From assembly GCA_903873705.1 (NCBI GenBank), contig CAIQPK010000009.1:1-64000 (forward strand): a stretch of DNA of 64,000 nt. The letters run 5' to 3'. This document shows positions 1 to 64,000 of this stretch, piece by piece. The translations under genes were made by a program, and so were the position numbers. The DNA comes from an uncultured Acidobacteriota bacterium (lineage in GTDB: Bacteria; Acidobacteriota; Terriglobia; Terriglobales; Acidobacteriaceae). Numbering within the stretch: position 1 is the stretch's first letter; each line of letters opens with the position of its first letter. The notes beneath the pieces were generated by a model. It made no database searches and had not been told where the DNA came from. It saw nothing but the letters and a program-made list of their open reading frames with translations.

Positions 1-10
1 ATTTATGAAA

Positions 11-37
11 AGCCCACCCTTCGGGGTGGGTTTTTCT
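11..37. terminator. Intrinsic terminator, probably bidirectional
   Basis: A perfect 7-bp stem (CCCACCC at 13-19, GGGTGGG at 24-30) closes a TTCG loop and is followed by T5 on the + strand. The A-rich flank at 8-11 gives a T tract on the minus strand, so it can end fahA as well as a + strand gene that lies outside the window. Confidence 0.85.
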
Positions 38-81
38 GTTTGGGTTGGATGTGCCGCCGCTGAGGGTGGACGAGAGTGGGC

Positions 82-1335
82 TTAGTGTGCAGGGAGGATG
101 CGGCCGGAGCAGTTACCGAGGCGGATAGATGGGACGCCGGGGCGTTCGCAGGTGGCAGACAGGGTAATTTCATCGTCGTCTTCGAGCCACGTGCGATGGA
201 TCCCTTCGGAGAGGGCGATGGGTTCGGCGCCGTTGCGGTTGCGTTCCATGAGGCAGCCGGCGGAGGTCAGTTCTGGTCCCGAAAGGGTACCGGAGCCGAG
301 GATGTCACCGGGCTGGAGGTTGCAGCCGTTGCTGGTGTGGTGGGCGATCATCTGGGCCTGCGTCCAGTAGAGTTGCCGAGTGTTGGTGCGGGCCAGGGGG
401 TGGAGATCTGGGGTTGAAAGCGTTGTGACGACTTCGATATCGAGTGCACCGGATTGCTGATCCAGCGCATCAAGGAGATAGGGAAGTGGGCCGGGGTCGG
501 CCGAGGGGCGCGGCCGCGGCGTGATGCGGAAGGGTTCGAGGGCGGCCATGGGCGTGATCCAGGGGGAGAGGGTTGTGGCGAAGCTCTTGCCGAGGAAGGG
601 GCCGAGGGGCTGGTACTCCCAAGATTGGATGTCACGGGCGGACCAGTCGTTGAGCAGGGCGACACCGAAGAGGTGAGCCGGGGCGTCGGCTATGGGGATG
701 GGTGAGCCGAGGTTGTTGCCGGTGCCGATGATGAAGGCCAGCTCGGCTTCGTAGTCGAGTGTGGTGGAGGGGCCGAAGCCGGGTGCGCCTTCGCGGGTGG
801 TGGGGCGGGCCTGGCCGTTGGGGCGTCGAATTGGGGTTCCACTGATGACGATGGACGAGGCACGACCGTGGTAGGCGAGCGGGATGTGCTTGTAGTTGGG
901 GAGGAGTGGGCTGTCGGGGCGGAAGATTTCGCCGATGCGGCGGGCGTGATCGAGGCTGGCGTAGAAGTCGGTGTAGTTGCCGATGGCGATGGGAAGGACG
1001 AGGTCGGCGGCGGCGAGGGGGTGTAGGCATCTGGCTGCTTGTTCGCGGCGTGTTGCGGGCGCGGTCTCGCTGAGAATGCTGATGAGCTGAGTGCGGAGGG
1101 CTTGCCATGCGGCGGGGCCGAGCGCGAGGAAGGCGTTCATGGTGGGCTGCTGAAGGGCGGCGCGGAGTTCGGGGGCGCAGGTTTCCAGGAGGCCGACGGC
1201 GTTGCACGCGGCGAGGTCGAGGAGCTGGTCGTGGATGCGGACGCAGAGGTGAGTTTCGGTGCCGGCGCGGTGGGCTCCGTAGGGGAGATGCTTGAGGCCG
1301 AAGCCCTCGGTGGGGTTGGGGAGCCAAGTTTGCAC
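82..1335 (-). CDS. fahA: Fumarylacetoacetase (last step of tyrosine degradation)
   Basis: This 417-residue cytosolic hydrolase splits fumarylacetoacetate into fumarate and acetoacetate. The length is normal for the family. Visible landmarks are the metal aspartate in YTDFYAS (near residue 123), a histidine near 130, the YHGRASS motif at 155-161, two acidic residues near 197-199, and NDWSARDIQ at 229-237. The start is GTG at 1335 because the protein aligns from MQTWLPNP onward, but no clear Shine-Dalgarno precedes it. Another gene of the same pathway, hpd, lies about 5 kb away on the same strand. Homogentisate dioxygenase, the step between, is not in the window. The assignment is firm; only the start is uncertain. 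Confidence 0.95.
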   Translation of the reverse strand: MQTWLPNPTEGFGLKHLPYGAHRAGTETHLCVRIHDQLLDLAACNAVGLLETCAPELRAALQQPTMNAFLALGPAAWQALRTQLISILSETAPATRREQAARCLHPLAAADLVLPIAIGNYTDFYASLDHARRIGEIFRPDSPLLPNYKHIPLAYHGRASSIVISGTPIRRPNGQARPTTREGAPGFGPSTTLDYEAELAFIIGTGNNLGSPIPIADAPAHLFGVALLNDWSARDIQSWEYQPLGPFLGKSFATTLSPWITPMAALEPFRITPRPRPSADPGPLPYLLDALDQQSGALDIEVVTTLSTPDLHPLARTNTRQLYWTQAQMIAHHTSNGCNLQPGDILGSGTLSGPELTSAGCLMERNRNGAEPIALSEGIHRTWLEDDDEITLSATCERPGVPSIRLGNCSGRILPAH

Positions 1336-1450
1336 GAGGCTATTGTCTGCTTTTGTAGGGTGTGGTGGCTAGGTGGGCTGTTTTCGTGTATTGGGTCGGG
1401 TCGGATTACCGAAGATTCTGAATAGACGCCATTCAAGGAATGGGCAGGCG

Positions 1451-2158
1451 TTAGGTGCCCATGTCATCAACGACCGAGTCCAGGTGTAGCCTGCCTTGGT
1501 GCATAGAGAAGGTGAGGGTCCACTGCGAATTCCGCGTCGTCAGCTTCACGACACGCAAAATACCTTTCTTCCGATAGCTCTCTCGGTAGTCGTTGCTCAA
1601 CAGAGGATGTTCACATTCGGGCCTACTGAAAAAACTATGCTGATTACGTTTTTCACTACCTAAAAGAAATAGGTACAGGATGCCCGCTGATTTCAGTCGG
1701 GAATTCGTGAGCGATGGTCGCGCAGCTGTGAGCAAATCGTTCATAGCTACCAAGCTGCCGGGAAGGTTTGGAGAGGGCCGACTAACCATTCCTTCACCAG
1801 ACCCGATCAACCGCACCGGCGATTCGGGAGTTGCTTTGATGACAGTACCCGTATAGGAGTAATCGATATGCACGGCCGTATGGAATCGTAAGACGTTGGC
1901 ACGGGGAAGCCAGGGTGTATCCATAGCTTCGCACCAGTTGAAGGTGGGTGGCTCCCCCGCAAACAGGCTGCTTGCCTCCGATGCTGACCACAACGCAGTT
2001 TCACTACGCGTGCATGGTCGAACCAGCCATTTCTTCTTTTCGTGAGGCTTCTTATCTCCCACGGATAACCTGGGATATCCTTGCGCGGATACCAGCGTGG
2101 CGCCGAGGGCAAGCGCCATTGGAAGACCCATGAGACGTCGTGTGGAACCATAAAGCAC
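1451..2158 (-). CDS. Secreted hypothetical protein
   Basis: I do not recognise the family. The frame stays open upstream to 2521, but the best start is GTG at 2158: AAGGAG sits 7 nt before it, and the start gives an N-terminus with arginines followed by a hydrophobic stretch ending LVSAQG, which is a plausible Sec signal peptide. The mature part, about 210 residues, has no obvious catalytic motif. The surrounding sequence is less G+C rich than its neighbours. A second small secreted protein gene follows upstream on the same strand. The signal peptide and the good start favour a real gene, though overlapping open frames leave some doubt. Confidence 0.6.
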   Translation of the reverse strand: MLYGSTRRLMGLPMALALGATLVSAQGYPRLSVGDKKPHEKKKWLVRPCTRSETALWSASEASSLFAGEPPTFNWCEAMDTPWLPRANVLRFHTAVHIDYSYTGTVIKATPESPVRLIGSGEGMVSRPSPNLPGSLVAMNDLLTAARPSLTNSRLKSAGILYLFLLGSEKRNQHSFFSRPECEHPLLSNDYRESYRKKGILRVVKLTTRNSQWTLTFSMHQGRLHLDSVVDDMGT

Positions 2159-2165
2159 AGCTGAT

Positions 2166-2171
2166 CTCCTT
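2166..2171 (-). promoter_or_regulatory. Ribosome binding site fixing a GTG start
   Basis: On the minus strand AAGGAG lies 7 nt before GTG at 2158. No ATG in this frame has comparable spacing, so this site decides the start of the secreted hypothetical protein. Confidence 0.6.
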
Positions 2172-2400
2172 CCTTCAGCAGACAGGCAGTGTAGACACCG
2201 TGAATCGGTGTAAGGGGTTCCATCCAAGAGAAATTTCCCATAAGCAGAATTGCGCAACTTCGGCCATCGTTGCCGAAAAGAGGACTTCCAGTAAGTTTGA
2301 CGATTACTCTTCCGATTAGGCGGTAATACCACCACTTCGGCTCGCCTTAGCTGTTGGAGAGTTCTAGGAGCCATCATCTTGCGTGCAATGATCGCAGCGA

Positions 2401-2811
2401 CTAATCTTGGCCCTCGAACTGAAATTCTCCGTCGCTTATTTTCAACGCCCCAAATTGCGATGAGTTGAACCTGATCAGAATGGCAGGAACATCTCTCCGC
2501 CGGACTCCATTGACCCACCAACTTCCTTTGCCGACGGAGACGATCTGCGGATTGTGAGTCCTGTAATCGCTTAGTTTGGCATCGTGAAATGGATCCCTTA
2601 CCGAGAGGATCTTCCCCTCCTTGGAGATTGCTGCTACATGGAGCCCGTCGGACTCCACATAGAATGTAATCCCGGTCGCCGAATCACGGTAGCTTTGAGG
2701 GCCTGGAAAGTTCGAAGGGGCACCGTTCGATCCTCCGATAGGCCCGCCTCCGAAGACTTGGGCTTTGGCGGCGGGAACAAGGAGACAAAGCAGCAAAACC
2801 AACCGGGTCAT
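2401..2811 (-). CDS. Small secreted hypothetical protein
   Basis: This 136-residue protein starts with a clear Sec signal (residues 1-17, hydrophobic LVLLLCLLVP, cleavage after AKA). A glycine- and proline-rich linker follows, then a beta-rich domain. AGAGG lies 6 nt before the ATG. I recognise no family. It shares strand and secreted character with the hypothetical gene 240 bp downstream, and the two may form a unit. The 2159-2400 gap between them shows no convincing element. The composition is nearer to neutral than the rest of the window. Confidence 0.6.
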   Translation of the reverse strand: MTRLVLLLCLLVPAAKAQVFGGGPIGGSNGAPSNFPGPQSYRDSATGITFYVESDGLHVAAISKEGKILSVRDPFHDAKLSDYRTHNPQIVSVGKGSWWVNGVRRRDVPAILIRFNSSQFGALKISDGEFQFEGQD

Positions 2812-3168
2812 AAGGAACCTCTATAAATTGCCAAGCTTCGGATAAACGAGTGGCTCAATCATCGATTCTAGGAGCTCAGAGCAGAGTTCTAGGCAACAAT
2901 CACATAGACACCGCAACTTGCAACTTTGAGCCGGATTCGCGAGAAACGGCGTTTCCGGCAATTTCGATTTGCCCAATTCAAACTGGCGTACCGCCTAGTT
3001 TCAACTAGCAGCGAGCAGCGATGGAGATGAGCAGTGGGGAACGACAACTGCAACGACGGCCGCACATTCGTACGCTGCGCTGCGGAATGGCAACCAGGAA
3101 TGGGAGTCGAAGTGGTGACGAGTTGGGGCATGCGGCGGGGTGCTAGGATTCGACACTGAGGGTTAGTG
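2812..3168. other. Intergenic region with no recognisable gene
   Basis: This 357-bp gap separates divergently transcribed genes. I see only two short palindromes, GAAAC-GGC-GTTTC at 2943-2955 and CTAGTT-TC-AACTAG at 2995-3008. They could be operator elements for either neighbour, but nothing identifies a regulator. An 80-codon open frame inside the gap has no coding character. Confidence 0.4.
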
Positions 3169-4371
3169 ATGGCTGTTTTTTTGCGTTGGACTTACCTGGT
3201 GGTGATGGCAGCGGCCAGTGTGTCGACGGCGCGCGCGGCGGGGCCGGATCATTGGGTGGGGACCTGGGCGACGGCGCCGGTGATGGTGGTGAATCCGAAG
3301 GGCGGCGTTGGGACGGAGGATGAGACGCTGCGGGAAGTTGTGCGTGTGTCGCTGGGTGGGGCGATGATGCGGGTGGTGTTGACGAATGAGTTTGGGACGG
3401 GCCCGCTGACCATTGGCGCGGTGCATGTGGCGCTGCGGGTGAATGGCAGCGAGGTGAAGCTGGCGAGTGCGAACGCTTTGACGTTTGGCGGGCAGACGAG
3501 CGTGACGATTCCTGCGGGCGCGAAGGTAGTGAGCGATCCCGCGGCGTTGAAGGTGCCGGCGCTGGCGGATTTGGCTATCAGTATTTTTGTTCCGAAGCAG
3601 GCGATTGCTCAGATCACGCAGCACACGGGGGCGTGGCAGACGAACTATGTGGTGCCAGGAGACCATGTGGGCGATAAGGTGCTCGACGGAGCGAAGGACG
3701 TGACGGCATGGCGCTTTCTGAAGGGCGTGGATGTTTTGGCGAGCGCGCAGAGTGGGGCGATTGTGGCGCTGGGCGACAGCATTACGGATGGCACGCAGTC
3801 GACGCGCGACGCGAATGCGCGGTGGCCGGATGTGCTGGCAGCGCGGCTGCAGGGCAATAAGAAGACCGCGATGTTGGGTGTGCTGAATCTCGGGATCAGC
3901 GGAAACCGGCTGCTGCATGACATTACGGGGCCCGGGGCGTTGATGCGGTTCGATCGCGATGTTCTGGGGCAGAGTGGGGTGAAGTACCTGGTGGTGCTGG
4001 AAGGGATCAATGACATTGGGAAGACCGCGAAGCCGTTGAAGGCGGACGATCCGGTGACGACCGAGCAGCTGCTGTTTGCGCTGGGGCAGTTGATTGAGAT
4101 GGCTCATGCGCATGGGATCAAGGTGATTGGGGCTACGCTGCTGCCGTATTCGGGGGCGGAGTATGCGTCGGCTGAGGGCGAGGCGATGCGGCAGGCGGAG
4201 AATGCGTTTATTCGGAGTGGGAAGTTCGATGGGGTGATCGATTTCGATAAGGCGATGAGCGATGCGGGGATGATGCGGCCGGCGGAGGATAGCGGGGATC
4301 ATCTGCATCCGAATGATGCGGGTTACAAGGCGATGGGGGAGGCGGTGGATTTGAGGTTGTTTGGGAAGTGA
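3169..4371 (+). CDS. Secreted SGNH/GDSL-family esterase
   Basis: This protein of about 400 residues begins with a Sec signal (TYLVVMAAASVSTARA). It then has a beta-rich domain of about 180 residues and a C-terminal SGNH hydrolase domain. The catalytic blocks are visible: block I ALGDSITDG with the nucleophile Ser, the Gly-containing block LNLGISGNR, block III GINDIG, and block V with the Asp-His pair in DHLHPND. The family hydrolyses ester groups on carbohydrates or lipids outside the cytoplasm; the substrate here is unknown. GTG at 3166 is possible, but ATG at 3169 has better spacing from GAGGG at 3158-3162. Confidence 0.85.
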   Translation: MAVFLRWTYLVVMAAASVSTARAAGPDHWVGTWATAPVMVVNPKGGVGTEDETLREVVRVSLGGAMMRVVLTNEFGTGPLTIGAVHVALRVNGSEVKLASANALTFGGQTSVTIPAGAKVVSDPAALKVPALADLAISIFVPKQAIAQITQHTGAWQTNYVVPGDHVGDKVLDGAKDVTAWRFLKGVDVLASAQSGAIVALGDSITDGTQSTRDANARWPDVLAARLQGNKKTAMLGVLNLGISGNRLLHDITGPGALMRFDRDVLGQSGVKYLVVLEGINDIGKTAKPLKADDPVTTEQLLFALGQLIEMAHAHGIKVIGATLLPYSGAEYASAEGEAMRQAENAFIRSGKFDGVIDFDKAMSDAGMMRPAEDSGDHLHPNDAGYKAMGEAVDLRLFGK

Positions 4372-4450
4372 AGGGAATTGTTGGCTTCGGATACACGGGG
4401 GAGGGCCGAGCGGCGGCAAGAACGGGAGAAAGCAAAAGCGGTGAAGCAGG

Positions 4451-4573
4451 TCCTTCGCTCTGCTCAGGATGACAATTTCTCTTTGAGAAATTGTCTAAGA
4501 ACTGCAACTGCAACTGCAACGGCAACTGCAACGGCAACGGCAAGTGCAAGTGCAAGTGCCCCTGCAACTGCCA
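4451..4573. repeat. Intergenic repeat module: CTTCGCT motif, hairpin and GCAACN run
   Basis: Three elements follow each other. At 4451-4474 lies the motif CTTCGCTCTGCTCAGGATGA. At 4471-4495 is a perfect 11-bp inverted repeat (GACAATTTCTC, loop TTT). At 4500-4573 is a degenerate hexanucleotide run of GCAACT, GCAACG and GCAAGT units. The same motif and run types recur at 9.0-9.2, 30.4 and 45.9 kb. The module sits at the end of the esterase gene and fills most of a gap of about 340 bp before ndk. Confidence 0.8.
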
Positions 4574-4653
4574 CGGGTGCGTGTTGAGTGTCGATGACTA
4601 AAGGGTTGGGTGATTTTGCCGATGAGCTAAGTGGGCCATGCACGATGGAAAAT

Positions 4654-4691
4654 GGGCGTCTGAGAAAACTTCTCAGACGCCCTTTTCTTTT
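4654..4691. terminator. Strong bidirectional terminator between convergent genes
   Basis: A perfect 13-bp stem (4654-4666 with 4670-4682, loop AAC) is followed by TTTTCTTTT on the + strand. The flank AAAAT on the other side supplies U residues for the minus strand, so it serves ndk and the esterase. Confidence 0.9.
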
Positions 4692-4708
4692 GGTCCAGAG
4701 TTGCGGAT

Positions 4709-5125
4709 TTACTTGAGTTCGTAGCCGGCAAAGAAGTAGCCGATCTCGAAGGCGGCGGTGTCTTCGGCGTCGGAGCCGTGGATGGCGTTCTCGCCGATGG
4801 AGCTGGCGAACTGCTTGCGGATGGTGCCCTCTTCGGCGTTGGCCGGGTTGGTGGCGCCCATGAGCTTGCGGAAGTCGGCGATGGCGTTGTCCTTTTCGAG
4901 GACCATGGGGTAGATGACGCCGGAGCTCATGAAGTCAGTGAGCTCGCCGAAGAAGCCGCGCTCGGCGTGGACGTAGTAGAAGCCCTCGGCCTGCTGCTTG
5001 GTGAGCACGATCTTCTTGATGGCGATGAGCTTGAAGCCGGCCTTGCTGATCTCGGCGAGGATAGCGGCGGTGTCGCCCTTTTTTACGGCGTCGGGCTTGA
5101 TGATGCTGAAAGTACGCTGTGACAC
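4709..5125 (-). CDS. ndk: Nucleoside diphosphate kinase
   Basis: The enzyme transfers the gamma phosphate from ATP to other nucleoside diphosphates through a phosphohistidine and so balances NTP pools. At 138 residues it has the standard length. The N-terminal [10 protein letters not shown] strand and the active-site histidine in NAIHGSD are both present, and the FFAGYE-type C-terminus is typical. The start is GTG at 5125, with AGGAG 6 nt upstream. It stands alone, with its own terminator downstream. Confidence 0.97.
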
Positions 5126-5219
5126 GGAAATCTCCTGGCTGCGCTTGATTGCATTTTCACTTGCGTTTTGGCAGCTCTACCAGTGTAAATGGTGGAATCG
5201 GGGTTCAAAGGAGGAAGCG

Positions 5220-5636
5220 ATGACTGTTGCCAAACTTGCCGGGGTTACGCCGATTTTGAAGGTCAAGGACCTTGCGGCCAGTCTTGCGTACTACACCGGT
5301 TCGCTGGGGTTCGCGGTGAATTGGCAGACGGGGAACTTCGGGTCGGTGTCGCGGGACCGCTGCTCGCTGATGATGACCGAAGATGCGCAGGGTCATGCGG
5401 GGACGTGGTTATGGATTGCGGTGAGCGATGTTGAGGCGTTGTTTGCGGAGTGGACCGGGAGTGGGGCGATGATCCGGCAGGGGCCTACGAATTTTCCGTG
5501 GGGGTCGCTGGAGATGCAGGTGACCGATCCGGATGGGCACGTGCTGCGGTTCGCTTCGGATGGCAAGCCGGGCGTGCCTTTTGGGCCGTGGATGGACGCC
5601 GAGGGGCGGCTGTGGCCGATGGCGGGTGCGGATTAG
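5220..5636 (+). CDS. VOC-family (glyoxalase/bleomycin resistance type) protein
   Basis: This 138-residue cytosolic protein has one vicinal-oxygen-chelate fold: VTPILKVKDLAASLAYY at the start and a DPDGHVLRFASD segment near the end. Members bind a metal and catalyse isomerisation, dioxygenation or drug binding; the substrate is not readable here. The open frame extends far upstream, but AAAGGAGG at 5208-5215 sits right before ATG 5220 and settles the start. Its stop codon (5634-5636) overlaps the ancestral stop of the convergent membrane protein gene. Confidence 0.85.
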   Translation: MTVAKLAGVTPILKVKDLAASLAYYTGSLGFAVNWQTGNFGSVSRDRCSLMMTEDAQGHAGTWLWIAVSDVEALFAEWTGSGAMIRQGPTNFPWGSLEMQVTDPDGHVLRFASDGKPGVPFGPWMDAEGRLWPMAGAD

Positions 5637-6198
5637 ATCTGGCGGATGGCGCGGTCGGTGGCTTCCATGTCGAGTACGATTTTCCACGCTGGCCGGAGGA
5701 GTCGAGTACGATTTTCCACGCTGGCCGGAGGACGAGCGCGCCAACGACGCCGAAGGAACAGTCCACCAGCCGCCAGTAGATCGGGATCTCGCGGACCTGG
5801 CCGGCGAGCAGGGCGAAGGGGATGACGCAGGCGCAGGCGATGAAGCCGAATTGGAGGATCCAGCGATTGCGGATGGGGTCGATGTAGGCGCCGATGAAGG
5901 CTACGGCGAACATCAGGTGGCCGAAGCCGAGCCAGTCTGTGCCGTAGGCCATGAACGGATACCTGGTGTTGGTGTCGGAGACGCCTTCCCAGACGGTTTG
6001 TATCCAGGTGGAGACGGTGTCGGGCACGATGTCGAAGTGATTGCTGAGCCGCATCATGAACTCGAGTTCGGACTCGAGTGGGAAGGCGGTGAGGCCGCTC
6101 AGCACCAGGCCTGCCATGAACAGACCGATCCACAAGCGGGCGCGGCGCAACTTGCGCCGGCGTGCGGGTGAGGAATGGAGCAGTGGTGGCGGGGCCAT
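5485..6198 (-). CDS. Four-helix membrane protein with a frameshifted C-terminus
   Basis: The protein is 237 residues in the present frame. Residues 1-166 form a plausible inner-membrane protein with hydrophobic segments near 22-40, 88-106, 114-133 and 142-158. The family is not one I can name. After WKIVLD at 161-166 the character changes to an Arg/Pro/Ser-rich tail of about 70 residues that runs antisense into the VOC gene. A 32-bp tandem duplication at 5669-5732 causes this. Removing one copy restores a short ending, MEATDRAIRQI, with a stop at 5633-5635, which makes a 177-residue protein. The original gene would have met its neighbour stop to stop. The tail is very likely an artefact of the duplication. 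Confidence 0.75.
   Translation of the reverse strand: MAPPPLLHSSPARRRKLRRARLWIGLFMAGLVLSGLTAFPLESELEFMMRLSNHFDIVPDTVSTWIQTVWEGVSDTNTRYPFMAYGTDWLGFGHLMFAVAFIGAYIDPIRNRWILQFGFIACACVIPFALLAGQVREIPIYWRLVDCSFGVVGALVLRPAWKIVLDSSGQRGKSYSTWKPPTAPSARSNPHPPSATAAPRRPSTAQKARPACHPKRTAARAHPDRSPASPATPTENS
5669..5732. repeat. Perfect 32-bp tandem duplication
   Basis: Copies at 5669-5700 and 5701-5732 are identical, each starting GTCGAGTACG and ending GGCCGGAGGA. The unit is not a multiple of three, so it shifts the frame of the minus-strand membrane protein gene it lies in. Confidence 0.97.
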
Positions 6199-6284
6199 GT
6201 GAGCAGTTTAGAGCATTTTCGCGGCTAACGGGTTTCCGATCAGGGGGCTGGCTGTGGCGCTTTCATTGAAGAAAGCTAACCGCG

Positions 6285-7415
6285 CTAGAGGTTGCCGCGG
6301 CTGGCTTGTTCGCGCTCGATGGCTTCAAAAAGTGCCTTGAAGTTGCCCTTGCCGAAACTGCGGCTGCCTTTGCGCTGGATGATTTCGTAGAAGAGGGTGG
6401 GGCGGTCTTCGACGGGGCGGGTGAAGATCTGGAGCATGTAGCCTTCGTCGTCGCGGTCGACGAGAATGCCGAGGCGCTCGAGCTCGTCGACGGGCTCGTC
6501 GATTTTGCCGACGCGGCCCTGGAGCTCGGTGTAGTAGCTGTGGGGGACGGTGAGGAATTCGACGCCCTGTTGCTGCATGCGGGCGACGGTTTCGAGGATG
6601 TTGTTGGTGGCGAGGGCGATGTGCTGGACGCCGGGGCCGCCGTAGAAGTCGAGGTACTCCTCGATCTGGGATTTGCGCTTGCCTTCGGCGGGCTCGTTGA
6701 TGGGGAACTTGACGTAGCCGTTGCCGTTGGCCATGACCTTGGACATGAGCGCGGAGTATTCGGTGGAGATGTCGTTGTCGTCGAAGTGCTGGTAGAGGCC
6801 GAAGCCCATGATGTCCTCGTAGAACTTGACCCACTGGTTCATGGCGTTCCAGCCGACGTTGCCGACGCAATGGTCGATGTGGAGGAGACCGACGGGGCGG
6901 GCGACGATGTCGTCTTTGACGGCGCGGTAGCCGGGGAGGAAGGCGCCGGTGTAGTTGCCGCGGTCGACGAAGGCGTGGAGGGTGTCGCCGTAGGCGGCGA
7001 TGGCGGAGATGACGGCAGTGCCGTGGTCGTCGGTGGTTTCGGTGGGTTCGATGACACTGGTGGCGCCGCGGCGGGTGGTTTCCTGCCAGGCGGCGCGGGC
7101 GTCGTCTACCCAGAGAGCGATGGTTTTTACGCCGTCGCCGTGGCGGGCGATGTGGTCGGCGATGGGGCTGTCCGAGCGAAGCGGGGTGGTGAGGACGAAG
7201 CGGACCTTGCCCTGCTGCAGGACGTAGGAGGCGCGGTCGCGGCGGCCGGTTTCCGGGCCGGCGTAGGCGACCAGCGACATGCCGAAGGCGGCGCGGTAGA
7301 AGTAGGCGGCCTGGCGTGCGTTGCCGACGTAGAACTCGACGTGATCGGTGCCGCGGAGGGGGAGGAAGTCGGCGGCGGTGGGGGTTTCGACGGGCAGCGG
7401 TGCGGTGGTGGCCAT
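6285..7415 (-). CDS. hpd: 4-hydroxyphenylpyruvate dioxygenase
   Basis: This Fe(II) enzyme converts 4-hydroxyphenylpyruvate to homogentisate, the second step of tyrosine breakdown. The 376 residues contain two VOC-type halves. The three iron ligands sit in the expected contexts: His in LLHIDHCVGNV, His in GPGVQHIALAT, and Glu in TLFYEIIQR. The C-terminal RKGSRSFGKGNFKALFEAIE helix is also typical. The start is ATG at 7415, preceded by GGAG; the upstream in-frame ATG has no ribosome site. It lies 108 bp downstream of the NHL-repeat gene and may be co-transcribed with it. The pathway partner fahA is 5 kb away. Confidence 0.96.
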   Translation of the reverse strand: MATTAPLPVETPTAADFLPLRGTDHVEFYVGNARQAAYFYRAAFGMSLVAYAGPETGRRDRASYVLQQGKVRFVLTTPLRSDSPIADHIARHGDGVKTIALWVDDARAAWQETTRRGATSVIEPTETTDDHGTAVISAIAAYGDTLHAFVDRGNYTGAFLPGYRAVKDDIVARPVGLLHIDHCVGNVGWNAMNQWVKFYEDIMGFGLYQHFDDNDISTEYSALMSKVMANGNGYVKFPINEPAEGKRKSQIEEYLDFYGGPGVQHIALATNNILETVARMQQQGVEFLTVPHSYYTELQGRVGKIDEPVDELERLGILVDRDDEGYMLQIFTRPVEDRPTLFYEIIQRKGSRSFGKGNFKALFEAIEREQASRGNL

Positions 7416-7523
7416 GGGGATCTCCAGTGGTGCACCGGGCCCTATTGTGAGCGAGCACCGGGCCCGGCGCAACTGGTGAGGATATGCCACGGGGAGGGCT
7501 TCTGGCTAGCGCGCGGTCTCAGG

Positions 7524-8750
7524 TTACGGGGTTTTGCCGGGGCCGGATGGCTTGACCGGTTCAACTGGGGGCAGCGCGTTGGGCGGTAGGGCCGATGACA
7601 GGCCTTTGAAGATGAAGCGCTGGGTGCGGGCGCCGGGGACTACTTCGGCGGTGTAGAGGTTGCCCTCGTGGTCGGCGGCCATGAGGTGGATGCCCTGGAA
7701 TTGGCCGGGGTCTTTGCCTCGACCGCCGAACTCGTAGAGGATCTTGAGAGTCTTTCGGTCGACCACTTCGATGCGGGAGTTGCCGTAGTCGGAGAGGTAG
7801 AGGAAGCGCTGGGCTTTGTCGGCGGAGAAGGCCATGCCGGTGACGGTGATGACCGCGGGGCCGCCGCGATTGATGAACATCTGGGTGAGGTATTTGCCTG
7901 CGGGTGTGAAGAGCTGGACGCGCTGGTTGGAGCGGTCGGCGACGTAGACGATGCCGTCGTTGGAAACGAGGACGCCGTGGACGGGGCTGGAGAAGTGGTC
8001 GGGGCCGGGATCGTTGGGGTCGATGGGGGACGTGGCGGCGCGGGGTCTGCCCTGGGGCGGCACGCCGACGGGTTCGCCGGCGGGGCCGGGGCCGCCGGAG
8101 GTGGCGTCGTCTACGGGCGGCTTGCCGAAGGCTCCCCACATGCGTTTGTAGGCGAGGGTTTCGGCGTCGAGGACCAGGACGCGGCGGTTGCCATAGCCGT
8201 CGGCGATGAAGAGTTCGTTGGTTTTGGGCCAGATGAAGATGTCGCCGGGTTTGTTGACGGAGGCGGGGTCGGTGCTGCCTTTGGTGACGGTGCGACCGCC
8301 GAACTGCTTGATGAATTTGCCGTCGACGGTGAACTTGAGGAGCATGTCGTCGGAGTCTTTGGTTTTGGATTGGCCGCTGGGACTGCTGCCGGTGATGTAG
8401 ACGTTGTCCTTGCTGTCGACGAGGACGTTGTGCTCGGCGTTGGGCCAGTCGTATCCGGGGCCGTCGCCGCCCCAGGCGCGGATGAATTTGCCGTGGGCGT
8501 CGAGCTCGATGACCGGGGGCGCGGGTTTCTGTCCGGCGGGGACGGTGCGGGGGCGGTGGATGATCCAGACGTTGTCGTGGCTATCGACGGCGACCTTGGA
8601 GGTGACGCCGAGGACCCAGCCGTTAGGGAGCTGGGGCCAGGTGGGGTCGACTTCGAAGATGGGGACCGGTTCGGTGGGTTTGATTTGGGCGGTGGCGGTG
8701 AAGGCGGTGGCGGCCAGGAGTACGGTCGCCAGCCGCATTTTGAGGTGCAT
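7524..8750 (-). CDS. Exported NHL-repeat (six-bladed beta-propeller) protein
   Basis: The 408-residue protein has a Sec signal (residues 1-21, LATVLLAATAFTATAQ) and then repeated NHL-like blades with patterns such as DSKDNVYITG, DGYGNRRVLVLD, GIVYVADRSNQRVQLF, YLSDYGNSRIEVV and DHEGNLYTAEV. Such propellers act as binding scaffolds or as lyases of the peptidyl-amidoglycolate type; nothing here proves an enzyme. GGAG precedes the ATG at suitable spacing. It is the likely first gene of a unit with hpd, but a periplasmic propeller has no known role in tyrosine degradation, so the pairing may be chance. Confidence 0.8.
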   Translation of the reverse strand: MHLKMRLATVLLAATAFTATAQIKPTEPVPIFEVDPTWPQLPNGWVLGVTSKVAVDSHDNVWIIHRPRTVPAGQKPAPPVIELDAHGKFIRAWGGDGPGYDWPNAEHNVLVDSKDNVYITGSSPSGQSKTKDSDDMLLKFTVDGKFIKQFGGRTVTKGSTDPASVNKPGDIFIWPKTNELFIADGYGNRRVLVLDAETLAYKRMWGAFGKPPVDDATSGGPGPAGEPVGVPPQGRPRAATSPIDPNDPGPDHFSSPVHGVLVSNDGIVYVADRSNQRVQLFTPAGKYLTQMFINRGGPAVITVTGMAFSADKAQRFLYLSDYGNSRIEVVDRKTLKILYEFGGRGKDPGQFQGIHLMAADHEGNLYTAEVVPGARTQRFIFKGLSSALPPNALPPVEPVKPSGPGKTP

Positions 8751-8896
8751 GGTTGGGCTCTCCAGATGCTGTGTTTCGCGGGGCGTGATGATGATAGTAC
8801 AAAGTTTGCGGTGGTTGGTTTTTGGGGTGGTGGCGGCATGGAGGAAGGCAGTTTTGTCGCTGCGGCTGCGCCTTCGCTCCCGCCTGCGGCAGCGAG

Positions 8897-8960
8897 GTAG
8901 CGCCTTGCGGCGCGGTTGACCTAGGGCTTCGCCCTAGGCTGGTATGGGGCGCGCCTTCAG
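8897..8960. repeat. Dispersed palindromic repeat (copy 1)
   Basis: Two hairpins stand side by side, GCGCC-TTGC-GGCGC at 8900-8913 and CCTAGGGC-TTC-GCCCTAGG at 8920-8938, followed by CTGGTATGGGG. The second resembles a copy at 25275-25293 in which two stem positions differ with compensating changes. It lies in the 475-bp gap between the NHL-repeat gene and the pseudouridine synthase gene. Confidence 0.7.
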
Positions 8961-9008
8961 CGCTTTAAGGCAGAGGCCAACGTTACCGCAGCGGGAGTGC
9001 AAGAACAA

Positions 9009-9194
9009 GAGCAACAGCAAAGGCAAGTGCAAGTGCAAGTGCAACAGCCACAGCCACAGCAACTGCAAAGGCAAGTGCAAAGGCAAGTGCCAATGCGGGG
9101 ATCTCTCCAATACGGCCGCAAAGTGCGCGGCCTTCGGTCGAGATGACGATTACTGGGGTGGGGCGGACAAAGGCAAAGGCAAAGGCAAAGGCAA
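9009..9194. repeat. GCAAGN/GGCAAA hexanucleotide runs with CTTCGGTCGAGATGAC motif
   Basis: Positions 9009-9094 hold a degenerate hexamer run (GCAACA, GCAAGT, GGCAAA, GCCACA units) and 9167-9194 hold GGCAAA repeated about four times. Between them, at 9131-9147, is CCTTCGGTCGAGATGAC, a relative of the motif at 4451, 29191, 30459 and 45889. Nothing here looks coding. It fills the rest of the gap up to 9225. Confidence 0.75.
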
Positions 9195-9225
9195 TGAGCC
9201 TGGTAGAGGGACGAGGTTACTGATG

Positions 9226-10113
9226 CTAGAGGAATCCAGCGGGCAAGGGGGCTTCGAGGTGGATTGGTTGGTTGGTGATGGGGTGGGGGAAGTTGAGGAA
9301 TTGGGCGTGGAGGAGGTAGCCTGCGTCGCCGGGGAGGCCGGGGAGGTTTTCGAGGGGGTGGCCGGTGGGGCCGTAGAGAGGGTCGCCTACCAGGGGGTGG
9401 CCTATGGAGGCGAGGTGTATGCGGATTTGATGGGGGCGGCCGGAGTGGAGGGTTACCTGGAAGGTGGTGGTGGTTGGGGTGCGGGAGATGACTTGCGCTG
9501 AGGATTTTGAGGGTTTGCCGGTAGGGCTGGCCGCCCAGACGGTGCCGATTAGAGGGTGCCCGACTGGACCGATGGGGGTTTGGATTTCGTAGGCGTCTTG
9601 CTGGGCGGGGTTTTGCGCGAACGCGCGGTAGATTTTCTGGATGCTGGGGGTGTTCCAGAGGGCGGTCAGGGTGGCGGCGGCTTGCGGGGTTTTGGCGAAG
9701 AGGACGATGCCGGTGGTGGCTCGGCCTAAGCGGTGGACCGGGTTGGCGGTGGGGTATTGCTTCTGGACGAGGCGGAGGAGGGTGTTTTCGAGGAAGCCGG
9801 CGCCGGGGAGGGTGGGGAGGCCGGTGGGTTTGTTGACCGCGAGGAGGTGGGGGTCGTCGAAGAGGATTTCGAAGTGCTGAGGGGTGTCGGGTTCGCGCCA
9901 GGGGGGACGGTTCCAGGTGAGGGTCTGGCCGGTGGTGAGGGTTTCGTGGCCGGTGGCGGTTTGGCCGTTCAGGGTTACTTCGCCGTTGGCGAGGTTTTGC
10001 TGCCAGGCTTCGAGAGTGGAGTGGGGGTAGAGGGTGGTGAGATGTTGGAGGAGGGTTCGTCCTTGATGTTGGGGGGCGATGGTGGAGGTGTAGGCGTAGC
10101 CCCGGTTGAGCAT
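9226..10113 (-). CDS. RluA-family pseudouridine synthase, HRLG subgroup
   Basis: The protein is 295 residues from the internal ATG at 10113, which I prefer because MLNRGYAYTS begins the conserved part; an upstream ATG at 10167 is also open and neither has a good ribosome site. A short S4-like segment (LTTLYPHSTLEAW to GQTLTW) precedes the synthase domain with LAVNKPTGLPTLPG and the region HRLGRATTGIVLFAK. In most RluA enzymes the fourth residue of that block is the catalytic Asp; here it is Gly. The GRPHQIRIHLASIGHPLVGD block near the C-terminus is intact. It probably binds rRNA or tRNA, but catalysis by the usual Asp is not obvious. Confidence 0.85.
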   Translation of the reverse strand: MLNRGYAYTSTIAPQHQGRTLLQHLTTLYPHSTLEAWQQNLANGEVTLNGQTATGHETLTTGQTLTWNRPPWREPDTPQHFEILFDDPHLLAVNKPTGLPTLPGAGFLENTLLRLVQKQYPTANPVHRLGRATTGIVLFAKTPQAAATLTALWNTPSIQKIYRAFAQNPAQQDAYEIQTPIGPVGHPLIGTVWAASPTGKPSKSSAQVISRTPTTTTFQVTLHSGRPHQIRIHLASIGHPLVGDPLYGPTGHPLENLPGLPGDAGYLLHAQFLNFPHPITNQPIHLEAPLPAGFL

Positions 10114-10351
10114 GGGTTTGAGTGTATGGGATAGGGCCGGGGTTGGCAGTGGAGGTATCCCGCTCATGCCGCAAGTGCGCGTGATGAACGGGGCACCCGG
10201 GCGTTATGCAGGGGCGCTTGATCTGGAGGTAGATAAATTTCTGGCTAAGTGATTGAAAGGAAGGCTGTGTCGTGCATAAGCGAAGGACACCACTTTTCTT
10301 GCCGCAAGGCTGGGTCATGTAGAGGTCGGGCTCGATTTTTGGAGGGCTTTG

Positions 10352-11329
10352 ATGATGCGGCTTTTTAGGATTTCTCTTCTTGCGGTGATGGCGGCGGGGG
10401 CAGCACACGCCAGCACGGTTTACACCACGACAGATCTGGCTACGGCTACGGGAACGCTGTGTGTGGGGAGTTGCGGGACGCCGACTGCGATTACGGGGAC
10501 GGGGTCATCGACTTTTGTGAACAGCGGTTTCTCGGCGACGATGTCATCGGCTACGCCGCCGACTGCGTCTTCGACCGCGCAGATGTTCAGCAATAATCCC
10601 GGGGTTTCGAGTGTGCCTTTTGTGGTGGATCAGAACGGGTCGTCGCAGGCGCAATATCTGAGCGGCAACGTGACCAATACGACGAGCACGCTGGTTATCA
10701 ACATGGGTAGCTTTACCGGCGGGGCGGCGGCTACGGGTATTTTCAGCGTCAGTTCGATCTACACGCTGCTGCAGGCGATCACGGTACCTAATAGCGGCTG
10801 GCAGGGCATCGACATTACACTGAGTGGCGTTAATAGCGGTGGGTCGGCGATCTCGGACGTGTTTTTGTTGACCGTGGGTACTGACTATCGCGGAACCAAC
10901 AACAACACAGGGCGGCTGTGCACGGATGCCAACCCGGGATGCAGCTCCGGTAACGCAATGAACGTACCGTCGTCACCGGGGTCGGAGTCGCAGACTATCG
11001 CTTCCGGGACTACGGGTACCGTGAAGGTTTATAACAGCGTCTTCGTCACTAGCGCGAACGGCGTTTCATATTACCTTGATGCCCAGGAACTTGACCTTCC
11101 GGCGACAGGTGCGAACTCGTTCGTTGGCGGGTATCTGGATACGGTGACGATTTCGAATATTTCGGGGACGGGAACGACGAAGCAGAGGATGGTGCTTACC
11201 GGACTGACGGCGGAGAGCACGATCACTGCCTCTCCCGTTCCGGAGCCGGCGTCGCTTTTGCTGTTGTCGACGGGGTTGGGCGCGGCTGGCTTTGTCAGGC
11301 GTCGGTGGCGTGGCCGGACGGTTGCGTAG
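10352..11329 (+). CDS. PEP-CTERM sorted exported protein (1)
   Basis: This 325-residue protein has a Sec signal (ISLLAVMAAGAAHA) and a Thr/Ser/Gly-rich beta domain. The C-terminal sorting signal has VPEPAS, a hydrophobic stretch LLLLSTGLGAAGFV and the basic end RRRWRGR. PEP-CTERM proteins are cut and anchored by an exosortase and are usually linked to exopolysaccharide. GGAGGG at 10341-10346 supports ATG 10352 over the TTG at 10349. No exosortase is in the window. The gene converges on the DUF4097 gene with only 9 bp between the stops. Confidence 0.88.
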   Translation: MMRLFRISLLAVMAAGAAHASTVYTTTDLATATGTLCVGSCGTPTAITGTGSSTFVNSGFSATMSSATPPTASSTAQMFSNNPGVSSVPFVVDQNGSSQAQYLSGNVTNTTSTLVINMGSFTGGAAATGIFSVSSIYTLLQAITVPNSGWQGIDITLSGVNSGGSAISDVFLLTVGTDYRGTNNNTGRLCTDANPGCSSGNAMNVPSSPGSESQTIASGTTGTVKVYNSVFVTSANGVSYYLDAQELDLPATGANSFVGGYLDTVTISNISGTGTTKQRMVLTGLTAESTITASPVPEPASLLLLSTGLGAAGFVRRRWRGRTVA

Positions 11330-11338
11330 TTACTGAGT

Positions 11339-13000
11339 CTAGAAGCGGGCTGGAGCAGGCGGTGCTGGGGGCGTCGGGGGTTTGATCCTTGGCACCTTTG
11401 GTGCCGCCGGCGCTTTTGGTGTGGCTGCGGGAGCTGGGGTTGCCGGTGGAGCTGGAACCGCTGTAATAGCGGGCGGCGCTGGGGCTACCGGGGGCAGGGG
11501 TGCGACCGTGGCTTTGCGGACCGTTACGTCGCCGTTGGTGGTGGTGATTTTCACCAGCGGGCCACCGTGGTTGACGGATCCGTTGAGTTCGGGGGATTCG
11601 TCGGAGCCTTGTTTGGGGAGGTCGAAGTCGTTTTCCAGGGAGCCGTGGCGGGTGGAGGCCTGGACAGTGAAGCTGGCGGTGGCGGGCATGCCTACGTCTA
11701 CTGAGCCGTTGCGGTTGACGATCTCGATGGTGCCGAGGGGGGAGGCGTTGGTGAGGGTGACGGAGCCGTCGCGGTCGGAGACCTGGATGTTGCCCTGGAC
11801 GCGTTCCAGCGAGATATTGCGGGCGTGGGTGTTGAGGAGGACCGGGCCGAGGACCTGGCTGGCGGTGAGGTCGGCGCCGGTGTCGAGTTCCATTTCGCCG
11901 TCGAGGCGGGCCATCTGGAAGTCGGTGCGGCTGGTTTTGAAGTGGACGGGGCCGTCTACGCGCTCGAGGTGGGTGGTGCCGAAGAAGTCTCCCTGGAGGA
12001 GAACGTTGCCGTGGATGTCGGAGACGTTGATGTCGCCGGAGCGGCCATCGACGGTGACGGGGCCGGTGACGGAGTGGGCGGAGAAGGTGGCGCCGTCGTT
12101 GTGCATGTGGGCGACGGCGGAGCCGGTGAGGCCGCTAAGGTCGACGCTGCCGTGGTTGGCGTTGATGGTGACGGGGGCGTGGAGGCTGGAGATGTTGACG
12201 TCGCCGCGGTCGGTGGTAACGGTGACGGTGACGCCGCGGGGGACGTCGATGGTGAGGTCGGCGTGGGCACCGTTGACGCCGTCGGGGACGCTGACGGAGA
12301 GGTGGCTGCCTTCGCCGGTAACGCGGGGCTGGATGTCGCGGGCGCGGGAGTCGGCGTCTTCTTCCTTGAAAGCGTAGACCTGCTTGTGGACGGCGATGTG
12401 CATCTGGCCGTCGTCGCTGGTGCCGGTGACGGTGACGTCGCCGCGGGGGTTGTCGATAGTGAGGACGGCGTCGGCGGCGATGGTGTGGGTGAGGGAGACG
12501 TCGGAGTCATGAGACTCGCCGAGGGCACGGTCGAAGTCGCCGAGATTAAAGCGGAAGTGGTCGTCGTTCCAATCGGCTGCGCGGGTGCTGAGGTGGGCTG
12601 CTCCGCCGATGACGGCGACGAAGATGAGCAGGCCGATGATGCCTCCGCTCGTGACGCGGGAGCCGGTGGGCGGAAGGCCCATGGCGGCGCGTTCCTGCTG
12701 GACGTGCTGGTCCCAGGCCCACTCGGCGAGGCGGATGCAGCCGGCGGCGATCAGCAGGAGCGGCCACCAGCGGCCGAACCACTGGGTGAGGCTCCACCAG
12801 TTGAGGCGGCCCATTTCTACGCAAAGGAAGATGACTCCGAAGGCGACGAGGAAGATCGGGCCGGCTATGGAGCCGCGGCGGAGGGCGCGGGCCTGCATGC
12901 GCATTTGCTGACGCTGGATGCGGGCCTGAGTCTTCATGATGCGGCGCTGGGCTTTCCAGTCGACGCCGGATTGCGGATATTGGGGAGGATAGCCGGCCAT
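11339..13000 (-). CDS. Membrane-anchored DUF4097-type beta-repeat protein
   Basis: This protein has 553 residues. The N-terminus holds a cytosolic basic helix (QARIQRQQMRMQARALRR), then LiaI/LiaF-like membrane segments (GPIFLVAFGVIFLCV and WWPLLLIAAGCI) and a third near GGIIGLLIFVAVIGGAA. About 300 residues of short beta repeats follow (VTVTGT, GDVNISSL, GSVDLSGL, GDINVSDIHGNV, GSVTLTN), the DUF4097 pattern expected to form a right-handed beta-helix outside the membrane. The C-terminus is a Pro/Ala-rich tail. ATG 13000 lies just after the stop of the upstream gene, with AGGGA 7 nt before it. It is the last gene of the sigma/anti-sigma operon and a likely output of that envelope response. Confidence 0.85.
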   Translation of the reverse strand: MAGYPPQYPQSGVDWKAQRRIMKTQARIQRQQMRMQARALRRGSIAGPIFLVAFGVIFLCVEMGRLNWWSLTQWFGRWWPLLLIAAGCIRLAEWAWDQHVQQERAAMGLPPTGSRVTSGGIIGLLIFVAVIGGAAHLSTRAADWNDDHFRFNLGDFDRALGESHDSDVSLTHTIAADAVLTIDNPRGDVTVTGTSDDGQMHIAVHKQVYAFKEEDADSRARDIQPRVTGEGSHLSVSVPDGVNGAHADLTIDVPRGVTVTVTTDRGDVNISSLHAPVTINANHGSVDLSGLTGSAVAHMHNDGATFSAHSVTGPVTVDGRSGDINVSDIHGNVLLQGDFFGTTHLERVDGPVHFKTSRTDFQMARLDGEMELDTGADLTASQVLGPVLLNTHARNISLERVQGNIQVSDRDGSVTLTNASPLGTIEIVNRNGSVDVGMPATASFTVQASTRHGSLENDFDLPKQGSDESPELNGSVNHGGPLVKITTTNGDVTVRKATVAPLPPVAPAPPAITAVPAPPATPAPAATPKAPAAPKVPRIKPPTPPAPPAPARF

Positions 13001-13001
13001 G

Positions 13002-14183
13002 TTAGAGTCCCTTCCCGTCGTTGGCATCCGGCGCGGTGGCGGTGGGTGAGAACGGAGCTGGGGGGTAATTGCGGGTGCCGAGGGAGCGTTCGATCAGCAG
13101 CAGCACGCCGATCACAATGACGATCACCGGCCAGGATTTGTGGAAGTAGATGACGTCGAATTCCTGGAGCATCCAGAGCAGGCCTACGGTGAAGAGGATG
13201 ACGGGAGCACGCAGCGAGCAGATGGCGCGGGAGGTGTAAGCGTCGCCTTCGTCAGCGCGAGGAGCGAAGCCGCCGGTGGCGTCCATGCGGCGGGCGAAGA
13301 TGCCGATACCAAGCGCCATCAGCAGGAAGGGGAAGATTTTGTGGATGCTGAAGCGGAGGTCGGGGACGAGGTTGAGCAGGAGAAAGAGGACGCCGAAGCC
13401 GATGAGCCAGATGGCAGCTCCGGGGAGGCGTGAGGAGCGGACGGGGACGAAGGTGTCGGGAGCCATAACGGGGGAGTAGGGTGCGGCCGGATTGGCTGGC
13501 GGCGGGGTCCAGGCTGGTGTGTCCCATGCCGGCTGGGTGTAGGCGGAGGTGGGCGGAGGGACGGGTGTGCCGGCCCAGGCCTGCGGAGGTGCAGCGGGAT
13601 CGACTGGGGGAACCGTGGCGTTGGGCTGGGTCCAGGCGGCGTTGGGGGAATTAGGCGCGGTAGTGCCGCGGAAGTGGGCCCCTACCTGGGCTCCGATGTT
13701 GTTGAGGCCGAAGGGGTCGGGGAGGGGGAGGCCTTCGCGGCGGGCCTTGGCCGTGTGGTAGGCCTCGAACATCTGGTAGATGACCCAGGACGCGGCGAGG
13801 AAACCGAAGAAGTTGTTGCCGCCGGCGAGCGACTGCAGGACGGCGTAGATGGCGATGTGGACGATGCCCTTGGCGAATTGACCGTTGTACATGGCACCGA
13901 CGCCGGGGATGATGCCGAGTACTGCGGCAAGGCCGGGGCTGGGCGAGTTACCGCCCATGGGCGGGAAGGGTTCGCGGTAGCCGCCGGTGGGCGGCGGCGG
14001 GGGAGTGGCAGCGCCGCCGTAGGGCGGGGGGACTGTACCGAGGCGAGCCTCGAGGCAGGGCTCGCAGAATACTCCGGAGCCGACCGGGCGGGCGGTGTCG
14101 CGAGTGAGGGGCTTGCCGCAGTCCTGGCAGAATCCGACGCGTTCAGGATCGTTGCTGGTTGGGTTGGTGGTTTCGTCAATCAT
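13002..14183 (-). CDS. Zinc-ribbon, TM2-type multi-pass membrane protein
   Basis: The 393-residue protein opens with a treble-clef-like zinc motif (CQDCGKPLT and CEPCLE, residues 19-43). A Pro/Gly-rich linker leads to a TM2-like region (PGLAAVLGIIPGVGAMYNGQ), then a long Pro-rich linker and four closely spaced hydrophobic segments (IWLIGFGVLFLLLNL, FPFLLMALGIGIFA, PVILFTVGLLWML, WPVIVIVIGVLLLI) like those of LiaI/LiaF membrane domains. It lies 4 bp after the anti-sigma gene and 1 bp before the DUF4097 gene, so co-translation is likely. The role is probably envelope-stress sensing or response; this is inferred from context. Confidence 0.8.
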   Translation of the reverse strand: MIDETTNPTSNDPERVGFCQDCGKPLTRDTARPVGSGVFCEPCLEARLGTVPPPYGGAATPPPPPTGGYREPFPPMGGNSPSPGLAAVLGIIPGVGAMYNGQFAKGIVHIAIYAVLQSLAGGNNFFGFLAASWVIYQMFEAYHTAKARREGLPLPDPFGLNNIGAQVGAHFRGTTAPNSPNAAWTQPNATVPPVDPAAPPQAWAGTPVPPPTSAYTQPAWDTPAWTPPPANPAAPYSPVMAPDTFVPVRSSRLPGAAIWLIGFGVLFLLLNLVPDLRFSIHKIFPFLLMALGIGIFARRMDATGGFAPRADEGDAYTSRAICSLRAPVILFTVGLLWMLQEFDVIYFHKSWPVIVIVIGVLLLIERSLGTRNYPPAPFSPTATAPDANDGKGL

Positions 14184-14187
14184 GGTC

Positions 14188-15015
14188 TTAGGCTCCTTTC
14201 TCGACCCGCGACGCGTCTGCGTCCGGGGCGGTCTGTTCGGGTATTAATTCGCTGGTGCCCTTGGGAATGTCCTGGTCAGCTTTGGGCTTGTCGGGCTGCT
14301 GATTTTGCGGGGCTGGCCTGGTCTGGGGCTGGGTTGCCGGGGCTTTCTGCTGTTTGTTGGCGTCCACGCCCTGGAAGGGGCTGCTGGGATCGCGGTCATC
14401 GTTGCGGAGATCGTTTACGCGGGACTCGACCTGGTAGACGACGCGCATGTTCTGGATGGTGCGGGCCGCGGAGGCCTTGGCATCGGCGAAGCTGCGCTGG
14501 ATGGAGCCGGGGCGAAGGTCAGTGATGCGGACGCCACCGAGGTTGAGGGTGAGGGCGAGCGAGAAGAAGGCCATGGCGGCGGTCATCGCCATGCGGGGCT
14601 GGAAGTGAGCTGTGCCGCCGTCAAAGGTGAAGGTCGACTCGATCTTCTCCCAGAGGGCTTCGCGCAGGCCGCGGGCGGGGACAACGTTGCGGAATTCCGG
14701 CGTGGGTACGACGCCGTGGCGCGGGAAGACGCGGGACATCTCGGCTTCGCTGGTCTGGGCGAGGATGCGCTGCATCATGCCGGCGGGGGGCTCAGGGCGA
14801 TGGCCTTTGAGCATCTCGAGCCAGGCGGCGCCGCGCTGGGCTTCGGTCATTTGCTGGGCGCAGTTGACGCAGCCGGCAACGTGACGGTCGAATACGATCT
14901 GCTCGGCCGCGGTGAGCGTTCCATCAACCGCGTCGAGGCACATGGTCTCGCACGCCTCGCAGCTCAGGTTAGAGCTTTGCGAAAATCCTCCGAACTGGTT
15001 CTCCCGGTTCGTCAC
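14188..15015 (-). CDS. Zinc-binding transmembrane anti-sigma factor
   Basis: This 275-residue protein has an N-terminal zinc-finger anti-sigma domain with the H-x3-C-x2-C signature (HVAGCVNC, residues 45-52) and an upstream Cys pair near 19-26. One membrane segment follows (MTAAMAFFSLALTLNL, about 133-150), and then an exported Gln/Pro-rich tail. It would hold the adjacent ECF sigma factor at the membrane until a signal arrives. The start is GTG at 15015, one base after the sigma stop codon, with AGGTGA upstream, which suggests translational coupling and matched amounts. Confidence 0.88.
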   Translation of the reverse strand: MTNRENQFGGFSQSSNLSCEACETMCLDAVDGTLTAAEQIVFDRHVAGCVNCAQQMTEAQRGAAWLEMLKGHRPEPPAGMMQRILAQTSEAEMSRVFPRHGVVPTPEFRNVVPARGLREALWEKIESTFTFDGGTAHFQPRMAMTAAMAFFSLALTLNLGGVRITDLRPGSIQRSFADAKASAARTIQNMRVVYQVESRVNDLRNDDRDPSSPFQGVDANKQQKAPATQPQTRPAPQNQQPDKPKADQDIPKGTSELIPEQTAPDADASRVEKGA

Positions 15016-15016
15016 G

Positions 15017-15841
15017 TTACATCACCTGCCCTTCTATACGTTTCAATAGCTTAGCGAGTTCACTGCGGCCGCGGCTAATCCTGCTCTTCACCGTTCCCTG
15101 CGGCACACCGAGTACTTCGGCAATATCTTTGTAGTCCATGTCTTCCAGGTCGCGGAGGATGACGGCTTCGCGGAGTTCTGGAGAGACTTGTTGCAGCGCG
15201 TGCTGAATCTGCGCGCGAAGTTCCATGCCGGAGACGTGCTGCTCCTGGTTGCGGCCGGTGTCAGCGAGGCGGTCCAACTTGGAGGGGCCGTCTTCTTCGC
15301 CGTCCATGGTTTCGTTCAGCGAGTCGGTCGCGCGATCCATGCGGGCGCGGCGGTAGTTGTCGACCAGCATGTTGCGGGTCAGGGTCGTGAGCCAGGTGTT
15401 GAAGCCGCCCTTGCTGGGGTCGAAGTTGTCGATGTTCCTGAAAACTTTGATGAAGACGTCCTGGGTGAGGTCTTCGGCCTCGCTGGCGGAGCCGGTGAAG
15501 CGGTAGCAGATGCCGTAAATGCGGCGGTGCTGCGAGCGGGCGAGTTCTTCCCAGGCGGCTCCGTCGCCAGCGACGCAGCGGGCGGCGAGGGCGGCCATGG
15601 CGCGCTGCTCGGCGAGCATGGCGGCGCGTTCGGGGGTGGCGGTGCGGTCGCTGTCCGGCTCTAGCCCTGCGGGGCGCGGAGCGGCTGGCTTGGGAGTTGC
15701 GTTGCTGCTCGAACGTTCGTCACGCATTACCACGTGCTTCGCCCTGCTTTCAGAACCGGCCGTCACCGCAGCCTGGTTCTTGCTGCCGTTCCACGGGGTG
15801 CTTAGCCCTGTCATCATCGCCGGTATGGTAGCCGCGCCCAT
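15017..15841 (-). CDS. ECF-type RNA polymerase sigma factor
   Basis: The protein has up to 274 residues with a sigma-2 region (YRFTGSASEAEDLTQDVFIKVF, then FNTWLTTLTRNMLVDNYRR) and a sigma-4 helix-turn-helix (YKDIAEVLGVPQGTVKSRIS). An extra 70-80 residues of low-complexity sequence precede sigma-2, and several internal ATGs (15817, 15727) could be the true start; none has a strong ribosome site. It heads the operon with its anti-sigma factor, the zinc-ribbon TM2 protein and the DUF4097 protein, and probably activates its own promoter. Confidence 0.9.
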   Translation of the reverse strand: MGAATIPAMMTGLSTPWNGSKNQAAVTAGSESRAKHVVMRDERSSSNATPKPAAPRPAGLEPDSDRTATPERAAMLAEQRAMAALAARCVAGDGAAWEELARSQHRRIYGICYRFTGSASEAEDLTQDVFIKVFRNIDNFDPSKGGFNTWLTTLTRNMLVDNYRRARMDRATDSLNETMDGEEDGPSKLDRLADTGRNQEQHVSGMELRAQIQHALQQVSPELREAVILRDLEDMDYKDIAEVLGVPQGTVKSRISRGRSELAKLLKRIEGQVM

Positions 15842-15856
15842 GCCAACCTATACGAT

Positions 15857-15890
15857 AAAAGGCCCTCCCCGGTTCCCGGAAGGGCCTTTT
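15857..15890. terminator. Terminator downstream of sodC
   Basis: A 10-bp outer stem (AAAAGGCCCT at 15857-15866, AGGGCCTTTT at 15881-15890) with an inner GC-rich part works for either strand. It separates sodC from the sigma operon promoter. Confidence 0.85.
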
Positions 15891-15952
15891 CCTTCTGCTG
15901 CGGGCTCATTTGGAGGCTGGTGTTGCCTCAAAGTGGCCATTTGGTGGGATTT

Positions 15953-16477
15953 TTACTGAATGACGCCGCAGGCAATGCGGTTTCCGGAGTTGCCGCTGGG
16001 GTCGGTCTTCATGTCGTCGGCCTTTTCGTGGACGACGATGGAGGTTCCGCCGCTGGCGAAGAGGGAGTTGGGGGCCATCTTGTCGAGGGTGACGTCCGAC
16101 ATGACGAAGGTGGCTGAACCGCGGTGGTTTTCCTGGACGGTGACGTTGACGGGGGTGTCGCCGGCGTGGTGGCCCATGGCGTTCATGAAGCCGTGCTGCT
16201 TGCTGCCGGGGTTGAAGTGGCCGCCGGCGGTCTTGAAGTCGGGACCTTCGCACTTGGAGGCGGCGTGGACGTGGACGCCATGCTCGCCGATGGGGAGGTC
16301 CTTGAGCTCGACCTTAACCTGGACGCCCTTTTTGACCTGTTTGAAGGTGGCTTTGCCGACGTCCTTGCCGGCGCCGTCCTTGATCATCGCCATCGCGTTC
16401 GCAGGCTTCTGGGCCTGCGCACCTGCTGCTGCCAAACCGCATACTGCTATCGAAACTGCCAGCCATCCTGCACGCAT
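15953..16477 (-). CDS. sodC: Periplasmic Cu/Zn superoxide dismutase
   Basis: The 174-residue protein converts superoxide to oxygen and peroxide outside the cytoplasm. A Sec signal (residues 1-22, ending AGAQAQ) precedes the SOD domain. Metal-site sequences are visible: GEHGVHVHAASKC, GGHFNPGSKQHG, and VVHEKADD near the end, followed by the GNRIACGVI C-terminus that holds the second Cys of the disulfide. ATG 16477 has AAGGAG 8 nt upstream; a longer in-frame start adds only a non-signal leader. Confidence 0.95.
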   Translation of the reverse strand: MRAGWLAVSIAVCGLAAAGAQAQKPANAMAMIKDGAGKDVGKATFKQVKKGVQVKVELKDLPIGEHGVHVHAASKCEGPDFKTAGGHFNPGSKQHGFMNAMGHHAGDTPVNVTVQENHRGSATFVMSDVTLDKMAPNSLFASGGTSIVVHEKADDMKTDPSGNSGNRIACGVIQ

Positions 16478-16526
16478 CGCTATTTCTCCTTGTGTTTCTT
16501 GAGACAACAGAAGCATATCGCAACCA

Positions 16527-16859
16527 TCATGCGGCTGACGTCACGAGGGGTTCAACTTCACGTTCGACCGTGGCTCCCAGCGTCTGCTGGGCTTTGCTGA
16601 GGTCGTGCATGGACTGCAGGTTCAACCAGAATTGTGGAGAGGTTCCAAAACAGCGCGCGAGCCTGATCGCCGTATCGGGAGTGACGGCGCGCTTTTGATG
16701 GAGGATGGCATGGAGCCGGGGCGCGGCCACGCGGAGCCGCAAGGCGAGAGCGTTGGCACTGAGCCCGAGTGGAATGAGGAAGTCTTCACGAAGCACCTCG
16801 CCGGGGTGCGTGGTGGTGCCTTTCACTTTCCATCCTGTCGCCGGTCGTTTGATCGTCAT
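16527..16859 (-). CDS. higA: HigA-family antitoxin without an adjacent intact toxin gene
   Basis: This 110-residue XRE-type helix-turn-helix protein has the family opening THPGEVLREDFLIPLGLS, the HTH ALALRLRVAAPRLHAIL and the ending FGTSPQFWLNLQ. In HigBA modules it represses the operon and neutralises the HigB ribonuclease, whose gene normally lies just upstream. Here only 131 bp separate its start from tdk, too little for higB, and just a possible 3' scrap remains. It may now be a plain regulator. GGAGG precedes the ATG. Confidence 0.85.
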   Translation of the reverse strand: MTIKRPATGWKVKGTTTHPGEVLREDFLIPLGLSANALALRLRVAAPRLHAILHQKRAVTPDTAIRLARCFGTSPQFWLNLQSMHDLSKAQQTLGATVEREVEPLVTSAA

Positions 16860-16881
16860 TAGATATGTCCTCCCAGGCGCA

Positions 16882-16917
16882 TTAGTGATAGTCCGTGATT
16901 ATGCGATACGTCATACG
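16882..16917 (-). pseudogene. Possible 3' remnant of higB
   Basis: On the minus strand, just before higA, the frame ending TAA at 16882-16884 reads YRIITDYH. HigB toxins commonly end in a VEIxDYH-type motif directly before higA. Upstream of this the frame loses similarity and runs into the tdk leader. The match is only a few residues, so this is tentative. Confidence 0.35.
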
Positions 16918-16990
16918 CCTTGGGCAATATGCTCGGTTATCCACCGGGGTGGCTCGTACGATAAACCTCACTTCCTTTTTCGAGGGCCAC

Positions 16991-17605
16991 ATGCAGCAAA
17001 CCCCCACTCCCGGTGTTCTTGAAGTTGTTACCGGACCGATGTTTTCGGGCAAGTCCGAAGAGCTGATCCGGCGGCTGAAGCGGGCGCGGATTGCGCGGCA
17101 GCGGGTGGCCTGCTACAAGCCGGACATCGACCTGCGGTATCACCGGACGGCGATCGCGAGCCACAGCTCGCAGACGCATGATGCCGAAGTGATCGCTACG
17201 GTTGAGGACCTGCGCGATAAGCTGTTTCCGATTCTCGGGGAGACGGATGTGGTGGGTATCGATGAGGCGCAGTTTCTTTCGCCGGAGATTGTTCCGCTGG
17301 CGCTGGAGCTGGTAGCGCTGGGCAAACGGGTGTTGATCGCGGGGCTGGATACGACGTTTGCGAATGAGCCGTTTGGGCCGGTGCCTAATTTGATGGCGCT
17401 GGCGGATAAGGTGACGAAGCTTTCGGCGGTGTGCATGGTGTGCGGCCAGGCGGCGATACATACGCAGCGGCTGGGGCAGTCGCAGGAGCTGGTGGTGGTG
17501 GGTGCGGCGGGGCTGTATGAAGCGCGGTGCCGGACGCACTTTTCGCCGTTTACGGATGAGCATGGGTCACAGCAACTGGAGCTCTCGGCGCAGATTCAGG
17601 CGTAG
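16991..17605 (+). CDS. tdk: Thymidine kinase (type II)
   Basis: The enzyme phosphorylates thymidine for the salvage route to dTTP. The 204 residues carry the P-loop GPMFSGKS at 15-22, the DEAQF segment that binds Mg and nucleotide, the lasso region with YEARC, and a structural zinc site whose first pair is CMVC and whose second is CRTH. ATG 16991 follows GAGGG; the longer open frame upstream belongs to the promoter. The next gene begins 19 bp later on the same strand. Confidence 0.95.
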   Translation: MQQTPTPGVLEVVTGPMFSGKSEELIRRLKRARIARQRVACYKPDIDLRYHRTAIASHSSQTHDAEVIATVEDLRDKLFPILGETDVVGIDEAQFLSPEIVPLALELVALGKRVLIAGLDTTFANEPFGPVPNLMALADKVTKLSAVCMVCGQAAIHTQRLGQSQELVVVGAAGLYEARCRTHFSPFTDEHGSQQLELSAQIQA

Positions 17606-17624
17606 ATGGTTCGGCGAGGTCAGC

Positions 17625-18194
17625 ATGAGCGAAGCAATGCTGTGGAACATTTTTTATTGGGGCTGGGCGATCTCGGAGTTTGTGGTGCTGATGGTGACGC
17701 ACACGCGGCGGAGCAGCGGCGAGACGCGGGACCGGGGGTCACTGCTGCTGCTGTGGCCGACGATTGCGATTGCGTTGAGCTATGGGACGATCTACGGCTT
17801 GACGCACCGACACACCATGTTTGGCGGAGCGCGGTGGGTGCTGTGGGCGTCGCTGGCGCTGCTGGTGGTGGGGATGATGATTCGGGCCACGGCGATTATC
17901 ACGCTGGGGCGGTCGTTTTCAGTGAATGTGGCGATCCATGCGACGCAGACGGTGCACAAGACCGGGCTGTATCAGTACGCGCGGCACCCGTCTTATACGG
18001 GGATCATGTTGATCTTTATCGCGATTGGGATGCAGACGCGTAACTGGGTGGCGCTGGCGATCATCGTTGTACCGCCGATGGCGGCGCTGCTGTACCGCAT
18101 CCGGGTGGAGGAGCGGGCGCTCAGTGAGGCGTTTGGGGCGGAGTATGTGGAGTATAGCCAGGTGACGAAGCGGCTGATTCCGGGGATTTATTAG
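17625..18194 (+). CDS. Isoprenylcysteine carboxyl methyltransferase (ICMT)-like membrane protein
   Basis: The 189-residue integral membrane protein has about five hydrophobic segments. The C-terminal ICMT signature comprises KTGLYQYARHPSYTG, a loop with RIRVEERAL, and FGAEYVEYSQVTKRLIP. Bacterial members methylate small molecules or lipids with S-adenosylmethionine; the substrate is unknown. GAGGT precedes ATG 17625, and the gene probably shares the tdk transcript. A hairpin follows at 18209. Confidence 0.85.
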   Translation: MSEAMLWNIFYWGWAISEFVVLMVTHTRRSSGETRDRGSLLLLWPTIAIALSYGTIYGLTHRHTMFGGARWVLWASLALLVVGMMIRATAIITLGRSFSVNVAIHATQTVHKTGLYQYARHPSYTGIMLIFIAIGMQTRNWVALAIIVVPPMAALLYRIRVEERALSEAFGAEYVEYSQVTKRLIPGIY

Positions 18195-18208
18195 CCGGCC
18201 AAAGCAAG

Positions 18209-18238
18209 AAGCGCACCGCAGACGTCGCGGTGCGCTTT
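18209..18238. terminator. Terminator between convergent genes
   Basis: An 11-bp perfect stem (AAGCGCACCGC at 18209-18219, its complement at 18227-18237) with a 7-nt loop is followed by a weak T-rich tail. It lies between the ICMT-like gene and a convergent PEP-CTERM gene and can serve both. Confidence 0.75.
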
Positions 18239-18251
18239 CGTTTGTGCGAAT

Positions 18252-18830
18252 TTAGCTGCGTGCGATAAGGCGGCGGCGGGCGACACCCACGAGACCAAGC
18301 AAGCCCGTTCCCAGCAGACCGAGCGTGGAAGGCTCGGGGACGGGACTGGCTGCTTCCATCACGCTCCAGGTTCCGGGGTTGCTGTAAACGTTCCCGCTGT
18401 TGCTATTGTTCGATCCGATGTCGAGGGCCTGGGGAAAAGCACCAAAGGGAATGACTATCTGGAGATAGTTGTTGGTTACGATGAGGATATTGCCCAGCGA
18501 CAACTCGACATCCCAGTGGACTAAGTTTCCGGTTGCATCGGTATCGAAGCGTGTAAACGTCGCGAATTGAGCGTTTGTATTGGTTAGTGTGTCGAGGCCG
18601 TCTGTAAAGCTGAAAGAAGTCGGGGTAAGTGAGGCACCGCTTAGGTTCGCCGCGAGCGGACTGGCGACGGTGAACGAGCCGGTGACGGATTGGGTGTTGG
18701 AGAAAACGGGCGTGACTTGATTGAAGCTACTAAACAGCTGTCCCGTGTAGGAGTACGTGGTGTCGGCCCTCATGGAAAGGGTCGCAAGCAGAGAAAAAAC
18801 AGCAACGAGTGCGAGGCGTGAAACACGCAT
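18252..18830 (-). CDS. PEP-CTERM sorted exported protein (2)
   Basis: The 192-residue protein has a Sec signal (LALVAVFSLLATLSMRA), a beta-rich body and a C-terminal VPEPSTLGLLGTGLLGLVG followed by ARRRLIARS, a textbook exosortase signal. GGAG precedes the ATG. The C-terminus closely resembles that of the PEP-CTERM protein 1 kb upstream, though the bodies differ. The function of the mature domain is unknown. Confidence 0.88.
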   Translation of the reverse strand: MRVSRLALVAVFSLLATLSMRADTTYSYTGQLFSSFNQVTPVFSNTQSVTGSFTVASPLAANLSGASLTPTSFSFTDGLDTLTNTNAQFATFTRFDTDATGNLVHWDVELSLGNILIVTNNYLQIVIPFGAFPQALDIGSNNSNSGNVYSNPGTWSVMEAASPVPEPSTLGLLGTGLLGLVGVARRRLIARS

Positions 18831-19152
18831 GGAAAGGTCTCCAGTTTTCTTTGAAATCGGACGGAGAGCGCCGGGTAGTCCATGGCCCGAAGAGAGATCG
18901 AGATGATGCAGATGGGCCCTGCGGTGTGGCGGGGAGCCACGACCGGCGTGTGGAATGAAAAGTTGTGCTGTCGAACGCGATGCCCGTCCACCGCAGCCTG
19001 CCGATACCCGAATCCGGTGGGAGTGGATATCTGTTGAGCTGCTAATTCGCGTCTGGCGTAAGTATGCGCAGTTTACACAGTTGTGTAGCTAACTCCAAAT
19101 AAGACAAGGGTATGCCGATGGGTGAGTATGGCGGCCGGCAAAAAGCCTATCG
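18831..19152. other. Intergenic region upstream of a PEP-CTERM gene
   Basis: About 320 bp with no supportable gene. It must contain the minus-strand promoter of the 18252-18830 gene. I looked for a -24/-12 promoter like the one at 19963 and did not find one with correct spacing. Confidence 0.4.
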
Positions 19153-19188
19153 AAAAAAATGGCGCACTCGCCCCTCGGCTGTGCGCCA
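19153..19188 (-). terminator. Intrinsic terminator of PEP-CTERM gene 3
   Basis: The stem TGGCGCAC (19160-19167) pairs with GTGCGCCA (19181-19188). The A7 run at 19153-19159 becomes a U7 tract on the minus-strand transcript, 23 nt after the stop codon at 19211. Confidence 0.85.
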
Positions 19189-19210
19189 AATACCACTGTT
19201 TGCCAGGAGC

Positions 19211-19891
19211 TTATCGCTGGACGAAGCGGCGACGTGCGATGCCGGCGAGGCCGACGATACCGGTGCCGAGCAGGGCCAGGCTGGAAGGCTCGGGTACGTT
19301 GGTGCTGGAGAGGGTGAAGTTGAGGTCCGTGGCGACGCTGGTGACGTCGGTTCCGTCGAAGCTGTTGAAGGCGCTGTCGCCGGTGTCAGAGAAGCCCCAG
19401 AAGTAGTCGGAGAGGTTGAGGTTGGGGTCGGCGAGGATGGAGATCCAGTAGGTGGTGTTGGCCTGGGCTGTGAAGGGGGTGATGGCGGCGTTGAAGTCGA
19501 AGATGCCGAAGGCACCGCTGCTGGCGGGATTGTGGGCGATCTGGCCGGCGTTGCCGGAGATGCTGGTGGTAGAGAGCAGTGTGCCGACACTGCCGGGGGT
19601 GCCGGAGTTGTCGAAGTCGTCGGCGTAGATGCTGATGGTGAAGCCGTTGATGAGGCCGAAGGAGGGCAGGATGTAGCCGGTCCAGGAGACGTTCGAGATG
19701 ACCTCGGTTGAGGTCAGCGAGAAGTTGTCGAAGGCCTGGTTGAAGCCGCTCTGGCCGTTGGCAGTTTCTGACTGCCAGTGGCCGTTGAGGTTGGAGCTGA
19801 GCGACTGCGAAAACAGGACGTCGGCCGAAGCCGGCAGGGCCGCTGAGAGAGAGAGGGCAAGAATGCCAAGTAGAACAGAGGTGCGCTTCAT
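19211..19891 (-). CDS. PEP-CTERM sorted exported protein (3)
   Basis: The 226-residue protein has a Sec signal (VLLGILALSLSAALPASA), a beta-sandwich-like body with many Asn/Asp/Ser residues, and the C-terminal VPEPSSLALLGTGIVGLAG with ARRRFVQR. ATG 19891 has AGGAG 8 nt upstream, and the longer frame does not begin with a signal. A candidate sigma-54 promoter lies about 75 bp upstream. Exosortase-dependent anchoring is expected; the ligand or role is unknown. Confidence 0.88.
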   Translation of the reverse strand: MKRTSVLLGILALSLSAALPASADVLFSQSLSSNLNGHWQSETANGQSGFNQAFDNFSLTSTEVISNVSWTGYILPSFGLINGFTISIYADDFDNSGTPGSVGTLLSTTSISGNAGQIAHNPASSGAFGIFDFNAAITPFTAQANTTYWISILADPNLNLSDYFWGFSDTGDSAFNSFDGTDVTSVATDLNFTLSSTNVPEPSSLALLGTGIVGLAGIARRRFVQR

Positions 19892-19962
19892 CGGATAACT
19901 CCTGTGGGGTGCATCCTTTTCGGGGCCTTCACCGAGCTTCGGCCCGTGTATCACTTCTGTAC

Positions 19963-19989
19963 ATGCCACTTAGGTGCCAGTAACGTTAC
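19963..19989 (-). promoter_or_regulatory. Candidate sigma-54 promoter next to a 10-bp palindrome
   Basis: On the minus strand TGGCACC-TAAG-TGGCA (19963-19979) matches the -24/-12 pattern TGGCACG-N4-TTGCA with correct GG to GC spacing and one T to G change in the -12 box. The perfect palindrome GTAACGTTAC (19980-19989) abuts it on the upstream side. PEP-CTERM genes are often under sigma-54 and PrsK/PrsR control. Direction and distance fit the gene at 19211-19891. Confidence 0.45.
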
Positions 19990-20000
19990 CCTGCCTGGAG

Positions 20001-20891
20001 TTATCGGGTCTGCAGCCAGAAGGAGTAGCCGGTGTGGGAGACGCCGTGGAGCTGGGGATTTTGCCAGAATGCGTCGAGCGCGGAGGCTACTTCGGGGGTT
20101 TGAGCGATGTAGAAATTCGGCATGAGGACTTCGTAGTTTTTGTGGCCGGCGAGGAGGCCGGCGGCGAGGAGATATTGCTCGGAGTAGAACCAGTGGGCGC
20201 GATCGGGCGGGTAGTCCATGGGGAGGTAGATGTCGTGGATGTGGACGAGGACGCCGGGCTTGAGGCGGGGGAGGATTTCGAGGAAGAAGACGGTGACGTC
20301 GGAGTTCATGAAGCTGCGGTGCGAGCCGTCAAGGAAGAAGATGTCGCCGGAGTTGAGCTCGTTGATGATGCTGAGGTCGCAGCTTTCGAGGGGCTGGCGG
20401 ATGACGCGGTCGCAGAGGGAGTTGATTTCGGCGCGGGGCTGGGGGTCGATGGAGATGAGTTCGGTGGTGAGCTGCTGGTCCTTGATGGCGCGGCGGACGA
20501 CCTTGGTGGAGAAGCCGGAGCCGACTTCGAGGTAGATGCGGGGTTTGCGGGTGGCGATGAAGCCGTAGAGGGCGAGGGTGTCCAGGCCTTCCAGCCAGCG
20601 GTTGATCCAGCAGGGCTCGGTGGAGCCGGGGGTTTCGCGGGTGGGGATGGCGAGGAGATTGTCGGTGAAGGTGAGGAAGTTGGTGAGGGTTTCGCGGTAG
20701 CGGGCGTCGCCCTCGCCGAGGATAGCGGTGAGCTCAGGGTGCGCGGGTTTGCCGTGGCCGTAGCGGGGGACGGGGTGGACGGGGTAGTCGAGGAAGATGG
20801 GCTGATAGCCCTTGAAGAGGCGCGGCAGGTTGTAGAACACGGACGCGAATCCGTTGCGCCCTGCGAGCTTCTTCAACGTGCTATCAGCCAT
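20001..20891 (-). CDS. Class I SAM-dependent methyltransferase (Methyltransf_24-like)
   Basis: The 296-residue protein has motif I IYLEVGSGFSTK near residues 118-129, an acidic residue after the next strand in LISIDPQPR, a DGSHRSF motif, and LPRLKPGVLVHIHDIYLP, which is typical of enzymes in which Asp and His bind a metal beside the substrate. The methyl acceptor cannot be read; sugar or cell-surface substrates are common in this group. The stop codon sits 12 bp from the candidate PEP-CTERM promoter. Confidence 0.8.
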   Translation of the reverse strand: MADSTLKKLAGRNGFASVFYNLPRLFKGYQPIFLDYPVHPVPRYGHGKPAHPELTAILGEGDARYRETLTNFLTFTDNLLAIPTRETPGSTEPCWINRWLEGLDTLALYGFIATRKPRIYLEVGSGFSTKVVRRAIKDQQLTTELISIDPQPRAEINSLCDRVIRQPLESCDLSIINELNSGDIFFLDGSHRSFMNSDVTVFFLEILPRLKPGVLVHIHDIYLPMDYPPDRAHWFYSEQYLLAAGLLAGHKNYEVLMPNFYIAQTPEVASALDAFWQNPQLHGVSHTGYSFWLQTR

Positions 20892-20923
20892 TCCTGCGCG
20901 CCTCTGTGGTGTGCCTTGCGAGA

Positions 20924-21337
20924 TTATTCGCCGGCTGTTTCTTCTTCTTCTGCTGCTTCGTCGGCGAGGGGCTGCCAGAGCTCGATGCGGTTGCCGTCGC
21001 AGTCTTTGATCCAGGCGAACTTGCCGTAGGAGGCGTTGTCGCGCTTAGGGTCGATCCAGACGCCGGCGGCTTCGAGGTTTTTGAGGAGTTCGTCGAGGTC
21101 GTCGACGCGGTAGTCGATCATGACGGCCTGCTGGCCTTCGCCGAAGTACCTGGTGTCCTGCGGGAAGGCGGACCAGGCGGTCATGCCGGTTCCGGCGGGG
21201 AGCTCGTCGCTCCACTGGAAGGCGGCGCCGTTGAAGTCGCTGAGCTTGACGCCGAGGTTGTCGGCGTACCAGCGTGCGAGGGCTCCGGGGTCTTTCGATC
21301 GGATGAAGACGCCGCCAATTCCGGTTACTCGTGCCAT
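20924..21337 (-). CDS. VOC-family protein
   Basis: The 137-residue single VOC fold runs from GIGGVFIRSKDPGALARWYADNLGV to KDCDGNRIELWQP and ends in a Glu-rich tail. Conserved metal-ligand positions (early His/Gln replaced, Glu in RIELW present) are only partly filled, so catalysis is uncertain. GAGGT precedes the ATG. It sits 32 bp upstream of the methyltransferase on the same strand and 49 bp downstream of trpD. Confidence 0.85.
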   Translation of the reverse strand: MARVTGIGGVFIRSKDPGALARWYADNLGVKLSDFNGAAFQWSDELPAGTGMTAWSAFPQDTRYFGEGQQAVMIDYRVDDLDELLKNLEAAGVWIDPKRDNASYGKFAWIKDCDGNRIELWQPLADEAAEEEETAGE

Positions 21338-21386
21338 GGGGATACCTCGCTATTCATCATCTTTCATTTGGGTTGGTGTGGTGGCG

Positions 21387-22409
21387 CTAATTCTGATTGA
21401 GAGCCAGTCGGGTTACGAGCGCGGTGACGGCGCCGTTGTCGATGGTGGCGGCGGCGAGCTGGATTCCGCCGGCGAAGCTGGCGACGAGGTTGGCGGTGAT
21501 GAGGACGGCGGCGGCGTTGAGGAGGACGACGTCGCGGCGAGGTCCGGGCTCGCCGGCGAAGGTGGCGCGGAGGATGGCGGCATTGTCGGCGGCGTCGCCA
21601 CCGGTGAGGGCGGAGATGGGGGCGGGTTGGAGGCCGAAGTCTTCAGGGGAGATCGTGTATTGGCGGACGACGCCGTCGCGCACTTCGGCGACCTGGCTGG
21701 GGCCGCTGAGGGCTAGCTCGTCGAGGCCGGCGTCGCCGTGGACGACGAAGGCGTGGCGGACGCCGAGGAGGGTCATGGCTTCGGCGACGATGGGGACCAT
21801 GCGGGCGCTGTAGACGCCCATGACCTGGGCGCGGGCTCCGGCGGGGTTGAGCAGCGGGCCGAGGATGTGGAGGACGGTACGGACGCCGAGGGCGCGGCGG
21901 ACGGGCATGACGGCTTTCAGCGCGGGGTGGTGCGACGGGGCGAGCATGAAGCTGAAGCCGTGCTGGCGGAGCGAGGCGGCGCCTTGCTCAGGGGTGAGGG
22001 TGGTGGGGATGCCGAGGGCTTCGAGGACGTCGGCTGAACCGCAGCGGGAGGTGATGGCCTTGTTGCCGTGCTTGGCGACTTTGGCACCGGCGGCGGCGGC
22101 GACGAGGGCGGCGGCGGTGGAGATGTTGAAGCTGCCGCTGGCGTCGCCGCCAGTGCCGCAGGTGTCGACGAGCTGGTCGCGTTCCGCTTCGGTGAGAGGG
22201 AGCACGGTGGCGGCTTCGCGCATGGCGGTGGCGAAACCGGCGACTTCGGCGGGGGTTTCGCCGCGGCCGGCGAGGGCGCCGAGGAGTCCGGCGAGCTCGA
22301 TTTCGGAGGCTTCGCCGGCGAGGATGCGGCGCATGAGGGCGGCGGCTTCGGAGAAGGAGAGAACGTCGCGGGCTTCGACGATTCGGCGTAGGTCAGGCTG
22401 GATGGACAT
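21387..22409 (-). CDS. trpD: Anthranilate phosphoribosyltransferase
   Basis: The enzyme joins anthranilate and PRPP in the second step of tryptophan synthesis. The 340 residues show the PRPP loop DTCGTGGDASGSFNIST, KHGNKAITSRCGSADVLEALG, a Mg-binding acidic pair in VHGDAGLDE, and the typical helical N-terminus. No other trp gene is next to it. It diverges from sucC across a 120-bp region with an 8-bp inverted repeat. Confidence 0.96.
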   Translation of the reverse strand: MSIQPDLRRIVEARDVLSFSEAAALMRRILAGEASEIELAGLLGALAGRGETPAEVAGFATAMREAATVLPLTEAERDQLVDTCGTGGDASGSFNISTAAALVAAAAGAKVAKHGNKAITSRCGSADVLEALGIPTTLTPEQGAASLRQHGFSFMLAPSHHPALKAVMPVRRALGVRTVLHILGPLLNPAGARAQVMGVYSARMVPIVAEAMTLLGVRHAFVVHGDAGLDELALSGPSQVAEVRDGVVRQYTISPEDFGLQPAPISALTGGDAADNAAILRATFAGEPGPRRDVVLLNAAAVLITANLVASFAGGIQLAAATIDNGAVTALVTRLALNQN

Positions 22410-22465
22410 TCGTTAGTGATGAGGCTACCAAACGCACCGTACCGCCACCGATAATCGCCGTTATT

Positions 22466-22488
22466 AATTGCCGCTGCTCACGGCAATT
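22466..22488. promoter_or_regulatory. Inverted repeat in the trpD/sucC divergent region
   Basis: AATTGCCG (22466-22473) and CGGCAATT (22481-22488) form a perfect 8-bp inverted repeat with 7 bp between. With no T tract after it and two divergent starts around it, an operator is more likely than a terminator. Confidence 0.45.
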
Positions 22489-22529
22489 CGCTACCATGAG
22501 ATGTTTGCAAGAAACACGACGGAGCATAC

Positions 22530-23708
22530 ATGAAGATTCACGAGTATCAGGCAAAAGAGATACTGCGCAAGTACGGCGTTCCGGTCCCGGGCGGCGAAAT
22601 GGCGACCACGCTGGAAGAAGCCGATACAGCAGCCAAGGCGCTGTTTTCTGGCGGCAATGCGGTGGTCGTAGTGAAGGCGCAGATCCACGCTGGCGGCCGC
22701 GGCAAGGGCGGCGGCGTGAAGCTGGCGAAGAACATTGAAGCGGCCAACGAAGCTTCGAAGGCGATCCTGGGCATGCAGCTGGTGACGCACCAGACTGGCC
22801 CCGAAGGCCAGAAGGTTCAACGGCTGCTGATCGAGCAGGGTTCGGCGATCGACCGCGAGCTGTATCTGGGGCTAGTGCTGGACCGTGCGTCGGCGAAGGT
22901 CGTGTTCATGGCGTCGCAGCATGGCGGCATGGATATCGAGGAAGTGGCGCACTCGACGCCGGAAGAGATTTTCAAGGAATATATTCACCCGGGCATCGGG
23001 CTGCAGCCGTACCAGGCGCGCAAGCTGGCGTTCAAGCTGGGGCTGGCTCCGACGCAGATTGGCGAAGCGGTGAAGTTCATGATGGGCCTGTACAAGGCTT
23101 TCATCGAGACCGACTCAACGCTGATGGAGATCAATCCGTTTATTACGACCAAGGACGGTGCGCTGCTGGCGCTGGATTGCAAGATCAACTTCGACGACAA
23201 CGCGCTGTTCCGTCACAAGGACCTGAAGGAGCTGCGGGACATTGCGGAAGAAGATCCGCTTGAGGTTGAGGCGAGCAAGTTTGCGCTGAACTACATCAAG
23301 CTGGATGGGTCGATTGCCTGCATGGTGAACGGCGCGGGCCTGGCGATGGCGACTATGGACATCATCGAGTACGCGGGCGGCAAGGCTGCGAACTTCCTGG
23401 ATGTCGGCGGCGGCGCGAACCAGGAGCAGATCGAGAATGCGTTCGGTATTCTGCTTTCCGACCCGAATGTGAAGGCGATCTTCATCAACATTTTCGGCGG
23501 CATTCTGCGGGTGGATGTTTTGGCTACCGCGGTGGTTGCTGCGGCTCGCAAACTCAATGTGACGCTGCCGATCATTCTGCGCTTAGAAGGCACCAACGTA
23601 GAAGAAGGTCGTCAGATCATTGCTGAGTCGGGGCTAAAGGTACAAATCGGGGCGACCATGAAAGAGGCAGCCGACCTCGCCGTCGCCGCTGCGAAGGGAG
23701 TCAAGTAA
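22530..23708 (+). CDS. sucC: Succinyl-CoA ligase, beta subunit
   Basis: Together with SucD it interconverts succinyl-CoA and succinate, forming ATP or GTP in the TCA cycle. The 392 residues begin [20 protein letters not shown] and include the ATP-grasp glycine loop [13 protein letters not shown] and [10 protein letters not shown] near the end. CGGAG precedes the ATG. Its TAA stop shares one base with the sucD start (TAATG), so the two chains are translationally coupled. Confidence 0.97.
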
Positions 23709-24598
23709 TGTCCGTACTCGTTGGTAATGACACTCGTCTCATCGTCCAGGGCATCACGGGACGCGAAGGAACGTATCACGCGAAGGGCTGCGATGAGTAT
23801 GCGCGGCAGTTTGGGAACAAGCTGGTTGTGGGTGGTGTGACGCCGGGTAAGGGTGGCACGACGCATGAAGGCTGGCCCGTGTTCAACACGGTGGAAGAAG
23901 CGGTGAAGGCTACCGGCGCGAATGCGACGATGATCTTTGTTCCTCCGCCGGCTGCGGCTGATGGCATCCAGGAAGCGGCTGATGCGGGGCTTCCGCTGAT
24001 CGTCTGCATCACCGAAGGCATTCCGGTGCTGGACATGGTGAAGACGTGGGAAGTGATCAAGGGATCGAAGTCGCGGCTGATCGGGCCGAACTGTCCGGGT
24101 GTGATTTCGCCGGGCAAGGCGAAGATCGGCATCATGCCGGGGCGCATTCATAAGCAGGGCTCGGTTGGCATTGTGTCGAAGTCGGGCACGCTGACTTATG
24201 AGGCGGTTTATCAGCTGACGCAGCTGGGGATTGGGCAGTCGACTGCGATTGGTATTGGCGGCGATCCGATCATTGGCACGACGCACATCGATGCGCTGAA
24301 GCTGCTGAACGAAGACCCCGATACGGAAGCGATCATCATGATTGGTGAAATCGGCGGATCGGCTGAAGAGGCCGCTGCGGAGTACATCAAGGCACATGTG
24401 AAGAAGCCGGTGGTTGGGTTTATTGCCGGCCAGACGGCGCCTCCGGGACGGCGTATGGGCCATGCGGGCGCGATCATCTCGGGCGGCGAAGGTACCGCGG
24501 CGAGCAAGATGGCGGCGATGGCGGCTGCGGGTATTACCGTGGTGAAGTCGCCGGCTGAGATTGGCGACGCCATGGCGAAGCTGCTGGGCAAGAAGTAA
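23708..24598 (+). CDS. sucD: Succinyl-CoA ligase, alpha subunit
   Basis: The 296-residue CoA-binding subunit carries the phosphorylated histidine. The N-terminal Rossmann part has [11 protein letters not shown], the middle has [14 protein letters not shown], and the active-site histidine lies in [12 protein letters not shown]. Start and stop overlap with sucC. A strong terminator follows 20 bp later. Confidence 0.97.
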
Positions 24599-24617
24599 CC
24601 GGCGTCTAGCGCGCGTG

Positions 24618-24645
24618 AAAAAGCCCGGCGGTTGCCGGGCTTTTT
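24618..24645. terminator. Bidirectional terminator after sucCD
   Basis: A perfect 12-bp stem (AAAAAGCCCGGC with GCCGGGCTTTTT) closes a GGTT loop. It ends sucCD on the + strand and the convergent DinB-like gene on the minus strand. Confidence 0.92.
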
Positions 24646-24661
24646 CAGTTTTGTGGTGGTT

Positions 24662-25177
24662 CTACTTTTTTGCCGACGGCGGAATCATTCCGTTCAAGCG
24701 CAGGTACATGGCCATCTGCGAGTAGTGGTCTTCGAGGTCGTCGGTGAGCTCGAAGAGGGCGCGGGAGCGGGGCTTTTTTGCGCCGCCGAAGTAGGTGATG
24801 GTGCCGCCGAGCTGGGCGTCCTGGAGGCCGTCGAGGGCCTTCTGGCAGGTGGCGAAGGATGCCTTGAGGGCGGGGATGAGCTGGTCTTTGGGCGTGGCGT
24901 CAGTGACGGCGGGGCCTTTGCCGGCGCTGTCGCCGGAGAGCATGCCACAGACGCCGTAGTTGGCCTGGATGACGTGGGCGACGACTTTGCCGTAGGACAT
25001 CTGGCCCGGTGTGGGCTGATAGGCGTACTTTTCGGCGGGCATGAGCTCGGCTGCGGCGACCATGAAGGCGGCCTGGCGAGTGAAGATTTCCTTTGCGGTG
25101 CCGACTACGGGGTTGGCCGGTTCCTGTGCGAATGCAGTTGTGGAGGCTAGGAGGATGATGGCCGCTGCGATCTTCAT
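24662..25177 (-). CDS. Exported DinB-like protein
   Basis: The 171-residue protein has a Sec signal (IAAAIILLASTTAFAQ) and then a DinB-type four-helix bundle: TAKEIFTRQAAFMVAAAELMPAEKY, SYGKVVAHVIQANYGVC, and HYSQMAMYLRLNGMIPP near the end. The bundle normally binds a metal through three histidines; here the first (VVAHVIQ) and the last (EDHYSQ) regions supply candidates. Thiol transfer or detoxification has been shown for some relatives, mostly cytosolic ones; the export signal is unusual but recurs in this phylum. GAGGT precedes the ATG. Confidence 0.8.
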   Translation of the reverse strand: MKIAAAIILLASTTAFAQEPANPVVGTAKEIFTRQAAFMVAAAELMPAEKYAYQPTPGQMSYGKVVAHVIQANYGVCGMLSGDSAGKGPAVTDATPKDQLIPALKASFATCQKALDGLQDAQLGGTITYFGGAKKPRSRALFELTDDLEDHYSQMAMYLRLNGMIPPSAKK

Positions 25178-25274
25178 GTGGTGACCTCAGAGCTATCGTA
25201 CCTTGCCGGCCTTTGGGTGCTTGGGCGCGGCTTTGGGTCGGGCTTTCAGCCCTCTGGGTTTCTCGCTTGGCTGA

Positions 25275-25318
25275 CCTGGGCCTTCGGCCCAGGCTGTGAT
25301 GGGTCGGGCCTTTGGCCC
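25275..25318. repeat. Dispersed palindromic repeat (copy 2)
   Basis: The hairpin CCTGGGCC-TTC-GGCCCAGG (25275-25293) is followed by CTGTGATGGG and a second hairpin GGGCC-TTT-GGCCC (25306-25318). It parallels the element at 8900-8938, with two paired base changes in the stem. It lies between the DinB-like gene and the 54-residue membrane protein gene. Confidence 0.7.
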
Positions 25319-25358
25319 TCGGCTCTTGCTTTCAACGGAAGCAGCTGATGGTGATGGG

Positions 25359-25523
25359 CTAGCGCCTGGGTTGGCGGCTGTAGAAGAGCCAGGCGGCGGC
25401 GAATATGGCGGCTACGAGGGCGGCCAGGCCGGCGTGGGACCAGCGGTGACGCCAGGCCTGGAGGAGTGCGTCGCACAGCCACGCTGTACAGCCAGCCGCC
25501 CAGATCCATGCTGTTCGCCGCAT
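25359..25523 (-). CDS. Small single-pass membrane protein, 54 residues
   Basis: The frame starts MRRTAWIWAAGC and ends with the hydrophobic helix AGLAALVAAIFAAAWLFY followed by SRQPRR, a clean single transmembrane segment with basic ends. The start lies 31 bp after the stop of the AI-2E family gene on the same strand. No strong ribosome site is visible, so it may depend on read-through translation. No family is recognised. Coding character and operon position support it; its size keeps confidence moderate. Confidence 0.45.
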   Translation of the reverse strand: MRRTAWIWAAGCTAWLCDALLQAWRHRWSHAGLAALVAAIFAAAWLFYSRQPRR

Positions 25524-25553
25524 TTTCGTTGGACGCAAGCGGGTGTAATTTGG

Positions 25554-26648
25554 CTATGCCGGGGGCGGCGGTTCGGCGGCGGGAGCGATGTATTCGGCGG
25601 CGAGGGACTGGGCCTCGGCGTCCTTCTGGACCATGTACTCATCCATGAGGACGGCGATGAGGGCGGCGCTGGGGACGGCGACGAGGGCGCCAGTGATGCC
25701 GGCGAGGTCGGTGCCGACCAGCAGCGCGATGAGGACGGTAAGGCCCATGAGATCGACGCTGGTTTTCATGATGCGGGGGGTGAGGTAGCCGTTTTCAATC
25801 TGGAGATAGATGCCGTAGAAGATGAGGACGCCTGCCATTTTCGACCAGGAGTCAAGCGCGGCCGCGCTGGCGGCGAAGATGATGGTGACGACGCCGCCGG
25901 CCACGGGAACGATGTTGAAGAGTCCCATGAGAATGCCGAGCAGGACGAAGTAACGCACGTGGAGCAGGCCGAAGACGATGGTGCTGGAGACGCCCAGGAT
26001 CAGCATGAGCAGACCCTGCCCCAGGAGCCACTTGCTCATGCGGAGTTCGGCGGTCTGCAGGGTGGCGGCGAGGCGCTCGCGGGTTTTGGGGCGGAAGAAG
26101 GCGAGCAGGTAGGAGTAGGCGTGTTCGCCCTCGAGCATGAAGTAGATGCAGAGGATGAAGGCGGCGAGCATGTCGAAGATGCGGGCCATCCAGAGCGGGA
26201 ATGAGGCGAGGAGGTAGGCCGCGGTGGAGGCGGCGGCGCTTTCGGCTTTCTGGGTGAGGGAGTCGACGCCGAGCCTGTCGGCCATGGGCAGGCGCTTGAT
26301 GCGGGCGACGATGGCGGGGATGCGCTCGGGGAGGTCGTTGCTGAACTGCTTGACGTCGTGCAGGACAGGGGGAAGACCGATGAGGAAGAAGAGGGTGAGT
26401 GCGAAGGCGACGCCGCCGAGCAGGATGGCGATGGCGGCGGGGCGGGATGGGCTCCAGTGGCGTATGCGGAGGCCCATGATGCGCTGGACGACGGGCGTCA
26501 ATACCACGGCAAAGAGGGCGCTGACGTAGACGATTTCGAGGACGTGCAGGAGCTTCCACGCCACGCTGAGCGCGACGAGTACCGCGATGGTGAAGAGGAT
26601 GTGACGGCGGATGGCGCGCCGCTCGGCGGGCGTCTCGGCTACAGTCAC
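25554..26648 (-). CDS. AI-2E family transporter (PerM-type membrane protein)
   Basis: The 364-residue integral membrane protein has about eight hydrophobic segments. Two lie at the N-terminus (LFTIAVLVALSVAW, VYVSALFAVVLTPVVQ), one is central after a soluble loop rich in charged residues, and the family core near the end has LMGLFNIVPVAGG and LTVLIALLVGTDLAGITGALVAVPSAA. Members export autoinducer-2, ions or lipids, so the substrate is open. The start is GTG at 26648; the ribosome site is poor and an earlier non-ATG start is possible. Confidence 0.88.
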   Translation of the reverse strand: MTVAETPAERRAIRRHILFTIAVLVALSVAWKLLHVLEIVYVSALFAVVLTPVVQRIMGLRIRHWSPSRPAAIAILLGGVAFALTLFFLIGLPPVLHDVKQFSNDLPERIPAIVARIKRLPMADRLGVDSLTQKAESAAASTAAYLLASFPLWMARIFDMLAAFILCIYFMLEGEHAYSYLLAFFRPKTRERLAATLQTAELRMSKWLLGQGLLMLILGVSSTIVFGLLHVRYFVLLGILMGLFNIVPVAGGVVTIIFAASAAALDSWSKMAGVLIFYGIYLQIENGYLTPRIMKTSVDLMGLTVLIALLVGTDLAGITGALVAVPSAALIAVLMDEYMVQKDAEAQSLAAEYIAPAAEPPPPA

Positions 26649-26758
26649 GGTCTCTGTTGGGGGCTGCGGATTAGCCAGGATAGATCCTCTTTCTTGTCTG
26701 CGTGATCCAGCGTGCTGGAAGTTCGATGCAAGGCCCGGGTGATGCGGTAGCTCGCAGG

Positions 26759-27379
26759 CTACGCCCGTGCGAGGCGGGCGGCAACTGCGGCGGCGATGGC
26801 GGTTGCGGCCTGGGCCGGTGAGAGGTTTGCGGTTTCGATGCTGTGATGAGCGAGACGGCGGTAGAGAGGCTGGCGGGAGGCGAAGCGGGCCTGGGCGGCG
26901 ATGGGATCGGCGAAGAGGGGGCGGGATGTGGCGGCGGGGTCGGCTGCCTGCTGGGTGCAGCGGGCGGCGAGGGTGGCGAAGGGGGCGGCGAGATGGACGA
27001 CGACGGTGGCCGGCGTCTGCTCGAGGAGCAGGCGGTTGGTGAGAATTTCCGGAGCGCCGCCGCCGAGGGCGATGACGGTGTTGGCGGAGCCGAGCAGGGC
27101 GGCGAGGGCGGCGGTCTCTTCCTTGCGGAAGGCGGCTTCACCGCGCTGGGCGAAGAGTTCGGGGACGGAGAGGCTGGTGCGGCGTTCGATCTCGTGGTCG
27201 AGATCGATGAAGTGCCAGCCGAGCTGCGCAGCGAGCAGTGGGCCGATGGTGGATTTGCCCGATCCCATGAAGCCGGTGAGCACGATGCGCTGTGCGGGGC
27301 GGGGAGGACGGGATGTGCGGCGGAGGTGAGATAAGGGCATCGTGTGGGCTGCGGCAGGTGAAGTCTGTACTGCGTTCAT
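26759..27379 (-). CDS. aroK: Shikimate kinase
   Basis: The enzyme phosphorylates shikimate with ATP on the way to chorismate and the aromatic amino acids. The 206 residues (about 175 is usual) begin with a 33-residue extension. Then come the P-loop GFMGSGKSTIG, the shikimate-binding LDHEIERRT with the key Asp, RGEAAFRKEE with the conserved Arg, the ALGGGAP loop, and the lid arginine in RPLF. ATG 27379 has GGAG 7 nt upstream. The gene is preceded by a 180-nt leader with a short aromatic-rich reading frame and an intrinsic terminator, so transcription attenuation by aromatic amino acids is likely. Confidence 0.94.
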   Translation of the reverse strand: MNAVQTSPAAAHTMPLSHLRRTSRPPRPAQRIVLTGFMGSGKSTIGPLLAAQLGWHFIDLDHEIERRTSLSVPELFAQRGEAAFRKEETAALAALLGSANTVIALGGGAPEILTNRLLLEQTPATVVVHLAAPFATLAARCTQQAADPAATSRPLFADPIAAQARFASRQPLYRRLAHHSIETANLSPAQAATAIAAAVAARLARA

Positions 27380-27420
27380 TGTCGTTCTCCGGTGGTGGGT
27401 TGAGCAAAATGTTTTGCGGC

Positions 27421-27452
27421 AAAAGAAAAACCGCAACCCTGGTGGGCTGCGG
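27421..27452 (-). terminator. Intrinsic terminator in the aroK leader (attenuator candidate)
   Basis: On the minus strand a 9-bp stem (CCGCAGCCC with GGGTTGCGG, one G-U pair, loop ACCA) is followed by TTTTTCTTTT. It lies 28 nt after the leader stop codon and 42 nt before the aroK start. The segment GCGGCCCGG (27502-27510, minus) can pair with CCGAGCCGC (27449-27457, minus), with one mismatch, and so block the left arm. Confidence 0.75.
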
Positions 27453-27480
27453 CTCGGTGGATTTCGTTGCTTAGCTCTGG

Positions 27481-27561
27481 TTAGAGAGGCGCACACGTCC
27501 GCCGGGCCGCTGGGGGATACCAGTAGCTTGTAAATCGGGCGGAGATGCGGAACGTCGTCAT
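27481..27561 (-). CDS. Candidate aromatic leader peptide of aroK, 26 residues
   Basis: The minus-strand frame ATG 27561 to TAA 27481 encodes 26 residues with Phe at 4 and 10 and consecutive Tyr-Trp-Tyr at 13-15 (TAC TGG TAT), then PPAARR and a short end. Five aromatic residues in the first 15, including three in a row, directly before an intrinsic terminator and a chorismate-pathway gene, is the arrangement of a ribosome-mediated attenuator. No Shine-Dalgarno is visible. The ATG lies 8 nt after a candidate -10 box, so the message may be leaderless. The peptide itself should have no other role. Confidence 0.55.
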   Translation of the reverse strand: MTTFRISARFTSYWYPPAARRTCAPL

Positions 27562-27568
27562 CGGTAAC

Positions 27569-27597
27569 AGCGTAACGCGAGGTGGAGGGAAGTGCAA
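27569..27597 (-). promoter_or_regulatory. Candidate aroK promoter
   Basis: On the minus strand TTGCAC (27592-27597) and TACGCT (27569-27574) are 17 bp apart. The expected start of transcription, near 27561, coincides with the leader ATG. Each box matches the consensus at about half of its positions. Confidence 0.45.
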
Positions 27598-27612
27598 GTG
27601 ACGTGCGTCACA
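27597..27612. promoter_or_regulatory. CRP/FNR-family-like palindrome
   Basis: AGTGA-CGTGCG-TCACA fits the TGTGA-N6-TCACA pattern with one mismatch. Its centre lies about 43 bp upstream of the predicted aroK leader start, overlapping the -35 box, which is the class II activator position. Confidence 0.45.
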
Positions 27613-27645
27613 GGTTGTTTCGCAGCAGGCGCCGAAGCCATGCCG

Positions 27646-27822
27646 CTAGCGAGGCCTGGTCATTCTGGCGACGAGCCAGTAGCCGAGGCCAGCGCCGATC
27701 AGCGCACCGATGGGCGAGTAGATGCCGCAGAGGTTGCTGTTGGGCCAGAGCCAGTCGCAGGAAGGGATCGCGATGGCGTAGTAGCCGATGATGAGGCCGA
27801 GGATGGCGGAGAGCCACTTCAT
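27646..27822 (-). CDS. Small two-helix membrane protein, 58 residues
   Basis: The frame starts MKWLSAILGLIIGYYAIAIP, continues with a Cys/Trp/Asn-rich turn (SCDWLWPNSNLC), and has a second hydrophobic glycine-rich segment GALIGAGLGYWLVA before MTRPR. This is a normal hairpin membrane topology with two Cys in the loop. I do not recognise the family. A longer frame runs upstream but has no coding character before this Met. No strong ribosome site is seen. Confidence 0.6.
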   Translation of the reverse strand: MKWLSAILGLIIGYYAIAIPSCDWLWPNSNLCGIYSPIGALIGAGLGYWLVARMTRPR

Positions 27823-27872
27823 ATTTTCGGTAGCCGGGGATTCAGGGTGTGCCACAGCATCGAAGCTGCGGG

Positions 27873-27896
27873 TCTCTCCACTTCGGTCGAGATGAA
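27873..27896. repeat. Short CTTCGGTCGAGATGA repeat fragment
   Basis: TCTCTCCACTTCGGTCGAGA plus the following TGAA matches the motif at 29191-29221 minus its central part. It lies in the gap between the 58-residue protein gene and the sigma-partner gene; the rest of that gap (27823-27979) shows nothing else. Confidence 0.55.
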
Positions 27897-27979
27897 AGAA
27901 TTTTGCGGGGACCTTAGGGAGTTCTAACAGCGACGACCGGCAGAGGTGTCTGCCGTCCGCGGGGTGATTTTCGAAGAGC

Positions 27980-28297
27980 CTATTCGTCGTCCGGGCCTCC
28001 GCCAACCTTGATCTTGTTGGCGATGCTTTCCCACATCTTGTCGCCGACGGGTTCGTCGATGGCTTCCTCGGGTTCTTCGATGGAGAAGAGATCCTTGGCG
28101 GCCTTGGCGATGGCTTCGAGGTCGCGAACGAGTGCGGCGCAGGTGGGGTTGCCGGCGAAGAACTTCTCAAATTGCGGATCTTCGGTGAGCGGCCCCGTGG
28201 CGTTGTTGGCGATCAGGTCTGGCAGACGCGCTTCGAACTCGGCGGCGGTCATGTTGTCGAAATTCTCAGGGGTGTTCAGGGCGACTTGATCTGACAT
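27980..28297 (-). CDS. Sigma-factor partner protein (putative soluble anti-sigma)
   Basis: The 105-residue acidic, soluble protein begins at ATG 28297, with AAAGGAGG 7 nt upstream. Its A overlaps the TAA stop of the sigma factor gene (TAATG), so the two are made together. It has no membrane segment and no H-x3-C-x2-C zinc motif; a single Cys lies in NPTCAALVRDLEAI. The segment DNMTAAEFEARLPDLI looks helical. The coupling suggests an anti-sigma or co-regulator, but no domain match proves it. Confidence 0.7.
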   Translation of the reverse strand: MSDQVALNTPENFDNMTAAEFEARLPDLIANNATGPLTEDPQFEKFFAGNPTCAALVRDLEAIAKAAKDLFSIEEPEEAIDEPVGDKMWESIANKIKVGGGPDDE

Positions 28298-28953
28298 TAG
28301 ACGCCCTCCTTTCCGAGTTCTGGTGCAAATTGTTCTGGATTGCGCAACAGCTCGCGAAGCTTGAGGCGCGCTTTGTGCAGTTGCGATTTGCTGTTGCCGG
28401 TGGAGCACTCAAGCATGGAAGCGATTTCGTTGTGCTCGAAGCCTTCCACGTCATGCAGGACGAAGACCATGCGGTAGCCGGGAGGGAGCGAGGCTACGGC
28501 GCGCTCGAGGGTGACACGGTCCACCGATCCGGCGAGCTGCTGGTCGCGGGAACCGAAGTCGCGCTTGGGAGCGTCTTCTTCCGAGGGGTTGATGGTCTCT
28601 TCGAGGGAGACGAGGCTGAGGCCTTTCTTGCGGAGGTGCATGAGCACAAGATTGACCGTGAGGCGATGCAGCCAGGTGGAGAAGGCACTTTCTCCGCGGA
28701 AGCTGCCGAGCTTGCGATACAAGTGCAGGAAGGCTTCCTGCGTCATGTCCTCGGCTTCCGACACGTTGCCGAGCATGCGGAGGCAGAGCGTGTAGACGCG
28801 GCGCTTGTGCAGGGCGTAGAGCCGGGAAAAAGCGTCTGCGTCGCCGTTCTTGGCCAACTCAATGGCTTCGGCCTCGCCAGCGATGGGAGGATTCCGCTTG
28901 AATAAGCCGGCGGTTGGTTTTGTCTGCATTCTTGGTAGGCCTTCTAAGTTCAT
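28297..28953 (-). CDS. ECF-type RNA polymerase sigma factor (2)
   Basis: The protein has 218 residues from ATG 28953 (AAAGAG upstream); ATG 28929 is an alternative. Sigma-2 is seen in YTLCLRMLGNVSEAEDMTQEAFLHLYRKL and FSTWLHRLTVNLVLMHLRK. Sigma-4 is seen in LPPGYRMVFVLHDVEGFEHNEIASML with the recognition helix region CSTGNSKSQLHKARLKLRE. It differs clearly from the sigma factor at 15017. The target promoters are unknown; the only coupled gene is the small acidic partner downstream. Confidence 0.92.
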   Translation of the reverse strand: MNLEGLPRMQTKPTAGLFKRNPPIAGEAEAIELAKNGDADAFSRLYALHKRRVYTLCLRMLGNVSEAEDMTQEAFLHLYRKLGSFRGESAFSTWLHRLTVNLVLMHLRKKGLSLVSLEETINPSEEDAPKRDFGSRDQQLAGSVDRVTLERAVASLPPGYRMVFVLHDVEGFEHNEIASMLECSTGNSKSQLHKARLKLRELLRNPEQFAPELGKEGV

Positions 28954-29190
28954 CGAGCTCTTTCCGGTCCTTGCACTGTTCTGCCGGAAGGCTGTTCGGG
29001 TTAAGCGTATCCCAAAGCGAAGCATTCCGTTGCCGACAGTGTCGGGGATGGTTGGTTTGGACCTCATTAACTTGAGAGGGGATTTTGGCGGAGGGGGTTG
29101 TATTCAAGGGGTTAGGGGTCAGGAAAGGCGCTAAGAGCCTGGAGCGGTTGAGCCCAGAGGAAGTGCGGCAGCGAGTATAGCTGCAGGTGT

Positions 29191-29221
29191 CTCCACTTCG
29201 CTGCGCTTCGGTCGAGATGAC
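29191..29221. repeat. CTTCGCTGCGCTTCGGTCGAGATGACA repeat
   Basis: This is the fullest copy of one branch of the dispersed motif, containing CACTTCGCTGCGCTTCGGTC followed by GAGATGACA. It lies in the gap between the moeB-like gene and the sigma gene leader, which otherwise shows nothing clear. Confidence 0.6.
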
Positions 29222-29236
29222 AAATCCCTGGAGGGC

Positions 29237-30304
29237 TCAGGAGCCGATGAAGCGGGCGTAGAGGGAGCGGGCCTGGGCGACGTCGGTGGTGCCCTGGATG
29301 AGGGCGCGGCCGTCGGGGAAGACAGTGAGGGTGTGGGGTGCGCGCTCGAAGCGGAGGAGAAGGCCGTTGGCGCGGACGGTGCCGAGAGGCGCGAGTTTGG
29401 CGGCGAGGGCGGTGAGGTCGACGGGGCGGGCGTGCTCGTGGATTTGAACGGAGTTGCGGCCGCAGAGGGTGATGTGGGGGCGGCCAACTCCCGAGAGATA
29501 GCGGAAGTTGCGGTGGGCACAGACGTCGCAGGCCGGGTCGGGTGTGTGGGCAGCGATTTCGGAGCGGTCGTTGGTCCAGAGGTCGTAAGAAAGTAGCGTG
29601 CGGCGCATCTGGGCGATGTTGCCGGTGAGGTACTTGAGGGCTTCGGTGGTCTGGATGGAGGCGGCGAAGTTGACGGCGGCGGAGAGGATGCCAGCGGTGT
29701 CGCAGGTTTCTACTGTGCCGGAGGGTGGGATGGGGAAGAGGCAGGAAAGGCAGGGAGTAGGGAGTAGGGAGTAGGGAGTAGACCGTGCGGTTGATGGGAG
29801 GATGTTCATGGTGGCGGCGTAGGCGCCTACGGCGGCGGCGTAGATCCAGGGTTTGGCTTGCTCGACGGCGTAGTCGTTGAGGAGGTAGCGGGTTTCGAAG
29901 TTGTCGGTGCAGTCGAGGACGATGTGGGCGGGGGCGAGGAGGGCGTGGATGTTGGCGGGGACGAGGTCGGCGACGTGGGCGTGGACGGTGATGCCGGAGT
30001 TGAAAGCGGCGATGTGGCGGCGGGCGGCTTCGGCTTTGGGGAGAGCTTCGCGGGCGTCGGCCTCGTCGAAGAGGACCTGGCGCTGGAGATTGGAGGGCTC
30101 GACAAAGTCGCGGTCGATGAGGGTGAGCGTGCCAACGCCGGCGCGGGCGAGGAGGCTGGCGGTGGCGGCGCCGGTGGCGCCTACTCCGATAACCGCAACA
30201 TGGGCGCTAAGGAGACGCTGCTGGCCGGCGGCGCCGATGGGGGCGAAGAGGACCTGGCGGGAGTAGCGCTCGGTGTCGGAGATGGGTTGCGGTGGTTCCG
30301 GCAT
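29237..30304 (-). CDS. MoeB/ThiF-type adenylyltransferase with a repeat inside
   Basis: The 355-residue E1-like enzyme would adenylate the C-terminal glycine of a sulfur-carrier protein (MoaD or ThiS). It shows the N-terminal RYSRQVLF, the ATP-binding Rossmann loop GVGATGAATASLLARAG with LIDRDFVEPSNLQRQ, DCTDNFETRYLLNDY, and zinc Cys pairs CLSC and CDVC. The usual catalytic-Cys region reads ETCDTAGIL. The final 80 residues resemble the tail seen in fused MoeB proteins but lack a clear rhodanese loop. A four-copy TACTCCC run (minus strand) inserts about ten residues just before the first zinc Cys. ATG 30304 begins the recognisable sequence. Confidence 0.88.
   Translation of the reverse strand: MPEPPQPISDTERYSRQVLFAPIGAAGQQRLLSAHVAVIGVGATGAATASLLARAGVGTLTLIDRDFVEPSNLQRQVLFDEADAREALPKAEAARRHIAAFNSGITVHAHVADLVPANIHALLAPAHIVLDCTDNFETRYLLNDYAVEQAKPWIYAAAVGAYAATMNILPSTARSTPYSLLPTPCLSCLFPIPPSGTVETCDTAGILSAAVNFAASIQTTEALKYLTGNIAQMRRTLLSYDLWTNDRSEIAAHTPDPACDVCAHRNFRYLSGVGRPHITLCGRNSVQIHEHARPVDLTALAAKLAPLGTVRANGLLLRFERAPHTLTVFPDGRALIQGTTDVAQARSLYARFIGS
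29753..29780. repeat. Four perfect copies of the heptamer GGGAGTA
   Basis: Units at 29753-29759, 29760-29766, 29767-29773 and 29774-29780 are identical. The tract lies inside the MoeB/ThiF-like gene, and a gain or loss of one unit would shift its frame. Confidence 0.95.
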
Positions 30305-30709
30305 CAAGGTGAGTATACGAGGGTGATGGCGGCGCGGGTTGGCGTTGCGTAGCCGGATTCCCTGCGGGGATGAGGGCAAGAAAGGCAAAGGCAAAGGCAA
30401 CGGCGATTTGGCGGCAGAAAGGGCCGAAATGTAGGGGTAATGCGAAGTTCTTCGGGGTCCTTCGACTTCGCTGCGCTCCGCTCAGGATGACAAGGTGCGG
30501 GGAGTGAGAGGTGTGCGGCGAACTTCCGGACGGATATGTGCATCTGTAAGATAAAGCCCAGGGCGTGCACTGCATGAAATTGACGCTGGCGTGTCTGGGA
30601 GTCGATGTTTCCGCGCCACTGCCGGAAATGGTCGACGGAAATATTCCTGGATGAGGGGACGCGGGCAGTGGCGGTTTTGACGAACTTCAAGCGACGCGCA
30701 GGGAGCAGT
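30305..30709. other. Long intergenic region with repeat elements
   Basis: The gap between the divergent MoeB-like and BamA-like genes contains a GGCAAA/GGCAAC hexamer run at 30373-30406 and the fullest CTTCGACTTCGCTGCGCTCC motif, ending CTCAGGATGACA, at 30459-30491. The right part must hold the promoter of the outer-membrane assembly operon. I see no convincing -35/-10 pair and no small gene. Confidence 0.6.
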
Positions 30710-30727
30710 TTGAGCTCCTCCGAAGCC

Positions 30728-33700
30728 ATGGTGCTGCGGGGCGCGGTTGCTTTGCTGCTTGCGGGGTTGGCCTGCGTGGGTTCGGCTCAAGTATCGCCGC
30801 CGGTGGGAGTGCCTTCGAGCGCTCCTGCTAATCCGGCGGTCGCGGCACCCATGTCCGAGAATCCGGACATGGGGCACCCAGTCGTGAATGCCGGCGCGCC
30901 TGCGCAGGCGGCTAATCCGAATGCTGTTCCGGGTGTGCCTGAAGCGGCGGCGCCGGGGTCAAAAGGGGCTACGGCTTCAGGACAGTTGACCGGCACGCGA
31001 CCGGCGCTGGCGGATACGGTGTGGAGCCAGCGTGGGCTGAAGGTTACAGAGATCCGGTTTGAAGGTGTCACTTTTTCGAAGGAAGACACGCTGCCGAATG
31101 AGTTGATACAGAAAGTGGGGACGCCGCTGGCGCCGGAAGCGGTCCGTGCGGATCTGCGGCGGCTGTTTGCCAGCGGACGGTATCGCGACATCGCCGTACG
31201 CAGTGCGAAGACGGCTGACGGGATTGCGCTGCTGTATGCGGGCGTGCCCCGGTACTACATCGGGCGGGTGGAGATGGTGGGCGTGCGGAGCGACCGGCTG
31301 GCGTCGCTGCTGGAGTATGCGACGAAGCTGGAGCCGGGTACGGCATACTCGGAGGCATTGGTGCCAGCGGCGGTGACGGGGGTGAAGGAGTCGCTGGCGC
31401 GCAATGGGTACTACCAGCCGAAGGTGGAAGTGCACACCGTGAATGATGATAACGGCGACCAGGTGAACTTCGTGTTTACGGTGGAGATTGGCGTCCAGGC
31501 GCGGGTGGGCGATCTGGCCATCGAGGGCAACGATCCCGGGTTTACTCCGGTGGAGTTCCGGGCGAAAGCGAAGTTGAACTGCGGGTTGCTGGGCAAGACG
31601 TTTTCGCGTAACTGCCGGCCAAAGGTGACGCGGGAGACGTCGTCGACGGCGCTTTCGAGTTTGCGCACGCAGTATCAGAAGAAGGACCGCCTGGAAGCGA
31701 CCGTGAGCGTGCAGAAGCAGGCTTACAACGCGCCGCGCAAGCAGCTGGATTATGGCTTTGCAGCGAACCAAGGGCCGAATGTGAAGGTGGTGGTGCTGGG
31801 AGCAAAGCTTTCGAAATCTCGGCTGCATCTGCTGGTGCCCGTATTCCAGGAAGGCGCGGTGGACAACGACCTGCTGAATGAAGGCGCGCACAATATCCGC
31901 GACTATTTGCAGCAAAAGGGATATTTCGACGTCACGACGAAAGTGGAGCTGCTGGGCGAAGGCACCGGCAATGTGACGGTGCAGTACACGGTGGACCAGG
32001 GGCGGAAGCACAAGGTGCTCGCCGTAAATGTGATGGGGAACAAGTACTTTGACACGGATACGATCCTGGAACGTTTGACGACGAAGAAGGCCGACCTCTA
32101 TATACGGTCAGGGCGCTACAGCCAGGCTTTGGTGAAGGCCGATGTGGATGCGATCCAGGCGCTGTACCGGGCGAACGGGTTCAATCGCGCGAAGGTGAAC
32201 GGCGATGCGAAGGACACCGATACGGGCGCGAAGGGACAGTCACTCAAGGTGTCGCAGATTGTGGTGACGTACTCGATCGATGAGGGGCCGCAACAGAAGT
32301 TTGGATCGGTGGACGTGAAGGGCGTTGACCCGTCGCGGCAGGCGATGATCAAGAGCCTGCTGCAGACTGAGGAAGACCAGCCATTCTCGCTGCTGACGCT
32401 TTCGGGAGATCGCGACTCGGTGCTTTCTTACTATGTGTCGCATGGTTTCGACCAGGCGCGAGTGGAGATCAAGCAGGAAGTGGAAGCCGAAGACCCGACG
32501 GCGACCGATGTGACCCTGACGGTATCGGAAGGGCAGCAGGTGTTCATCGACCAGGTGCTGCTGTCGGGCGATGTGCGGACGAAGCCGTCGCTGATCAAGA
32601 GCCAGATCAAGGTACATGCGGGCGATCCGCTGGACCAGGCAGCGTTGCTGGAAACGCAGCGGAATTTGTATAACCTGGCGTTGTTCAACGAGGTGAATGC
32701 GGCGGTACAGAACCCAGCGGGCGATGCGCCGCAGAAGAATGTACTGGTGCAGTTGACCGAGGCGAAGCGGTGGGACGTGACTTACGGCTTTGGGCTGGAA
32801 GCGCAGCTGAATACGCCGGCACAGGTTCCGGGGCAGACGCGGATCGGGTCTGGAACGGCGGCGCAGAATGGCAAGGCGGGGGCGAGCCCCCGGGTGTCGG
32901 TGGATGTATCGCGGATCAATTTGTTTGGGTCGGATAAATCGCTGACCTTGCACGCAAGTTACGGCCTGCTGGAGCGGATTGCGACGCTGAGCTTTACGAG
33001 TCCGCAGCTGCTGGGGAACCGGCGATTGACGGCGACGATTTCCGGCGGCTACTCGAACGTGCAGAACATTACGACATTTTCGGCGTCTTCGCAGCAGGCG
33101 GATTTCCGGGTGTCGCAGGCTTACAAGAAGGCCGACCACTTTATTTATGACTACCAGTTCCGGCGCGTAGCGGTTGACCCGAACAGCCTGGAAGTGACGC
33201 CGAATTTGATTCCGCAGTTGTCGCAACCGGTGACGGTGGGGGGACCGGCGGTGACGTACTTCCATGACACGCGCGATCCGAGTCCGCTGGATGCGGGCAA
33301 GGGGCGATATTTTTCGATACAGGAATTTTTTGCGAACTCGAAGTTCGGGTCGGACACGAATTTCAATCGCGTGGATATTACGGAGAGCAATTACTACACG
33401 TTCGGAAAGAAGAAGTATGTGTTTGCGCGGAACCTGCGGGTGGGTTTTGAGAACACGATTGGCAATGTGAACGCGAGCCAGACCAGCACGATTGGGATAT
33501 CGAACTGCGCGGGAACGCTGCAGAACACCAATGCGACGTGCAATCCGATTCCCCTGCCGGAGCGTCTGTATGCGGGCGGCGGAACGTCGCATCGTGGGTT
33601 CGGTTTGAACGATGCGGGGCCGCGGGATTTGACGACCGGTTATCCCGTGGGTGGAGCGGCTGTGGTGGTGAATACGTTTGAGCTGCGGCTGCCGCCGCCT

Positions 33701-34084
33701 ACGCTGCCGTTTGTGGGTGAGAGTGTTTCGTTTGTCATCTTTCACGATATGGGCAACGCGTTCCAGCACCCGGGCGACATGTTCAAGAGCATCAAGAATT
33801 TTCGGCAGCCGGAAGAAGCGAGTTGCAAGGATGTGTCGGTTCCGGCTGGGACGCCGGCTTCGGATTACAAGACGCTGACGGGCAAGTGCAGCTTCAATTA
33901 CTACTCTCATGCGATTGGTATGGGGGCACGTTACAAGACGCCGGTGGGGCCGATCCGCGTGGACTTCAGCTACAACCTGAATCCTCCGGTGTACCCGGTG
34001 TTTTTCGATTACACCAGCAAGCTGCCTTACGTTGGCAAGGCCGGACACTTTCAATTCTTCTTCAGCATTGGGCAGAGCTTTTAA
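30728..34084 (+). CDS. BamA/Omp85-type outer-membrane assembly protein
   Basis: This protein of about 1118 residues has a signal peptide (LRGAVALLLAGLACVGSAQ) and a Pro/Ala/Gly-rich linker of about 95 residues. Several POTRA domains follow (GLKVTEIRFEGV, YYIGRVEMVGV, VGDLAIEGND, KVLAVNVMGNKYF, KFGSVDVKGVD, FIDQVLLSGDVRT), then a 16-strand-type barrel with RGFG at the usual place in GTSHRGFGLND and the C-terminal FQFFFSIGQSF, an aromatic-ending beta-signal. It inserts proteins into the outer membrane. ATG 30728 lacks a ribosome site; TTG 30710 has AGGGAG and is a good alternative. The linker contains a dispersed palindrome in frame. SurA-like and TamB genes follow closely. Confidence 0.92.
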   Translation: MVLRGAVALLLAGLACVGSAQVSPPVGVPSSAPANPAVAAPMSENPDMGHPVVNAGAPAQAANPNAVPGVPEAAAPGSKGATASGQLTGTRPALADTVWSQRGLKVTEIRFEGVTFSKEDTLPNELIQKVGTPLAPEAVRADLRRLFASGRYRDIAVRSAKTADGIALLYAGVPRYYIGRVEMVGVRSDRLASLLEYATKLEPGTAYSEALVPAAVTGVKESLARNGYYQPKVEVHTVNDDNGDQVNFVFTVEIGVQARVGDLAIEGNDPGFTPVEFRAKAKLNCGLLGKTFSRNCRPKVTRETSSTALSSLRTQYQKKDRLEATVSVQKQAYNAPRKQLDYGFAANQGPNVKVVVLGAKLSKSRLHLLVPVFQEGAVDNDLLNEGAHNIRDYLQQKGYFDVTTKVELLGEGTGNVTVQYTVDQGRKHKVLAVNVMGNKYFDTDTILERLTTKKADLYIRSGRYSQALVKADVDAIQALYRANGFNRAKVNGDAKDTDTGAKGQSLKVSQIVVTYSIDEGPQQKFGSVDVKGVDPSRQAMIKSLLQTEEDQPFSLLTLSGDRDSVLSYYVSHGFDQARVEIKQEVEAEDPTATDVTLTVSEGQQVFIDQVLLSGDVRTKPSLIKSQIKVHAGDPLDQAALLETQRNLYNLALFNEVNAAVQNPAGDAPQKNVLVQLTEAKRWDVTYGFGLEAQLNTPAQVPGQTRIGSGTAAQNGKAGASPRVSVDVSRINLFGSDKSLTLHASYGLLERIATLSFTSPQLLGNRRLTATISGGYSNVQNITTFSASSQQADFRVSQAYKKADHFIYDYQFRRVAVDPNSLEVTPNLIPQLSQPVTVGGPAVTYFHDTRDPSPLDAGKGRYFSIQEFFANSKFGSDTNFNRVDITESNYYTFGKKKYVFARNLRVGFENTIGNVNASQTSTIGISNCAGTLQNTNATCNPIPLPERLYAGGGTSHRGFGLNDAGPRDLTTGYPVGGAAVVVNTFELRLPPPTLPFVGESVSFVIFHDMGNAFQHPGDMFKSIKNFRQPEEASCKDVSVPAGTPASDYKTLTGKCSFNYYSHAIGMGARYKTPVGPIRVDFSYNLNPPVYPVFFDYTSKLPYVGKAGHFQFFFSIGQSF
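30848..30879. repeat. Dispersed palindrome inside the bamA-like gene
   Basis: The arms CCCATGTCCG (30848-30857) and CGGACATGGG (30864-30873) flank the loop AGAATC and are followed by GCACCC. An identical 32-bp copy lies between genes at 42801-42832. Here it is read in frame as PMSENPDMGHP in the low-complexity linker after the signal peptide. Confidence 0.92.
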
Positions 34085-34087
34085 GGC

Positions 34088-34864
34088 ATGATGAGGCGCT
34101 TACAGGTCGGGATGCTGGTGGGTTGGACGGTTGCTGCGATGGTGTGCGTGTGGGCGGTGGCGGCGCAGGGACAAGCTGCCGCTACACGTGAGGCGGCGCC
34201 GAAAACGACGACGCCGGCTCCTGCTGCTCCGGCGATGCCGCCGCTGGAAGGCAAGGAGATCGATCGCGTGGTGGCGATTGTGAACGGCGACCTGATCCTG
34301 GACAGCGACGTCGATGAAGAGCGGCGATTTTCGGAACTGCAACCCTTCAACGCGCGCGGAGCGGATACGGCGCGCGACGAGGCGATTGAGCGGCTGATCA
34401 ATCGCGACTTGATTCTGCAGCAGATCAAGCTGCGACCCGAAGAGCCGATTACGGATGATGCGGTGAAGAAAGACCTGGACGATCTGCGGAAGTCGATCCC
34501 GGCGTGCAAGAACGTTTGCCAGACGGAAGCGGGCTGGACCCAGTTTCTGGCGGCGCATGGTTTCGATGAGCAGACGTTGATGGACCGCTGGCGGCAGCGG
34601 ATGGAAGTGTTGCGGTTTATCGAAGAGCGGTTCCGCATGGGGGCGCGGGTGGCAGCGGCGGATATTCAGAACTATTACGAGAAGACGATGCTGCCGCAGT
34701 ATGCGATGCAACACCAGACGCCTCCGAAGCTGGAGGCGCTCTCAGACCGGATACAGGAAGTGCTGCTTCAACAGGAGGTGTCGAACCTGCTGGGTGACTG
34801 GCTGAAGAGCCTGCGTGCGCAGGGCAGCGTGGTGGTTTTGAAGCAGGGGGAGGTGGCGCCATGA
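34088..34864 (+). CDS. SurA-like periplasmic chaperone lacking a PPIase domain
   Basis: The 258-residue protein has a Sec signal (MLVGWTVAAMVCVWAVAAQG), an Ala/Pro linker and then the SurA N-terminal fold: IDRVVAIVNGDLILDSDVDEER, AIERLINRDLILQQIK, and a C-terminal helix LSDRIQEVLLQQEVSNLLGDWL. Parvulin repeats, which give SurA isomerase activity, are missing, so it should act only as a chaperone for outer-membrane proteins. TAAGG at the BamA stop supplies the ribosome site, and the stop overlaps the tamB start as ATGA. Confidence 0.85.
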   Translation: MMRRLQVGMLVGWTVAAMVCVWAVAAQGQAAATREAAPKTTTPAPAAPAMPPLEGKEIDRVVAIVNGDLILDSDVDEERRFSELQPFNARGADTARDEAIERLINRDLILQQIKLRPEEPITDDAVKKDLDDLRKSIPACKNVCQTEAGWTQFLAAHGFDEQTLMDRWRQRMEVLRFIEERFRMGARVAAADIQNYYEKTMLPQYAMQHQTPPKLEALSDRIQEVLLQQEVSNLLGDWLKSLRAQGSVVVLKQGEVAP

Positions 34865-37800
34865 GTGCTCCTGCTGAAGACACGATGGTGGCGACCAAGT
34901 GGACGAGCATCTGGCGCATGGCTGTTTGGACGCTGGGATCGCTGTTCACACTGCTGGTGGTGGGCGTACTGGCGGGCTGGTACTACACGACGACCGAAGA
35001 CTTTCAACGCCGCGTGGGCGCTGAGGTAGTGAGTGTGCTGGAAGAGGCGACCGGCGGCAAGGTGGAGCTCGGGCATATTCAATTCAGCCTGCTGCACCTG
35101 GCGGTTGAAACCGATGGGCTGGTGATCCACGGAACGGAAGGCGCGGGTGAAGCGCCGTATCTTTCCGTGGCGAAGATTTTTGTCAGGCTGAAGATTAATA
35201 GCTTTCTGGCGCATGCGACCAGCAAGACGACGCCGTCGCGCGTGGGATTGAATTATCTGCGGCTGGAGCAGCCGCATGTGCATTTGATGGTGGACAAAGA
35301 TGGCAAGACGAACCAGCCCGTGCCGAAGAGGCCGAGCTCCAGCACCGAGCCGATTCAGAACTCGTTGCTGGACCTGCAGGCGGGGAAGGTGGAGCTGGTT
35401 GATGGGTTGGCGTTGATCAATAACCGTGCGATTCCGTTCAACCTGGCGGCAAACAATTTGCAGGCGGAAGTGCACTACGTCGCATCGACCGACCGCTATG
35501 GCACGACGATCGATGTGAACGATCTGCGGACGAAGATGCAGGCGATGCCGGAGGTGCAGTCGAAGCTCCACATTGCGGGCGAAGTGGGGCGGGATACGGC
35601 GGAGCTGAAGGCGTTTGAGTTTACCTCTGGAGCGGCAACGAAGCTGACGGCTACGGGGCTGGTGACGCACTTTGCCAAGCCGGAGTGGCAGACGTCGCTT
35701 GATGGGGGCCTGGATTTGAAGCAGCTGGGATTCCTGGCTGGCGTGGATGGGTTGAATGCGGGCTCGCTGGATCTAAATCTGCGAGGCCGTAACTGCGAAG
35801 TGAGCCCGGTGGTGGCGCAGAAGAAGCCGGGGTTCTTTGCCCGGCGGAAGGCGAAGCCGACTGCACCGTTGGACGCAAAGATGCTTCCGCCGGATCCGGA
35901 CTGCAAGGCGGGATATCTCTTCGTCGGCGTGATGAAGATGCACAAGGCCGGCTATGCGAACGCGTATGTGAAGCTGCACGATATCGATGGCGGTGCGCAG
36001 CTGAACATTACGCCGACGGAGCTGCTGTTCACGGCGCTGACGGGATACCTACCCGGTGGCGGCAATGCAGAGGGCGTGCTGCGGATATCGAACTACATTG
36101 GCGAGGTGGAGGCGAGTGCTCCGGCGGCTTCGGCGACGGTGGTGGCCGCGGCTAAGACGGCTAACAATGTGGCGAAGAGTGCGGGGGCGAAGCCTATCGT
36201 CAAGGACTTGAAGATCGCTCCGGTGAGTTCAACTACCGCCGTGTTGACGGTGAAGGTGAACAAGATTCCGCTGCGCACGATCATGGAAGTGACCGAGACC
36301 AAGGGTTACGGGGACCTTGGCCTGGATACGGCGATTACGGGGCCGGTTGAGGTGAAGTGGGGTGGGCCGGCGGCGGATATTTCCGACACCGTGCAGATTG
36401 AGGCGGACCTTAACCTTGGGCCAACGGGGGCGCCTCGCAAGGGCGCGCTGAATAACGTTCCGGTCAACGGCGAGGTGAAGGCCCACTACGATGGCGGTCG
36501 CGAGGTGGTGAATATTCAGCGGATCGATCTGCACACACCGGCGACGACGTTAACGGCGACGGGTGTGCTGGGCGTGAACCTGGGCGACCCGCTGACTGCG
36601 CTAAAGGTGGACCTGCAGGCGCGGGACGTGGGCGAGTTTGACCAGCTGCTGACCACGCTGGATCTGGAGGCGAATGGCAAGAAGGGCAGCGCGGCCGTCC
36701 CCATTGTGTTGCATGGCACACTGGCGTTCAGCGGGACGGCGTCGGGCCCGATTGCGAACCTTGATGTGAAGGGGCACCTGGTCGGCGACCACGTTGAAGT
36801 GAAGCTGGGCACGATGACCGATACGCTGATCGATTCGGTGGTCGCGGATGCGGAGTACTCGCCGAACAGTGGTGTTGCGGTAGCCTCGTCGACGATTACG
36901 CGGGAGACGGCGGTGCTGAACCTGGCGGGGATGGTGCGTCCGCGGAAGGTGGTTGGGCGGCGTGGTGCGGTGACTTATTTGTGGGACGAGGGCATGGCTA
37001 TCGATGCGAGCGCGAAACTGGCGAACGCACAGGCGAACGACATACTGGAGATCGCCGGACAGCAGAACAGGGTGCCGCTGACCGGTGTCGCAAACATCAA
37101 TGCGCACGTGGTGGGGACGCTGGATAACATGGCTGGCGGCGGTACCGTAACGCTGGTGAACGGCGTTGCCTATGGCGAGAATTATCAAACGATCTCGGTG
37201 GATGCGACGGTGAAGGGGCAACAGGTTTCGGCATCGCGGGTGTTGCTGGCTGCGCATGGTATGCAGGTTACGGGCAATGGCGACTACGACCTGGGCAGCA
37301 AACATCTGCGGGCGCATCTGCAGGGGAACAAGATTCAGCTTTCGAAGATCGATAACTTCCGCAATGCGAACGTCAATGGCGACGGTCTGTTAACGCTGAC
37401 AGCCGATGCTGCGGGAACGGTGGAAGAGCCTAATCTGCGGGCTAACCTGACGCTGGCAAACCTTGTGGTGGACGGCAAGGCTGTGGGTGAGGTGACGGCG
37501 ACAGCGCACTCCACTGGGCCGATTGTGTTCTATGACGCGCACGCCGCGCTCGTGGGGGCGAAGGTGGATGCGAATGGGCAGACCTCGCTGAAGGGCAACT
37601 ACGATACGCAGGCGAAGGTGACGTTGGCGGGGTTCGATATTGCAAAGCCGCTGGCGCTGTTTTCGGATACTGGCGTGAAGGGGAGCTCGTCGATTGGCGG
37701 CACGATTACGGTGATGGGGCCCGCAAAGACGCCCGAGGCACTGACCGGGGCAGCGGAGTTTACGGAATTCGACGTGAAACTGCAGGGCGTGGAGCTGAAG

Positions 37801-39210
37801 TCTGCCGAGCCGATGCGCGCGAGCCTGCGCAACGGCGTGGTGGCCCTGGACCAGGTGCACATTACGGGGCAGGATACGGATGCGCGGGTCGGCGGGAATG
37901 TGCGGGTGTTTGGAGACCCGAACCCGATGGGTGGCGCGATCAACGTGAGTGCGATTGGAAGCCTCAGCGCTTCGCTCGCACAGACGTTTGATCCGGACAT
38001 TATTTCGTCAGGGAAGGTCACGTTCAACGTCGGGGTGAATGGCCGCGTGAAGCAGCCGCAACTGGGCGGCGATGTGCAGTTTGTGCACGTGAACATGGCT
38101 GTCGATGGGATTCCGAACGGGCTGACGGATTTGAATGGGTCGCTCTCTTTCAACCAGAACCGGCTGGATGTGAAGGACCTGGTGGGGACCACGGGCGGCG
38201 GCAAACTGCGGATTGGCGGGTCGCTGAATTATCAGCAGAAGAGTATTTTTGCGGACCTGACGGCGACCGGTGACAATGTCCGCGTGCGGCTGTATGGCCT
38301 GAGCGCGACCGCGAACGCGGCGCTGCGGCTGCAGGGCGGGCCGCAGTCGCTGCTGCTTTCGGGCAACGTGCTGGTGACGCGGTTTGGGATTGGGCCCGAT
38401 GTGGACTTCGCAGCGTTTGCAGGGAGTGGTGGCGTGACGGCTCCGGCAGACCCTGACGCGGCACCGCACAGGATTCGGCTGGACGTGCACGTGCAGAGTG
38501 CGCCGCAGTTGGATTTTCAGAACTCGTACGCGAAGCTGGCGGGCACGGTAGACCTGACGGTGCGGGGGACGCTGGCCGATCCAACGGTGCTGGGGCGCAT
38601 CCAGATTACGGATGGCAGCGCGACGTTTGCGGGAACGAAGTATGAGCTTCAGCGGGGAACGATTTACTTCACTAACCCAGTGCGGATCGACCCGATCATC
38701 GATCTGGATGCGACGGCCCGGGTGAGCAACTACGATTTGACGATCGGGCTGCATGGGAAGATTACGGCGTTGAAGCCGACGTACCGCTCGGAGCCGCCGC
38801 TGGCGGAGGCGGACATCTTCAACCTGCTGGCGCTGGGCCGAACGCAGGAGGAAGCGCAGATCTACTCTGAGCAACAGGTGCAGGCGGGAAGCGATCCGAC
38901 GACGAGCGCACTGCTGGGCGGGGCGCTAAATGCGACGGTGTCGAACCGGGTGGGTAAATTGTTTGGCGCGGGGTCAGTGAAGGTGGACCCGTCGTTTGTG
39001 GGGACGCTGGGTAACTCGACGGCACGGATCACGGTGCAGGAGCCGCTTTCGAAGCAGTTGACGCTGGTGTTTGCGACCAATGTGAACCAGAGCGCGGAAC
39101 AGTTGATCCAGGTGCAGTACCAGATCACGGAGAATACGCAGCTGGTGGCGACGCGGGACGAAACGGGAGTTTTTTCGATCGTTTACAAGTTGCGGAAGCG
39201 CTATCGGTAG
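34861..39210 (+). CDS. tamB: TamB-like inner-membrane to outer-membrane bridge protein
   Basis: The 1449-residue protein has one N-terminal membrane anchor (WTLGSLFTLLVVGVLAGWYYT). AsmA-like sequence follows, then over a thousand residues of beta-strand repeats (GTVEEPNLRANLTL, GRVKQPQLGGDVQF) and the C-terminal TamB domain with GTKYELQRGTIYF, EADIFNLLALG and GVFSIVYKLRKRYR at the end. TamB-type proteins form a hydrophobic groove across the periplasm and move lipids or help barrel assembly. It overlaps the SurA-like gene by 4 bp. A BamA-like partner in the same operon replaces the usual TamA. Confidence 0.92.
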   Translation: MSAPAEDTMVATKWTSIWRMAVWTLGSLFTLLVVGVLAGWYYTTTEDFQRRVGAEVVSVLEEATGGKVELGHIQFSLLHLAVETDGLVIHGTEGAGEAPYLSVAKIFVRLKINSFLAHATSKTTPSRVGLNYLRLEQPHVHLMVDKDGKTNQPVPKRPSSSTEPIQNSLLDLQAGKVELVDGLALINNRAIPFNLAANNLQAEVHYVASTDRYGTTIDVNDLRTKMQAMPEVQSKLHIAGEVGRDTAELKAFEFTSGAATKLTATGLVTHFAKPEWQTSLDGGLDLKQLGFLAGVDGLNAGSLDLNLRGRNCEVSPVVAQKKPGFFARRKAKPTAPLDAKMLPPDPDCKAGYLFVGVMKMHKAGYANAYVKLHDIDGGAQLNITPTELLFTALTGYLPGGGNAEGVLRISNYIGEVEASAPAASATVVAAAKTANNVAKSAGAKPIVKDLKIAPVSSTTAVLTVKVNKIPLRTIMEVTETKGYGDLGLDTAITGPVEVKWGGPAADISDTVQIEADLNLGPTGAPRKGALNNVPVNGEVKAHYDGGREVVNIQRIDLHTPATTLTATGVLGVNLGDPLTALKVDLQARDVGEFDQLLTTLDLEANGKKGSAAVPIVLHGTLAFSGTASGPIANLDVKGHLVGDHVEVKLGTMTDTLIDSVVADAEYSPNSGVAVASSTITRETAVLNLAGMVRPRKVVGRRGAVTYLWDEGMAIDASAKLANAQANDILEIAGQQNRVPLTGVANINAHVVGTLDNMAGGGTVTLVNGVAYGENYQTISVDATVKGQQVSASRVLLAAHGMQVTGNGDYDLGSKHLRAHLQGNKIQLSKIDNFRNANVNGDGLLTLTADAAGTVEEPNLRANLTLANLVVDGKAVGEVTATAHSTGPIVFYDAHAALVGAKVDANGQTSLKGNYDTQAKVTLAGFDIAKPLALFSDTGVKGSSSIGGTITVMGPAKTPEALTGAAEFTEFDVKLQGVELKSAEPMRASLRNGVVALDQVHITGQDTDARVGGNVRVFGDPNPMGGAINVSAIGSLSASLAQTFDPDIISSGKVTFNVGVNGRVKQPQLGGDVQFVHVNMAVDGIPNGLTDLNGSLSFNQNRLDVKDLVGTTGGGKLRIGGSLNYQQKSIFADLTATGDNVRVRLYGLSATANAALRLQGGPQSLLLSGNVLVTRFGIGPDVDFAAFAGSGGVTAPADPDAAPHRIRLDVHVQSAPQLDFQNSYAKLAGTVDLTVRGTLADPTVLGRIQITDGSATFAGTKYELQRGTIYFTNPVRIDPIIDLDATARVSNYDLTIGLHGKITALKPTYRSEPPLAEADIFNLLALGRTQEEAQIYSEQQVQAGSDPTTSALLGGALNATVSNRVGKLFGAGSVKVDPSFVGTLGNSTARITVQEPLSKQLTLVFATNVNQSAEQLIQVQYQITENTQLVATRDETGVFSIVYKLRKRYR

Positions 39211-39327
39211 GGGTGTTTCCGGGGCGTTGAACTGGCTTACGGTGGGATGCTCAGTACGGTGGGCGACGTGCGTCCCGATGGGGTATTGGCGCATCTAACT
39301 GAGTGGTTCCGCGGGACGGTTCAAACG

Positions 39328-39372
39328 TCCTAAAACCCGTACGCTACGCGGATATTTGAAGTTTTAGGAGAG
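39328..39372 (+). promoter_or_regulatory. Inverted repeat covering the ribosome site of the BON gene
   Basis: TCCTAAAAC (39328-39336) pairs perfectly with GTTTTAGGA (39361-39369), and the right arm overlaps the AGGAGAG ribosome site 5-10 nt before ATG 39377. A small CGTA-CGC-TACG hairpin lies inside. This could act as a temperature- or ligand-sensitive translational switch. Confidence 0.5.
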
Positions 39373-39376
39373 ACGT

Positions 39377-40129
39377 ATGCGTTCAATCAAACTAATAGCC
39401 CTGGCCGCTGTGCTGGGTATAGCTCCGATGATGTATGCGCAGGCTAACGACGCGCAGATTCAGGCTGACGTGCAGCACGCGCTGGATGGCAAACGGTTCA
39501 GCGGTGTGCAGGTGCAGGTGCAGAACGGTGTGGTGATGCTGACCGGTAATGTGGCGCTTTACAGCGCCAAGGAAGATGCCGATCGCAAGGCGCATCATCG
39601 CAAGGACGTCCGCGCTGTACGCAACATGATTGAAGTGAATGGCGGCGGCGAAAACACGAGCGACGCCTATCTGCAGAAAAAGCTTTCCGAAAAGCTGGCA
39701 GTCGATCGCGTCGGTTATGGCACTACGGCGTTCAACAATCTCGAGTTGGGCGTACACGACGGCGTCGTGACGCTGCGCGGAACGATGTACGGGCCGTCGG
39801 ATAAGGACTCGGCGATTTCGCTGGTTGAGAATACTCCTGGGGTCCGCGACGTGATCGATGAAATCGATGTTGCTCCGACGTCTCCGATGGATGACCAGAT
39901 TCGCATGGCTGAAGCGCGTGCGATTTATGGCGAGCCGGCGTTGAACAAGTATGCGCTGGATCCGGCCAAGTCGATTCGCATTACGGTGGTTGGCGGGCAC
40001 GTGACGCTAAATGGCGTAGTGATTTCGGAAGGCGACAAGAACATTGCCGGCATCAAGGCGAACACGGTTCCGGGAGTGTTTTCGGTGGTCAACAACCTTC
40101 AGGTTGAAGGCCACGAACGGGGCAAGTAA
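39377..40129 (+). CDS. Periplasmic protein with three BON domains
   Basis: The 250-residue protein has a Sec signal (LIALAAVLGIAPMMYAQ). Three BON repeats are recognised by the spaced hydrophobic/Gly patterns VQVQNGVVMLTGNV, LGVHDGVVTLRGTM and ITVVGGHVTLNGVV, each followed by a VRxVxN-like helix. BON domains bind membranes or phospholipids; OsmY-like proteins with them respond to envelope or osmotic stress. A 9-bp inverted repeat masks the ribosome site, so translation may be controlled. A terminator follows directly. Confidence 0.88.
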   Translation: MRSIKLIALAAVLGIAPMMYAQANDAQIQADVQHALDGKRFSGVQVQVQNGVVMLTGNVALYSAKEDADRKAHHRKDVRAVRNMIEVNGGGENTSDAYLQKKLSEKLAVDRVGYGTTAFNNLELGVHDGVVTLRGTMYGPSDKDSAISLVENTPGVRDVIDEIDVAPTSPMDDQIRMAEARAIYGEPALNKYALDPAKSIRITVVGGHVTLNGVVISEGDKNIAGIKANTVPGVFSVVNNLQVEGHERGK

Positions 40130-40142
40130 CTTTGCCGAACGG

Positions 40143-40168
40143 AGCGCACAGGTTTGCCTGTGCGCTTT
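40143..40168 (+). terminator. Terminator after the BON gene
   Basis: A perfect 10-bp stem (AGCGCACAGG at 40143-40152, CCTGTGCGCT at 40157-40166) with loop TTTG is followed by TTGTCGTTT. It lies just before the ubiA-family start. Confidence 0.75.
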
Positions 40169-40187
40169 GTCGTTTAAGATGGAGGGG

Positions 40188-41054
40188 ATGGAAAACGTAC
40201 TTCGCAGCACGCGCATCACGCTGGAGATGATCAAGTGGGAACACTCGATCTTTGCACTGCCGTTTGCACTGACAGGTGCGGTGCTGGCGGCGAACGGATG
40301 GCCTAGCGCTCGGGCGCTGGTGTTGATTGTGGTGTGCATGGTGTCGGCGCGATCGGCAGCGATGGCGTTCAATCGGCTTGTGGACGCGAAGATCGATGCC
40401 GCCAATCCGCGTACGGCGATGCGGGCGTTGCCGGCGGGGCAGTTGTCGCAGGGCTTTGTGCTGAGCTTTACGGTGCTGTCGGCCGCTATTTTTGTGGCGA
40501 GCTCGGCGATGCTGAACCGGCTGACGCTGGAGTTGGCGCCATTCGCGCTGGCGGTTGTGCTGCTCTACAGCTACATGAAGCGAATTACGCGCTGGTCGCA
40601 CGTGGTGCTGGGGCTGGCGCTGGGGATTGCGCCCTCAGCGGCGTGGATTGCGGTGCGCGGGACGTTGGATACGAGAATTCTCGTTCTAACGGGGATCGTC
40701 ATTCTGTGGGTGGGTGGGTTCGACGTGCTGTACGCCTGCCAGGATTTTGATTACGACCGCGAGGCAGGTTTGAACAGTGTGCCGCAGGCGTTTGGGCTGG
40801 AGGCGGCGTTCTGGATTGCGCGCGTGATGCACCTGGGGATGGCGGCGCTGCTGTTCTGGCTTGCCCACGTGTTTGGGCTGGGAATGATTGCGGTGGGCGG
40901 GTTTGTACTGGTAGCGGGGCTGCTGGCTTATGAGCACGCGATAATTTCCCCGCGCGATCTACGGCGGATGAATGCAGCGTTCTTTACGCTGAACGGTGTG
41001 ATTTCCGTGGCGTTTTTTCTGGCTGTCGCGGTGGATGTGTTCTGGCGGCGGTAG
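40188..41054 (+). CDS. UbiA-family prenyltransferase (MqnP/UbiA type)
   Basis: The 288-residue membrane enzyme would attach a polyprenyl chain to an aromatic quinone precursor. The first Asp-rich motif, NRLVDAKID at 62-70, and the second, DFDYDREAG, bind the Mg-diphosphate. About eight hydrophobic segments are visible. Members close to this type act in the futalosine route of menaquinone synthesis, but no mqn gene is nearby, so the substrate stays open. GGAGG stands only 2 nt before ATG 40188; ATG 40179 is the alternative. Confidence 0.88.
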   Translation: MENVLRSTRITLEMIKWEHSIFALPFALTGAVLAANGWPSARALVLIVVCMVSARSAAMAFNRLVDAKIDAANPRTAMRALPAGQLSQGFVLSFTVLSAAIFVASSAMLNRLTLELAPFALAVVLLYSYMKRITRWSHVVLGLALGIAPSAAWIAVRGTLDTRILVLTGIVILWVGGFDVLYACQDFDYDREAGLNSVPQAFGLEAAFWIARVMHLGMAALLFWLAHVFGLGMIAVGGFVLVAGLLAYEHAIISPRDLRRMNAAFFTLNGVISVAFFLAVAVDVFWRR

Positions 41055-41131
41055 GAGCAGTGAATTCGTGGCGGCGAAGATTCAGGAGTTCTTCACCTTC
41101 GGTTCAGAATGATGGCGAAAAAAAATAATGC

Positions 41132-41159
41132 AAAAGGCCCGCTGGTAGCGAGCCTTTTT
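41132..41159. terminator. Bidirectional terminator between ubiA-like gene and csbD
   Basis: AAAAGGC/GCCTTTT and CGCT/AGCG make an 11-bp stem with one mismatch, loop GGT, and T5 on the + strand. A fragment of the dispersed TTCTTCACCTTCGGTTCAGA motif lies just upstream at 41088-41115. Confidence 0.8.
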
Positions 41160-41181
41160 GCGTAATGTGCCGGTTTGTTGA

Positions 41182-41475
41182 TCAGCTGGCTTTGCGTTCG
41201 CCGAAGGCGTCTTTGATGTGGTCCTTGACGTTGGCGGCGGTCGAGGTGATTTTTTCGCGGACGTCGTGAGCGGTGGCTTCGGCTTCCGGCTTTCGCTGGT
41301 TGGCGGCGTCGTTCACGCCTTCCTTGACGGCTCCCCAGGCTTCCTGGGCGTGTCCTTTCACCTGCTGGGCAGCGCCTTCGTTGGCAAGCTTCTCGCTGCC
41401 TACGGCCTCGCCGATGCCCTGTTTCATACTGCCCATCGCTTCGTTAAATTTGCCTTTGACTGTGCTGTCGCTCAT
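41182..41475 (-). CDS. CsbD-family stress protein
   Basis: The 97-residue, charged and probably largely helical protein begins STVKGKFNEAMGSMKQGIGEAVG, the CsbD pattern, and continues with a second half rich in Ala, Glu and Lys (AQEAWGAVKEGVNDAANQ). Relatives are induced by general stress, and their biochemical role is unknown. AAGGAG precedes the ATG. A DUF5670 membrane peptide gene follows upstream on the same strand, a common pairing among stress genes. Confidence 0.88.
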   Translation of the reverse strand: MSDSTVKGKFNEAMGSMKQGIGEAVGSEKLANEGAAQQVKGHAQEAWGAVKEGVNDAANQRKPEAEATAHDVREKITSTAANVKDHIKDAFGERKAS

Positions 41476-41602
41476 GGTGTGCTCCTTGCCCGTATCGATT
41501 GCGGTTGAAAATTGGATAGCGCGGGTTCGGGCCCTCTCGCGCTATCCGTGGCCCTTATAAGCCGGCCCGCTTGACTGCCCTGGTGTGCTGATCGATGCGT
41601 TG

Positions 41603-41752
41603 CTAAATAGATCGGCGGCCGGAGAGCAGGTTGAAGATGAGGACGATGACGGCGAGGACGAGCAGGAGATGGATCCAGCTGCCGAGGGTGTAACCGCTGA
41701 CCATGCCGAGCAGCCACAGCACGAAAAGGATGATGGTGATTGTCCAAAGCAT
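41603..41752 (-). CDS. Small DUF5670 (lmo0937-type) membrane protein, 49 residues
   Basis: The protein starts MLWTITIILFVLWLLGMVSG, has a short turn YTLGSW and a second helix LLLVLAVIVLIFNLL, and ends SGRRSI. This matches the small two-helix lmo0937 family. AGGAG lies 9 nt before ATG 41752. It is found near CsbD and other stress genes; the function is unknown. Confidence 0.85.
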   Translation of the reverse strand: MLWTITIILFVLWLLGMVSGYTLGSWIHLLLVLAVIVLIFNLLSGRRSI

Positions 41753-41848
41753 AAAATGTTTCTCCTGTCGTAGCCCGGCAATCGGTTCTGCCACGGGCTG
41801 CGCCGTTCTACAGCGGCGTCATTATGGTAAGTTGCGGCAGAGAGTATG

Positions 41849-41877
41849 TTGGTTGCCATTTGCGCTGGAGATATATA
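41849..41877 (+). promoter_or_regulatory. Candidate pheA promoter
   Basis: TTGGTT (41849-41854) and TATATA (41872-41877) are 17 bp apart and lie about 30 bp before the pheA start. No leader peptide or terminator like that of aroK is present here. Confidence 0.4.
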
Positions 41878-41908
41878 CTCCGCGTGCAATGCAACCCAAG
41901 GGAGAGAC

Positions 41909-42748
41909 ATGTCATCAGGCACGCACGAGCTGCGCCGGATTGCGATACAGGGAGAGCGCGGATCGAACAGCCACATGGCTGCGCTGGAGATGCTGGGCGC
42001 GGTGGAGATCGTGGCGTGCACGCTGTCGTCGGACGTGATCGAGGCGGTGATGACGGGGCGCGCCGATGGTGCGGTGCTGCCGATTGAGAACAGCCTGCAT
42101 GGGTCAGTGGCGGAGCATTATGACTTGTTACTGGAGCATGCGATTCGCATTGACCGCGAAAGCCTTCTGCGGATTCGGCACAATTTGATTGCGGGGCCTG
42201 GAGTGAAGCTGGAAGATGTGCGGCACGTGATTTCGCATCCGGTGGCGCTCTCGCAGTGCCGGAAGTACCTGGCGACGCTGACGCAGGCGCGGGCGATGCC
42301 GTTCTATGACACAGCGGGCAGCGTGAAGCACGTGATGGCGGAAGGGCTGCGCGATACGGCGGGTGTGGCGCCGGTACTGGCGGCGGAGGAGTATGGCGCG
42401 CAGGTGCTGGTGGCTGGGATCGAGGACAACGCGCAGAACTTTACGCGGTTCCACCTTCTGCGGCGGGATGATGCGGCTTCGGCTGCCGTGAAGGCGGCGG
42501 ACAAGCTGTCGCTGGCGTTTGCTGTAGAGCATCGACCGGGGACGCTGGTTGCGGCATTGCAGGTGCTGGCGGATGCGGGCGTGGACCTGACGAAAATCGA
42601 GTCGCGGCCGGTGCCGGGTAGTCCTTGGGAGTACATCTTCTATGTGGACTTCCGTTACGATGACGCGCAAAAAGCAGAGCGCGCAGTGGAAGGGCTGCGC
42701 GCTCATTGCCGGATGGTGAAAGAGCTGGGGCGGTATGCGGCGGCTTGA
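41909..42748 (+). CDS. pheA: Prephenate dehydratase
   Basis: The enzyme converts prephenate to phenylpyruvate for phenylalanine synthesis. The 279 residues show an N-terminal IAIQGERGSNSHMAALEML, PIENSLHGSVAEHYDLLL, the catalytic TRF motif in NAQNFTRFHLL, and a C-terminal ACT domain with the Phe-binding IESRPVPGSPWEYIFYVDF, which gives feedback inhibition. No chorismate mutase domain is fused. GGGAG lies before ATG 41909. Confidence 0.95.
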   Translation: MSSGTHELRRIAIQGERGSNSHMAALEMLGAVEIVACTLSSDVIEAVMTGRADGAVLPIENSLHGSVAEHYDLLLEHAIRIDRESLLRIRHNLIAGPGVKLEDVRHVISHPVALSQCRKYLATLTQARAMPFYDTAGSVKHVMAEGLRDTAGVAPVLAAEEYGAQVLVAGIEDNAQNFTRFHLLRRDDAASAAVKAADKLSLAFAVEHRPGTLVAALQVLADAGVDLTKIESRPVPGSPWEYIFYVDFRYDDAQKAERAVEGLRAHCRMVKELGRYAAA

Positions 42749-42800
42749 AGCTCGTGGGGCAGTGAGGAGACCGTTTGTGGCGTGGTGGGTGAGGTGGAAA

Positions 42801-42832
42801 CCCATGTCCGAGAATCCGGACATGGGGCACCC
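42801..42832. repeat. Dispersed palindrome between genes
   Basis: This is identical over 32 bp to the copy at 30848-30879: CCCATGTCCG, loop AGAATC, CGGACATGGG, then GCACCC. It lies between the stops of pheA and the convergent aminotransferase gene, where a hairpin could also work as a weak terminator. Confidence 0.92.
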
Positions 42833-42846
42833 GATGCGGTGGTGAG

Positions 42847-44070
42847 TTAGCTGGTCATGACGGGCGTTTTGCCCATGACCTTGGCGAAGGCGGTCTGGAA
42901 TTTTTCCATTTCTTCCGGCAGGCCGACGGTGATGCGGATGTGGGTGGGGAGGATGGGCCAGGGACGACCGATGTAGACCTTCTCCGCCTGCAAGGCCATG
43001 ATGACTTCGCGGGAGGGGCGACCGGTTTCGACCATGACGCAGTTTGAGTCGGACGGAATGTACTTGAAGCCGTTGTTGTCGAGCCAGTTGAGGGTGGCGT
43101 TGCGGGTGTCGGCGATGGCTTTGCGGCGCCTGGGGACGAGTTCCGGGTCGGAGAGGCTGGCGATGGCAGCGGCGAGGGCTGTGGTGGGGAGCATGTTGCC
43201 GCCGTTGCGGGCGAGCATGTCGAGTAGGTCGGGACGGCCGAGGGCCAGACCGGCGCGGATGCCGGCCATGCCGTAGACCTTAGAGAAGGTGCGCAGGATG
43301 ATGATGTCTTTGCCGGCGGCTACCTGGTCGACTACGGACTCGGCCTTGCTGAGATGGATGTAGGCTTCGTCGACGAGCAGAACGGATCCGGCGGGCTTGT
43401 TTTCGAGAGCCCAGAGGATGTCGGCGCGGCTGGTGAGGCTGCCTGTGGGGTTGTTGGGATTGCAGATGTAGATGAGGCCGGTGTCGGGGCTGGCGTTGAC
43501 CATGGCCTTGACGTCGTGCGCGTAGTCCTTGGTGAGTGCAGTGCGGATGACCTTGGCGCCGGAGTCGAGTGCGGCTGTGGCGCCGGCTTCGTAGCCGGGG
43601 TCGGCCATGACGTAGGGGCGGGTGGGCGAGGTGAAGGCCAGCACGGAGAAGTGCAGAGGCTCGGTGGAGCCCGCGTAGATGGCGACGCTTTCGGGCGAGA
43701 TGCCGTTCTGCTTGGCGACGAGGTCGGTGAGGGTGTCGACGTAGTTGGCGGGGTCGTAACGGCCACCCTTGGCGGCTGCGGCGGCGATGGCGGCGATGGC
43801 AGCGGGAGAGGGTCCCATGGGGTTTTCGTTGGCATTGATGAAGACGGCGTCGGCGGGAATGGCTCCGGCGAGCTTGGAGGCGCGGCCACCATGGCGATGC
43901 GAGGATTTGGGTATGGTGTGGAGCGGCGTGGCGGCTTGCGGCTCGAGCAGGGCGGCGTGGGCGAGCTGGGTTTCGCTGAGCAGCGGCACCGCGGCGGCGA
44001 GTCCGGCGAGGCGGAGGAAGGAACGACGCGAGCGACCAGAGTGCAGATCGGAGGACGATGAGCTAGGCAT
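42847..44070 (-). CDS. Tat-exported PLP-dependent aminotransferase (HisC-like)
   Basis: The 407-residue fold type I aminotransferase has a twin-arginine signal (SRRSFLRLAGLAAAVPLLS at about 14-32, ending AHAA). The enzyme part is complete. It has NENPMGPSP near the start, the NPNNPTGS loop, the DEAYIHL segment with the pyridoxal Asp and Tyr, the lysine in TFSKVYGMAGIRAG, and the carboxylate Arg in THIRITVG. Histidinol-phosphate or aromatic aminotransferases are the closest cytosolic types. Folding with PLP before export explains the Tat route, but the substrate outside the membrane is unknown. It converges on pheA. Confidence 0.88.
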   Translation of the reverse strand: MPSSSSSDLHSGRSRRSFLRLAGLAAAVPLLSETQLAHAALLEPQAATPLHTIPKSSHRHGGRASKLAGAIPADAVFINANENPMGPSPAAIAAIAAAAAKGGRYDPANYVDTLTDLVAKQNGISPESVAIYAGSTEPLHFSVLAFTSPTRPYVMADPGYEAGATAALDSGAKVIRTALTKDYAHDVKAMVNASPDTGLIYICNPNNPTGSLTSRADILWALENKPAGSVLLVDEAYIHLSKAESVVDQVAAGKDIIILRTFSKVYGMAGIRAGLALGRPDLLDMLARNGGNMLPTTALAAAIASLSDPELVPRRRKAIADTRNATLNWLDNNGFKYIPSDSNCVMVETGRPSREVIMALQAEKVYIGRPWPILPTHIRITVGLPEEMEKFQTAFAKVMGKTPVMTS

Positions 44071-44326
44071 GGGCGAATCCCTTCAGAGATGTGAGGTGGG
44101 CCGGCGATGGCGGTAGTTTTACCGCTCGTGGGCAGGTGCGGGGTAGCCTGTTTTCGTTAATGTATCCCAAAGTGTGTTCAAAAGCAGAGGATTGGTAGCG
44201 GAAAAAGTCAGGTTTTAGCGCGAAAAGTGAGCCATGGTGTGCGGTGTGCGCTTGGACGCGGGTGGGTCTACGATGTTAAGAGAGCGAATGATACGCGGCA
44301 TAGCAGTGCAGCGCAGGGAGAGAACG

Positions 44327-45802
44327 ATGGCAGAAGCGACGTGCGATATCGGCCTGATTGGGCTGGCGGTGATGGGACAGAACCTGGTGCTGAACATGAA
44401 CGACCACGGGTTCAAGGTGGCGGTGTTCAACCGGACGGTCTCGAAGGTGGACGATTTTCTGGCGGATGAGGCGAAGGGGACGCAGGTGGTTGGCGCGCAC
44501 TCGGCTGAGGAACTGTGCGGGCTGCTGAAGACGCCGCGGCGCGTGATGATCATGGTGAAGGCGGGCGATGTGGTCGACCAGACGATTGAGCATGTGCTGC
44601 CGTACCTGGAGAAGGGCGACATCATTATCGATGGCGGGAATTCGCTGTTTACGGACTCCAACCGGCGCACGAAGGACCTGGCAGAGAAGGGGATTCTGTT
44701 TATCGGGACGGGGGTTTCGGGCGGCGAAGAGGGAGCGCGGTTTGGGCCGTCGATCATGCCCGGAGGAAACCCCGAGGCCTGGCCGCATGTGAAGGATATT
44801 TTCCAGGCGATTGCGGCGAAGGTGGAAGATGGCACGCCATGCTGCGACTGGGTGGGTGAAGCGGGCGCCGGGCACTACGTGAAGATGGTGCACAACGGCA
44901 TTGAGTACGGGGATATCCAGCTGATTGGCGAGGCTTATCAATTGCTGAAGGATGCGCTGGGGTTGAGTGCGGACGAGTTTGCGGCGTTGTTTACGGAGTG
45001 GAACAAAGGTGAGCTGGACAGCTACCTGATTGAAATTTCGGCGACGATCTTTGCAAAGAAGGATGAAGACGGGACGCCGCTGCTGGACAAGATTCTGGAT
45101 ACGGCGGGGCAGAAGGGGACGGGCAAGTGGACGGCGATCTCCGCGCTGGACCTGGGTATGCCGGTGACACTGATCGGCGAGAGCGTGTTTGCACGATGCC
45201 TTTCGGCGATCAAGGATGAGCGGGTGGCGGCTTCGAAGGTGCTGCAGGGGCCGAGGGCGCCGAAGGCTGGCTCGAGTAACTACGGTGGCGACAAGGCTGA
45301 GTTTATTGAGAATGTTCGGCGGGCGCTTTACTGCTCGAAGATGATCAGCTATGCGCAGGGCTACATGCTGCTGCGGGCGGCGGAGAAAGAGCAGGGATGG
45401 CACCTGAATATGGGCGGGATCGCGCTGATGTGGCGCGGCGGCTGCATCATCCGGTCGGTGTTCCTGGGGGATATCAAGAAGGCGTTTGATAAGGACCCGG
45501 GGCTGCAGAATTTGTTGATGGATGAGTTCTTTTCGGGAGCGCTAAACAAGTACCAGGCGGGCTGGCGGAAGGCGATCATTGCCGCAATTGAGACGGGAAT
45601 TCCTACGCCGGCGTTCTCTACGGCGCTGGCGTTCTTCGATGGCTATCGCACGGAGCGTTTGCCGGCGAACCTGCTGCAGGCACAGCGGGATTTCTTCGGG
45701 GCGCATACGTATGAACGCGTCGATAAGCCTCGGGGGGAGTTCTTTCATACAAACTGGACCGGGCGGGGTGGGCGGGTTTCGTCGTCGACGTATAACGCTT
45801 AG
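44327..45802 (+). CDS. gnd: 6-phosphogluconate dehydrogenase, decarboxylating
   Basis: The enzyme makes ribulose 5-phosphate, CO2 and NADPH in the oxidative pentose phosphate route. The 491 residues include the NADP-binding GLAVMGQNLVLNMNDHGF, the substrate signature GTGVSGGEEGARFGPSIMPGG, the catalytic lysine in GHYVKMVHNGIEYGDIQ, and the C-terminal GGRVSSSTYNA. ATG 44327 has GGAG 6 nt upstream. The 256 bp before it show no clear element. A terminator follows 15 bp after the stop. Confidence 0.96.
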   Translation: MAEATCDIGLIGLAVMGQNLVLNMNDHGFKVAVFNRTVSKVDDFLADEAKGTQVVGAHSAEELCGLLKTPRRVMIMVKAGDVVDQTIEHVLPYLEKGDIIIDGGNSLFTDSNRRTKDLAEKGILFIGTGVSGGEEGARFGPSIMPGGNPEAWPHVKDIFQAIAAKVEDGTPCCDWVGEAGAGHYVKMVHNGIEYGDIQLIGEAYQLLKDALGLSADEFAALFTEWNKGELDSYLIEISATIFAKKDEDGTPLLDKILDTAGQKGTGKWTAISALDLGMPVTLIGESVFARCLSAIKDERVAASKVLQGPRAPKAGSSNYGGDKAEFIENVRRALYCSKMISYAQGYMLLRAAEKEQGWHLNMGGIALMWRGGCIIRSVFLGDIKKAFDKDPGLQNLLMDEFFSGALNKYQAGWRKAIIAAIETGIPTPAFSTALAFFDGYRTERLPANLLQAQRDFFGAHTYERVDKPRGEFFHTNWTGRGGRVSSSTYNA

Positions 45803-45816
45803 TGTTTTGGTGCAGA

Positions 45817-45843
45817 AAGCCCACTCTTGCGAGTGGGCTTTTT
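45817..45843. terminator. Terminator after gnd
   Basis: A 10-bp stem (AAGCCCACTC at 45817-45826, GAGTGGGCTT at 45831-45840) with loop TTGC is followed by TTT and a GTTGTTG tail. Confidence 0.85.
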
Positions 45844-45888
45844 GTTGTTGGGGCCACGTGGGGCTGAGGCGCTCCGAAATACGGGGGT

Positions 45889-45960
45889 TCTTCGCTGCGC
45901 TCAGAATGACGGCGAATAGCAAGCAACGGCAACAGCAGACGTAGATTTCCCTTCGGAAAT
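45889..45960. repeat. Repeat module: CTTCGCTGCGCTCAGAATGAC, GCAACN units and hairpin
   Basis: The motif occupies 45889-45910, a short GCAAGC/GCAACG/GCAACA run 45917-45938, and a hairpin ATTTCC-CTTC-GGAAAT 45945-45960 followed by GACAACAG. It contains the same three element types as the module at 4451-4573. Confidence 0.7.
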
Positions 45961-45983
45961 GACAACAGAAAAGAATCTGGCGG

Positions 45984-46265
45984 TTATTGGAACCGGACGG
46001 TGGGCAGAATTTGTGCGACGTAGACGCCGATGACGGCAATGGTCAGGAGCGCGGCGGCACCGCCGGCGGTTTTGACGAAGGGGTCGACGAGGGTGACGCG
46101 GCGGACTATTTCGTCGTGCTCGATTTCGAGGTCATGGTCGACGTTTTCGTTGAGGAAGACGCCGTCAACTTCTCTGCGGGTGAGGTGTCCGCGATAGAGG
46201 ATGAGTGCGACGAAGGCGGCGGTGAGGATGCTCCAGATGAGCAGCAGCGTCGAAAGCACGGTCAT
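45984..46265 (-). CDS. Small two-helix membrane protein, 93 residues
   Basis: The N-terminal helix VLSTLLLIWSILTAAFVALILY is followed by a charged cytosolic or periplasmic loop (EHDEIVRRVTLVDP) and a C-terminal helix GGAAALLTIAVIGVYVAQIL. No family is recognised. Coding character is good, and the gene lies between gnd and the 56-residue membrane protein gene on the opposite strand to gnd. Confidence 0.7.
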   Translation of the reverse strand: MTVLSTLLLIWSILTAAFVALILYRGHLTRREVDGVFLNENVDHDLEIEHDEIVRRVTLVDPFVKTAGGAAALLTIAVIGVYVAQILPTVRFQ

Positions 46266-46390
46266 GAAATGTCCCCCAGAAAGTGAATTCTGGTCCGGGA
46301 TACCGGGCGAGCGGAGGGCTCGGAGGGTAGGCAGGGCCGGTGGGGAGAATCATACGCCCAAAATGGGAAAATCTGGCCGTTTTCGAGGAT

Positions 46391-46561
46391 TTAGTGGTTG
46401 AGCAGGCGGTAGAAAACGCCACCGACGACGGAGACGAATCCGAGTGCCAGGATAAGCAGGCAAAGGATGAACCAGGCGACCTTGCGGCGCATGGCGTCGC
46501 TGGGCTGGGTGATGCCGAAGGTGGTGATAAAGATGTTGGCGAGGGCTTCCAAGACGCGCAT
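46391..46561 (-). CDS. Small membrane protein, 56 residues
   Basis: From ATG 46561 it reads MRVLEALANIFITTFGI, a polar turn ITQPSDAMRRK, and a helix WFILCLLILALGFVSVVGGVFY ending RLLNH. It appears conserved in type, but I cannot name the family. A longer frame upstream lacks coding character. Ribosome site weak. It diverges from erpA. Confidence 0.6.
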   Translation of the reverse strand: MRVLEALANIFITTFGITQPSDAMRRKVAWFILCLLILALGFVSVVGGVFYRLLNH

Positions 46562-46733
46562 AGGTGAGTTCAGGATATGCCCCGGCGGGGCGCCATGCGG
46601 GTAAACATTGCATCCGGACGGTTTCGGTGGCATCTAAAAGCTTCATGGCCGCTGGCTTGCTACGGCAGGCTGAGACGGCTAGACTTGAATTTGTACAGCT
46701 TGCCGCGGGCAAGGCTGCAAGGAGACGACTCAC

Positions 46734-47114
46734 ATGGCTACTGCTACCGTTACTCCCGAAGTGGTGAATGCACCGGCAACCTCGACTCAACCCGTGGTGC
46801 TGACGCCTGCCGCGATGGCGAAGGTGAAGGAAATTATGTCGAGCCAGGACCCGGTTCCGGCTGGGCTGCGCATCGGCGTGGTGGGCGGCGGATGCTCGGG
46901 ATTCCAGTATTCGATGTCGTTTGAGAACGCGGCTGGGATGATGGACAAGGTTGTGCGCTTCGACGACCTGAAGGTGTTTGTGGACGCGACCAGCGCGATG
47001 TACCTGAATGGCTGCACGGTGGATTACGTGGAGACGCTGGAGGCTGCGGGGTTCAAGTTCGAGAATCCGCAGGTGAAGTCGACTTGCGGTTGCGGATCGA
47101 GCTTCAGCGTTTAG
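46734..47114 (+). CDS. erpA: HesB/IscA-type iron-sulfur cluster insertion protein
   Basis: The 126-residue A-type carrier delivers Fe-S clusters to target enzymes. The three ligand cysteines are present: Cys54 in GGGCSGFQY and Cys118 and Cys120 in STCGCGSSF near the C-terminus. An N-terminal extension of about 20 residues precedes the fold. AAGGAG precedes the ATG. No isc or suf genes are adjacent. ErpA, IscA and SufA cannot be separated on sequence alone here. Confidence 0.92.
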   Translation: MATATVTPEVVNAPATSTQPVVLTPAAMAKVKEIMSSQDPVPAGLRIGVVGGGCSGFQYSMSFENAAGMMDKVVRFDDLKVFVDATSAMYLNGCTVDYVETLEAAGFKFENPQVKSTCGCGSSFSV

Positions 47115-47138
47115 TTTCGTTTTTTGGGATTGGGAAAG

Positions 47139-47161
47139 GCCTCGCTGCGGCGAGGCTTTTC
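47139..47161 (+). terminator. Terminator between erpA and rpsA
   Basis: The stem GCCTCGC (47139-47145) pairs with GCGAGGC (47150-47156), loop TGCG, followed by TTTTC. An A-rich flank extends the stem with A-T pairs. Confidence 0.8.
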
Positions 47162-47206
47162 TGTGCCTGGAAGCGGGTGCGGGACGTGACAAAATAGAAG
47201 GACATC

Positions 47207-49018
47207 ATGTCTGAAGAGATCCTGGAACCCACGTCGCCCATCGTTGCCGAAGCCACTGAAAGCCCTTTAGCGGAAACGCCCACTGTTGTTGCGGAGGCGT
47301 CTGCTGACACGCTGCCGGTGGAGGCGGAGGTGGATGCGCCGGGGATGCCGATCGAAGTGCCGGCCGAGGACGAGCCGGCGGAGTCGTTTGGGGATGCGTT
47401 TGCGGCGTTTGAGCGGACGCACTCGCGGAAGGTGGCCACCGAGGCGGAAGGGCCGAAGCAGATTGATGCGACGGTGGTAACGCTGGATGCCGAGAACGTA
47501 GTGCTGGACATCGGGTTCAAGACGGAGGGCGTGCTGGCGCGAACGACGTTCCCGAATAATGCGGACGACGTGAAGCCGGGCGACCGGATGCTGGTGAGCG
47601 TGCGCGGGCGGAACGCGGAGGGATACTACGAGCTTTCGCGGATTCGGGTGGCGGTGCCGATGGACTGGACGGCGCTGCAGAAGGCTTTCGACGAGAAGAA
47701 GCCGGTGGCCGGGACGGTGACGGCGGTGGTGAAGGGTGGGGTGACGGTCGACATTGGGGTGCGGGCGTTTATGCCGGCGTCGCGGACCGGGACACGCGAT
47801 GCGAAGGAGCTGGAAGCGCTGGTGGGGCAGCATATTTCGTGCAACATCATCAAGCTGGATACGGAAGAAGAAGATGTGGTCGTCGACCGGCGGGCGATCG
47901 TGGAGGCCGAGGCGAAGGAGCAGCAGGCGGCGCGGTTTGCGACGCTGAAGGAAGGTGACATTGTTGAGGGTCGCGTGCGCAGCCTGGCGACGTATGGCGC
48001 GTTTGTTGACCTGGGCGGGATTGATGGATTGCTGCACATCAGCGACATTTCGTGGAGCCGCGTGAATGCTCCCGGCGATGTACTGGAGGTTGGGCAGGAG
48101 CTGACGCTAAAGGTGTTGAAGGTGGATGCCGGCAGCAACAAGATTTCGCTGGGCTTGAAGCAGCTGCAAGCCGAGCCGTGGGATGCGGTGGCCGGCAAAT
48201 ATGTGCCCGGCGAGCGGGTGACGGGGACGGTGACGCGGCTGATGGACTTTGGCGCGTTTGTGGAGCTGGAGCCGGGGATCGAAGGGCTGATTCACGTGTC
48301 GGAGATGTCTTGGGTGAAGAAGGTGCGCAAACCCAGCGACATACTGAAGGCCGGCGAGACGGTTGAGGTGGTGGTGCTGAAGGTTGAGCCGGCAGAGAAG
48401 CGGATTTCGCTGGGGCTGAAGCAGACGCTGGGCGATCCGTGGGCTGATGTGGCGTTGAAGTTTCCGGTGGGCGCCGAGGTTGAGGGGCCGGTAACGAAGC
48501 TGATGACGTTTGGCGCGTTTGTGCAGATTGCTGAGGGTGTTGAGGGGCTGGTGCACATCAGCGAGATCGTGGCGGACCGGCGGCTGAATCATCCGAGCGA
48601 TGCGCTGCGCGTGGGTGAGGTGGTGAAGGCGCAGGTGCTGGGCGTGGACGCGGAGAAGCGGCAGATTAAGCTGAGCATGAAGCAGCTGCTGCCGACCGGG
48701 ATGAGTGAGTTCCTGGAAGAGCGCCAGGTGGGCGATGCGGTTTCGGGGCGGGTGGTTTCCGTTTCCGGCGATGTGGCTACGGTGGAGCTGGGCGAGGGGA
48801 TTCGCGCGAGCTGCAAGCTGGTGGCGGCTGCTCCGGTGGCGGCGGCGAATACCGGCGGGCTGGATTTGTCGGCGCTGGGCTCGATGCTGAAGGACAAGTG
48901 GAAGACCGGCGGGCCGACGGCGAGTGCTGCGACTGGGCTGGAGGCGGGGCAGGTGCGTAGCTTTGTGATTACGGCGCTGGATGTGGAGGCGAAGCGGATT
49001 GAGTTGAAGCTGGCGTAG
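47207..49018 (+). CDS. rpsA: Ribosomal protein S1 family, six S1 domains
   Basis: The 603-residue RNA-binding protein helps mRNAs bind the 30S subunit. An acidic N-terminal extension of about 80 residues leads to S1 domains near 85-155, 165-232, 245-320, 330-410, 418-495 and 505-600. Domains 3 to 5 carry the clearest pattern (GRVRSLATYGAFVDLGG, GTVTRLMDFGAFVELEP, GPVTKLMTFGAFVQIAE). Domains 1 and 2 are the divergent ribosome-docking type. AAGGAC precedes the ATG. It stands alone between two terminators. Confidence 0.93.
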   Translation: MSEEILEPTSPIVAEATESPLAETPTVVAEASADTLPVEAEVDAPGMPIEVPAEDEPAESFGDAFAAFERTHSRKVATEAEGPKQIDATVVTLDAENVVLDIGFKTEGVLARTTFPNNADDVKPGDRMLVSVRGRNAEGYYELSRIRVAVPMDWTALQKAFDEKKPVAGTVTAVVKGGVTVDIGVRAFMPASRTGTRDAKELEALVGQHISCNIIKLDTEEEDVVVDRRAIVEAEAKEQQAARFATLKEGDIVEGRVRSLATYGAFVDLGGIDGLLHISDISWSRVNAPGDVLEVGQELTLKVLKVDAGSNKISLGLKQLQAEPWDAVAGKYVPGERVTGTVTRLMDFGAFVELEPGIEGLIHVSEMSWVKKVRKPSDILKAGETVEVVVLKVEPAEKRISLGLKQTLGDPWADVALKFPVGAEVEGPVTKLMTFGAFVQIAEGVEGLVHISEIVADRRLNHPSDALRVGEVVKAQVLGVDAEKRQIKLSMKQLLPTGMSEFLEERQVGDAVSGRVVSVSGDVATVELGEGIRASCKLVAAAPVAAANTGGLDLSALGSMLKDKWKTGGPTASAATGLEAGQVRSFVITALDVEAKRIELKLA

Positions 49019-49040
49019 GCATCTTCTTTTTGCGATCCAG

Positions 49041-49070
49041 GCGGCTCTCTGCGGAGGGCCGCTTGCTTTT
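49041..49070 (+). terminator. Terminator after rpsA
   Basis: A 9-bp stem with one G-U pair (GCGGCTCTC at 49041-49049, GAGGGCCGC at 49054-49062), loop TGCG, is followed by TTGCTTTTT. Confidence 0.8.
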
Positions 49071-49104
49071 TGGCAGGGTGTGTGGGGAATGTTAGAGTGC
49101 CGTC

Positions 49105-50787
49105 ATGCGCTCGTTGGGATGGTTATGCGTGGCTGGGGTGTGCCTGGGTGTGGGAGTGCCTGCACTGCGGGCCGATGACGGGTTGTCGGCGGTAAAGTCG
49201 GCGGTGAAGCGGAGCACGCTGGACCAGAAAGGGACGCATCCGTTCCATTTGAAGTCCGTGCTGACGCCTTCGCCGGGGAGGGATGCGAAATCGGGGCGTA
49301 ATGGCGAGGTGGAGATCTGGTGGCAGGCGCCGGGAGAGTTTCGGCGCGAGGTCCGTGCGGATGGGTTCCACCAGGTGCAGGTGGTGAACGGAACGAAGGT
49401 CTGGGAGAAGAACGAAGGCGAGTACTTTCCGGAGTGGCTGCGGGAGCTGGCCGAGGCGCTCGTGCGGCCGGTGGCGGCGGAGTCGGAGGCGCTGCGCGGG
49501 ATGGCGCCGGACAAGTCGACGTCGATGGCGGGAGCGATTTATCTGCATTGGGAGAAGCCGCTGCCGGTGAATATGCAGCCGGAGAAGGAAGGGGTGGCGA
49601 TCTGGGAGAACAGTGGGCTGCTCTTCTATGACGGCGGGCTGGGGTGGGGTGCGCAGTTCAAGGATTATGCCGACTTTCACGGGCGGCTGGTGGCGCGGAC
49701 GATTTCGGCTGGCAGCCCGGAAGTTACGGCGAAGATCACGGTGCTGGAGGACCTGCCGGCGGTGGATGCAGCGTGGTTCGATGCGGGAGCGGCGGGTGGG
49801 GATGCGGCGCCGTTGAGGACGGTGGTGCTGGACAATACGGATTACGTGGCGGACCTGACGATTCCGACGAAGCCGGAGTGGCCGCCGGTGACGAACCCAC
49901 CGCTGACGGGCGTGGTGTGGACGGAACTGGTGGTGGATCGCGATGGGAAGGTGCGGGAGCCGACGAAAGCGATCTCCGACAACCCCGGTATCAACGGCGC
50001 GGCGGATGCTTACTTTGCCGGGCTGCATTTCAAGCCGACGCTGCGGGATGGGGTGCCGGTGCAAACGCTGCGGAGGGTGGCGATTGCGTTTGAGCTGCAT
50101 CGTCCGGACGGCGTGGAGGACCTGGGCACGGCGCGGGCGGCGTTTGAGCGCGGGCGGATGGCGAGCACGCTGGCTGCAGCGGCGAAAGTGCCGTATCGCC
50201 TGAAAGCGAAGTTCAAAGTAGCGGGAGCCACGGGCGCGGAGGAAGGGACCTACGAGGACACGTGGCAGGACGCGACGCATTGGCGGCGGGAGGCGGTGGT
50301 GGGGTCCAGCCGGTTTGTGCGCAGCCAGGACGGCAAGCAGCAGTATCGGCGGGAAGAGGGCGCGGAAAGCCGGCTGATGCAGCTGGTGATGACGGTGCTG
50401 GAGCCGATACCGGCGGTGGATACGATGACGGAATCGGACTGGACACTGAAACGGGAGTCGGTAGCGGGCACTACGGCGGTGCGCGTTTTGCGGGGCGCGG
50501 AGCCGCCGGACGGCAAGCTCGATGTGGTCCACGTTGGCGCGTACTGGTTTGATAACGCGGGGCATCTTCTGCAGGCGAACACAAGCGGACTGACGGTGAC
50601 GTTCCGGAAGCCCGAGGAGTATGACGGGGTGATGGTGCCTCGGGAGGTTGTTGCGCGGACGCCGGCGGGTGCCGTGGGGATGGTACTCACGGTGGAGTCG
50701 GTTACGGCGGCGGCCGGGATTTCGGGGTCGACATTCAAGCTGGCCGGACACGAGTGGGTAAGGCAGTTTACGGCGAGTGTGCGTTGA
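49105..50787 (+). CDS. Exported protein with a TonB C-terminal-like domain between two repeat-like parts
   Basis: The 560-residue protein has a Sec signal (LGWLCVAGVCLGVGVPALRA). Residues 40-220 and 350-560 look like related beta-rich modules, possibly of LolA/outer-membrane-lipoprotein type (EVEIWWQAPGEFRREVRADG against YEDTWQDATHWRREAVVGSS). Between them, near 265-335, is a TonB-like segment (GVVWTELVVDRDGKV, GLHFKPTLRDG, VAIAFEL). It lacks an N-terminal anchor and Pro-rich spacer, so it is not a classical TonB. The function is unknown. It precedes gspF by 86 bp. Confidence 0.65.
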   Translation: MRSLGWLCVAGVCLGVGVPALRADDGLSAVKSAVKRSTLDQKGTHPFHLKSVLTPSPGRDAKSGRNGEVEIWWQAPGEFRREVRADGFHQVQVVNGTKVWEKNEGEYFPEWLRELAEALVRPVAAESEALRGMAPDKSTSMAGAIYLHWEKPLPVNMQPEKEGVAIWENSGLLFYDGGLGWGAQFKDYADFHGRLVARTISAGSPEVTAKITVLEDLPAVDAAWFDAGAAGGDAAPLRTVVLDNTDYVADLTIPTKPEWPPVTNPPLTGVVWTELVVDRDGKVREPTKAISDNPGINGAADAYFAGLHFKPTLRDGVPVQTLRRVAIAFELHRPDGVEDLGTARAAFERGRMASTLAAAAKVPYRLKAKFKVAGATGAEEGTYEDTWQDATHWRREAVVGSSRFVRSQDGKQQYRREEGAESRLMQLVMTVLEPIPAVDTMTESDWTLKRESVAGTTAVRVLRGAEPPDGKLDVVHVGAYWFDNAGHLLQANTSGLTVTFRKPEEYDGVMVPREVVARTPAGAVGMVLTVESVTAAAGISGSTFKLAGHEWVRQFTASVR

Positions 50788-50873
50788 TACGACCGTGCTA
50801 CGGGAAAGACATCGTGGCAGGGACGCCAAAGTTGGCTATGAGCGTCTAAGCTGGAAGAGACTGCTTTCCGCGC

Positions 50874-52061
50874 ATGACTGAATTTACGATCAAACTCGCT
50901 GATGACCGGGGACGTGTGCAGGAGCAGGTGCATGCGGCGGCTACGGCTGAGGAGTTGCGGGCGCGGTTTACGCAGGCGGGGTACCTTGTTTATTCGGTCA
51001 AGGCCAAGTCGGTGCTGGGTGGGTCGAGCAAGAAGAAGGTCAACCTTGAGACCTTTCTGATCTTCAATCAGCAGTTTTTGACCCTGATTCGGGCGGGGTT
51101 GCCGATTTTGAGCTCGCTGGAGTTGCTGGCCAAGCGGCAGAAGGACTTGAACCTGCGTGGACAGCTCGAGGACGTGGCGGCGCGGGTGAAGACGGGTGAA
51201 TCGATCTCGTCGGCGTTTGAGGCGCAGGGCGGGTTTCCGCTGGTTTATACGACGACGCTGCTGGCGGGTGAGCGGTCGGGCAACCTGGAAGAGGTGTTGC
51301 AGCTGTTTCTGGATTTTCAGCGGGTGTCGCTGACGTTTCGGAAGAAGCTGAAGGCGTCGATGATTTATCCGGCGTTTCTGGTTGTGGCCGTGATTGGGAT
51401 GTTCATTTTTCTGATCACGTTTGTGGTGCCGCGGTTTGCGACGCTGTATGACCAGTTGAATGTGAAGCTGCCCACGTTGACGCTGTTCCTGTTGCAGCTA
51501 GGGGTGGCGGCGCAGCACTATGGGCTGTACGTGGCGGCGGTGCTGGGTGTGGGCGTGTGGCTGCTGATGCGCTGGATCAAGACGGATGCGGGGCAGAATG
51601 CGGTGGACAAGGTTCGGATATCGCTGCCGGTGCTGGGGTCGGTGTGGCTGAAGTACCAGGTGGGGCTGTTTGCGCGGACGCTTTCGACGCTGCTGACGGG
51701 CGGTTTGCCGCTGGTGCCGAGCCTGGAGACGGCGGCGAAGTCGATTGAGTCGCGACAGATTGCGAAAGCGGTTTTTTCGAGCGTGGAGAGCGTGCGCGAG
51801 GGCGAGGGGCTGGCGCAGTCGCTGGAACTGACGCGGGTGTTTCCGGAGCTTTCGGTGGAGATGATTGAGGTGGGCGAGAGCACGGGCGCGCTGCCGCAGA
51901 TGCTGAACTCTGTGGCGGAGTTTTTTGAGGAAGATGTGCAGACGCGGTTGTCGGCGATTATGAGCTTGATTGAGCCGATCATTTTGATCGTGATGGGCGT
52001 GGTGGTAGTGGTGATCTTGATTGCGCTTTACCTGCCGATTTTGAGTTTGGGTGGGACGTAG
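50874..52061 (+). CDS. gspF: Type II secretion/type IV pilus inner-membrane platform protein
   Basis: This 395-residue GspF/PilC protein has two repeated GspF domains (about 67-190 and 270-392), each ending in a membrane helix: YPAFLVVAVIGMFIFLITFVVP and PIILIVMGVVVVVILIALYLPI. Conserved pieces include FNQQFLTLIRAGLPI and LARTLSTLLTGGLPL-like sequence in the second half, and LPQMLNSVAEFFEEDV. It links the ATPase to the pilin-like assembly machine. The matching ATPase gene lies downstream, separated by a toxin-antitoxin pair. Confidence 0.93.
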   Translation: MTEFTIKLADDRGRVQEQVHAAATAEELRARFTQAGYLVYSVKAKSVLGGSSKKKVNLETFLIFNQQFLTLIRAGLPILSSLELLAKRQKDLNLRGQLEDVAARVKTGESISSAFEAQGGFPLVYTTTLLAGERSGNLEEVLQLFLDFQRVSLTFRKKLKASMIYPAFLVVAVIGMFIFLITFVVPRFATLYDQLNVKLPTLTLFLLQLGVAAQHYGLYVAAVLGVGVWLLMRWIKTDAGQNAVDKVRISLPVLGSVWLKYQVGLFARTLSTLLTGGLPLVPSLETAAKSIESRQIAKAVFSSVESVREGEGLAQSLELTRVFPELSVEMIEVGESTGALPQMLNSVAEFFEEDVQTRLSAIMSLIEPIILIVMGVVVVVILIALYLPILSLGGT

Positions 52062-52102
52062 GGGCTAAATGACCATGTTAGAGTGGTCATTATGGAGCAG
52101 TT

Positions 52103-52363
52103 ATGAAAAAGCTCGGCGCCACTGAAGCTAAGACGCATTTCCTTTCTCTGCTGACTGACATTGAGCAGAAGCGTGAAGGCTTGATCGTTACGCGAAATGG
52201 CAAGCCGGTAGCGAGAGTGCTCCCGATGCCGGAGTCGAATTCGGACCCGATTTACGGGTTTTATCAAGGGAAGCTCGATATCCGGGGTGATGTGCTTTCG
52301 CCGCTTTATTCTGATGAGGAGCTCGAAGAGTTCTTTGAGCGGTCGGCCGCCCAATACAAATGA
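52103..52363 (+). CDS. Phd/YefM-type antitoxin
   Basis: The 86-residue DNA-binding antitoxin starts MKKLGATEAKTHFLSLLTDIEQ, the typical Phd/YefM N-terminus, with the VTRNGKPVARVLPM strand pair after it. The C-terminal part (SDEELEEFFERSAAQYK) should cover the toxin active site. Its stop overlaps the toxin start as ATGA. The upstream gap of 41 bp after gspF contains its own probable promoter region. Confidence 0.9.
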   Translation: MKKLGATEAKTHFLSLLTDIEQKREGLIVTRNGKPVARVLPMPESNSDPIYGFYQGKLDIRGDVLSPLYSDEELEEFFERSAAQYK

Positions 52364-52749
52364 TGGTCGACACGCAGATCGTTTTCTGGATGGCGCAGGT
52401 TCCTGGTCTGCTTTCAGAGAAGGCGCGCGAGGCGATAGACGATGCCCGTTTGCGTGGCGATGCTATCTGCATATCGGACAAGACGCTTTGGGAATTGGCC
52501 ATGATGATTCAGCGTGGAATCGTGCTCGTCAAAACGACACCTCGAGATTTTCTTTTAGAGGTTGAAAAGTATTTCCGTGTACTGCCGATCACGGGTGCGA
52601 TTGCGGAACGTTCCGTGCAGTTCTCGCCACGTTTTCCGAGAGATCCTGCAGACCGCATTATTGCCGCTACCGCGCTTGTGCACGGTCTTCCACTCATCAC
52701 GGCGGACGAGAAAATTATTGCGTCGGGTGAAGTGCCCTGTATCTGGTAA
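52360..52749 (+). CDS. VapC-type PIN-domain toxin
   Basis: The 129-residue PIN-domain ribonuclease has the acidic metal-binding set: Asp4 in MMVDTQIVFW, Glu45 in DKTLWELAMMI, and Asp95 and Asp98 in RDPADRIIAATA. The ending LVHGLPLITADEKI is typical. VapC toxins cut tRNA or rRNA and stop translation. It is translationally coupled to the Phd-type antitoxin and lies inside the secretion/pilus operon, 30 bp before gspE. Confidence 0.92.
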   Translation: MMVDTQIVFWMAQVPGLLSEKAREAIDDARLRGDAICISDKTLWELAMMIQRGIVLVKTTPRDFLLEVEKYFRVLPITGAIAERSVQFSPRFPRDPADRIIAATALVHGLPLITADEKIIASGEVPCIW

Positions 52750-52779
52750 ACCAGCACTGTTCTTTGGAGTCCAACGATT

Positions 52780-54410
<1,631 letters not shown>

Positions 54411-54414
<4 letters not shown>

Positions 54415-54959
54415 CGCGGCGCTTTGCTGTTCAGGCGACTCTCGTTGTGTTGCTGTTGTGCGCAGTGCGGATTTCGGCGCAGGAGTCGCCGGTTGGCGTA
54501 TGGCGGCTTGCAAAGATGCGCTGGGTGAATGCGCCCAAGGGCTTGCCAAAAGAGAAGACGGGCAATACGGTCGTTCTGCGCTTTGCCCCGGGTGGAGCAT
54601 TCGCCCTGATTCAGGGCAGCATCATTCAACAACAGCATGGCTTCCAAGAGCACTTGAGCCAAGGTGACCCGTGGACGATCTACACGGGCACCTGGAAGCG
54701 TGACGGCCAATGGGTGACAGTAACGTACACCTTGCTCTACCGAGATATCGAATTTACAGGACGTGATGGGATGCGTCCGTGCGACCCGCCAAGAACGGCA
54801 GCGGTGGTTCTGCAGGGAAACAGTCTGGTTTTCGACGGAGAACGTTATGAGTTCAATCCCCGGCTGGAAAAGAGTGTAAACGATACGTTTTCTCCGCGGC
54901 CCGGGCTTCCCAAGTCACAATGTGGGGCGGGGAAGGGTGCAACGGCGGAAGTTCCGTAG
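54411..54959 (+). CDS. Secreted hypothetical protein in the pilus operon
   Basis: The 182-residue protein has a Sec signal (FAVQATLVVLLLCAVRISAQ) and a beta-rich lipocalin- or YbjN-like body (GVWRLAKMRW, YTGTWKRDGQWVTVTYTLLYRDIEF, LVFDGERYEF). No family is recognised. It overlaps gspE by 4 bp and shares its strand, but its codon use looks more mixed than that of its neighbours. A role with the secretion machine is possible but not shown. Confidence 0.7.
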
Positions 54960-55047
54960 ATTTTGACAAACGCATGGCGTGAATCCGCGTCCAACCGTGA
55001 AGCGCTGAACCGAAATTTGTTGGCCAAGGTACTCTATTTAGAGCTTC

Positions 55048-56307
55048 ATGAATCTTCTTCCCCAACCTTCTGGAAACCGGCCTCGACTGGCTTGCGAGAT
55101 TTCTCCGCAGGGCGTGGTGGCGGCGCGTGCGGAGACGGCTGCGTCGCCGATAGCGGCGGTGGCGAAGGTGCCGCTCGCGGCGGGGGCTGTTGTGCCGGGG
55201 CTGAAGCCGGGTAATGTGGTTGATCGCGTGGCCGTGATTGCGGCGGTGCGGAAGGCGATGGAAGAGATTGAGGCCAGGGCGGGGTCGCGGGCGTCGGATA
55301 TGACGCTGGTGATTCCGGATGCCGCGGTGCGGGTGCTGCTGCTGGAGTTCGATGCGTTGCCGAACAAGCTTTCCGAGGCGCTGCCGCTGGTGCGGTTCCG
55401 GCTGAAGAAGATGCTGCCGTTCGATGCGGACGACGCTATGGTGAGCTACCAGGTGATGAGCACCAGCAAACAGATGGTGCGGGTGCTGGCGGTGGCGATT
55501 CCTCCGGATGTGCTGGCGGAGTATGAGTCGGTGGCGCGGGAGGTGGGGTTTGAGCCGGGGTCGGTTTTGCCAAGTACGCTGGCTTGCGTTGCCGGGATGG
55601 ACGATACGGACGGAGCGGCGCTGCTGATCAATGCGAACCCGGCGGGCGTGACGACGGCGATTGTGCGGAGCGGGATTTTGATGCTGCACCGGAGCGTCGA
55701 TTTGCAGGCGGCCCCGATGGGTTATCCGGCGAATTACCCTCCGGCGATGTTTGAAGATCACGGGCAGAGATTGCCGTTGGTGAATGCCGACGAGAGCGTG
55801 GCGGAGTGGTCGGCGCAGGAGGCGTTGCCCGAGCATGGGCGGACGCCTTACGCAGAAGCGGCGCCAGTGGAGCGGTCGCCTTATGCTGCAGAGACGGTTA
55901 CGGCGGACCTGAATGCGGAGCTGCACCAGTCGATACTGGTGGCGCCGACGACGATGCGGGAGTTTGCCGAGGAAGCGGTGCGTGATCCGCTGGTGTCCTC
56001 GGGTGCTGCTGGGCTGGGTCGGCCTGCGGTGAGCGCGGGCGATATTGCCAGCGAAGTGGCCCAGGCGGTGAGTGTGGCCGTGGCGTATTACGAAGACACG
56101 CTGGAGCGAGCGCCGGAGCGGGTGCTATGCGCGGGACCGCTGGGCGCGGAGGCGCTGCAGAGGATTTTGTCGAGCGAAGGATTGGCGCAGGCGGATGGGC
56201 TGCGGGTGCGGGAGTTGGTGTCGACTGAGGCGATCTTGTCGAGCGCGGTGACGGCGCAGGTGTCGCGCGGCTGGCTGGCGGGCGTGGTGGGGGCGCTGCG
56301 AGGCTAA
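55048..56307 (+). CDS. pilM: PilM/GspL-like cytoplasmic actin-fold protein
   Basis: The 419-residue protein resembles PilM or the cytoplasmic part of GspL. It opens with LACEISPQGVVAARAE, then VVPGLKPGNVVDRVAV, DMTLVIPDAAVRVLLLEFD, and LSEALPLVRFRLKKMLPFD, the last being the PilN-binding region type. There is no membrane helix. It would couple the ATPase to PilN and PilO. The stop and the next start share a base (TAATG at 56305-56309). Confidence 0.85.
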   Translation: MNLLPQPSGNRPRLACEISPQGVVAARAETAASPIAAVAKVPLAAGAVVPGLKPGNVVDRVAVIAAVRKAMEEIEARAGSRASDMTLVIPDAAVRVLLLEFDALPNKLSEALPLVRFRLKKMLPFDADDAMVSYQVMSTSKQMVRVLAVAIPPDVLAEYESVAREVGFEPGSVLPSTLACVAGMDDTDGAALLINANPAGVTTAIVRSGILMLHRSVDLQAAPMGYPANYPPAMFEDHGQRLPLVNADESVAEWSAQEALPEHGRTPYAEAAPVERSPYAAETVTADLNAELHQSILVAPTTMREFAEEAVRDPLVSSGAAGLGRPAVSAGDIASEVAQAVSVAVAYYEDTLERAPERVLCAGPLGAEALQRILSSEGLAQADGLRVRELVSTEAILSSAVTAQVSRGWLAGVVGALRG

Positions 56308-57047
56308 TGCGGATATCGGTCAATCTCGCGTCGCGTCCGTTTGTTGAGCTGAGGCCGTTCTTTGCGCGGCTGCGGATCGTGATGGCGGTGTTGGCTGTGC
56401 TGGCGATGGGGCTGGGCGCGGGCATGTACGTTGAGCGGCAGAAGCTGCTGGTGGCCGAGCAGCAGATGGATGTGGTGCGTAATCGGACCACGTCTGCGTT
56501 GGCGGAGAAGCGGAACAATGAAGCGCGCATGAAGCAGCCGGTGAACGCAGCGGTGCTGGACCGGTCACGGTTTCTGAATGCGCTGTTTCTGCGCAAGAGT
56601 TTTTCGTGGACCGCGGTGATGATGGATCTGGAAAACGTGTTGCCCACGGGCGTGCAGGTGACGGCGATCGAGCCGCAGATTACGGCGGACGGCGATGTGG
56701 TGATCCGGCTGCGGGTGGCGGGCGACCGGGACCGGGCGATCCAACTGGTGAGAAATTTGGAGCGGTCGTCGCGTTTCCTGTCGCCACGGCTTTCGAACGA
56801 GAGCACGCAGAGCAAGGAGCAGCAGCAGGCGGCCGCGGCCAACGGCGGTGCGCCCGGGGGGGTGGAGTTCGACATCCTGGCGAACTATAACCCGCTGCCA
56901 AGCGTCGCGAAAGCGGACAGTGCGGAGACCAAGGCGGGGGCTGAAACTAACCCGAAGCCGTCGGTGAAGAAGGCTGTGAAGCCCGGGCCGCATGATGGGG
57001 TGGTGTTGAAGCCGTATGTGGCGCCGAAGCCGGGAGGTGCGCGATGA
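56307..57047 (+). CDS. pilN: PilN-like inner-membrane assembly protein
   Basis: The 246-residue bitopic protein starts MRISVNLASRPFVELRPFFAR, the short N-terminal peptide that binds PilM. One helix (IVMAVLAVLAMGLGAGMYV) and a periplasmic coiled coil and ferredoxin-like domain follow. The C-terminal 50 residues are Lys/Pro-rich and longer than in standard PilN. Its stop overlaps the pilO-like start as ATGA. Confidence 0.85.
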   Translation: MRISVNLASRPFVELRPFFARLRIVMAVLAVLAMGLGAGMYVERQKLLVAEQQMDVVRNRTTSALAEKRNNEARMKQPVNAAVLDRSRFLNALFLRKSFSWTAVMMDLENVLPTGVQVTAIEPQITADGDVVIRLRVAGDRDRAIQLVRNLERSSRFLSPRLSNESTQSKEQQQAAAANGGAPGGVEFDILANYNPLPSVAKADSAETKAGAETNPKPSVKKAVKPGPHDGVVLKPYVAPKPGGAR

Positions 57048-57799
57048 GTACCGTCGTGGTGCCTACTCCTAGCAGCGCGTCGGTGGCGAAGCGCGGGCCG
57101 CGGTTGACGGACCATGCGCGGTCGCTGCTGACGGCAGTGAATTTGCACTTTGCGGGTGTCGCGGTGCTGGCGGTGATCTGTCTTTACCTGGCGATTCACC
57201 TGGGGTTCCTGGTGCAGCAGCTTCATGCGAACAACGCGGACGCGGTGGCGCAGCAGTATGCGCAGCTGCGGGCGGCGGAGATTGCGGCGCTGCCGTTGCG
57301 CGGGCTCGATGTGAAGCTGGTGGACTCGACTGCGCAGGCAGATGCATTTTATGCGCAGCGGTTGCCGTATGCGTACTCGCAGGTGGCGGCGGAGCTGGGA
57401 GCGCTGACCAAGCGGGAGAATGTGCGGCTGTCTCGCGTGCAATACGCGCAGACGCCAGCGCTCACCGGTACGGGCGAGCTGATTGAAGTGCGCATGGATG
57501 CGAGTCTGGCGGGAGATTACCGGCCGCTGGTGCAACTGATCAATACGCTCGAACGCGACAAGATGTTTTTTGTGATCAACGGGATCACGTTTACCGGGGC
57601 GAGCAACGGGCAAGTGAATCTGCGGATGCGGATTACGACTTACCTGCGCCAGCCGCGTCCGGAAGAGCCGATGGCCGATACACCGCAGGCTGAAGCGGCC
57701 GCAGAGGCTGGGGCATCGGCAGCGGCGGCGAATGTGGCCACGCCTGCTGGGTCGACGCCTCCGCTGCGGATGCCGCGCCGGCCGGGAGGTGCGCGATGA
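57044..57799 (+). CDS. pilO: PilO-like inner-membrane assembly protein
   Basis: The 251-residue bitopic protein has a cytosolic start, a membrane helix (LHFAGVAVLAVICLYLAIHLGF), a coiled coil (AEIAALPLRGLDVKLVDSTA) and a ferredoxin-like periplasmic domain (GELIEVRMDASLAGDYRPLVQLINTLERDKMFFVI), followed by an Ala-rich tail. It pairs with PilN. ATGA overlaps link it to both neighbours. Confidence 0.82.
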   Translation: MSTVVVPTPSSASVAKRGPRLTDHARSLLTAVNLHFAGVAVLAVICLYLAIHLGFLVQQLHANNADAVAQQYAQLRAAEIAALPLRGLDVKLVDSTAQADAFYAQRLPYAYSQVAAELGALTKRENVRLSRVQYAQTPALTGTGELIEVRMDASLAGDYRPLVQLINTLERDKMFFVINGITFTGASNGQVNLRMRITTYLRQPRPEEPMADTPQAEAAAEAGASAAAANVATPAGSTPPLRMPRRPGGAR

Positions 57800-58491
57800 A
57801 GGCCGGCACGGAGAATCGGACGAAGACGATTGCCGCAGGCGTGCTGGGTACGATTGCCGTCATAGCGGTGCTGTATACGCTGTACAGCCAGTTCGGTGGA
57901 AGCAGTGCGCCGATTGCGCCGCGACCGCAGGGACCGTTGGCGCAGGGGATCAGCACGACGAATAATGCGATTGCAGGGACGGATAGCCGGACGACCACGA
58001 ATGCGGGCAACGGGCAGGAAAAAGTAGCCACGATGCCCACGGGTAATGCGGCGGGGGTTCCGGCGAAGAAGATGGCGACGTCCTCGGCGAGCCTGGACCC
58101 GACGCTGGATCAGAGCGCGATGCTGCGGACCGAGCACCTGGTTTATGCGGGGTCAGGGCGGAATGTTTTCTCGGCTTCGTATGTGCCTGCCGTGGTGATT
58201 CCGAAGGTGATTGCGCCGGTGAGAAAGAATTTGCCGCCACCGCAGCAGGTGTACACGCCGCCGCCGGGGCCGCCGCCGCCGCCGCCGATCAACCTGAAGT
58301 TCTTTGGGACGGCTACGCGGGCTAATGGGACTCGGCAGGCGTTTTTGCTGCAGGGCGATGATGTGTTCCTGGCTTCGCAGGGCGATATTGTGGCGCGAAA
58401 GTATCGGATCGTGTCGATTTCAGCTGGGAGTATCCAGGTGGAAGACATGGCGAATAGCAATACGCAGACGCTGCCGCTGCAGTCGAACTAG
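57796..58491 (+). CDS. PilP/GspC-like periplasmic linker protein
   Basis: The 231-residue protein has a membrane helix (GVLGTIAVIAVLYTLYS), a long flexible region, a Pro-rich stretch (PPPQQVYTPPPGPPPPPP) and a small beta domain (FFGTATRANGTRQAFLLQGDDVFLASQGDIVARKYRIVSISAGSI). That domain matches the homology region of GspC and PilP that contacts the secretin. No secretin gene follows here. It overlaps the pilO-like gene by 4 bp. Confidence 0.8.
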   Translation: MKAGTENRTKTIAAGVLGTIAVIAVLYTLYSQFGGSSAPIAPRPQGPLAQGISTTNNAIAGTDSRTTTNAGNGQEKVATMPTGNAAGVPAKKMATSSASLDPTLDQSAMLRTEHLVYAGSGRNVFSASYVPAVVIPKVIAPVRKNLPPPQQVYTPPPGPPPPPPINLKFFGTATRANGTRQAFLLQGDDVFLASQGDIVARKYRIVSISAGSIQVEDMANSNTQTLPLQSN

Positions 58492-58526
58492 GGATTAGAA
58501 AATACAGATTAGAGATTAAGAGGCAG

Positions 58527-59492
58527 GTGCTGGTGGGCCTGACTTTTGCTGATGGCATGATGCGAGAGCCGACTCACAACGCGAAGCTCGAGACCGGTGA
58601 AGAGGGCTACCTGCTGCTGGCCATGGTGGTGATGGTGGCGCTGGTGCTGATTGCGCTGGCGGTGGCCGTGCCGGTGGTGGCGCGGGATTTGCGGCGGGAC
58701 AAGGAAGTGGAAAGCGCGCACCGGGCGGAGCAGTATGTCCGGGCGATCCGGCTGTACTATCGCAAGTTCAACTCGTATCCGCCTTCTCTGGAAGCGCTGG
58801 AGAAGTCGAATAACGTGCGGTTTTTGCGGCATCAATACGTCGATCCGCTGACAGGGAAGACGGATTGGCGGATTATTCGGGTGGGGCAGAACCAGACGAC
58901 GGTGAAGGGGTTCTTCGGCGAGCCGCTGGGTGGTTTGGATGCGAAGGGCATTGGGGGCGGGCTCGGGTCGGCGAGCAGTATGGCTTCGCCGGGGACAGGC
59001 GGAACACCGGGTACTAGCGGGACTTCGATCAATACGGGGTGCAGCGCGGCGACGAGTGCGTTCTGCGATCAGAAGACGACGACGAGCACGTCTGGCGGTG
59101 CCGCGGGCGCGCCGGGGATTGCGACGACGGGGGCGGGAAGCAGCACTCCATCGGCGTTTGGGTCGAGTGCGGGAGGCTCTGGCGGAGTGGGGCAGATTAT
59201 GGGCGTGGGGAGTGCTCGGTCGGGGCAGTCGATTCTGACGCCGAATCAGCAGGAAAGCTACGACACCTGGGAGTTCTTGTACGATCCGCGGATTGAGCTG
59301 ATGTATGCGAAGGCTAATATTCTGGGCGGCGGCGTGGGGTCGACGGCGGCTTCCGCGTTTGGCAGCGATGCGACGAGTGGGAAGTCGAACGCGGGGGGAA
59401 ATAATCCGCTGGGAAATGGAACAGGGACGAATCAGGGGACCGGTGCGGGGAGTGGTTCGGGTTCGGGAACGGGCACGAACAAGCCTTTTTGA
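58527..59492 (+). CDS. Type IV pilin-like (GspG-type) pseudopilin lacking Glu5
   Basis: The protein is 321 residues from GTG 58527 (AGAGG upstream; ATG 58557 also possible). The prepilin cleavage point GEEG/YLLLAMVV lies at 27/28, followed by the hydrophobic helix and EVESAHRAEQYVRAIRLYYRKFNSYPPSLEAL, the GspG-type body with DPLTGKTDWRII. Mature residue 5 is Ala instead of Glu. After about 150 residues a long Gly/Ser/Thr-rich region follows, with an island YDTWEFLYDPRIEL, and the end is again Gly-rich. It is probably an assembled minor or major pseudopilin; the low-complexity part is unusual. Confidence 0.82.
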   Translation: MLVGLTFADGMMREPTHNAKLETGEEGYLLLAMVVMVALVLIALAVAVPVVARDLRRDKEVESAHRAEQYVRAIRLYYRKFNSYPPSLEALEKSNNVRFLRHQYVDPLTGKTDWRIIRVGQNQTTVKGFFGEPLGGLDAKGIGGGLGSASSMASPGTGGTPGTSGTSINTGCSAATSAFCDQKTTTSTSGGAAGAPGIATTGAGSSTPSAFGSSAGGSGGVGQIMGVGSARSGQSILTPNQQESYDTWEFLYDPRIELMYAKANILGGGVGSTAASAFGSDATSGKSNAGGNNPLGNGTGTNQGTGAGSGSGSGTGTNKPF

Positions 59493-59581
59493 GGTATTGG
59501 CGGGGGTTGGCCTCCGAGGCTGAAGCCCCTTGGTTTATGGGCTCCTCATGTGGGGGCTGAAGCTCGTACCCTCCAAAAGCG

Positions 59582-59613
59582 AAGACCAGCGTCCATTCAG
59601 GATGGCTGGTCTT
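59582..59613 (+). terminator. Probable terminator of the pilus operon
   Basis: AAGACCAGC (59582-59590) and GCTGGTCTT (59605-59613) form a 9-bp stem with an inner CC/GG pair; the tail GTTGTTG is only partly U-rich. Confidence 0.6.
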
Positions 59614-59644
59614 GTTGTTGGGGTCTGGCTTTGAGTAGCTGGGA

Positions 59645-59830
59645 TTACTTGTTTTCTTTGGCTAGTTCCTGGGAGTGGCGATGGGCTTCTGCGGCGTGCT
59701 CCTGGGCTAGCTTGGATTGCTCGTGGGCGCTGAGATGGTCGCCCTTGTTGTGGGATGCCGCGGCTTCAAGGTGGGCCTGGGCGGCGAGGTTATGGAACTC
59801 GATGGCGCGTTGGCCGATGGTGTTGGGCAT
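59645..59830 (-). CDS. Small His/Ala/Glu-rich soluble protein, 61 residues
   Basis: From ATG 59830 (GAGGAG 7 nt upstream) the protein reads MPNTIGQRAIEFHNLAAQ and continues as one amphipathic helix region with HLEAAASHNKGDHLSAHEQS and EHAAEAHRHSQELAKENK. Eight histidines in 61 residues suggest metal binding. Similar small His-rich helical proteins occur beside stress genes in several phyla, but I cannot name a family. Confidence 0.65.
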   Translation of the reverse strand: MPNTIGQRAIEFHNLAAQAHLEAAASHNKGDHLSAHEQSKLAQEHAAEAHRHSQELAKENK

Positions 59831-59989
59831 GGTCGTTCTCCTCAGTTGATAGGATGCCATGCGTGGCCTTTGCGAACGCATGGGGGTGCGATGTTGGCGG
59901 AGAAGGGACGGGGCGGGGCCGACTGTGAGTGATGAGCATTTGAGGGTGTCTGCTAGCCGCTAGAATCGGAATAGGCTGCATTTTTCCTT

Positions 59990-61165
59990 ATGGACTCGTT
60001 TTTCTCGCGCTTCAAAAATCCGCTGGTGCTGGTGGCCTTCGTGCTGCTGCAGACGATTGCGCTGGCGGTGCAGGTGCAGAACAACGAGGTGCGCGGCAAT
60101 GAGGCGGATGGGCCGAGGGTGTCGCGGCTGCGGCATTTGACCGTGATGACGGTGACACCGATCGAACGGCTGTTGCATGGCGGAAATCTGAATGTGCGTA
60201 GTGTGTGGTCGAACTACGTTGACCTGAGGCACACGCGGCAGCAGAATCGTGACCTGCAGCAGGAAGTGGCGCGGCTGAGGCAGGAACAGGCGGCGTTTGC
60301 CGAGGACGCTGAGCAGGGTCGGCGGGTCCAGGCGCTGCTGGCGTTCAAGCAGCAGTACATTGCGTCGACTGTAGCGGCGCAGGTGATCGGGACCAGCGGG
60401 AGCGACCGCTCGCGGCTGGTGTATATCGACAAGGGATCGAACGACGGCATACGGCCTGATCAGCCAGTGATGACTCCGGATGGCGTGGTGGGTAAAGTGC
60501 GCGATGTGTTTCCGCACACCGCGCAACTGCTGCTGATCAACGATCCGACGGCGGGTGCCGGAGTGATTCTGCAGTCGACGCGGATTCGCGGGATTCTGCG
60601 CGGCGATGCCAGCGGAAAAGTGCTGATCAACAACCTGACGGCGGACTCGCGGATCAAGCCGGGCGAGCAGGTGATCACGTCGGGAGGCGATGGTGTGTTC
60701 CCGCGCGGACTGCCGGTGGGGGTAATTACGGCGATTGCGCCTGACCCGGAGCATCAGCCTTATACGGCGATCACGATCAAGCCAGCGGCGGACCTGGCTC
60801 GGCTGGAAGAGGTGCTGGTGGTGACCGGGACGCAGTCGACGCTGCCGGCGCTGGCGCAGCAGGATGCGGATTCAGCACTGGCGACAGCAAGTGCGAAGCG
60901 CGCTGCCGACCTGGCAGCGGAACGGCTGCCGAGTATTCATGATGATGATGCGCCGGTGGCGCCGGGAGCGGTTGCGCCAGCAGCGACGCCGGATGGGAAA
61001 CCTCCGCTGCCGATTGTGCCGCGACCGCAGCCGACGCTGCATCCGGACAAATACACGCCGGGGACGACGCCTTCGGCGGAAGACTTGACTCCGGGAGCGC
61101 CTAAAGCGGGTGCTCCGGTGAAGGCGCCTGAAGCGGCGAAACCGAAGGGTGAGCCGCAACCGTAA
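59990..61165 (+). CDS. mreC: Rod-shape determining protein MreC
   Basis: The 391-residue bitopic protein has an N-terminal helix (PLVLVAFVLLQTIALAVQV) and a coiled coil (RQQNRDLQQEVARLRQEQAAF). The periplasmic beta-barrel core follows, with STVAAQVIGTSGSDRSRLVYIDKGSNDGI and RIKPGEQVITSGGDGVFPRGLPVG. The tail of about 100 residues is Ala/Pro-rich. MreC links MreB filaments to PBP2 during side-wall growth. mreB is not in the window and may lie elsewhere. Confidence 0.95.
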   Translation: MDSFFSRFKNPLVLVAFVLLQTIALAVQVQNNEVRGNEADGPRVSRLRHLTVMTVTPIERLLHGGNLNVRSVWSNYVDLRHTRQQNRDLQQEVARLRQEQAAFAEDAEQGRRVQALLAFKQQYIASTVAAQVIGTSGSDRSRLVYIDKGSNDGIRPDQPVMTPDGVVGKVRDVFPHTAQLLLINDPTAGAGVILQSTRIRGILRGDASGKVLINNLTADSRIKPGEQVITSGGDGVFPRGLPVGVITAIAPDPEHQPYTAITIKPAADLARLEEVLVVTGTQSTLPALAQQDADSALATASAKRAADLAAERLPSIHDDDAPVAPGAVAPAATPDGKPPLPIVPRPQPTLHPDKYTPGTTPSAEDLTPGAPKAGAPVKAPEAAKPKGEPQP

Positions 61166-61169
61166 AACT

Positions 61170-61694
61170 ATGGCCGAACACAGTTACACATCTCGACAGG
61201 AGCTCGACCAGTACGCCTTTCATCCGGCGGTGACGCTGCTGGTGCCGGTGGCGGCCGTGCTGCTGCAGGCGGTGCTGCCACGGCTGTGGACGCGGCTGAT
61301 TATCCTGGACCTGCCGCTGATCGTGGTGATTTTTTTCGCGCTGTCGCCGCGCAGTCCCATCGCGGGAACGGTGACGGGGACCTTTATCGGGCTGTTTCAG
61401 GACGGCTTGACCAGTCTGCCACTGGGTGTGAACGGGATTGCGAAGGCGATTGTGGGCTACATCGCGGCGAGCCTGGGATTTGCGGTGGATGCCGACAACC
61501 TGGTGAACCGGGTGGCAATCAATTTTGTCTTCTGCCTGATGCAGAGCCTGCTGCTTTACCTGATCGAGCACTTCCTGGTGGGGAACGCCGATGCGCATCT
61601 GCGGCCGCTCTATGAGCTGTTGAGGGCGGTGTGCAATACGGTGGTGGCGGTGCCTATTTTCTTTATGCTCGATACGTTCCGGCACCGGGACTAG
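61170..61694 (+). CDS. mreD: Rod-shape determining protein MreD
   Basis: The 174-residue integral membrane protein has about five hydrophobic segments, with the family pieces ILDLPLIVVIFFAL, GTFIGLFQDGLTSLPLGVNGIAKAIVGY and a C-terminal PLYELLRAVCNTVVAVPIFFML. It starts at ATG 61170, 4 bp after the mreC stop. It works with MreC and PBP2 in the elongasome. Confidence 0.93.
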   Translation: MAEHSYTSRQELDQYAFHPAVTLLVPVAAVLLQAVLPRLWTRLIILDLPLIVVIFFALSPRSPIAGTVTGTFIGLFQDGLTSLPLGVNGIAKAIVGYIAASLGFAVDADNLVNRVAINFVFCLMQSLLLYLIEHFLVGNADAHLRPLYELLRAVCNTVVAVPIFFMLDTFRHRD

Positions 61695-61747
61695 GCCTGA
61701 GTTGGGCCACGAAAAGCGGCGTAAAATAAGGGCAGAAGGCACTCACG

Positions 61748-63649
61748 ATGGATACGCGGCACGTCGAACGCAAAGAGAAATTGTCAGCGGTGAAGCTGCA
61801 CGCTTCGCAGTACATCATTGCGGCGGTGCTGCTGGTGCTGGCGGTGGGTTTGTGGCGGCTGCAGGTGCTGGGTGCGAGCAACTATCGGGTGCTGGCTGAG
61901 CAGAACCGGGTTCGGAAGGTGCCGGTGCTGGCGCCGCGGGGGAAGATTTTCGATCGCGAAGGCCGCATCATCGTCGACAACTATCCTTCGGTGAGCTGCT
62001 ACCTGTTGCGTGAGCAGCAGAAGAATCTTGATGCCGATCTGCCGTTGATTGCAGCGGGGCTGCATCTCCCCATAGAGCAGATCGAGGCTACGCTGAAGCG
62101 CTATGCGTATGCGCCGAAGTATCAGCCGCTGCCGTTGAAGCAGGACATCACGCCGGATGAGCAGGCGTTTGTCGAGGCGCATCGCAACGAGCTGCCAGAG
62201 CTGGAGACGCTGGATGAGCAGCGCCGGCTGTATCCGCGGGATGGGTTTGCGGCACACCTGATCGGGTATGTGGGCGAGGTGAGCGAGAACGATCTGAATT
62301 CGTCGAAGTATGCGGCTTACTCGCCGGGCGATGTGGTGGGCAAGTCGGGTGTGGAACAGGCGTATGACGGGGTGCTGCGCGGTGTGGACGGCTCGCGCAA
62401 TGTGGTGGTGAACTCGCACGGCAAGGAGGTGGGTCAGCTGGGGCAGGAACTGGCTACGCCGGGGCAGGATATTCACCTGACGATCGACCTGGATATTCAG
62501 AAGGCGGTGGAGAAGCAGCTGGAAGGGCGCGTTGGGGGGATCGTCGTGATGGATCCGCATAACGGCGAAATCCTGGCGATGGCGTCTCGACCGACGTTCG
62601 ATCCCAACCAGTTTCTGCATTTGAGCAAGGCGTACTGGTCGTCGATTGTGAATGACGAGGACCATCCGATGATGAACAAGACCATCCAGGCGCAGCTGGC
62701 GCCGGGGTCGACGTTCAAGATCATCATGTCGATGGCGGGGCTGCAGGAAGGCGTGGCGGAGACGCTGCAGGTGAACTGCACGGGCGGCGCGGACTTTTAT
62801 GGGCACTACTTCAAGTGCGACCGGCACCACGGTGGCGTGAACATCAACAACGCGATACCGCTCTCTTGCGACACGTTTTTTTACACGCTGGCCAACAAGC
62901 TGGGTATCGACACCATGGCGAAGTATGCGACTTCCGTGGGTATTTCTCAGCGGACGGGTATCGATTTGCCGGAAGAGGCGTCGGGGGTGATGCCGTCGAC
63001 GGCGTGGAAGCTGAAGACGCAGCATGACAAGTGGTATGCCGGCGAGACGATTTCGGTGGGTATTGGGCAGGGCGCGATTGAAGCGACTCCGCTGCAACTG
63101 GCGCGTGCGCTGAGCGGGATTGCTTCGGGGGGCGTTCTGCGGCGGCCGCACGTGGTGCTGCCGGAGGGGATTCCGCCGGAGCAGCTTTCAGCGGTGCAGA
63201 GCACGTTCAGCGGGTCGGGTGACAAGACCGTGCCGCTGACGGCGGCGAATTGGCAGACGATCACGGATGCGATGGCGCAGACGACGATTATGGGGACGGC
63301 TGCGGCATCGCATATGGAAGGCATCGACTTTATTGGTAAGACGGGCACGGCGCAGGTGATGAGCCATGACGCGCTGGCGAGGTCGGGCGGGGGACACAAG
63401 ACGGTACCGAACTCGTGGTTTGTGGGCATGGCGCCGCGGCGGAATCCCGACATCGTGGTGGCCGTGCTGTGGCAGAACGGCGACCAGGGAGCGAACTCGG
63501 CGAAACTGGCGGCGAACATTATCGATACGTTCGTGACCAAGCAGCGCAAGGCTGCGGGGAACCTGCACATTGCCGAAACGCCGCAGGTGGATGAGGCGGA
63601 TAAGTCGAAGATGGTGACGGCGGCGGCCTCTTCGCCTACGGGGCAGTAG
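61748..63649 (+). CDS. mrdA: Penicillin-binding protein 2
   Basis: The 633-residue class B transpeptidase crosslinks side-wall peptidoglycan. One membrane helix (YIIAAVLLVLAVGLWRLQV) is followed by the pedestal domain (GKIFDREGRIIVDNYPS, YVGEVSEND) and the transpeptidase domain with the three active-site motifs: STFK at 321-324, SCD in PLSCDTFFYTLANKLG, and KTG in GKTGTAQV. AAGG lies upstream of the ATG. It sits between mreD and rodA, the usual order. Confidence 0.96.
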   Translation: MDTRHVERKEKLSAVKLHASQYIIAAVLLVLAVGLWRLQVLGASNYRVLAEQNRVRKVPVLAPRGKIFDREGRIIVDNYPSVSCYLLREQQKNLDADLPLIAAGLHLPIEQIEATLKRYAYAPKYQPLPLKQDITPDEQAFVEAHRNELPELETLDEQRRLYPRDGFAAHLIGYVGEVSENDLNSSKYAAYSPGDVVGKSGVEQAYDGVLRGVDGSRNVVVNSHGKEVGQLGQELATPGQDIHLTIDLDIQKAVEKQLEGRVGGIVVMDPHNGEILAMASRPTFDPNQFLHLSKAYWSSIVNDEDHPMMNKTIQAQLAPGSTFKIIMSMAGLQEGVAETLQVNCTGGADFYGHYFKCDRHHGGVNINNAIPLSCDTFFYTLANKLGIDTMAKYATSVGISQRTGIDLPEEASGVMPSTAWKLKTQHDKWYAGETISVGIGQGAIEATPLQLARALSGIASGGVLRRPHVVLPEGIPPEQLSAVQSTFSGSGDKTVPLTAANWQTITDAMAQTTIMGTAAASHMEGIDFIGKTGTAQVMSHDALARSGGGHKTVPNSWFVGMAPRRNPDIVVAVLWQNGDQGANSAKLAANIIDTFVTKQRKAAGNLHIAETPQVDEADKSKMVTAAASSPTGQ

Positions 63650-63676
63650 CTCTGCCGCTACACTGTTGCGAAGCAC

Positions 63677-64000
63677 ATGTTTCGATTTAGAGGATTTCGC
63701 GATTTCGACTGGGTCCTGCTGGGATTCGTGATGCTGCTCTCGCTGATCAGCGTGCTGGAGATCCGTTCGGCTACGGAGATGACGAAGTTTCACGGGTTTC
63801 ATCAGAAGCAGATGATCTTCCTGCTGATCGGGATCGTGGTGATGTTCGCGATTTCTGCGCTGGATTATCACCGGCTGCTGGATATTGCGCCGTGGGCTTA
63901 CGGGGTAAGCATCGTATCGCTGCTGGCTGTGCTGGTGGTGGGTAAGAAGGTGCTGGGGGCGCGGCGGTGGATCAACCTGGGCGGCGGGGCGCACTTTCAG
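63677..64000 (+). CDS. rodA: RodA glycosyltransferase, 5' part only
   Basis: The frame begins ATG 63677 and is still open at the window end, giving 108 residues. It shows FDWVLLGFVMLLSLISVLEIRS, several membrane helices, and GARRWINLGGGAHFQ, the RodA/FtsW signature that precedes the family PSE motif. SEDS proteins polymerise glycan strands with a class B PBP, here the adjacent mrdA product. The gene is cut by the window edge, not broken. Confidence 0.93.
   Translation, partial: MFRFRGFRDFDWVLLGFVMLLSLISVLEIRSATEMTKFHGFHQKQMIFLLIGIVVMFAISALDYHRLLDIAPWAYGVSIVSLLAVLVVGKKVLGARRWINLGGGAHFQ

Follow-up and report, generated by a model that had tools for sequence, protein, structure and literature searches.

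Introduction

Most descriptions of leader-peptide attenuation concern Proteobacteria and Actinobacteria. In E. coli, trpL combines a leader peptide containing control codons with 1:2, 2:3, and 3:4 helices and a terminator before the gene; it senses Trp only and is located before trpE. In C. glutamicum, aroR precedes aroF, which encodes DAHP synthase. The available portions of the reports on aroR describe an aromatic leader peptide (Phe-Tyr-Phe) and attenuation in response to Phe limitation, with no effect of Tyr, and mention neither a Trp codon nor an aroK target (PMC11802643, PMC4046766). Leader peptides of Streptomyces lividans, including trpL1 and leuL, are transcribed without a 5' untranslated region; as far as the excerpted text goes, these mostly serve one amino acid or branch, and no pan-aromatic leader is described (PMC8079986). 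The uORFC-13-1 motif, known from 24 representatives in Acholeplasma and environmental sequences, is proposed in the available part of its description to be a Phe-sensing frame with a ribosome-binding site and a terminator before aroF (DAHP synthase) (PMC8632094). Leaders have also been surveyed in Actinobacteria (PMC1262725), and a terminator survey reports almost no functions found for attenuators in Acidobacteria (PMC2965389).

We analyzed a candidate leader upstream of aroK in a 64,000-nucleotide stretch of DNA from an uncultured Acidobacteriota bacterium (hereafter, the window). It resembles E. coli trpL in its leader peptide frame with putative control codons, its predicted helices (the 1:2 helix looking weak here), and its terminator before the gene, and differs in carrying Phe and Tyr codons beside Trp and in preceding aroK. 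Unlike aroR, it belongs to the Acidobacteriota and includes a Trp codon, and its sequence is distinct from that of uORFC-13-1. Two Acido-Lenti-1 RNAs in the window (Table 1) speak for the assignment to this phylum. Searches of the open-access PMC literature brought up no publication on attenuation by leader peptides in Acidobacteria and none on a leader of aroK.

Results

Layout of the leader upstream of aroK

The minus strand carries, in order, a promoter-like box, a 26-codon frame, an intrinsic terminator, the aroK ribosome-binding site (GGAG, immediately 5' of the gene), and aroK (Table 1). The frame with Phe4, Phe10, Tyr13, Trp14, and Tyr15 could be read directly, as originally predicted, and its Phe, Tyr, and Trp codons appear to supply the end-product codons expected of a leader-peptide attenuator. 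The terminator, first placed 28 nt after the stop codon, has a stem that begins 25 nt past it, with 27 nt to its GCCGC. As for the promoter-like boxes that had been proposed, a weak TTGCAC-17-TACGCT is present, but a generic promoter scan returned 0 sites. Judged from this sequence alone, the terminator did not stand above chance (3 found versus 2.7 expected in shuffles), so the case rests on the relatives.

Table 1. Positions of the leader elements, aroK, and other features in the window
Feature	Position	Strand	Remarks
Promoter-like box	TTGCAC 27597-27592, 17-nt spacer, TACGCT 27574-27569	-	Box ends 7 nt 5' of ATG
Leader peptide frame, 26 codons, MTTFRISARFTSYWYPPAARRTCAPL	27561-27481	-	ATG to TAA; homologues in 21/26 genus aroK loci
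Putative control codons Tyr13-Trp14-Tyr15	27517..27525	-	Tyr13 15 nt and Trp14 12 nt before GCGGC
Further putative control codons	Phe10 27534-27532, Phe4 27552-27550	-	
Segment 1, outer arm TCCGCC	27538..27543	-	Partner GGCGGA 27503-27498
Segment 1, inner arm CTACTGG	27520..27526	-	On Tyr-Trp codons; 6/7 pairs with CCAGCGG 27513-27507
Segment 2, CCAGCGGCCCGGCGGA	27498..27513	-	Includes antiterminator 5' arm GCGGCCCGG, 27510-27502
Predicted antiterminator rod	27449..27510	-	GCGGCCCGG paired with CCGAGCCGC
Segment 3, CCGAGCCGC	27457-27449	-	Common to antiterminator and terminator
Intrinsic terminator	27421..27455	-	Stem 27455-27428, T-rich tail to ~27421
aroK, shikimate kinase	26759..27379	-	PF01202, E 6.3e-39; proposed regulated gene
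58-codon hydrophobic frame, MKWLSAILGLIIGYYAIAIPSCDWLWP...	27646-27822	-	Just 5' of leader promoter
102-aa frame	27980-28288	-	No Pfam match; after the sigma-70 factor, possibly its partner
Sigma-70 family factor	28297-29067	-	PF04542, PF08281
Acido-Lenti-1 RNA (RF01687)	8920-8964	+	Above gathering score
Acido-Lenti-1 RNA (RF01687)	25275-25319	+	Above gathering score

Conservation of the aroK leader within the genus

The search for aroK covered the genome of the window and 60 relatives, 27 of them of the same genus. An aroK match was found in 26 of the 28 genus genomes, the two without one (G011 and G019) both being incomplete. Seven distant aroK relatives from a protein scan of the genome contigs were set aside and not used. 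The leader was present at 21 of the 26 genus loci (L001-L019, L021, and L024), each time with aroK downstream. These 21 leaders share the frame, CCAGCGGC, GCCGC, and the terminator, in the order RF[ST], Tyr/Phe and Trp codons, the invariant CCAGCGGC, and GCCGC and TGCGG of the terminator. The alignment upstream of aroK that had been suggested as a check on the original prediction finds both the short frame and the hairpins conserved.

Five genus aroK loci (L020, L022, L023, L025, and L027) lack the leader. Their genomes retain a leader of the same kind upstream of trpB (see below), and gain or loss of the aroK copy may thus have occurred during the history of the genus.

Homologous leaders upstream of other aromatic genes

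A covariance model, R1, was built from the aroK leaders and was followed by models R2 and R3; the identity of the downstream gene was not used in building them. R1 matched 27 of the 28 genus genomes, and a second kind of match preceded trpB. In the genome of the window, the trpB leader is located at C20:31216-31367 (MRVCFSPSLFTFRYWPTVAATAD; E 1.6e-19 with R3) and is followed by trpB (TIGR00263), trpA (TIGR00262), DAHP synthase (TIGR01361), proB (TIGR01027), a gene of the aldehyde dehydrogenase family that we take to be proA, and a gene for prephenate dehydrogenase (PF02153). The placement of proB and the proA-like gene between DAHP synthase and prephenate dehydrogenase was noted at G000:C20 (locus L092, 8467-10904, plus strand). 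Among the genus trpB leaders, 21 of 22 are followed by trpB, and the remaining one is at a contig end; it is also the exception among all 43 genus leaders, 42 of which precede an aromatic biosynthesis gene. Weak R1 matches at C31 and C69 of the same genome were rejected as plain terminators after reading. Leader counts also exclude a 30-position match at C48 of this genome, R3 matches at C86 and elsewhere (E >=0.29), and a second weak match in G017 (C58).

Beyond the genus, R2 matched 69 of 150 family genomes, some by the terminator only. R3 matched 110 of 200 genomes of an order sample. In a class sample it matched 89 of 299 genomes, including 37 from outside the family, and in a phylum sample 41 of 396, including 6 from outside the class. 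In the family to class searches, 95 of the 96 examined matches outside the genus were followed by aroK, trpB, DAHP synthase, aroQ, or pheA, and the single remaining match (L198) was at a contig end. All six examined matches outside the class lie upstream of pheA and DAHP synthase, and in two of them aroQ, assigned by sequence match, comes first; one leader frame there reads MFVDDRSRFYFYFYFPPSRGRGSMRAD. PF00800 and PF01817 were the references for pheA and aroQ, respectively. The resulting total of 101 of 102 examined matches outside the genus covers 20 of the 37 genomes with matches outside the family and leaves out terminator-only partial matches and some second matches (for example, G157:C659, G093, G131, G130, and G169). 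That this element also occurs upstream of trpB in the genome of the window, and upstream of aroK, trpBA, DAHP synthase, aroQ, or pheA in relatives, points to a pan-aromatic regulatory family. Within it, aroK is one predicted target beside trpB, DAHP synthase, aroQ, and pheA.

Putative start site and control codons

All 43 genus leaders have the sequence TTG-N16-18-TAnnnT at 6-10 nt 5' of their ATG, where shuffles predict 0.08; they comprise 21/21 aroK and 22/22 trpB leaders (0.04 expected for each). Leaders from other genera had the same box in 34 of 69 cases and leaders from other families in none of 18, and it is thus either not general or replaced by different promoters there. Under stricter scoring, a promoter was counted for 33 of 130 leaders, compared with 1.4 expected. 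Shine-Dalgarno-like motifs precede the leader frame in 12 of 130 leaders. The position of the box suggests a leaderless leader peptide in the genus, with transcription likely starting at or adjoining the ATG. A start downstream of the terminator would have spoken against attenuation; the conserved promoter-like box 5' of the frame instead points to a start upstream.

Outside the genus, the leader start was set by the covariance model and not by the reading frame. There, 87 of 96 leaders start with ATG, 82 of these 87 carry the aromatic landmark (5 do not), and the landmark is in frame in 81 of the 82, at varying distances from the ATG. The single exception is L198, with a landmark-like match out of frame. 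The count over all leaders is 122 of 124, and it includes 42 genus leaders that are in frame by construction, so we quote frame counts for leaders outside the genus; 15 of 139 leaders were dropped from the frame count because they had no ATG at the match start or no landmark. Peptide length and the N-terminal part vary among relatives. As a side observation, one DAHP synthase leader (L139, 343-493, plus strand) has a stop codon directly after a Tyr codon (MHTKRFSSAFEYRY) and keeps the hairpin.

Phe, Tyr, and Trp make up 24.2% of leader peptide residues (770/3188 in 118 unique peptides). In 127 of 130 leaders, GCGG is preceded by an aromatic codon at a distance of 11-16 nt (9 of 139 leaders were dropped from the set used for this distance and for full-leader folding). 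The original prediction named Tyr and Trp as the amino acids sensed. The conserved codons agree with both, but Phe codons are conserved too, and the putative sensor is thus not restricted to Tyr and Trp. The leader might instead respond to general translation speed, or to Arg or Pro codons near Tyr-Trp, since Arg-Tyr-Trp and Pro codons are frequent beside the control codons and a ribosome slowed anywhere on these codons would act alike. We consider this unlikely because the conserved codons and the target genes belong to one pathway and because the distance of an aromatic codon from GCGG is fixed in nearly all leaders.

Three competing helices

Pairing was examined in 21 genus aroK leaders (alignment A1) and in 85 leaders of the wider set (alignment A5). 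The latter replaced A4, an alignment based on the covariance model that contained antisense partial matches. In A1, the antiterminator (GCGGCxxGG with CCGAGCCGC) was paired in 90.4% of cells, the terminator in 93.9%, and the outer 1:2 arm in 79.4%, with 4, 10, and 6 cells, respectively, changed on both sides. The five core antiterminator pairs are invariant in the genus and give no covariation; the flanking pairs do covary. In slid-register controls, up to 4 such cells were obtained for the antiterminator (at -1) and up to 6 for the 1:2 arm (at +2 and +3), and the antiterminator's own covariation score of 0.090 was surpassed by one slid score (0.093 at -3). Genus covariation is thus modest for these two helices, since slid controls equal or exceed it in single measures, whereas their pairing itself is far above that of the slid versions.

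In the wider set (A5), 97.8% of the terminator cells were paired and 50 had changed on both sides, compared with at most 18 in the slid controls. For the hairpin CCGCUAC:GUAGCGG, which overlaps the Tyr codon, 86.2% of cells were paired, with 17 cells changed on both sides against a slid maximum of 24 (at -1). Its full 7 bp were present in 65 of 119 leaders versus 6.8 expected after shuffling. CCGCTAC occurs with GTAGCGG (41 leaders), and CCGCTAT or CCGTTAT with ATAGCGG (12 leaders), indicating that the synonymous third base of the Tyr codon follows its RNA partner. Among genus aroK leaders, the inner 1:2 stem reaches 6/7 pairs, no more than the shuffled control, and the equivalent stem in leaders of the trpB and DAHP synthase types is often 7/7. 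A role of the 1:2 hairpin as a shut-off is supported for the trpB and DAHP synthase types and weak for the aroK leader of the window.

Antiterminator arms paired better with their own partner than with a swapped one (-18.15 versus -16.4 kcal/mol; 118 leaders, 1 of 119 having been dropped). None of 5000 permutations of 100 non-redundant leaders reached this preference, in a comparison from which relatedness was not removed. Swaps within leader types, likewise uncorrected for relatedness, reached it in 2/5000 permutations for aroK and in 0/5000 for DAHP synthase, aroQ, and pheA together; trpB leaders showed no difference (1260/5000). In the window, GGA/UCC pairs and an inner hairpin around the stop codon lengthen the antiterminator rod. 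The proposed pairing of GCGGCCCGG with CCGAGCCGC, overlapping a terminator arm, is supported, with the competing helices kept among relatives. As in known attenuators, an intrinsic terminator lies between leader frame and gene, and the antiterminator shares its 5' arm.

Terminator and antiterminator pairs also occur in riboswitches and T-boxes. In place of the ribosome, the terminator could be imagined to be switched by a T-box, by an RNA that binds a ligand, or by a protein that binds the RNA. However, no T-box or riboswitch of Rfam (release 15) reached its gathering threshold in the window, no Rfam family of any kind did so at the leader or at 15 related leader loci, and the conserved stretch 5' of segment 2 keeps its codon frame and has a high share of Phe, Tyr, and Trp. 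We regard such a switch as very improbable.

The two parts of the frame are conserved in different ways. In L005, L006, and L016, 1 nt fewer separates Tyr-Trp-Tyr from CCAGCGGCCCGGCGG, which puts the remainder of the peptide into another frame, but the 15 bases of CCAGCGGCCCGGCGG are identical. L002 has the same 1-nt loss and one C fewer in the arm. The antiterminator arm thus survives in all four frame-shifted genomes, which argues that conservation acts on the 5' part through its codons and on the 3' part through its RNA. That the frame, conserved and under a promoter-like box, encodes a small functional protein, with the terminator ending its own transcript and aroK having a separate promoter, hardly seems credible given that the peptide after Tyr-Trp changes frame in these four genomes with the DNA nearly unchanged, that peptide length and N-terminal part vary, that the 3' part of the frame pairs with the terminator arm, and that aromatic genes follow nearly every examined match outside the genus.

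Folding and ribosome position

Attenuation by the translating ribosome was modeled by folding nascent RNA up to segment 3. With a stall 15-27 nt before GCGG, the mean antiterminator probability was 0.94-0.98. A stall 12 nt upstream gave 0.965 with a 12-nt ribosome edge and 0 with a 15-nt edge. With the ribosome at the stop codon, the value is zero as a matter of geometry, the arm being covered, and not as a folding result. Untranslated nascent RNA had a mean antiterminator probability of 0.31. The untranslated leader of the window itself is predicted to form the antiterminator (0.989), and the value exceeds 0.5 in 10 of 21 genus aroK leaders, for which an off state without translation is therefore not predicted. 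E. coli trpL behaved in the same way under this treatment (stall, 1.0; stop codon, 0; untranslated, 0.088). Equilibrium folding of the complete transcript showed no switch, as the terminator wins even with a stall, and the same was true of E. coli trpL. Since the switch appears in nascent folding of both, the order of synthesis matters.

The original prediction raised the concern that a ribosome stalled on Tyr-Trp-Tyr might cover the antiterminator arm. Tyr13, Trp14, and Tyr15 are 15, 12, and 9 nt from GCGGC, so that a stall at Tyr13 would leave the arm free, Trp14 would be borderline, and the concern holds for Tyr15. In E. coli trpL, the Trp codons are 20 and 17 nt from the antiterminator arm, compared with 15 and 12 nt for the control codons here. 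The distances would suit attenuation, depending on a footprint of 12-15 nt. The available part of a leader gene survey gives a coverage of 12 nt downstream of the stop codon (PMC4833913), in agreement with the geometry used here.

Discussion

Very probably, the aroK 5' leader attenuates transcription by way of the translating ribosome and in this manner senses charged tRNA for Phe, Tyr, and Trp. The case is built on sequences, conservation, covariation, and gene neighborhoods, from which we infer the start site, stalling, termination, and readthrough. Aromatic codons are conserved, the competing helices covary in part, a promoter-like box lies upstream, and homologous leaders precede aromatic genes; the central claim of the original prediction is well supported by these comparisons.

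Transcription would begin at or adjoining the ATG of the leader frame. When aromatic amino acids are plentiful, the ribosome would reach the stop codon and cover segment 2; with segment 2 covered, segment 3 would pair with segment 4, the terminator would form, and aroK would remain untranscribed. A stall at a Phe, Tyr, or Trp codon 5' of GCGGC would leave segment 2 (GCGGCCCGG) free to pair with segment 3 (CCGAGCCGC) ahead of the synthesis of segment 4, a step that the folding supports, and aroK would be transcribed. In many relatives, the 1:2 hairpin on the control codons may hold the untranslated leader off; this hairpin looks weak in the leader of the window.

The best reading of the sequence comparisons is that this leader belongs to a homologous, multi-operon, pan-aromatic attenuator family with aroK among its targets, apparently new to Rfam and to the literature found. 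We also favor, with less assurance, the broader proposal that a single family of homologous leader-peptide attenuators, often leaderless and reading Phe, Tyr, and Trp, has spread across the operons of a single phylum and has the aromatic pathway as a whole under its control. Under this proposal, the points of control would be entry (DAHP synthase), trunk (aroK), the Phe/Tyr branch (aroQ and pheA), and the Trp branch (trpBA), and the codon mix of each copy, limited by the hairpin that overlaps the codons, would set the amino acid to which its operon responds.

Codons and a hairpin arm would here be made of the same nucleotides, which would explain why the choice among synonymous Tyr codons varies together with the RNA partner. 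The family yields a new covariance model for annotation and a prediction open to RNA-seq and reporter tests. If the proposed mechanism holds, one RNA family would tie Phe, Tyr, and Trp to multiple operons of a single pathway, aroK included.
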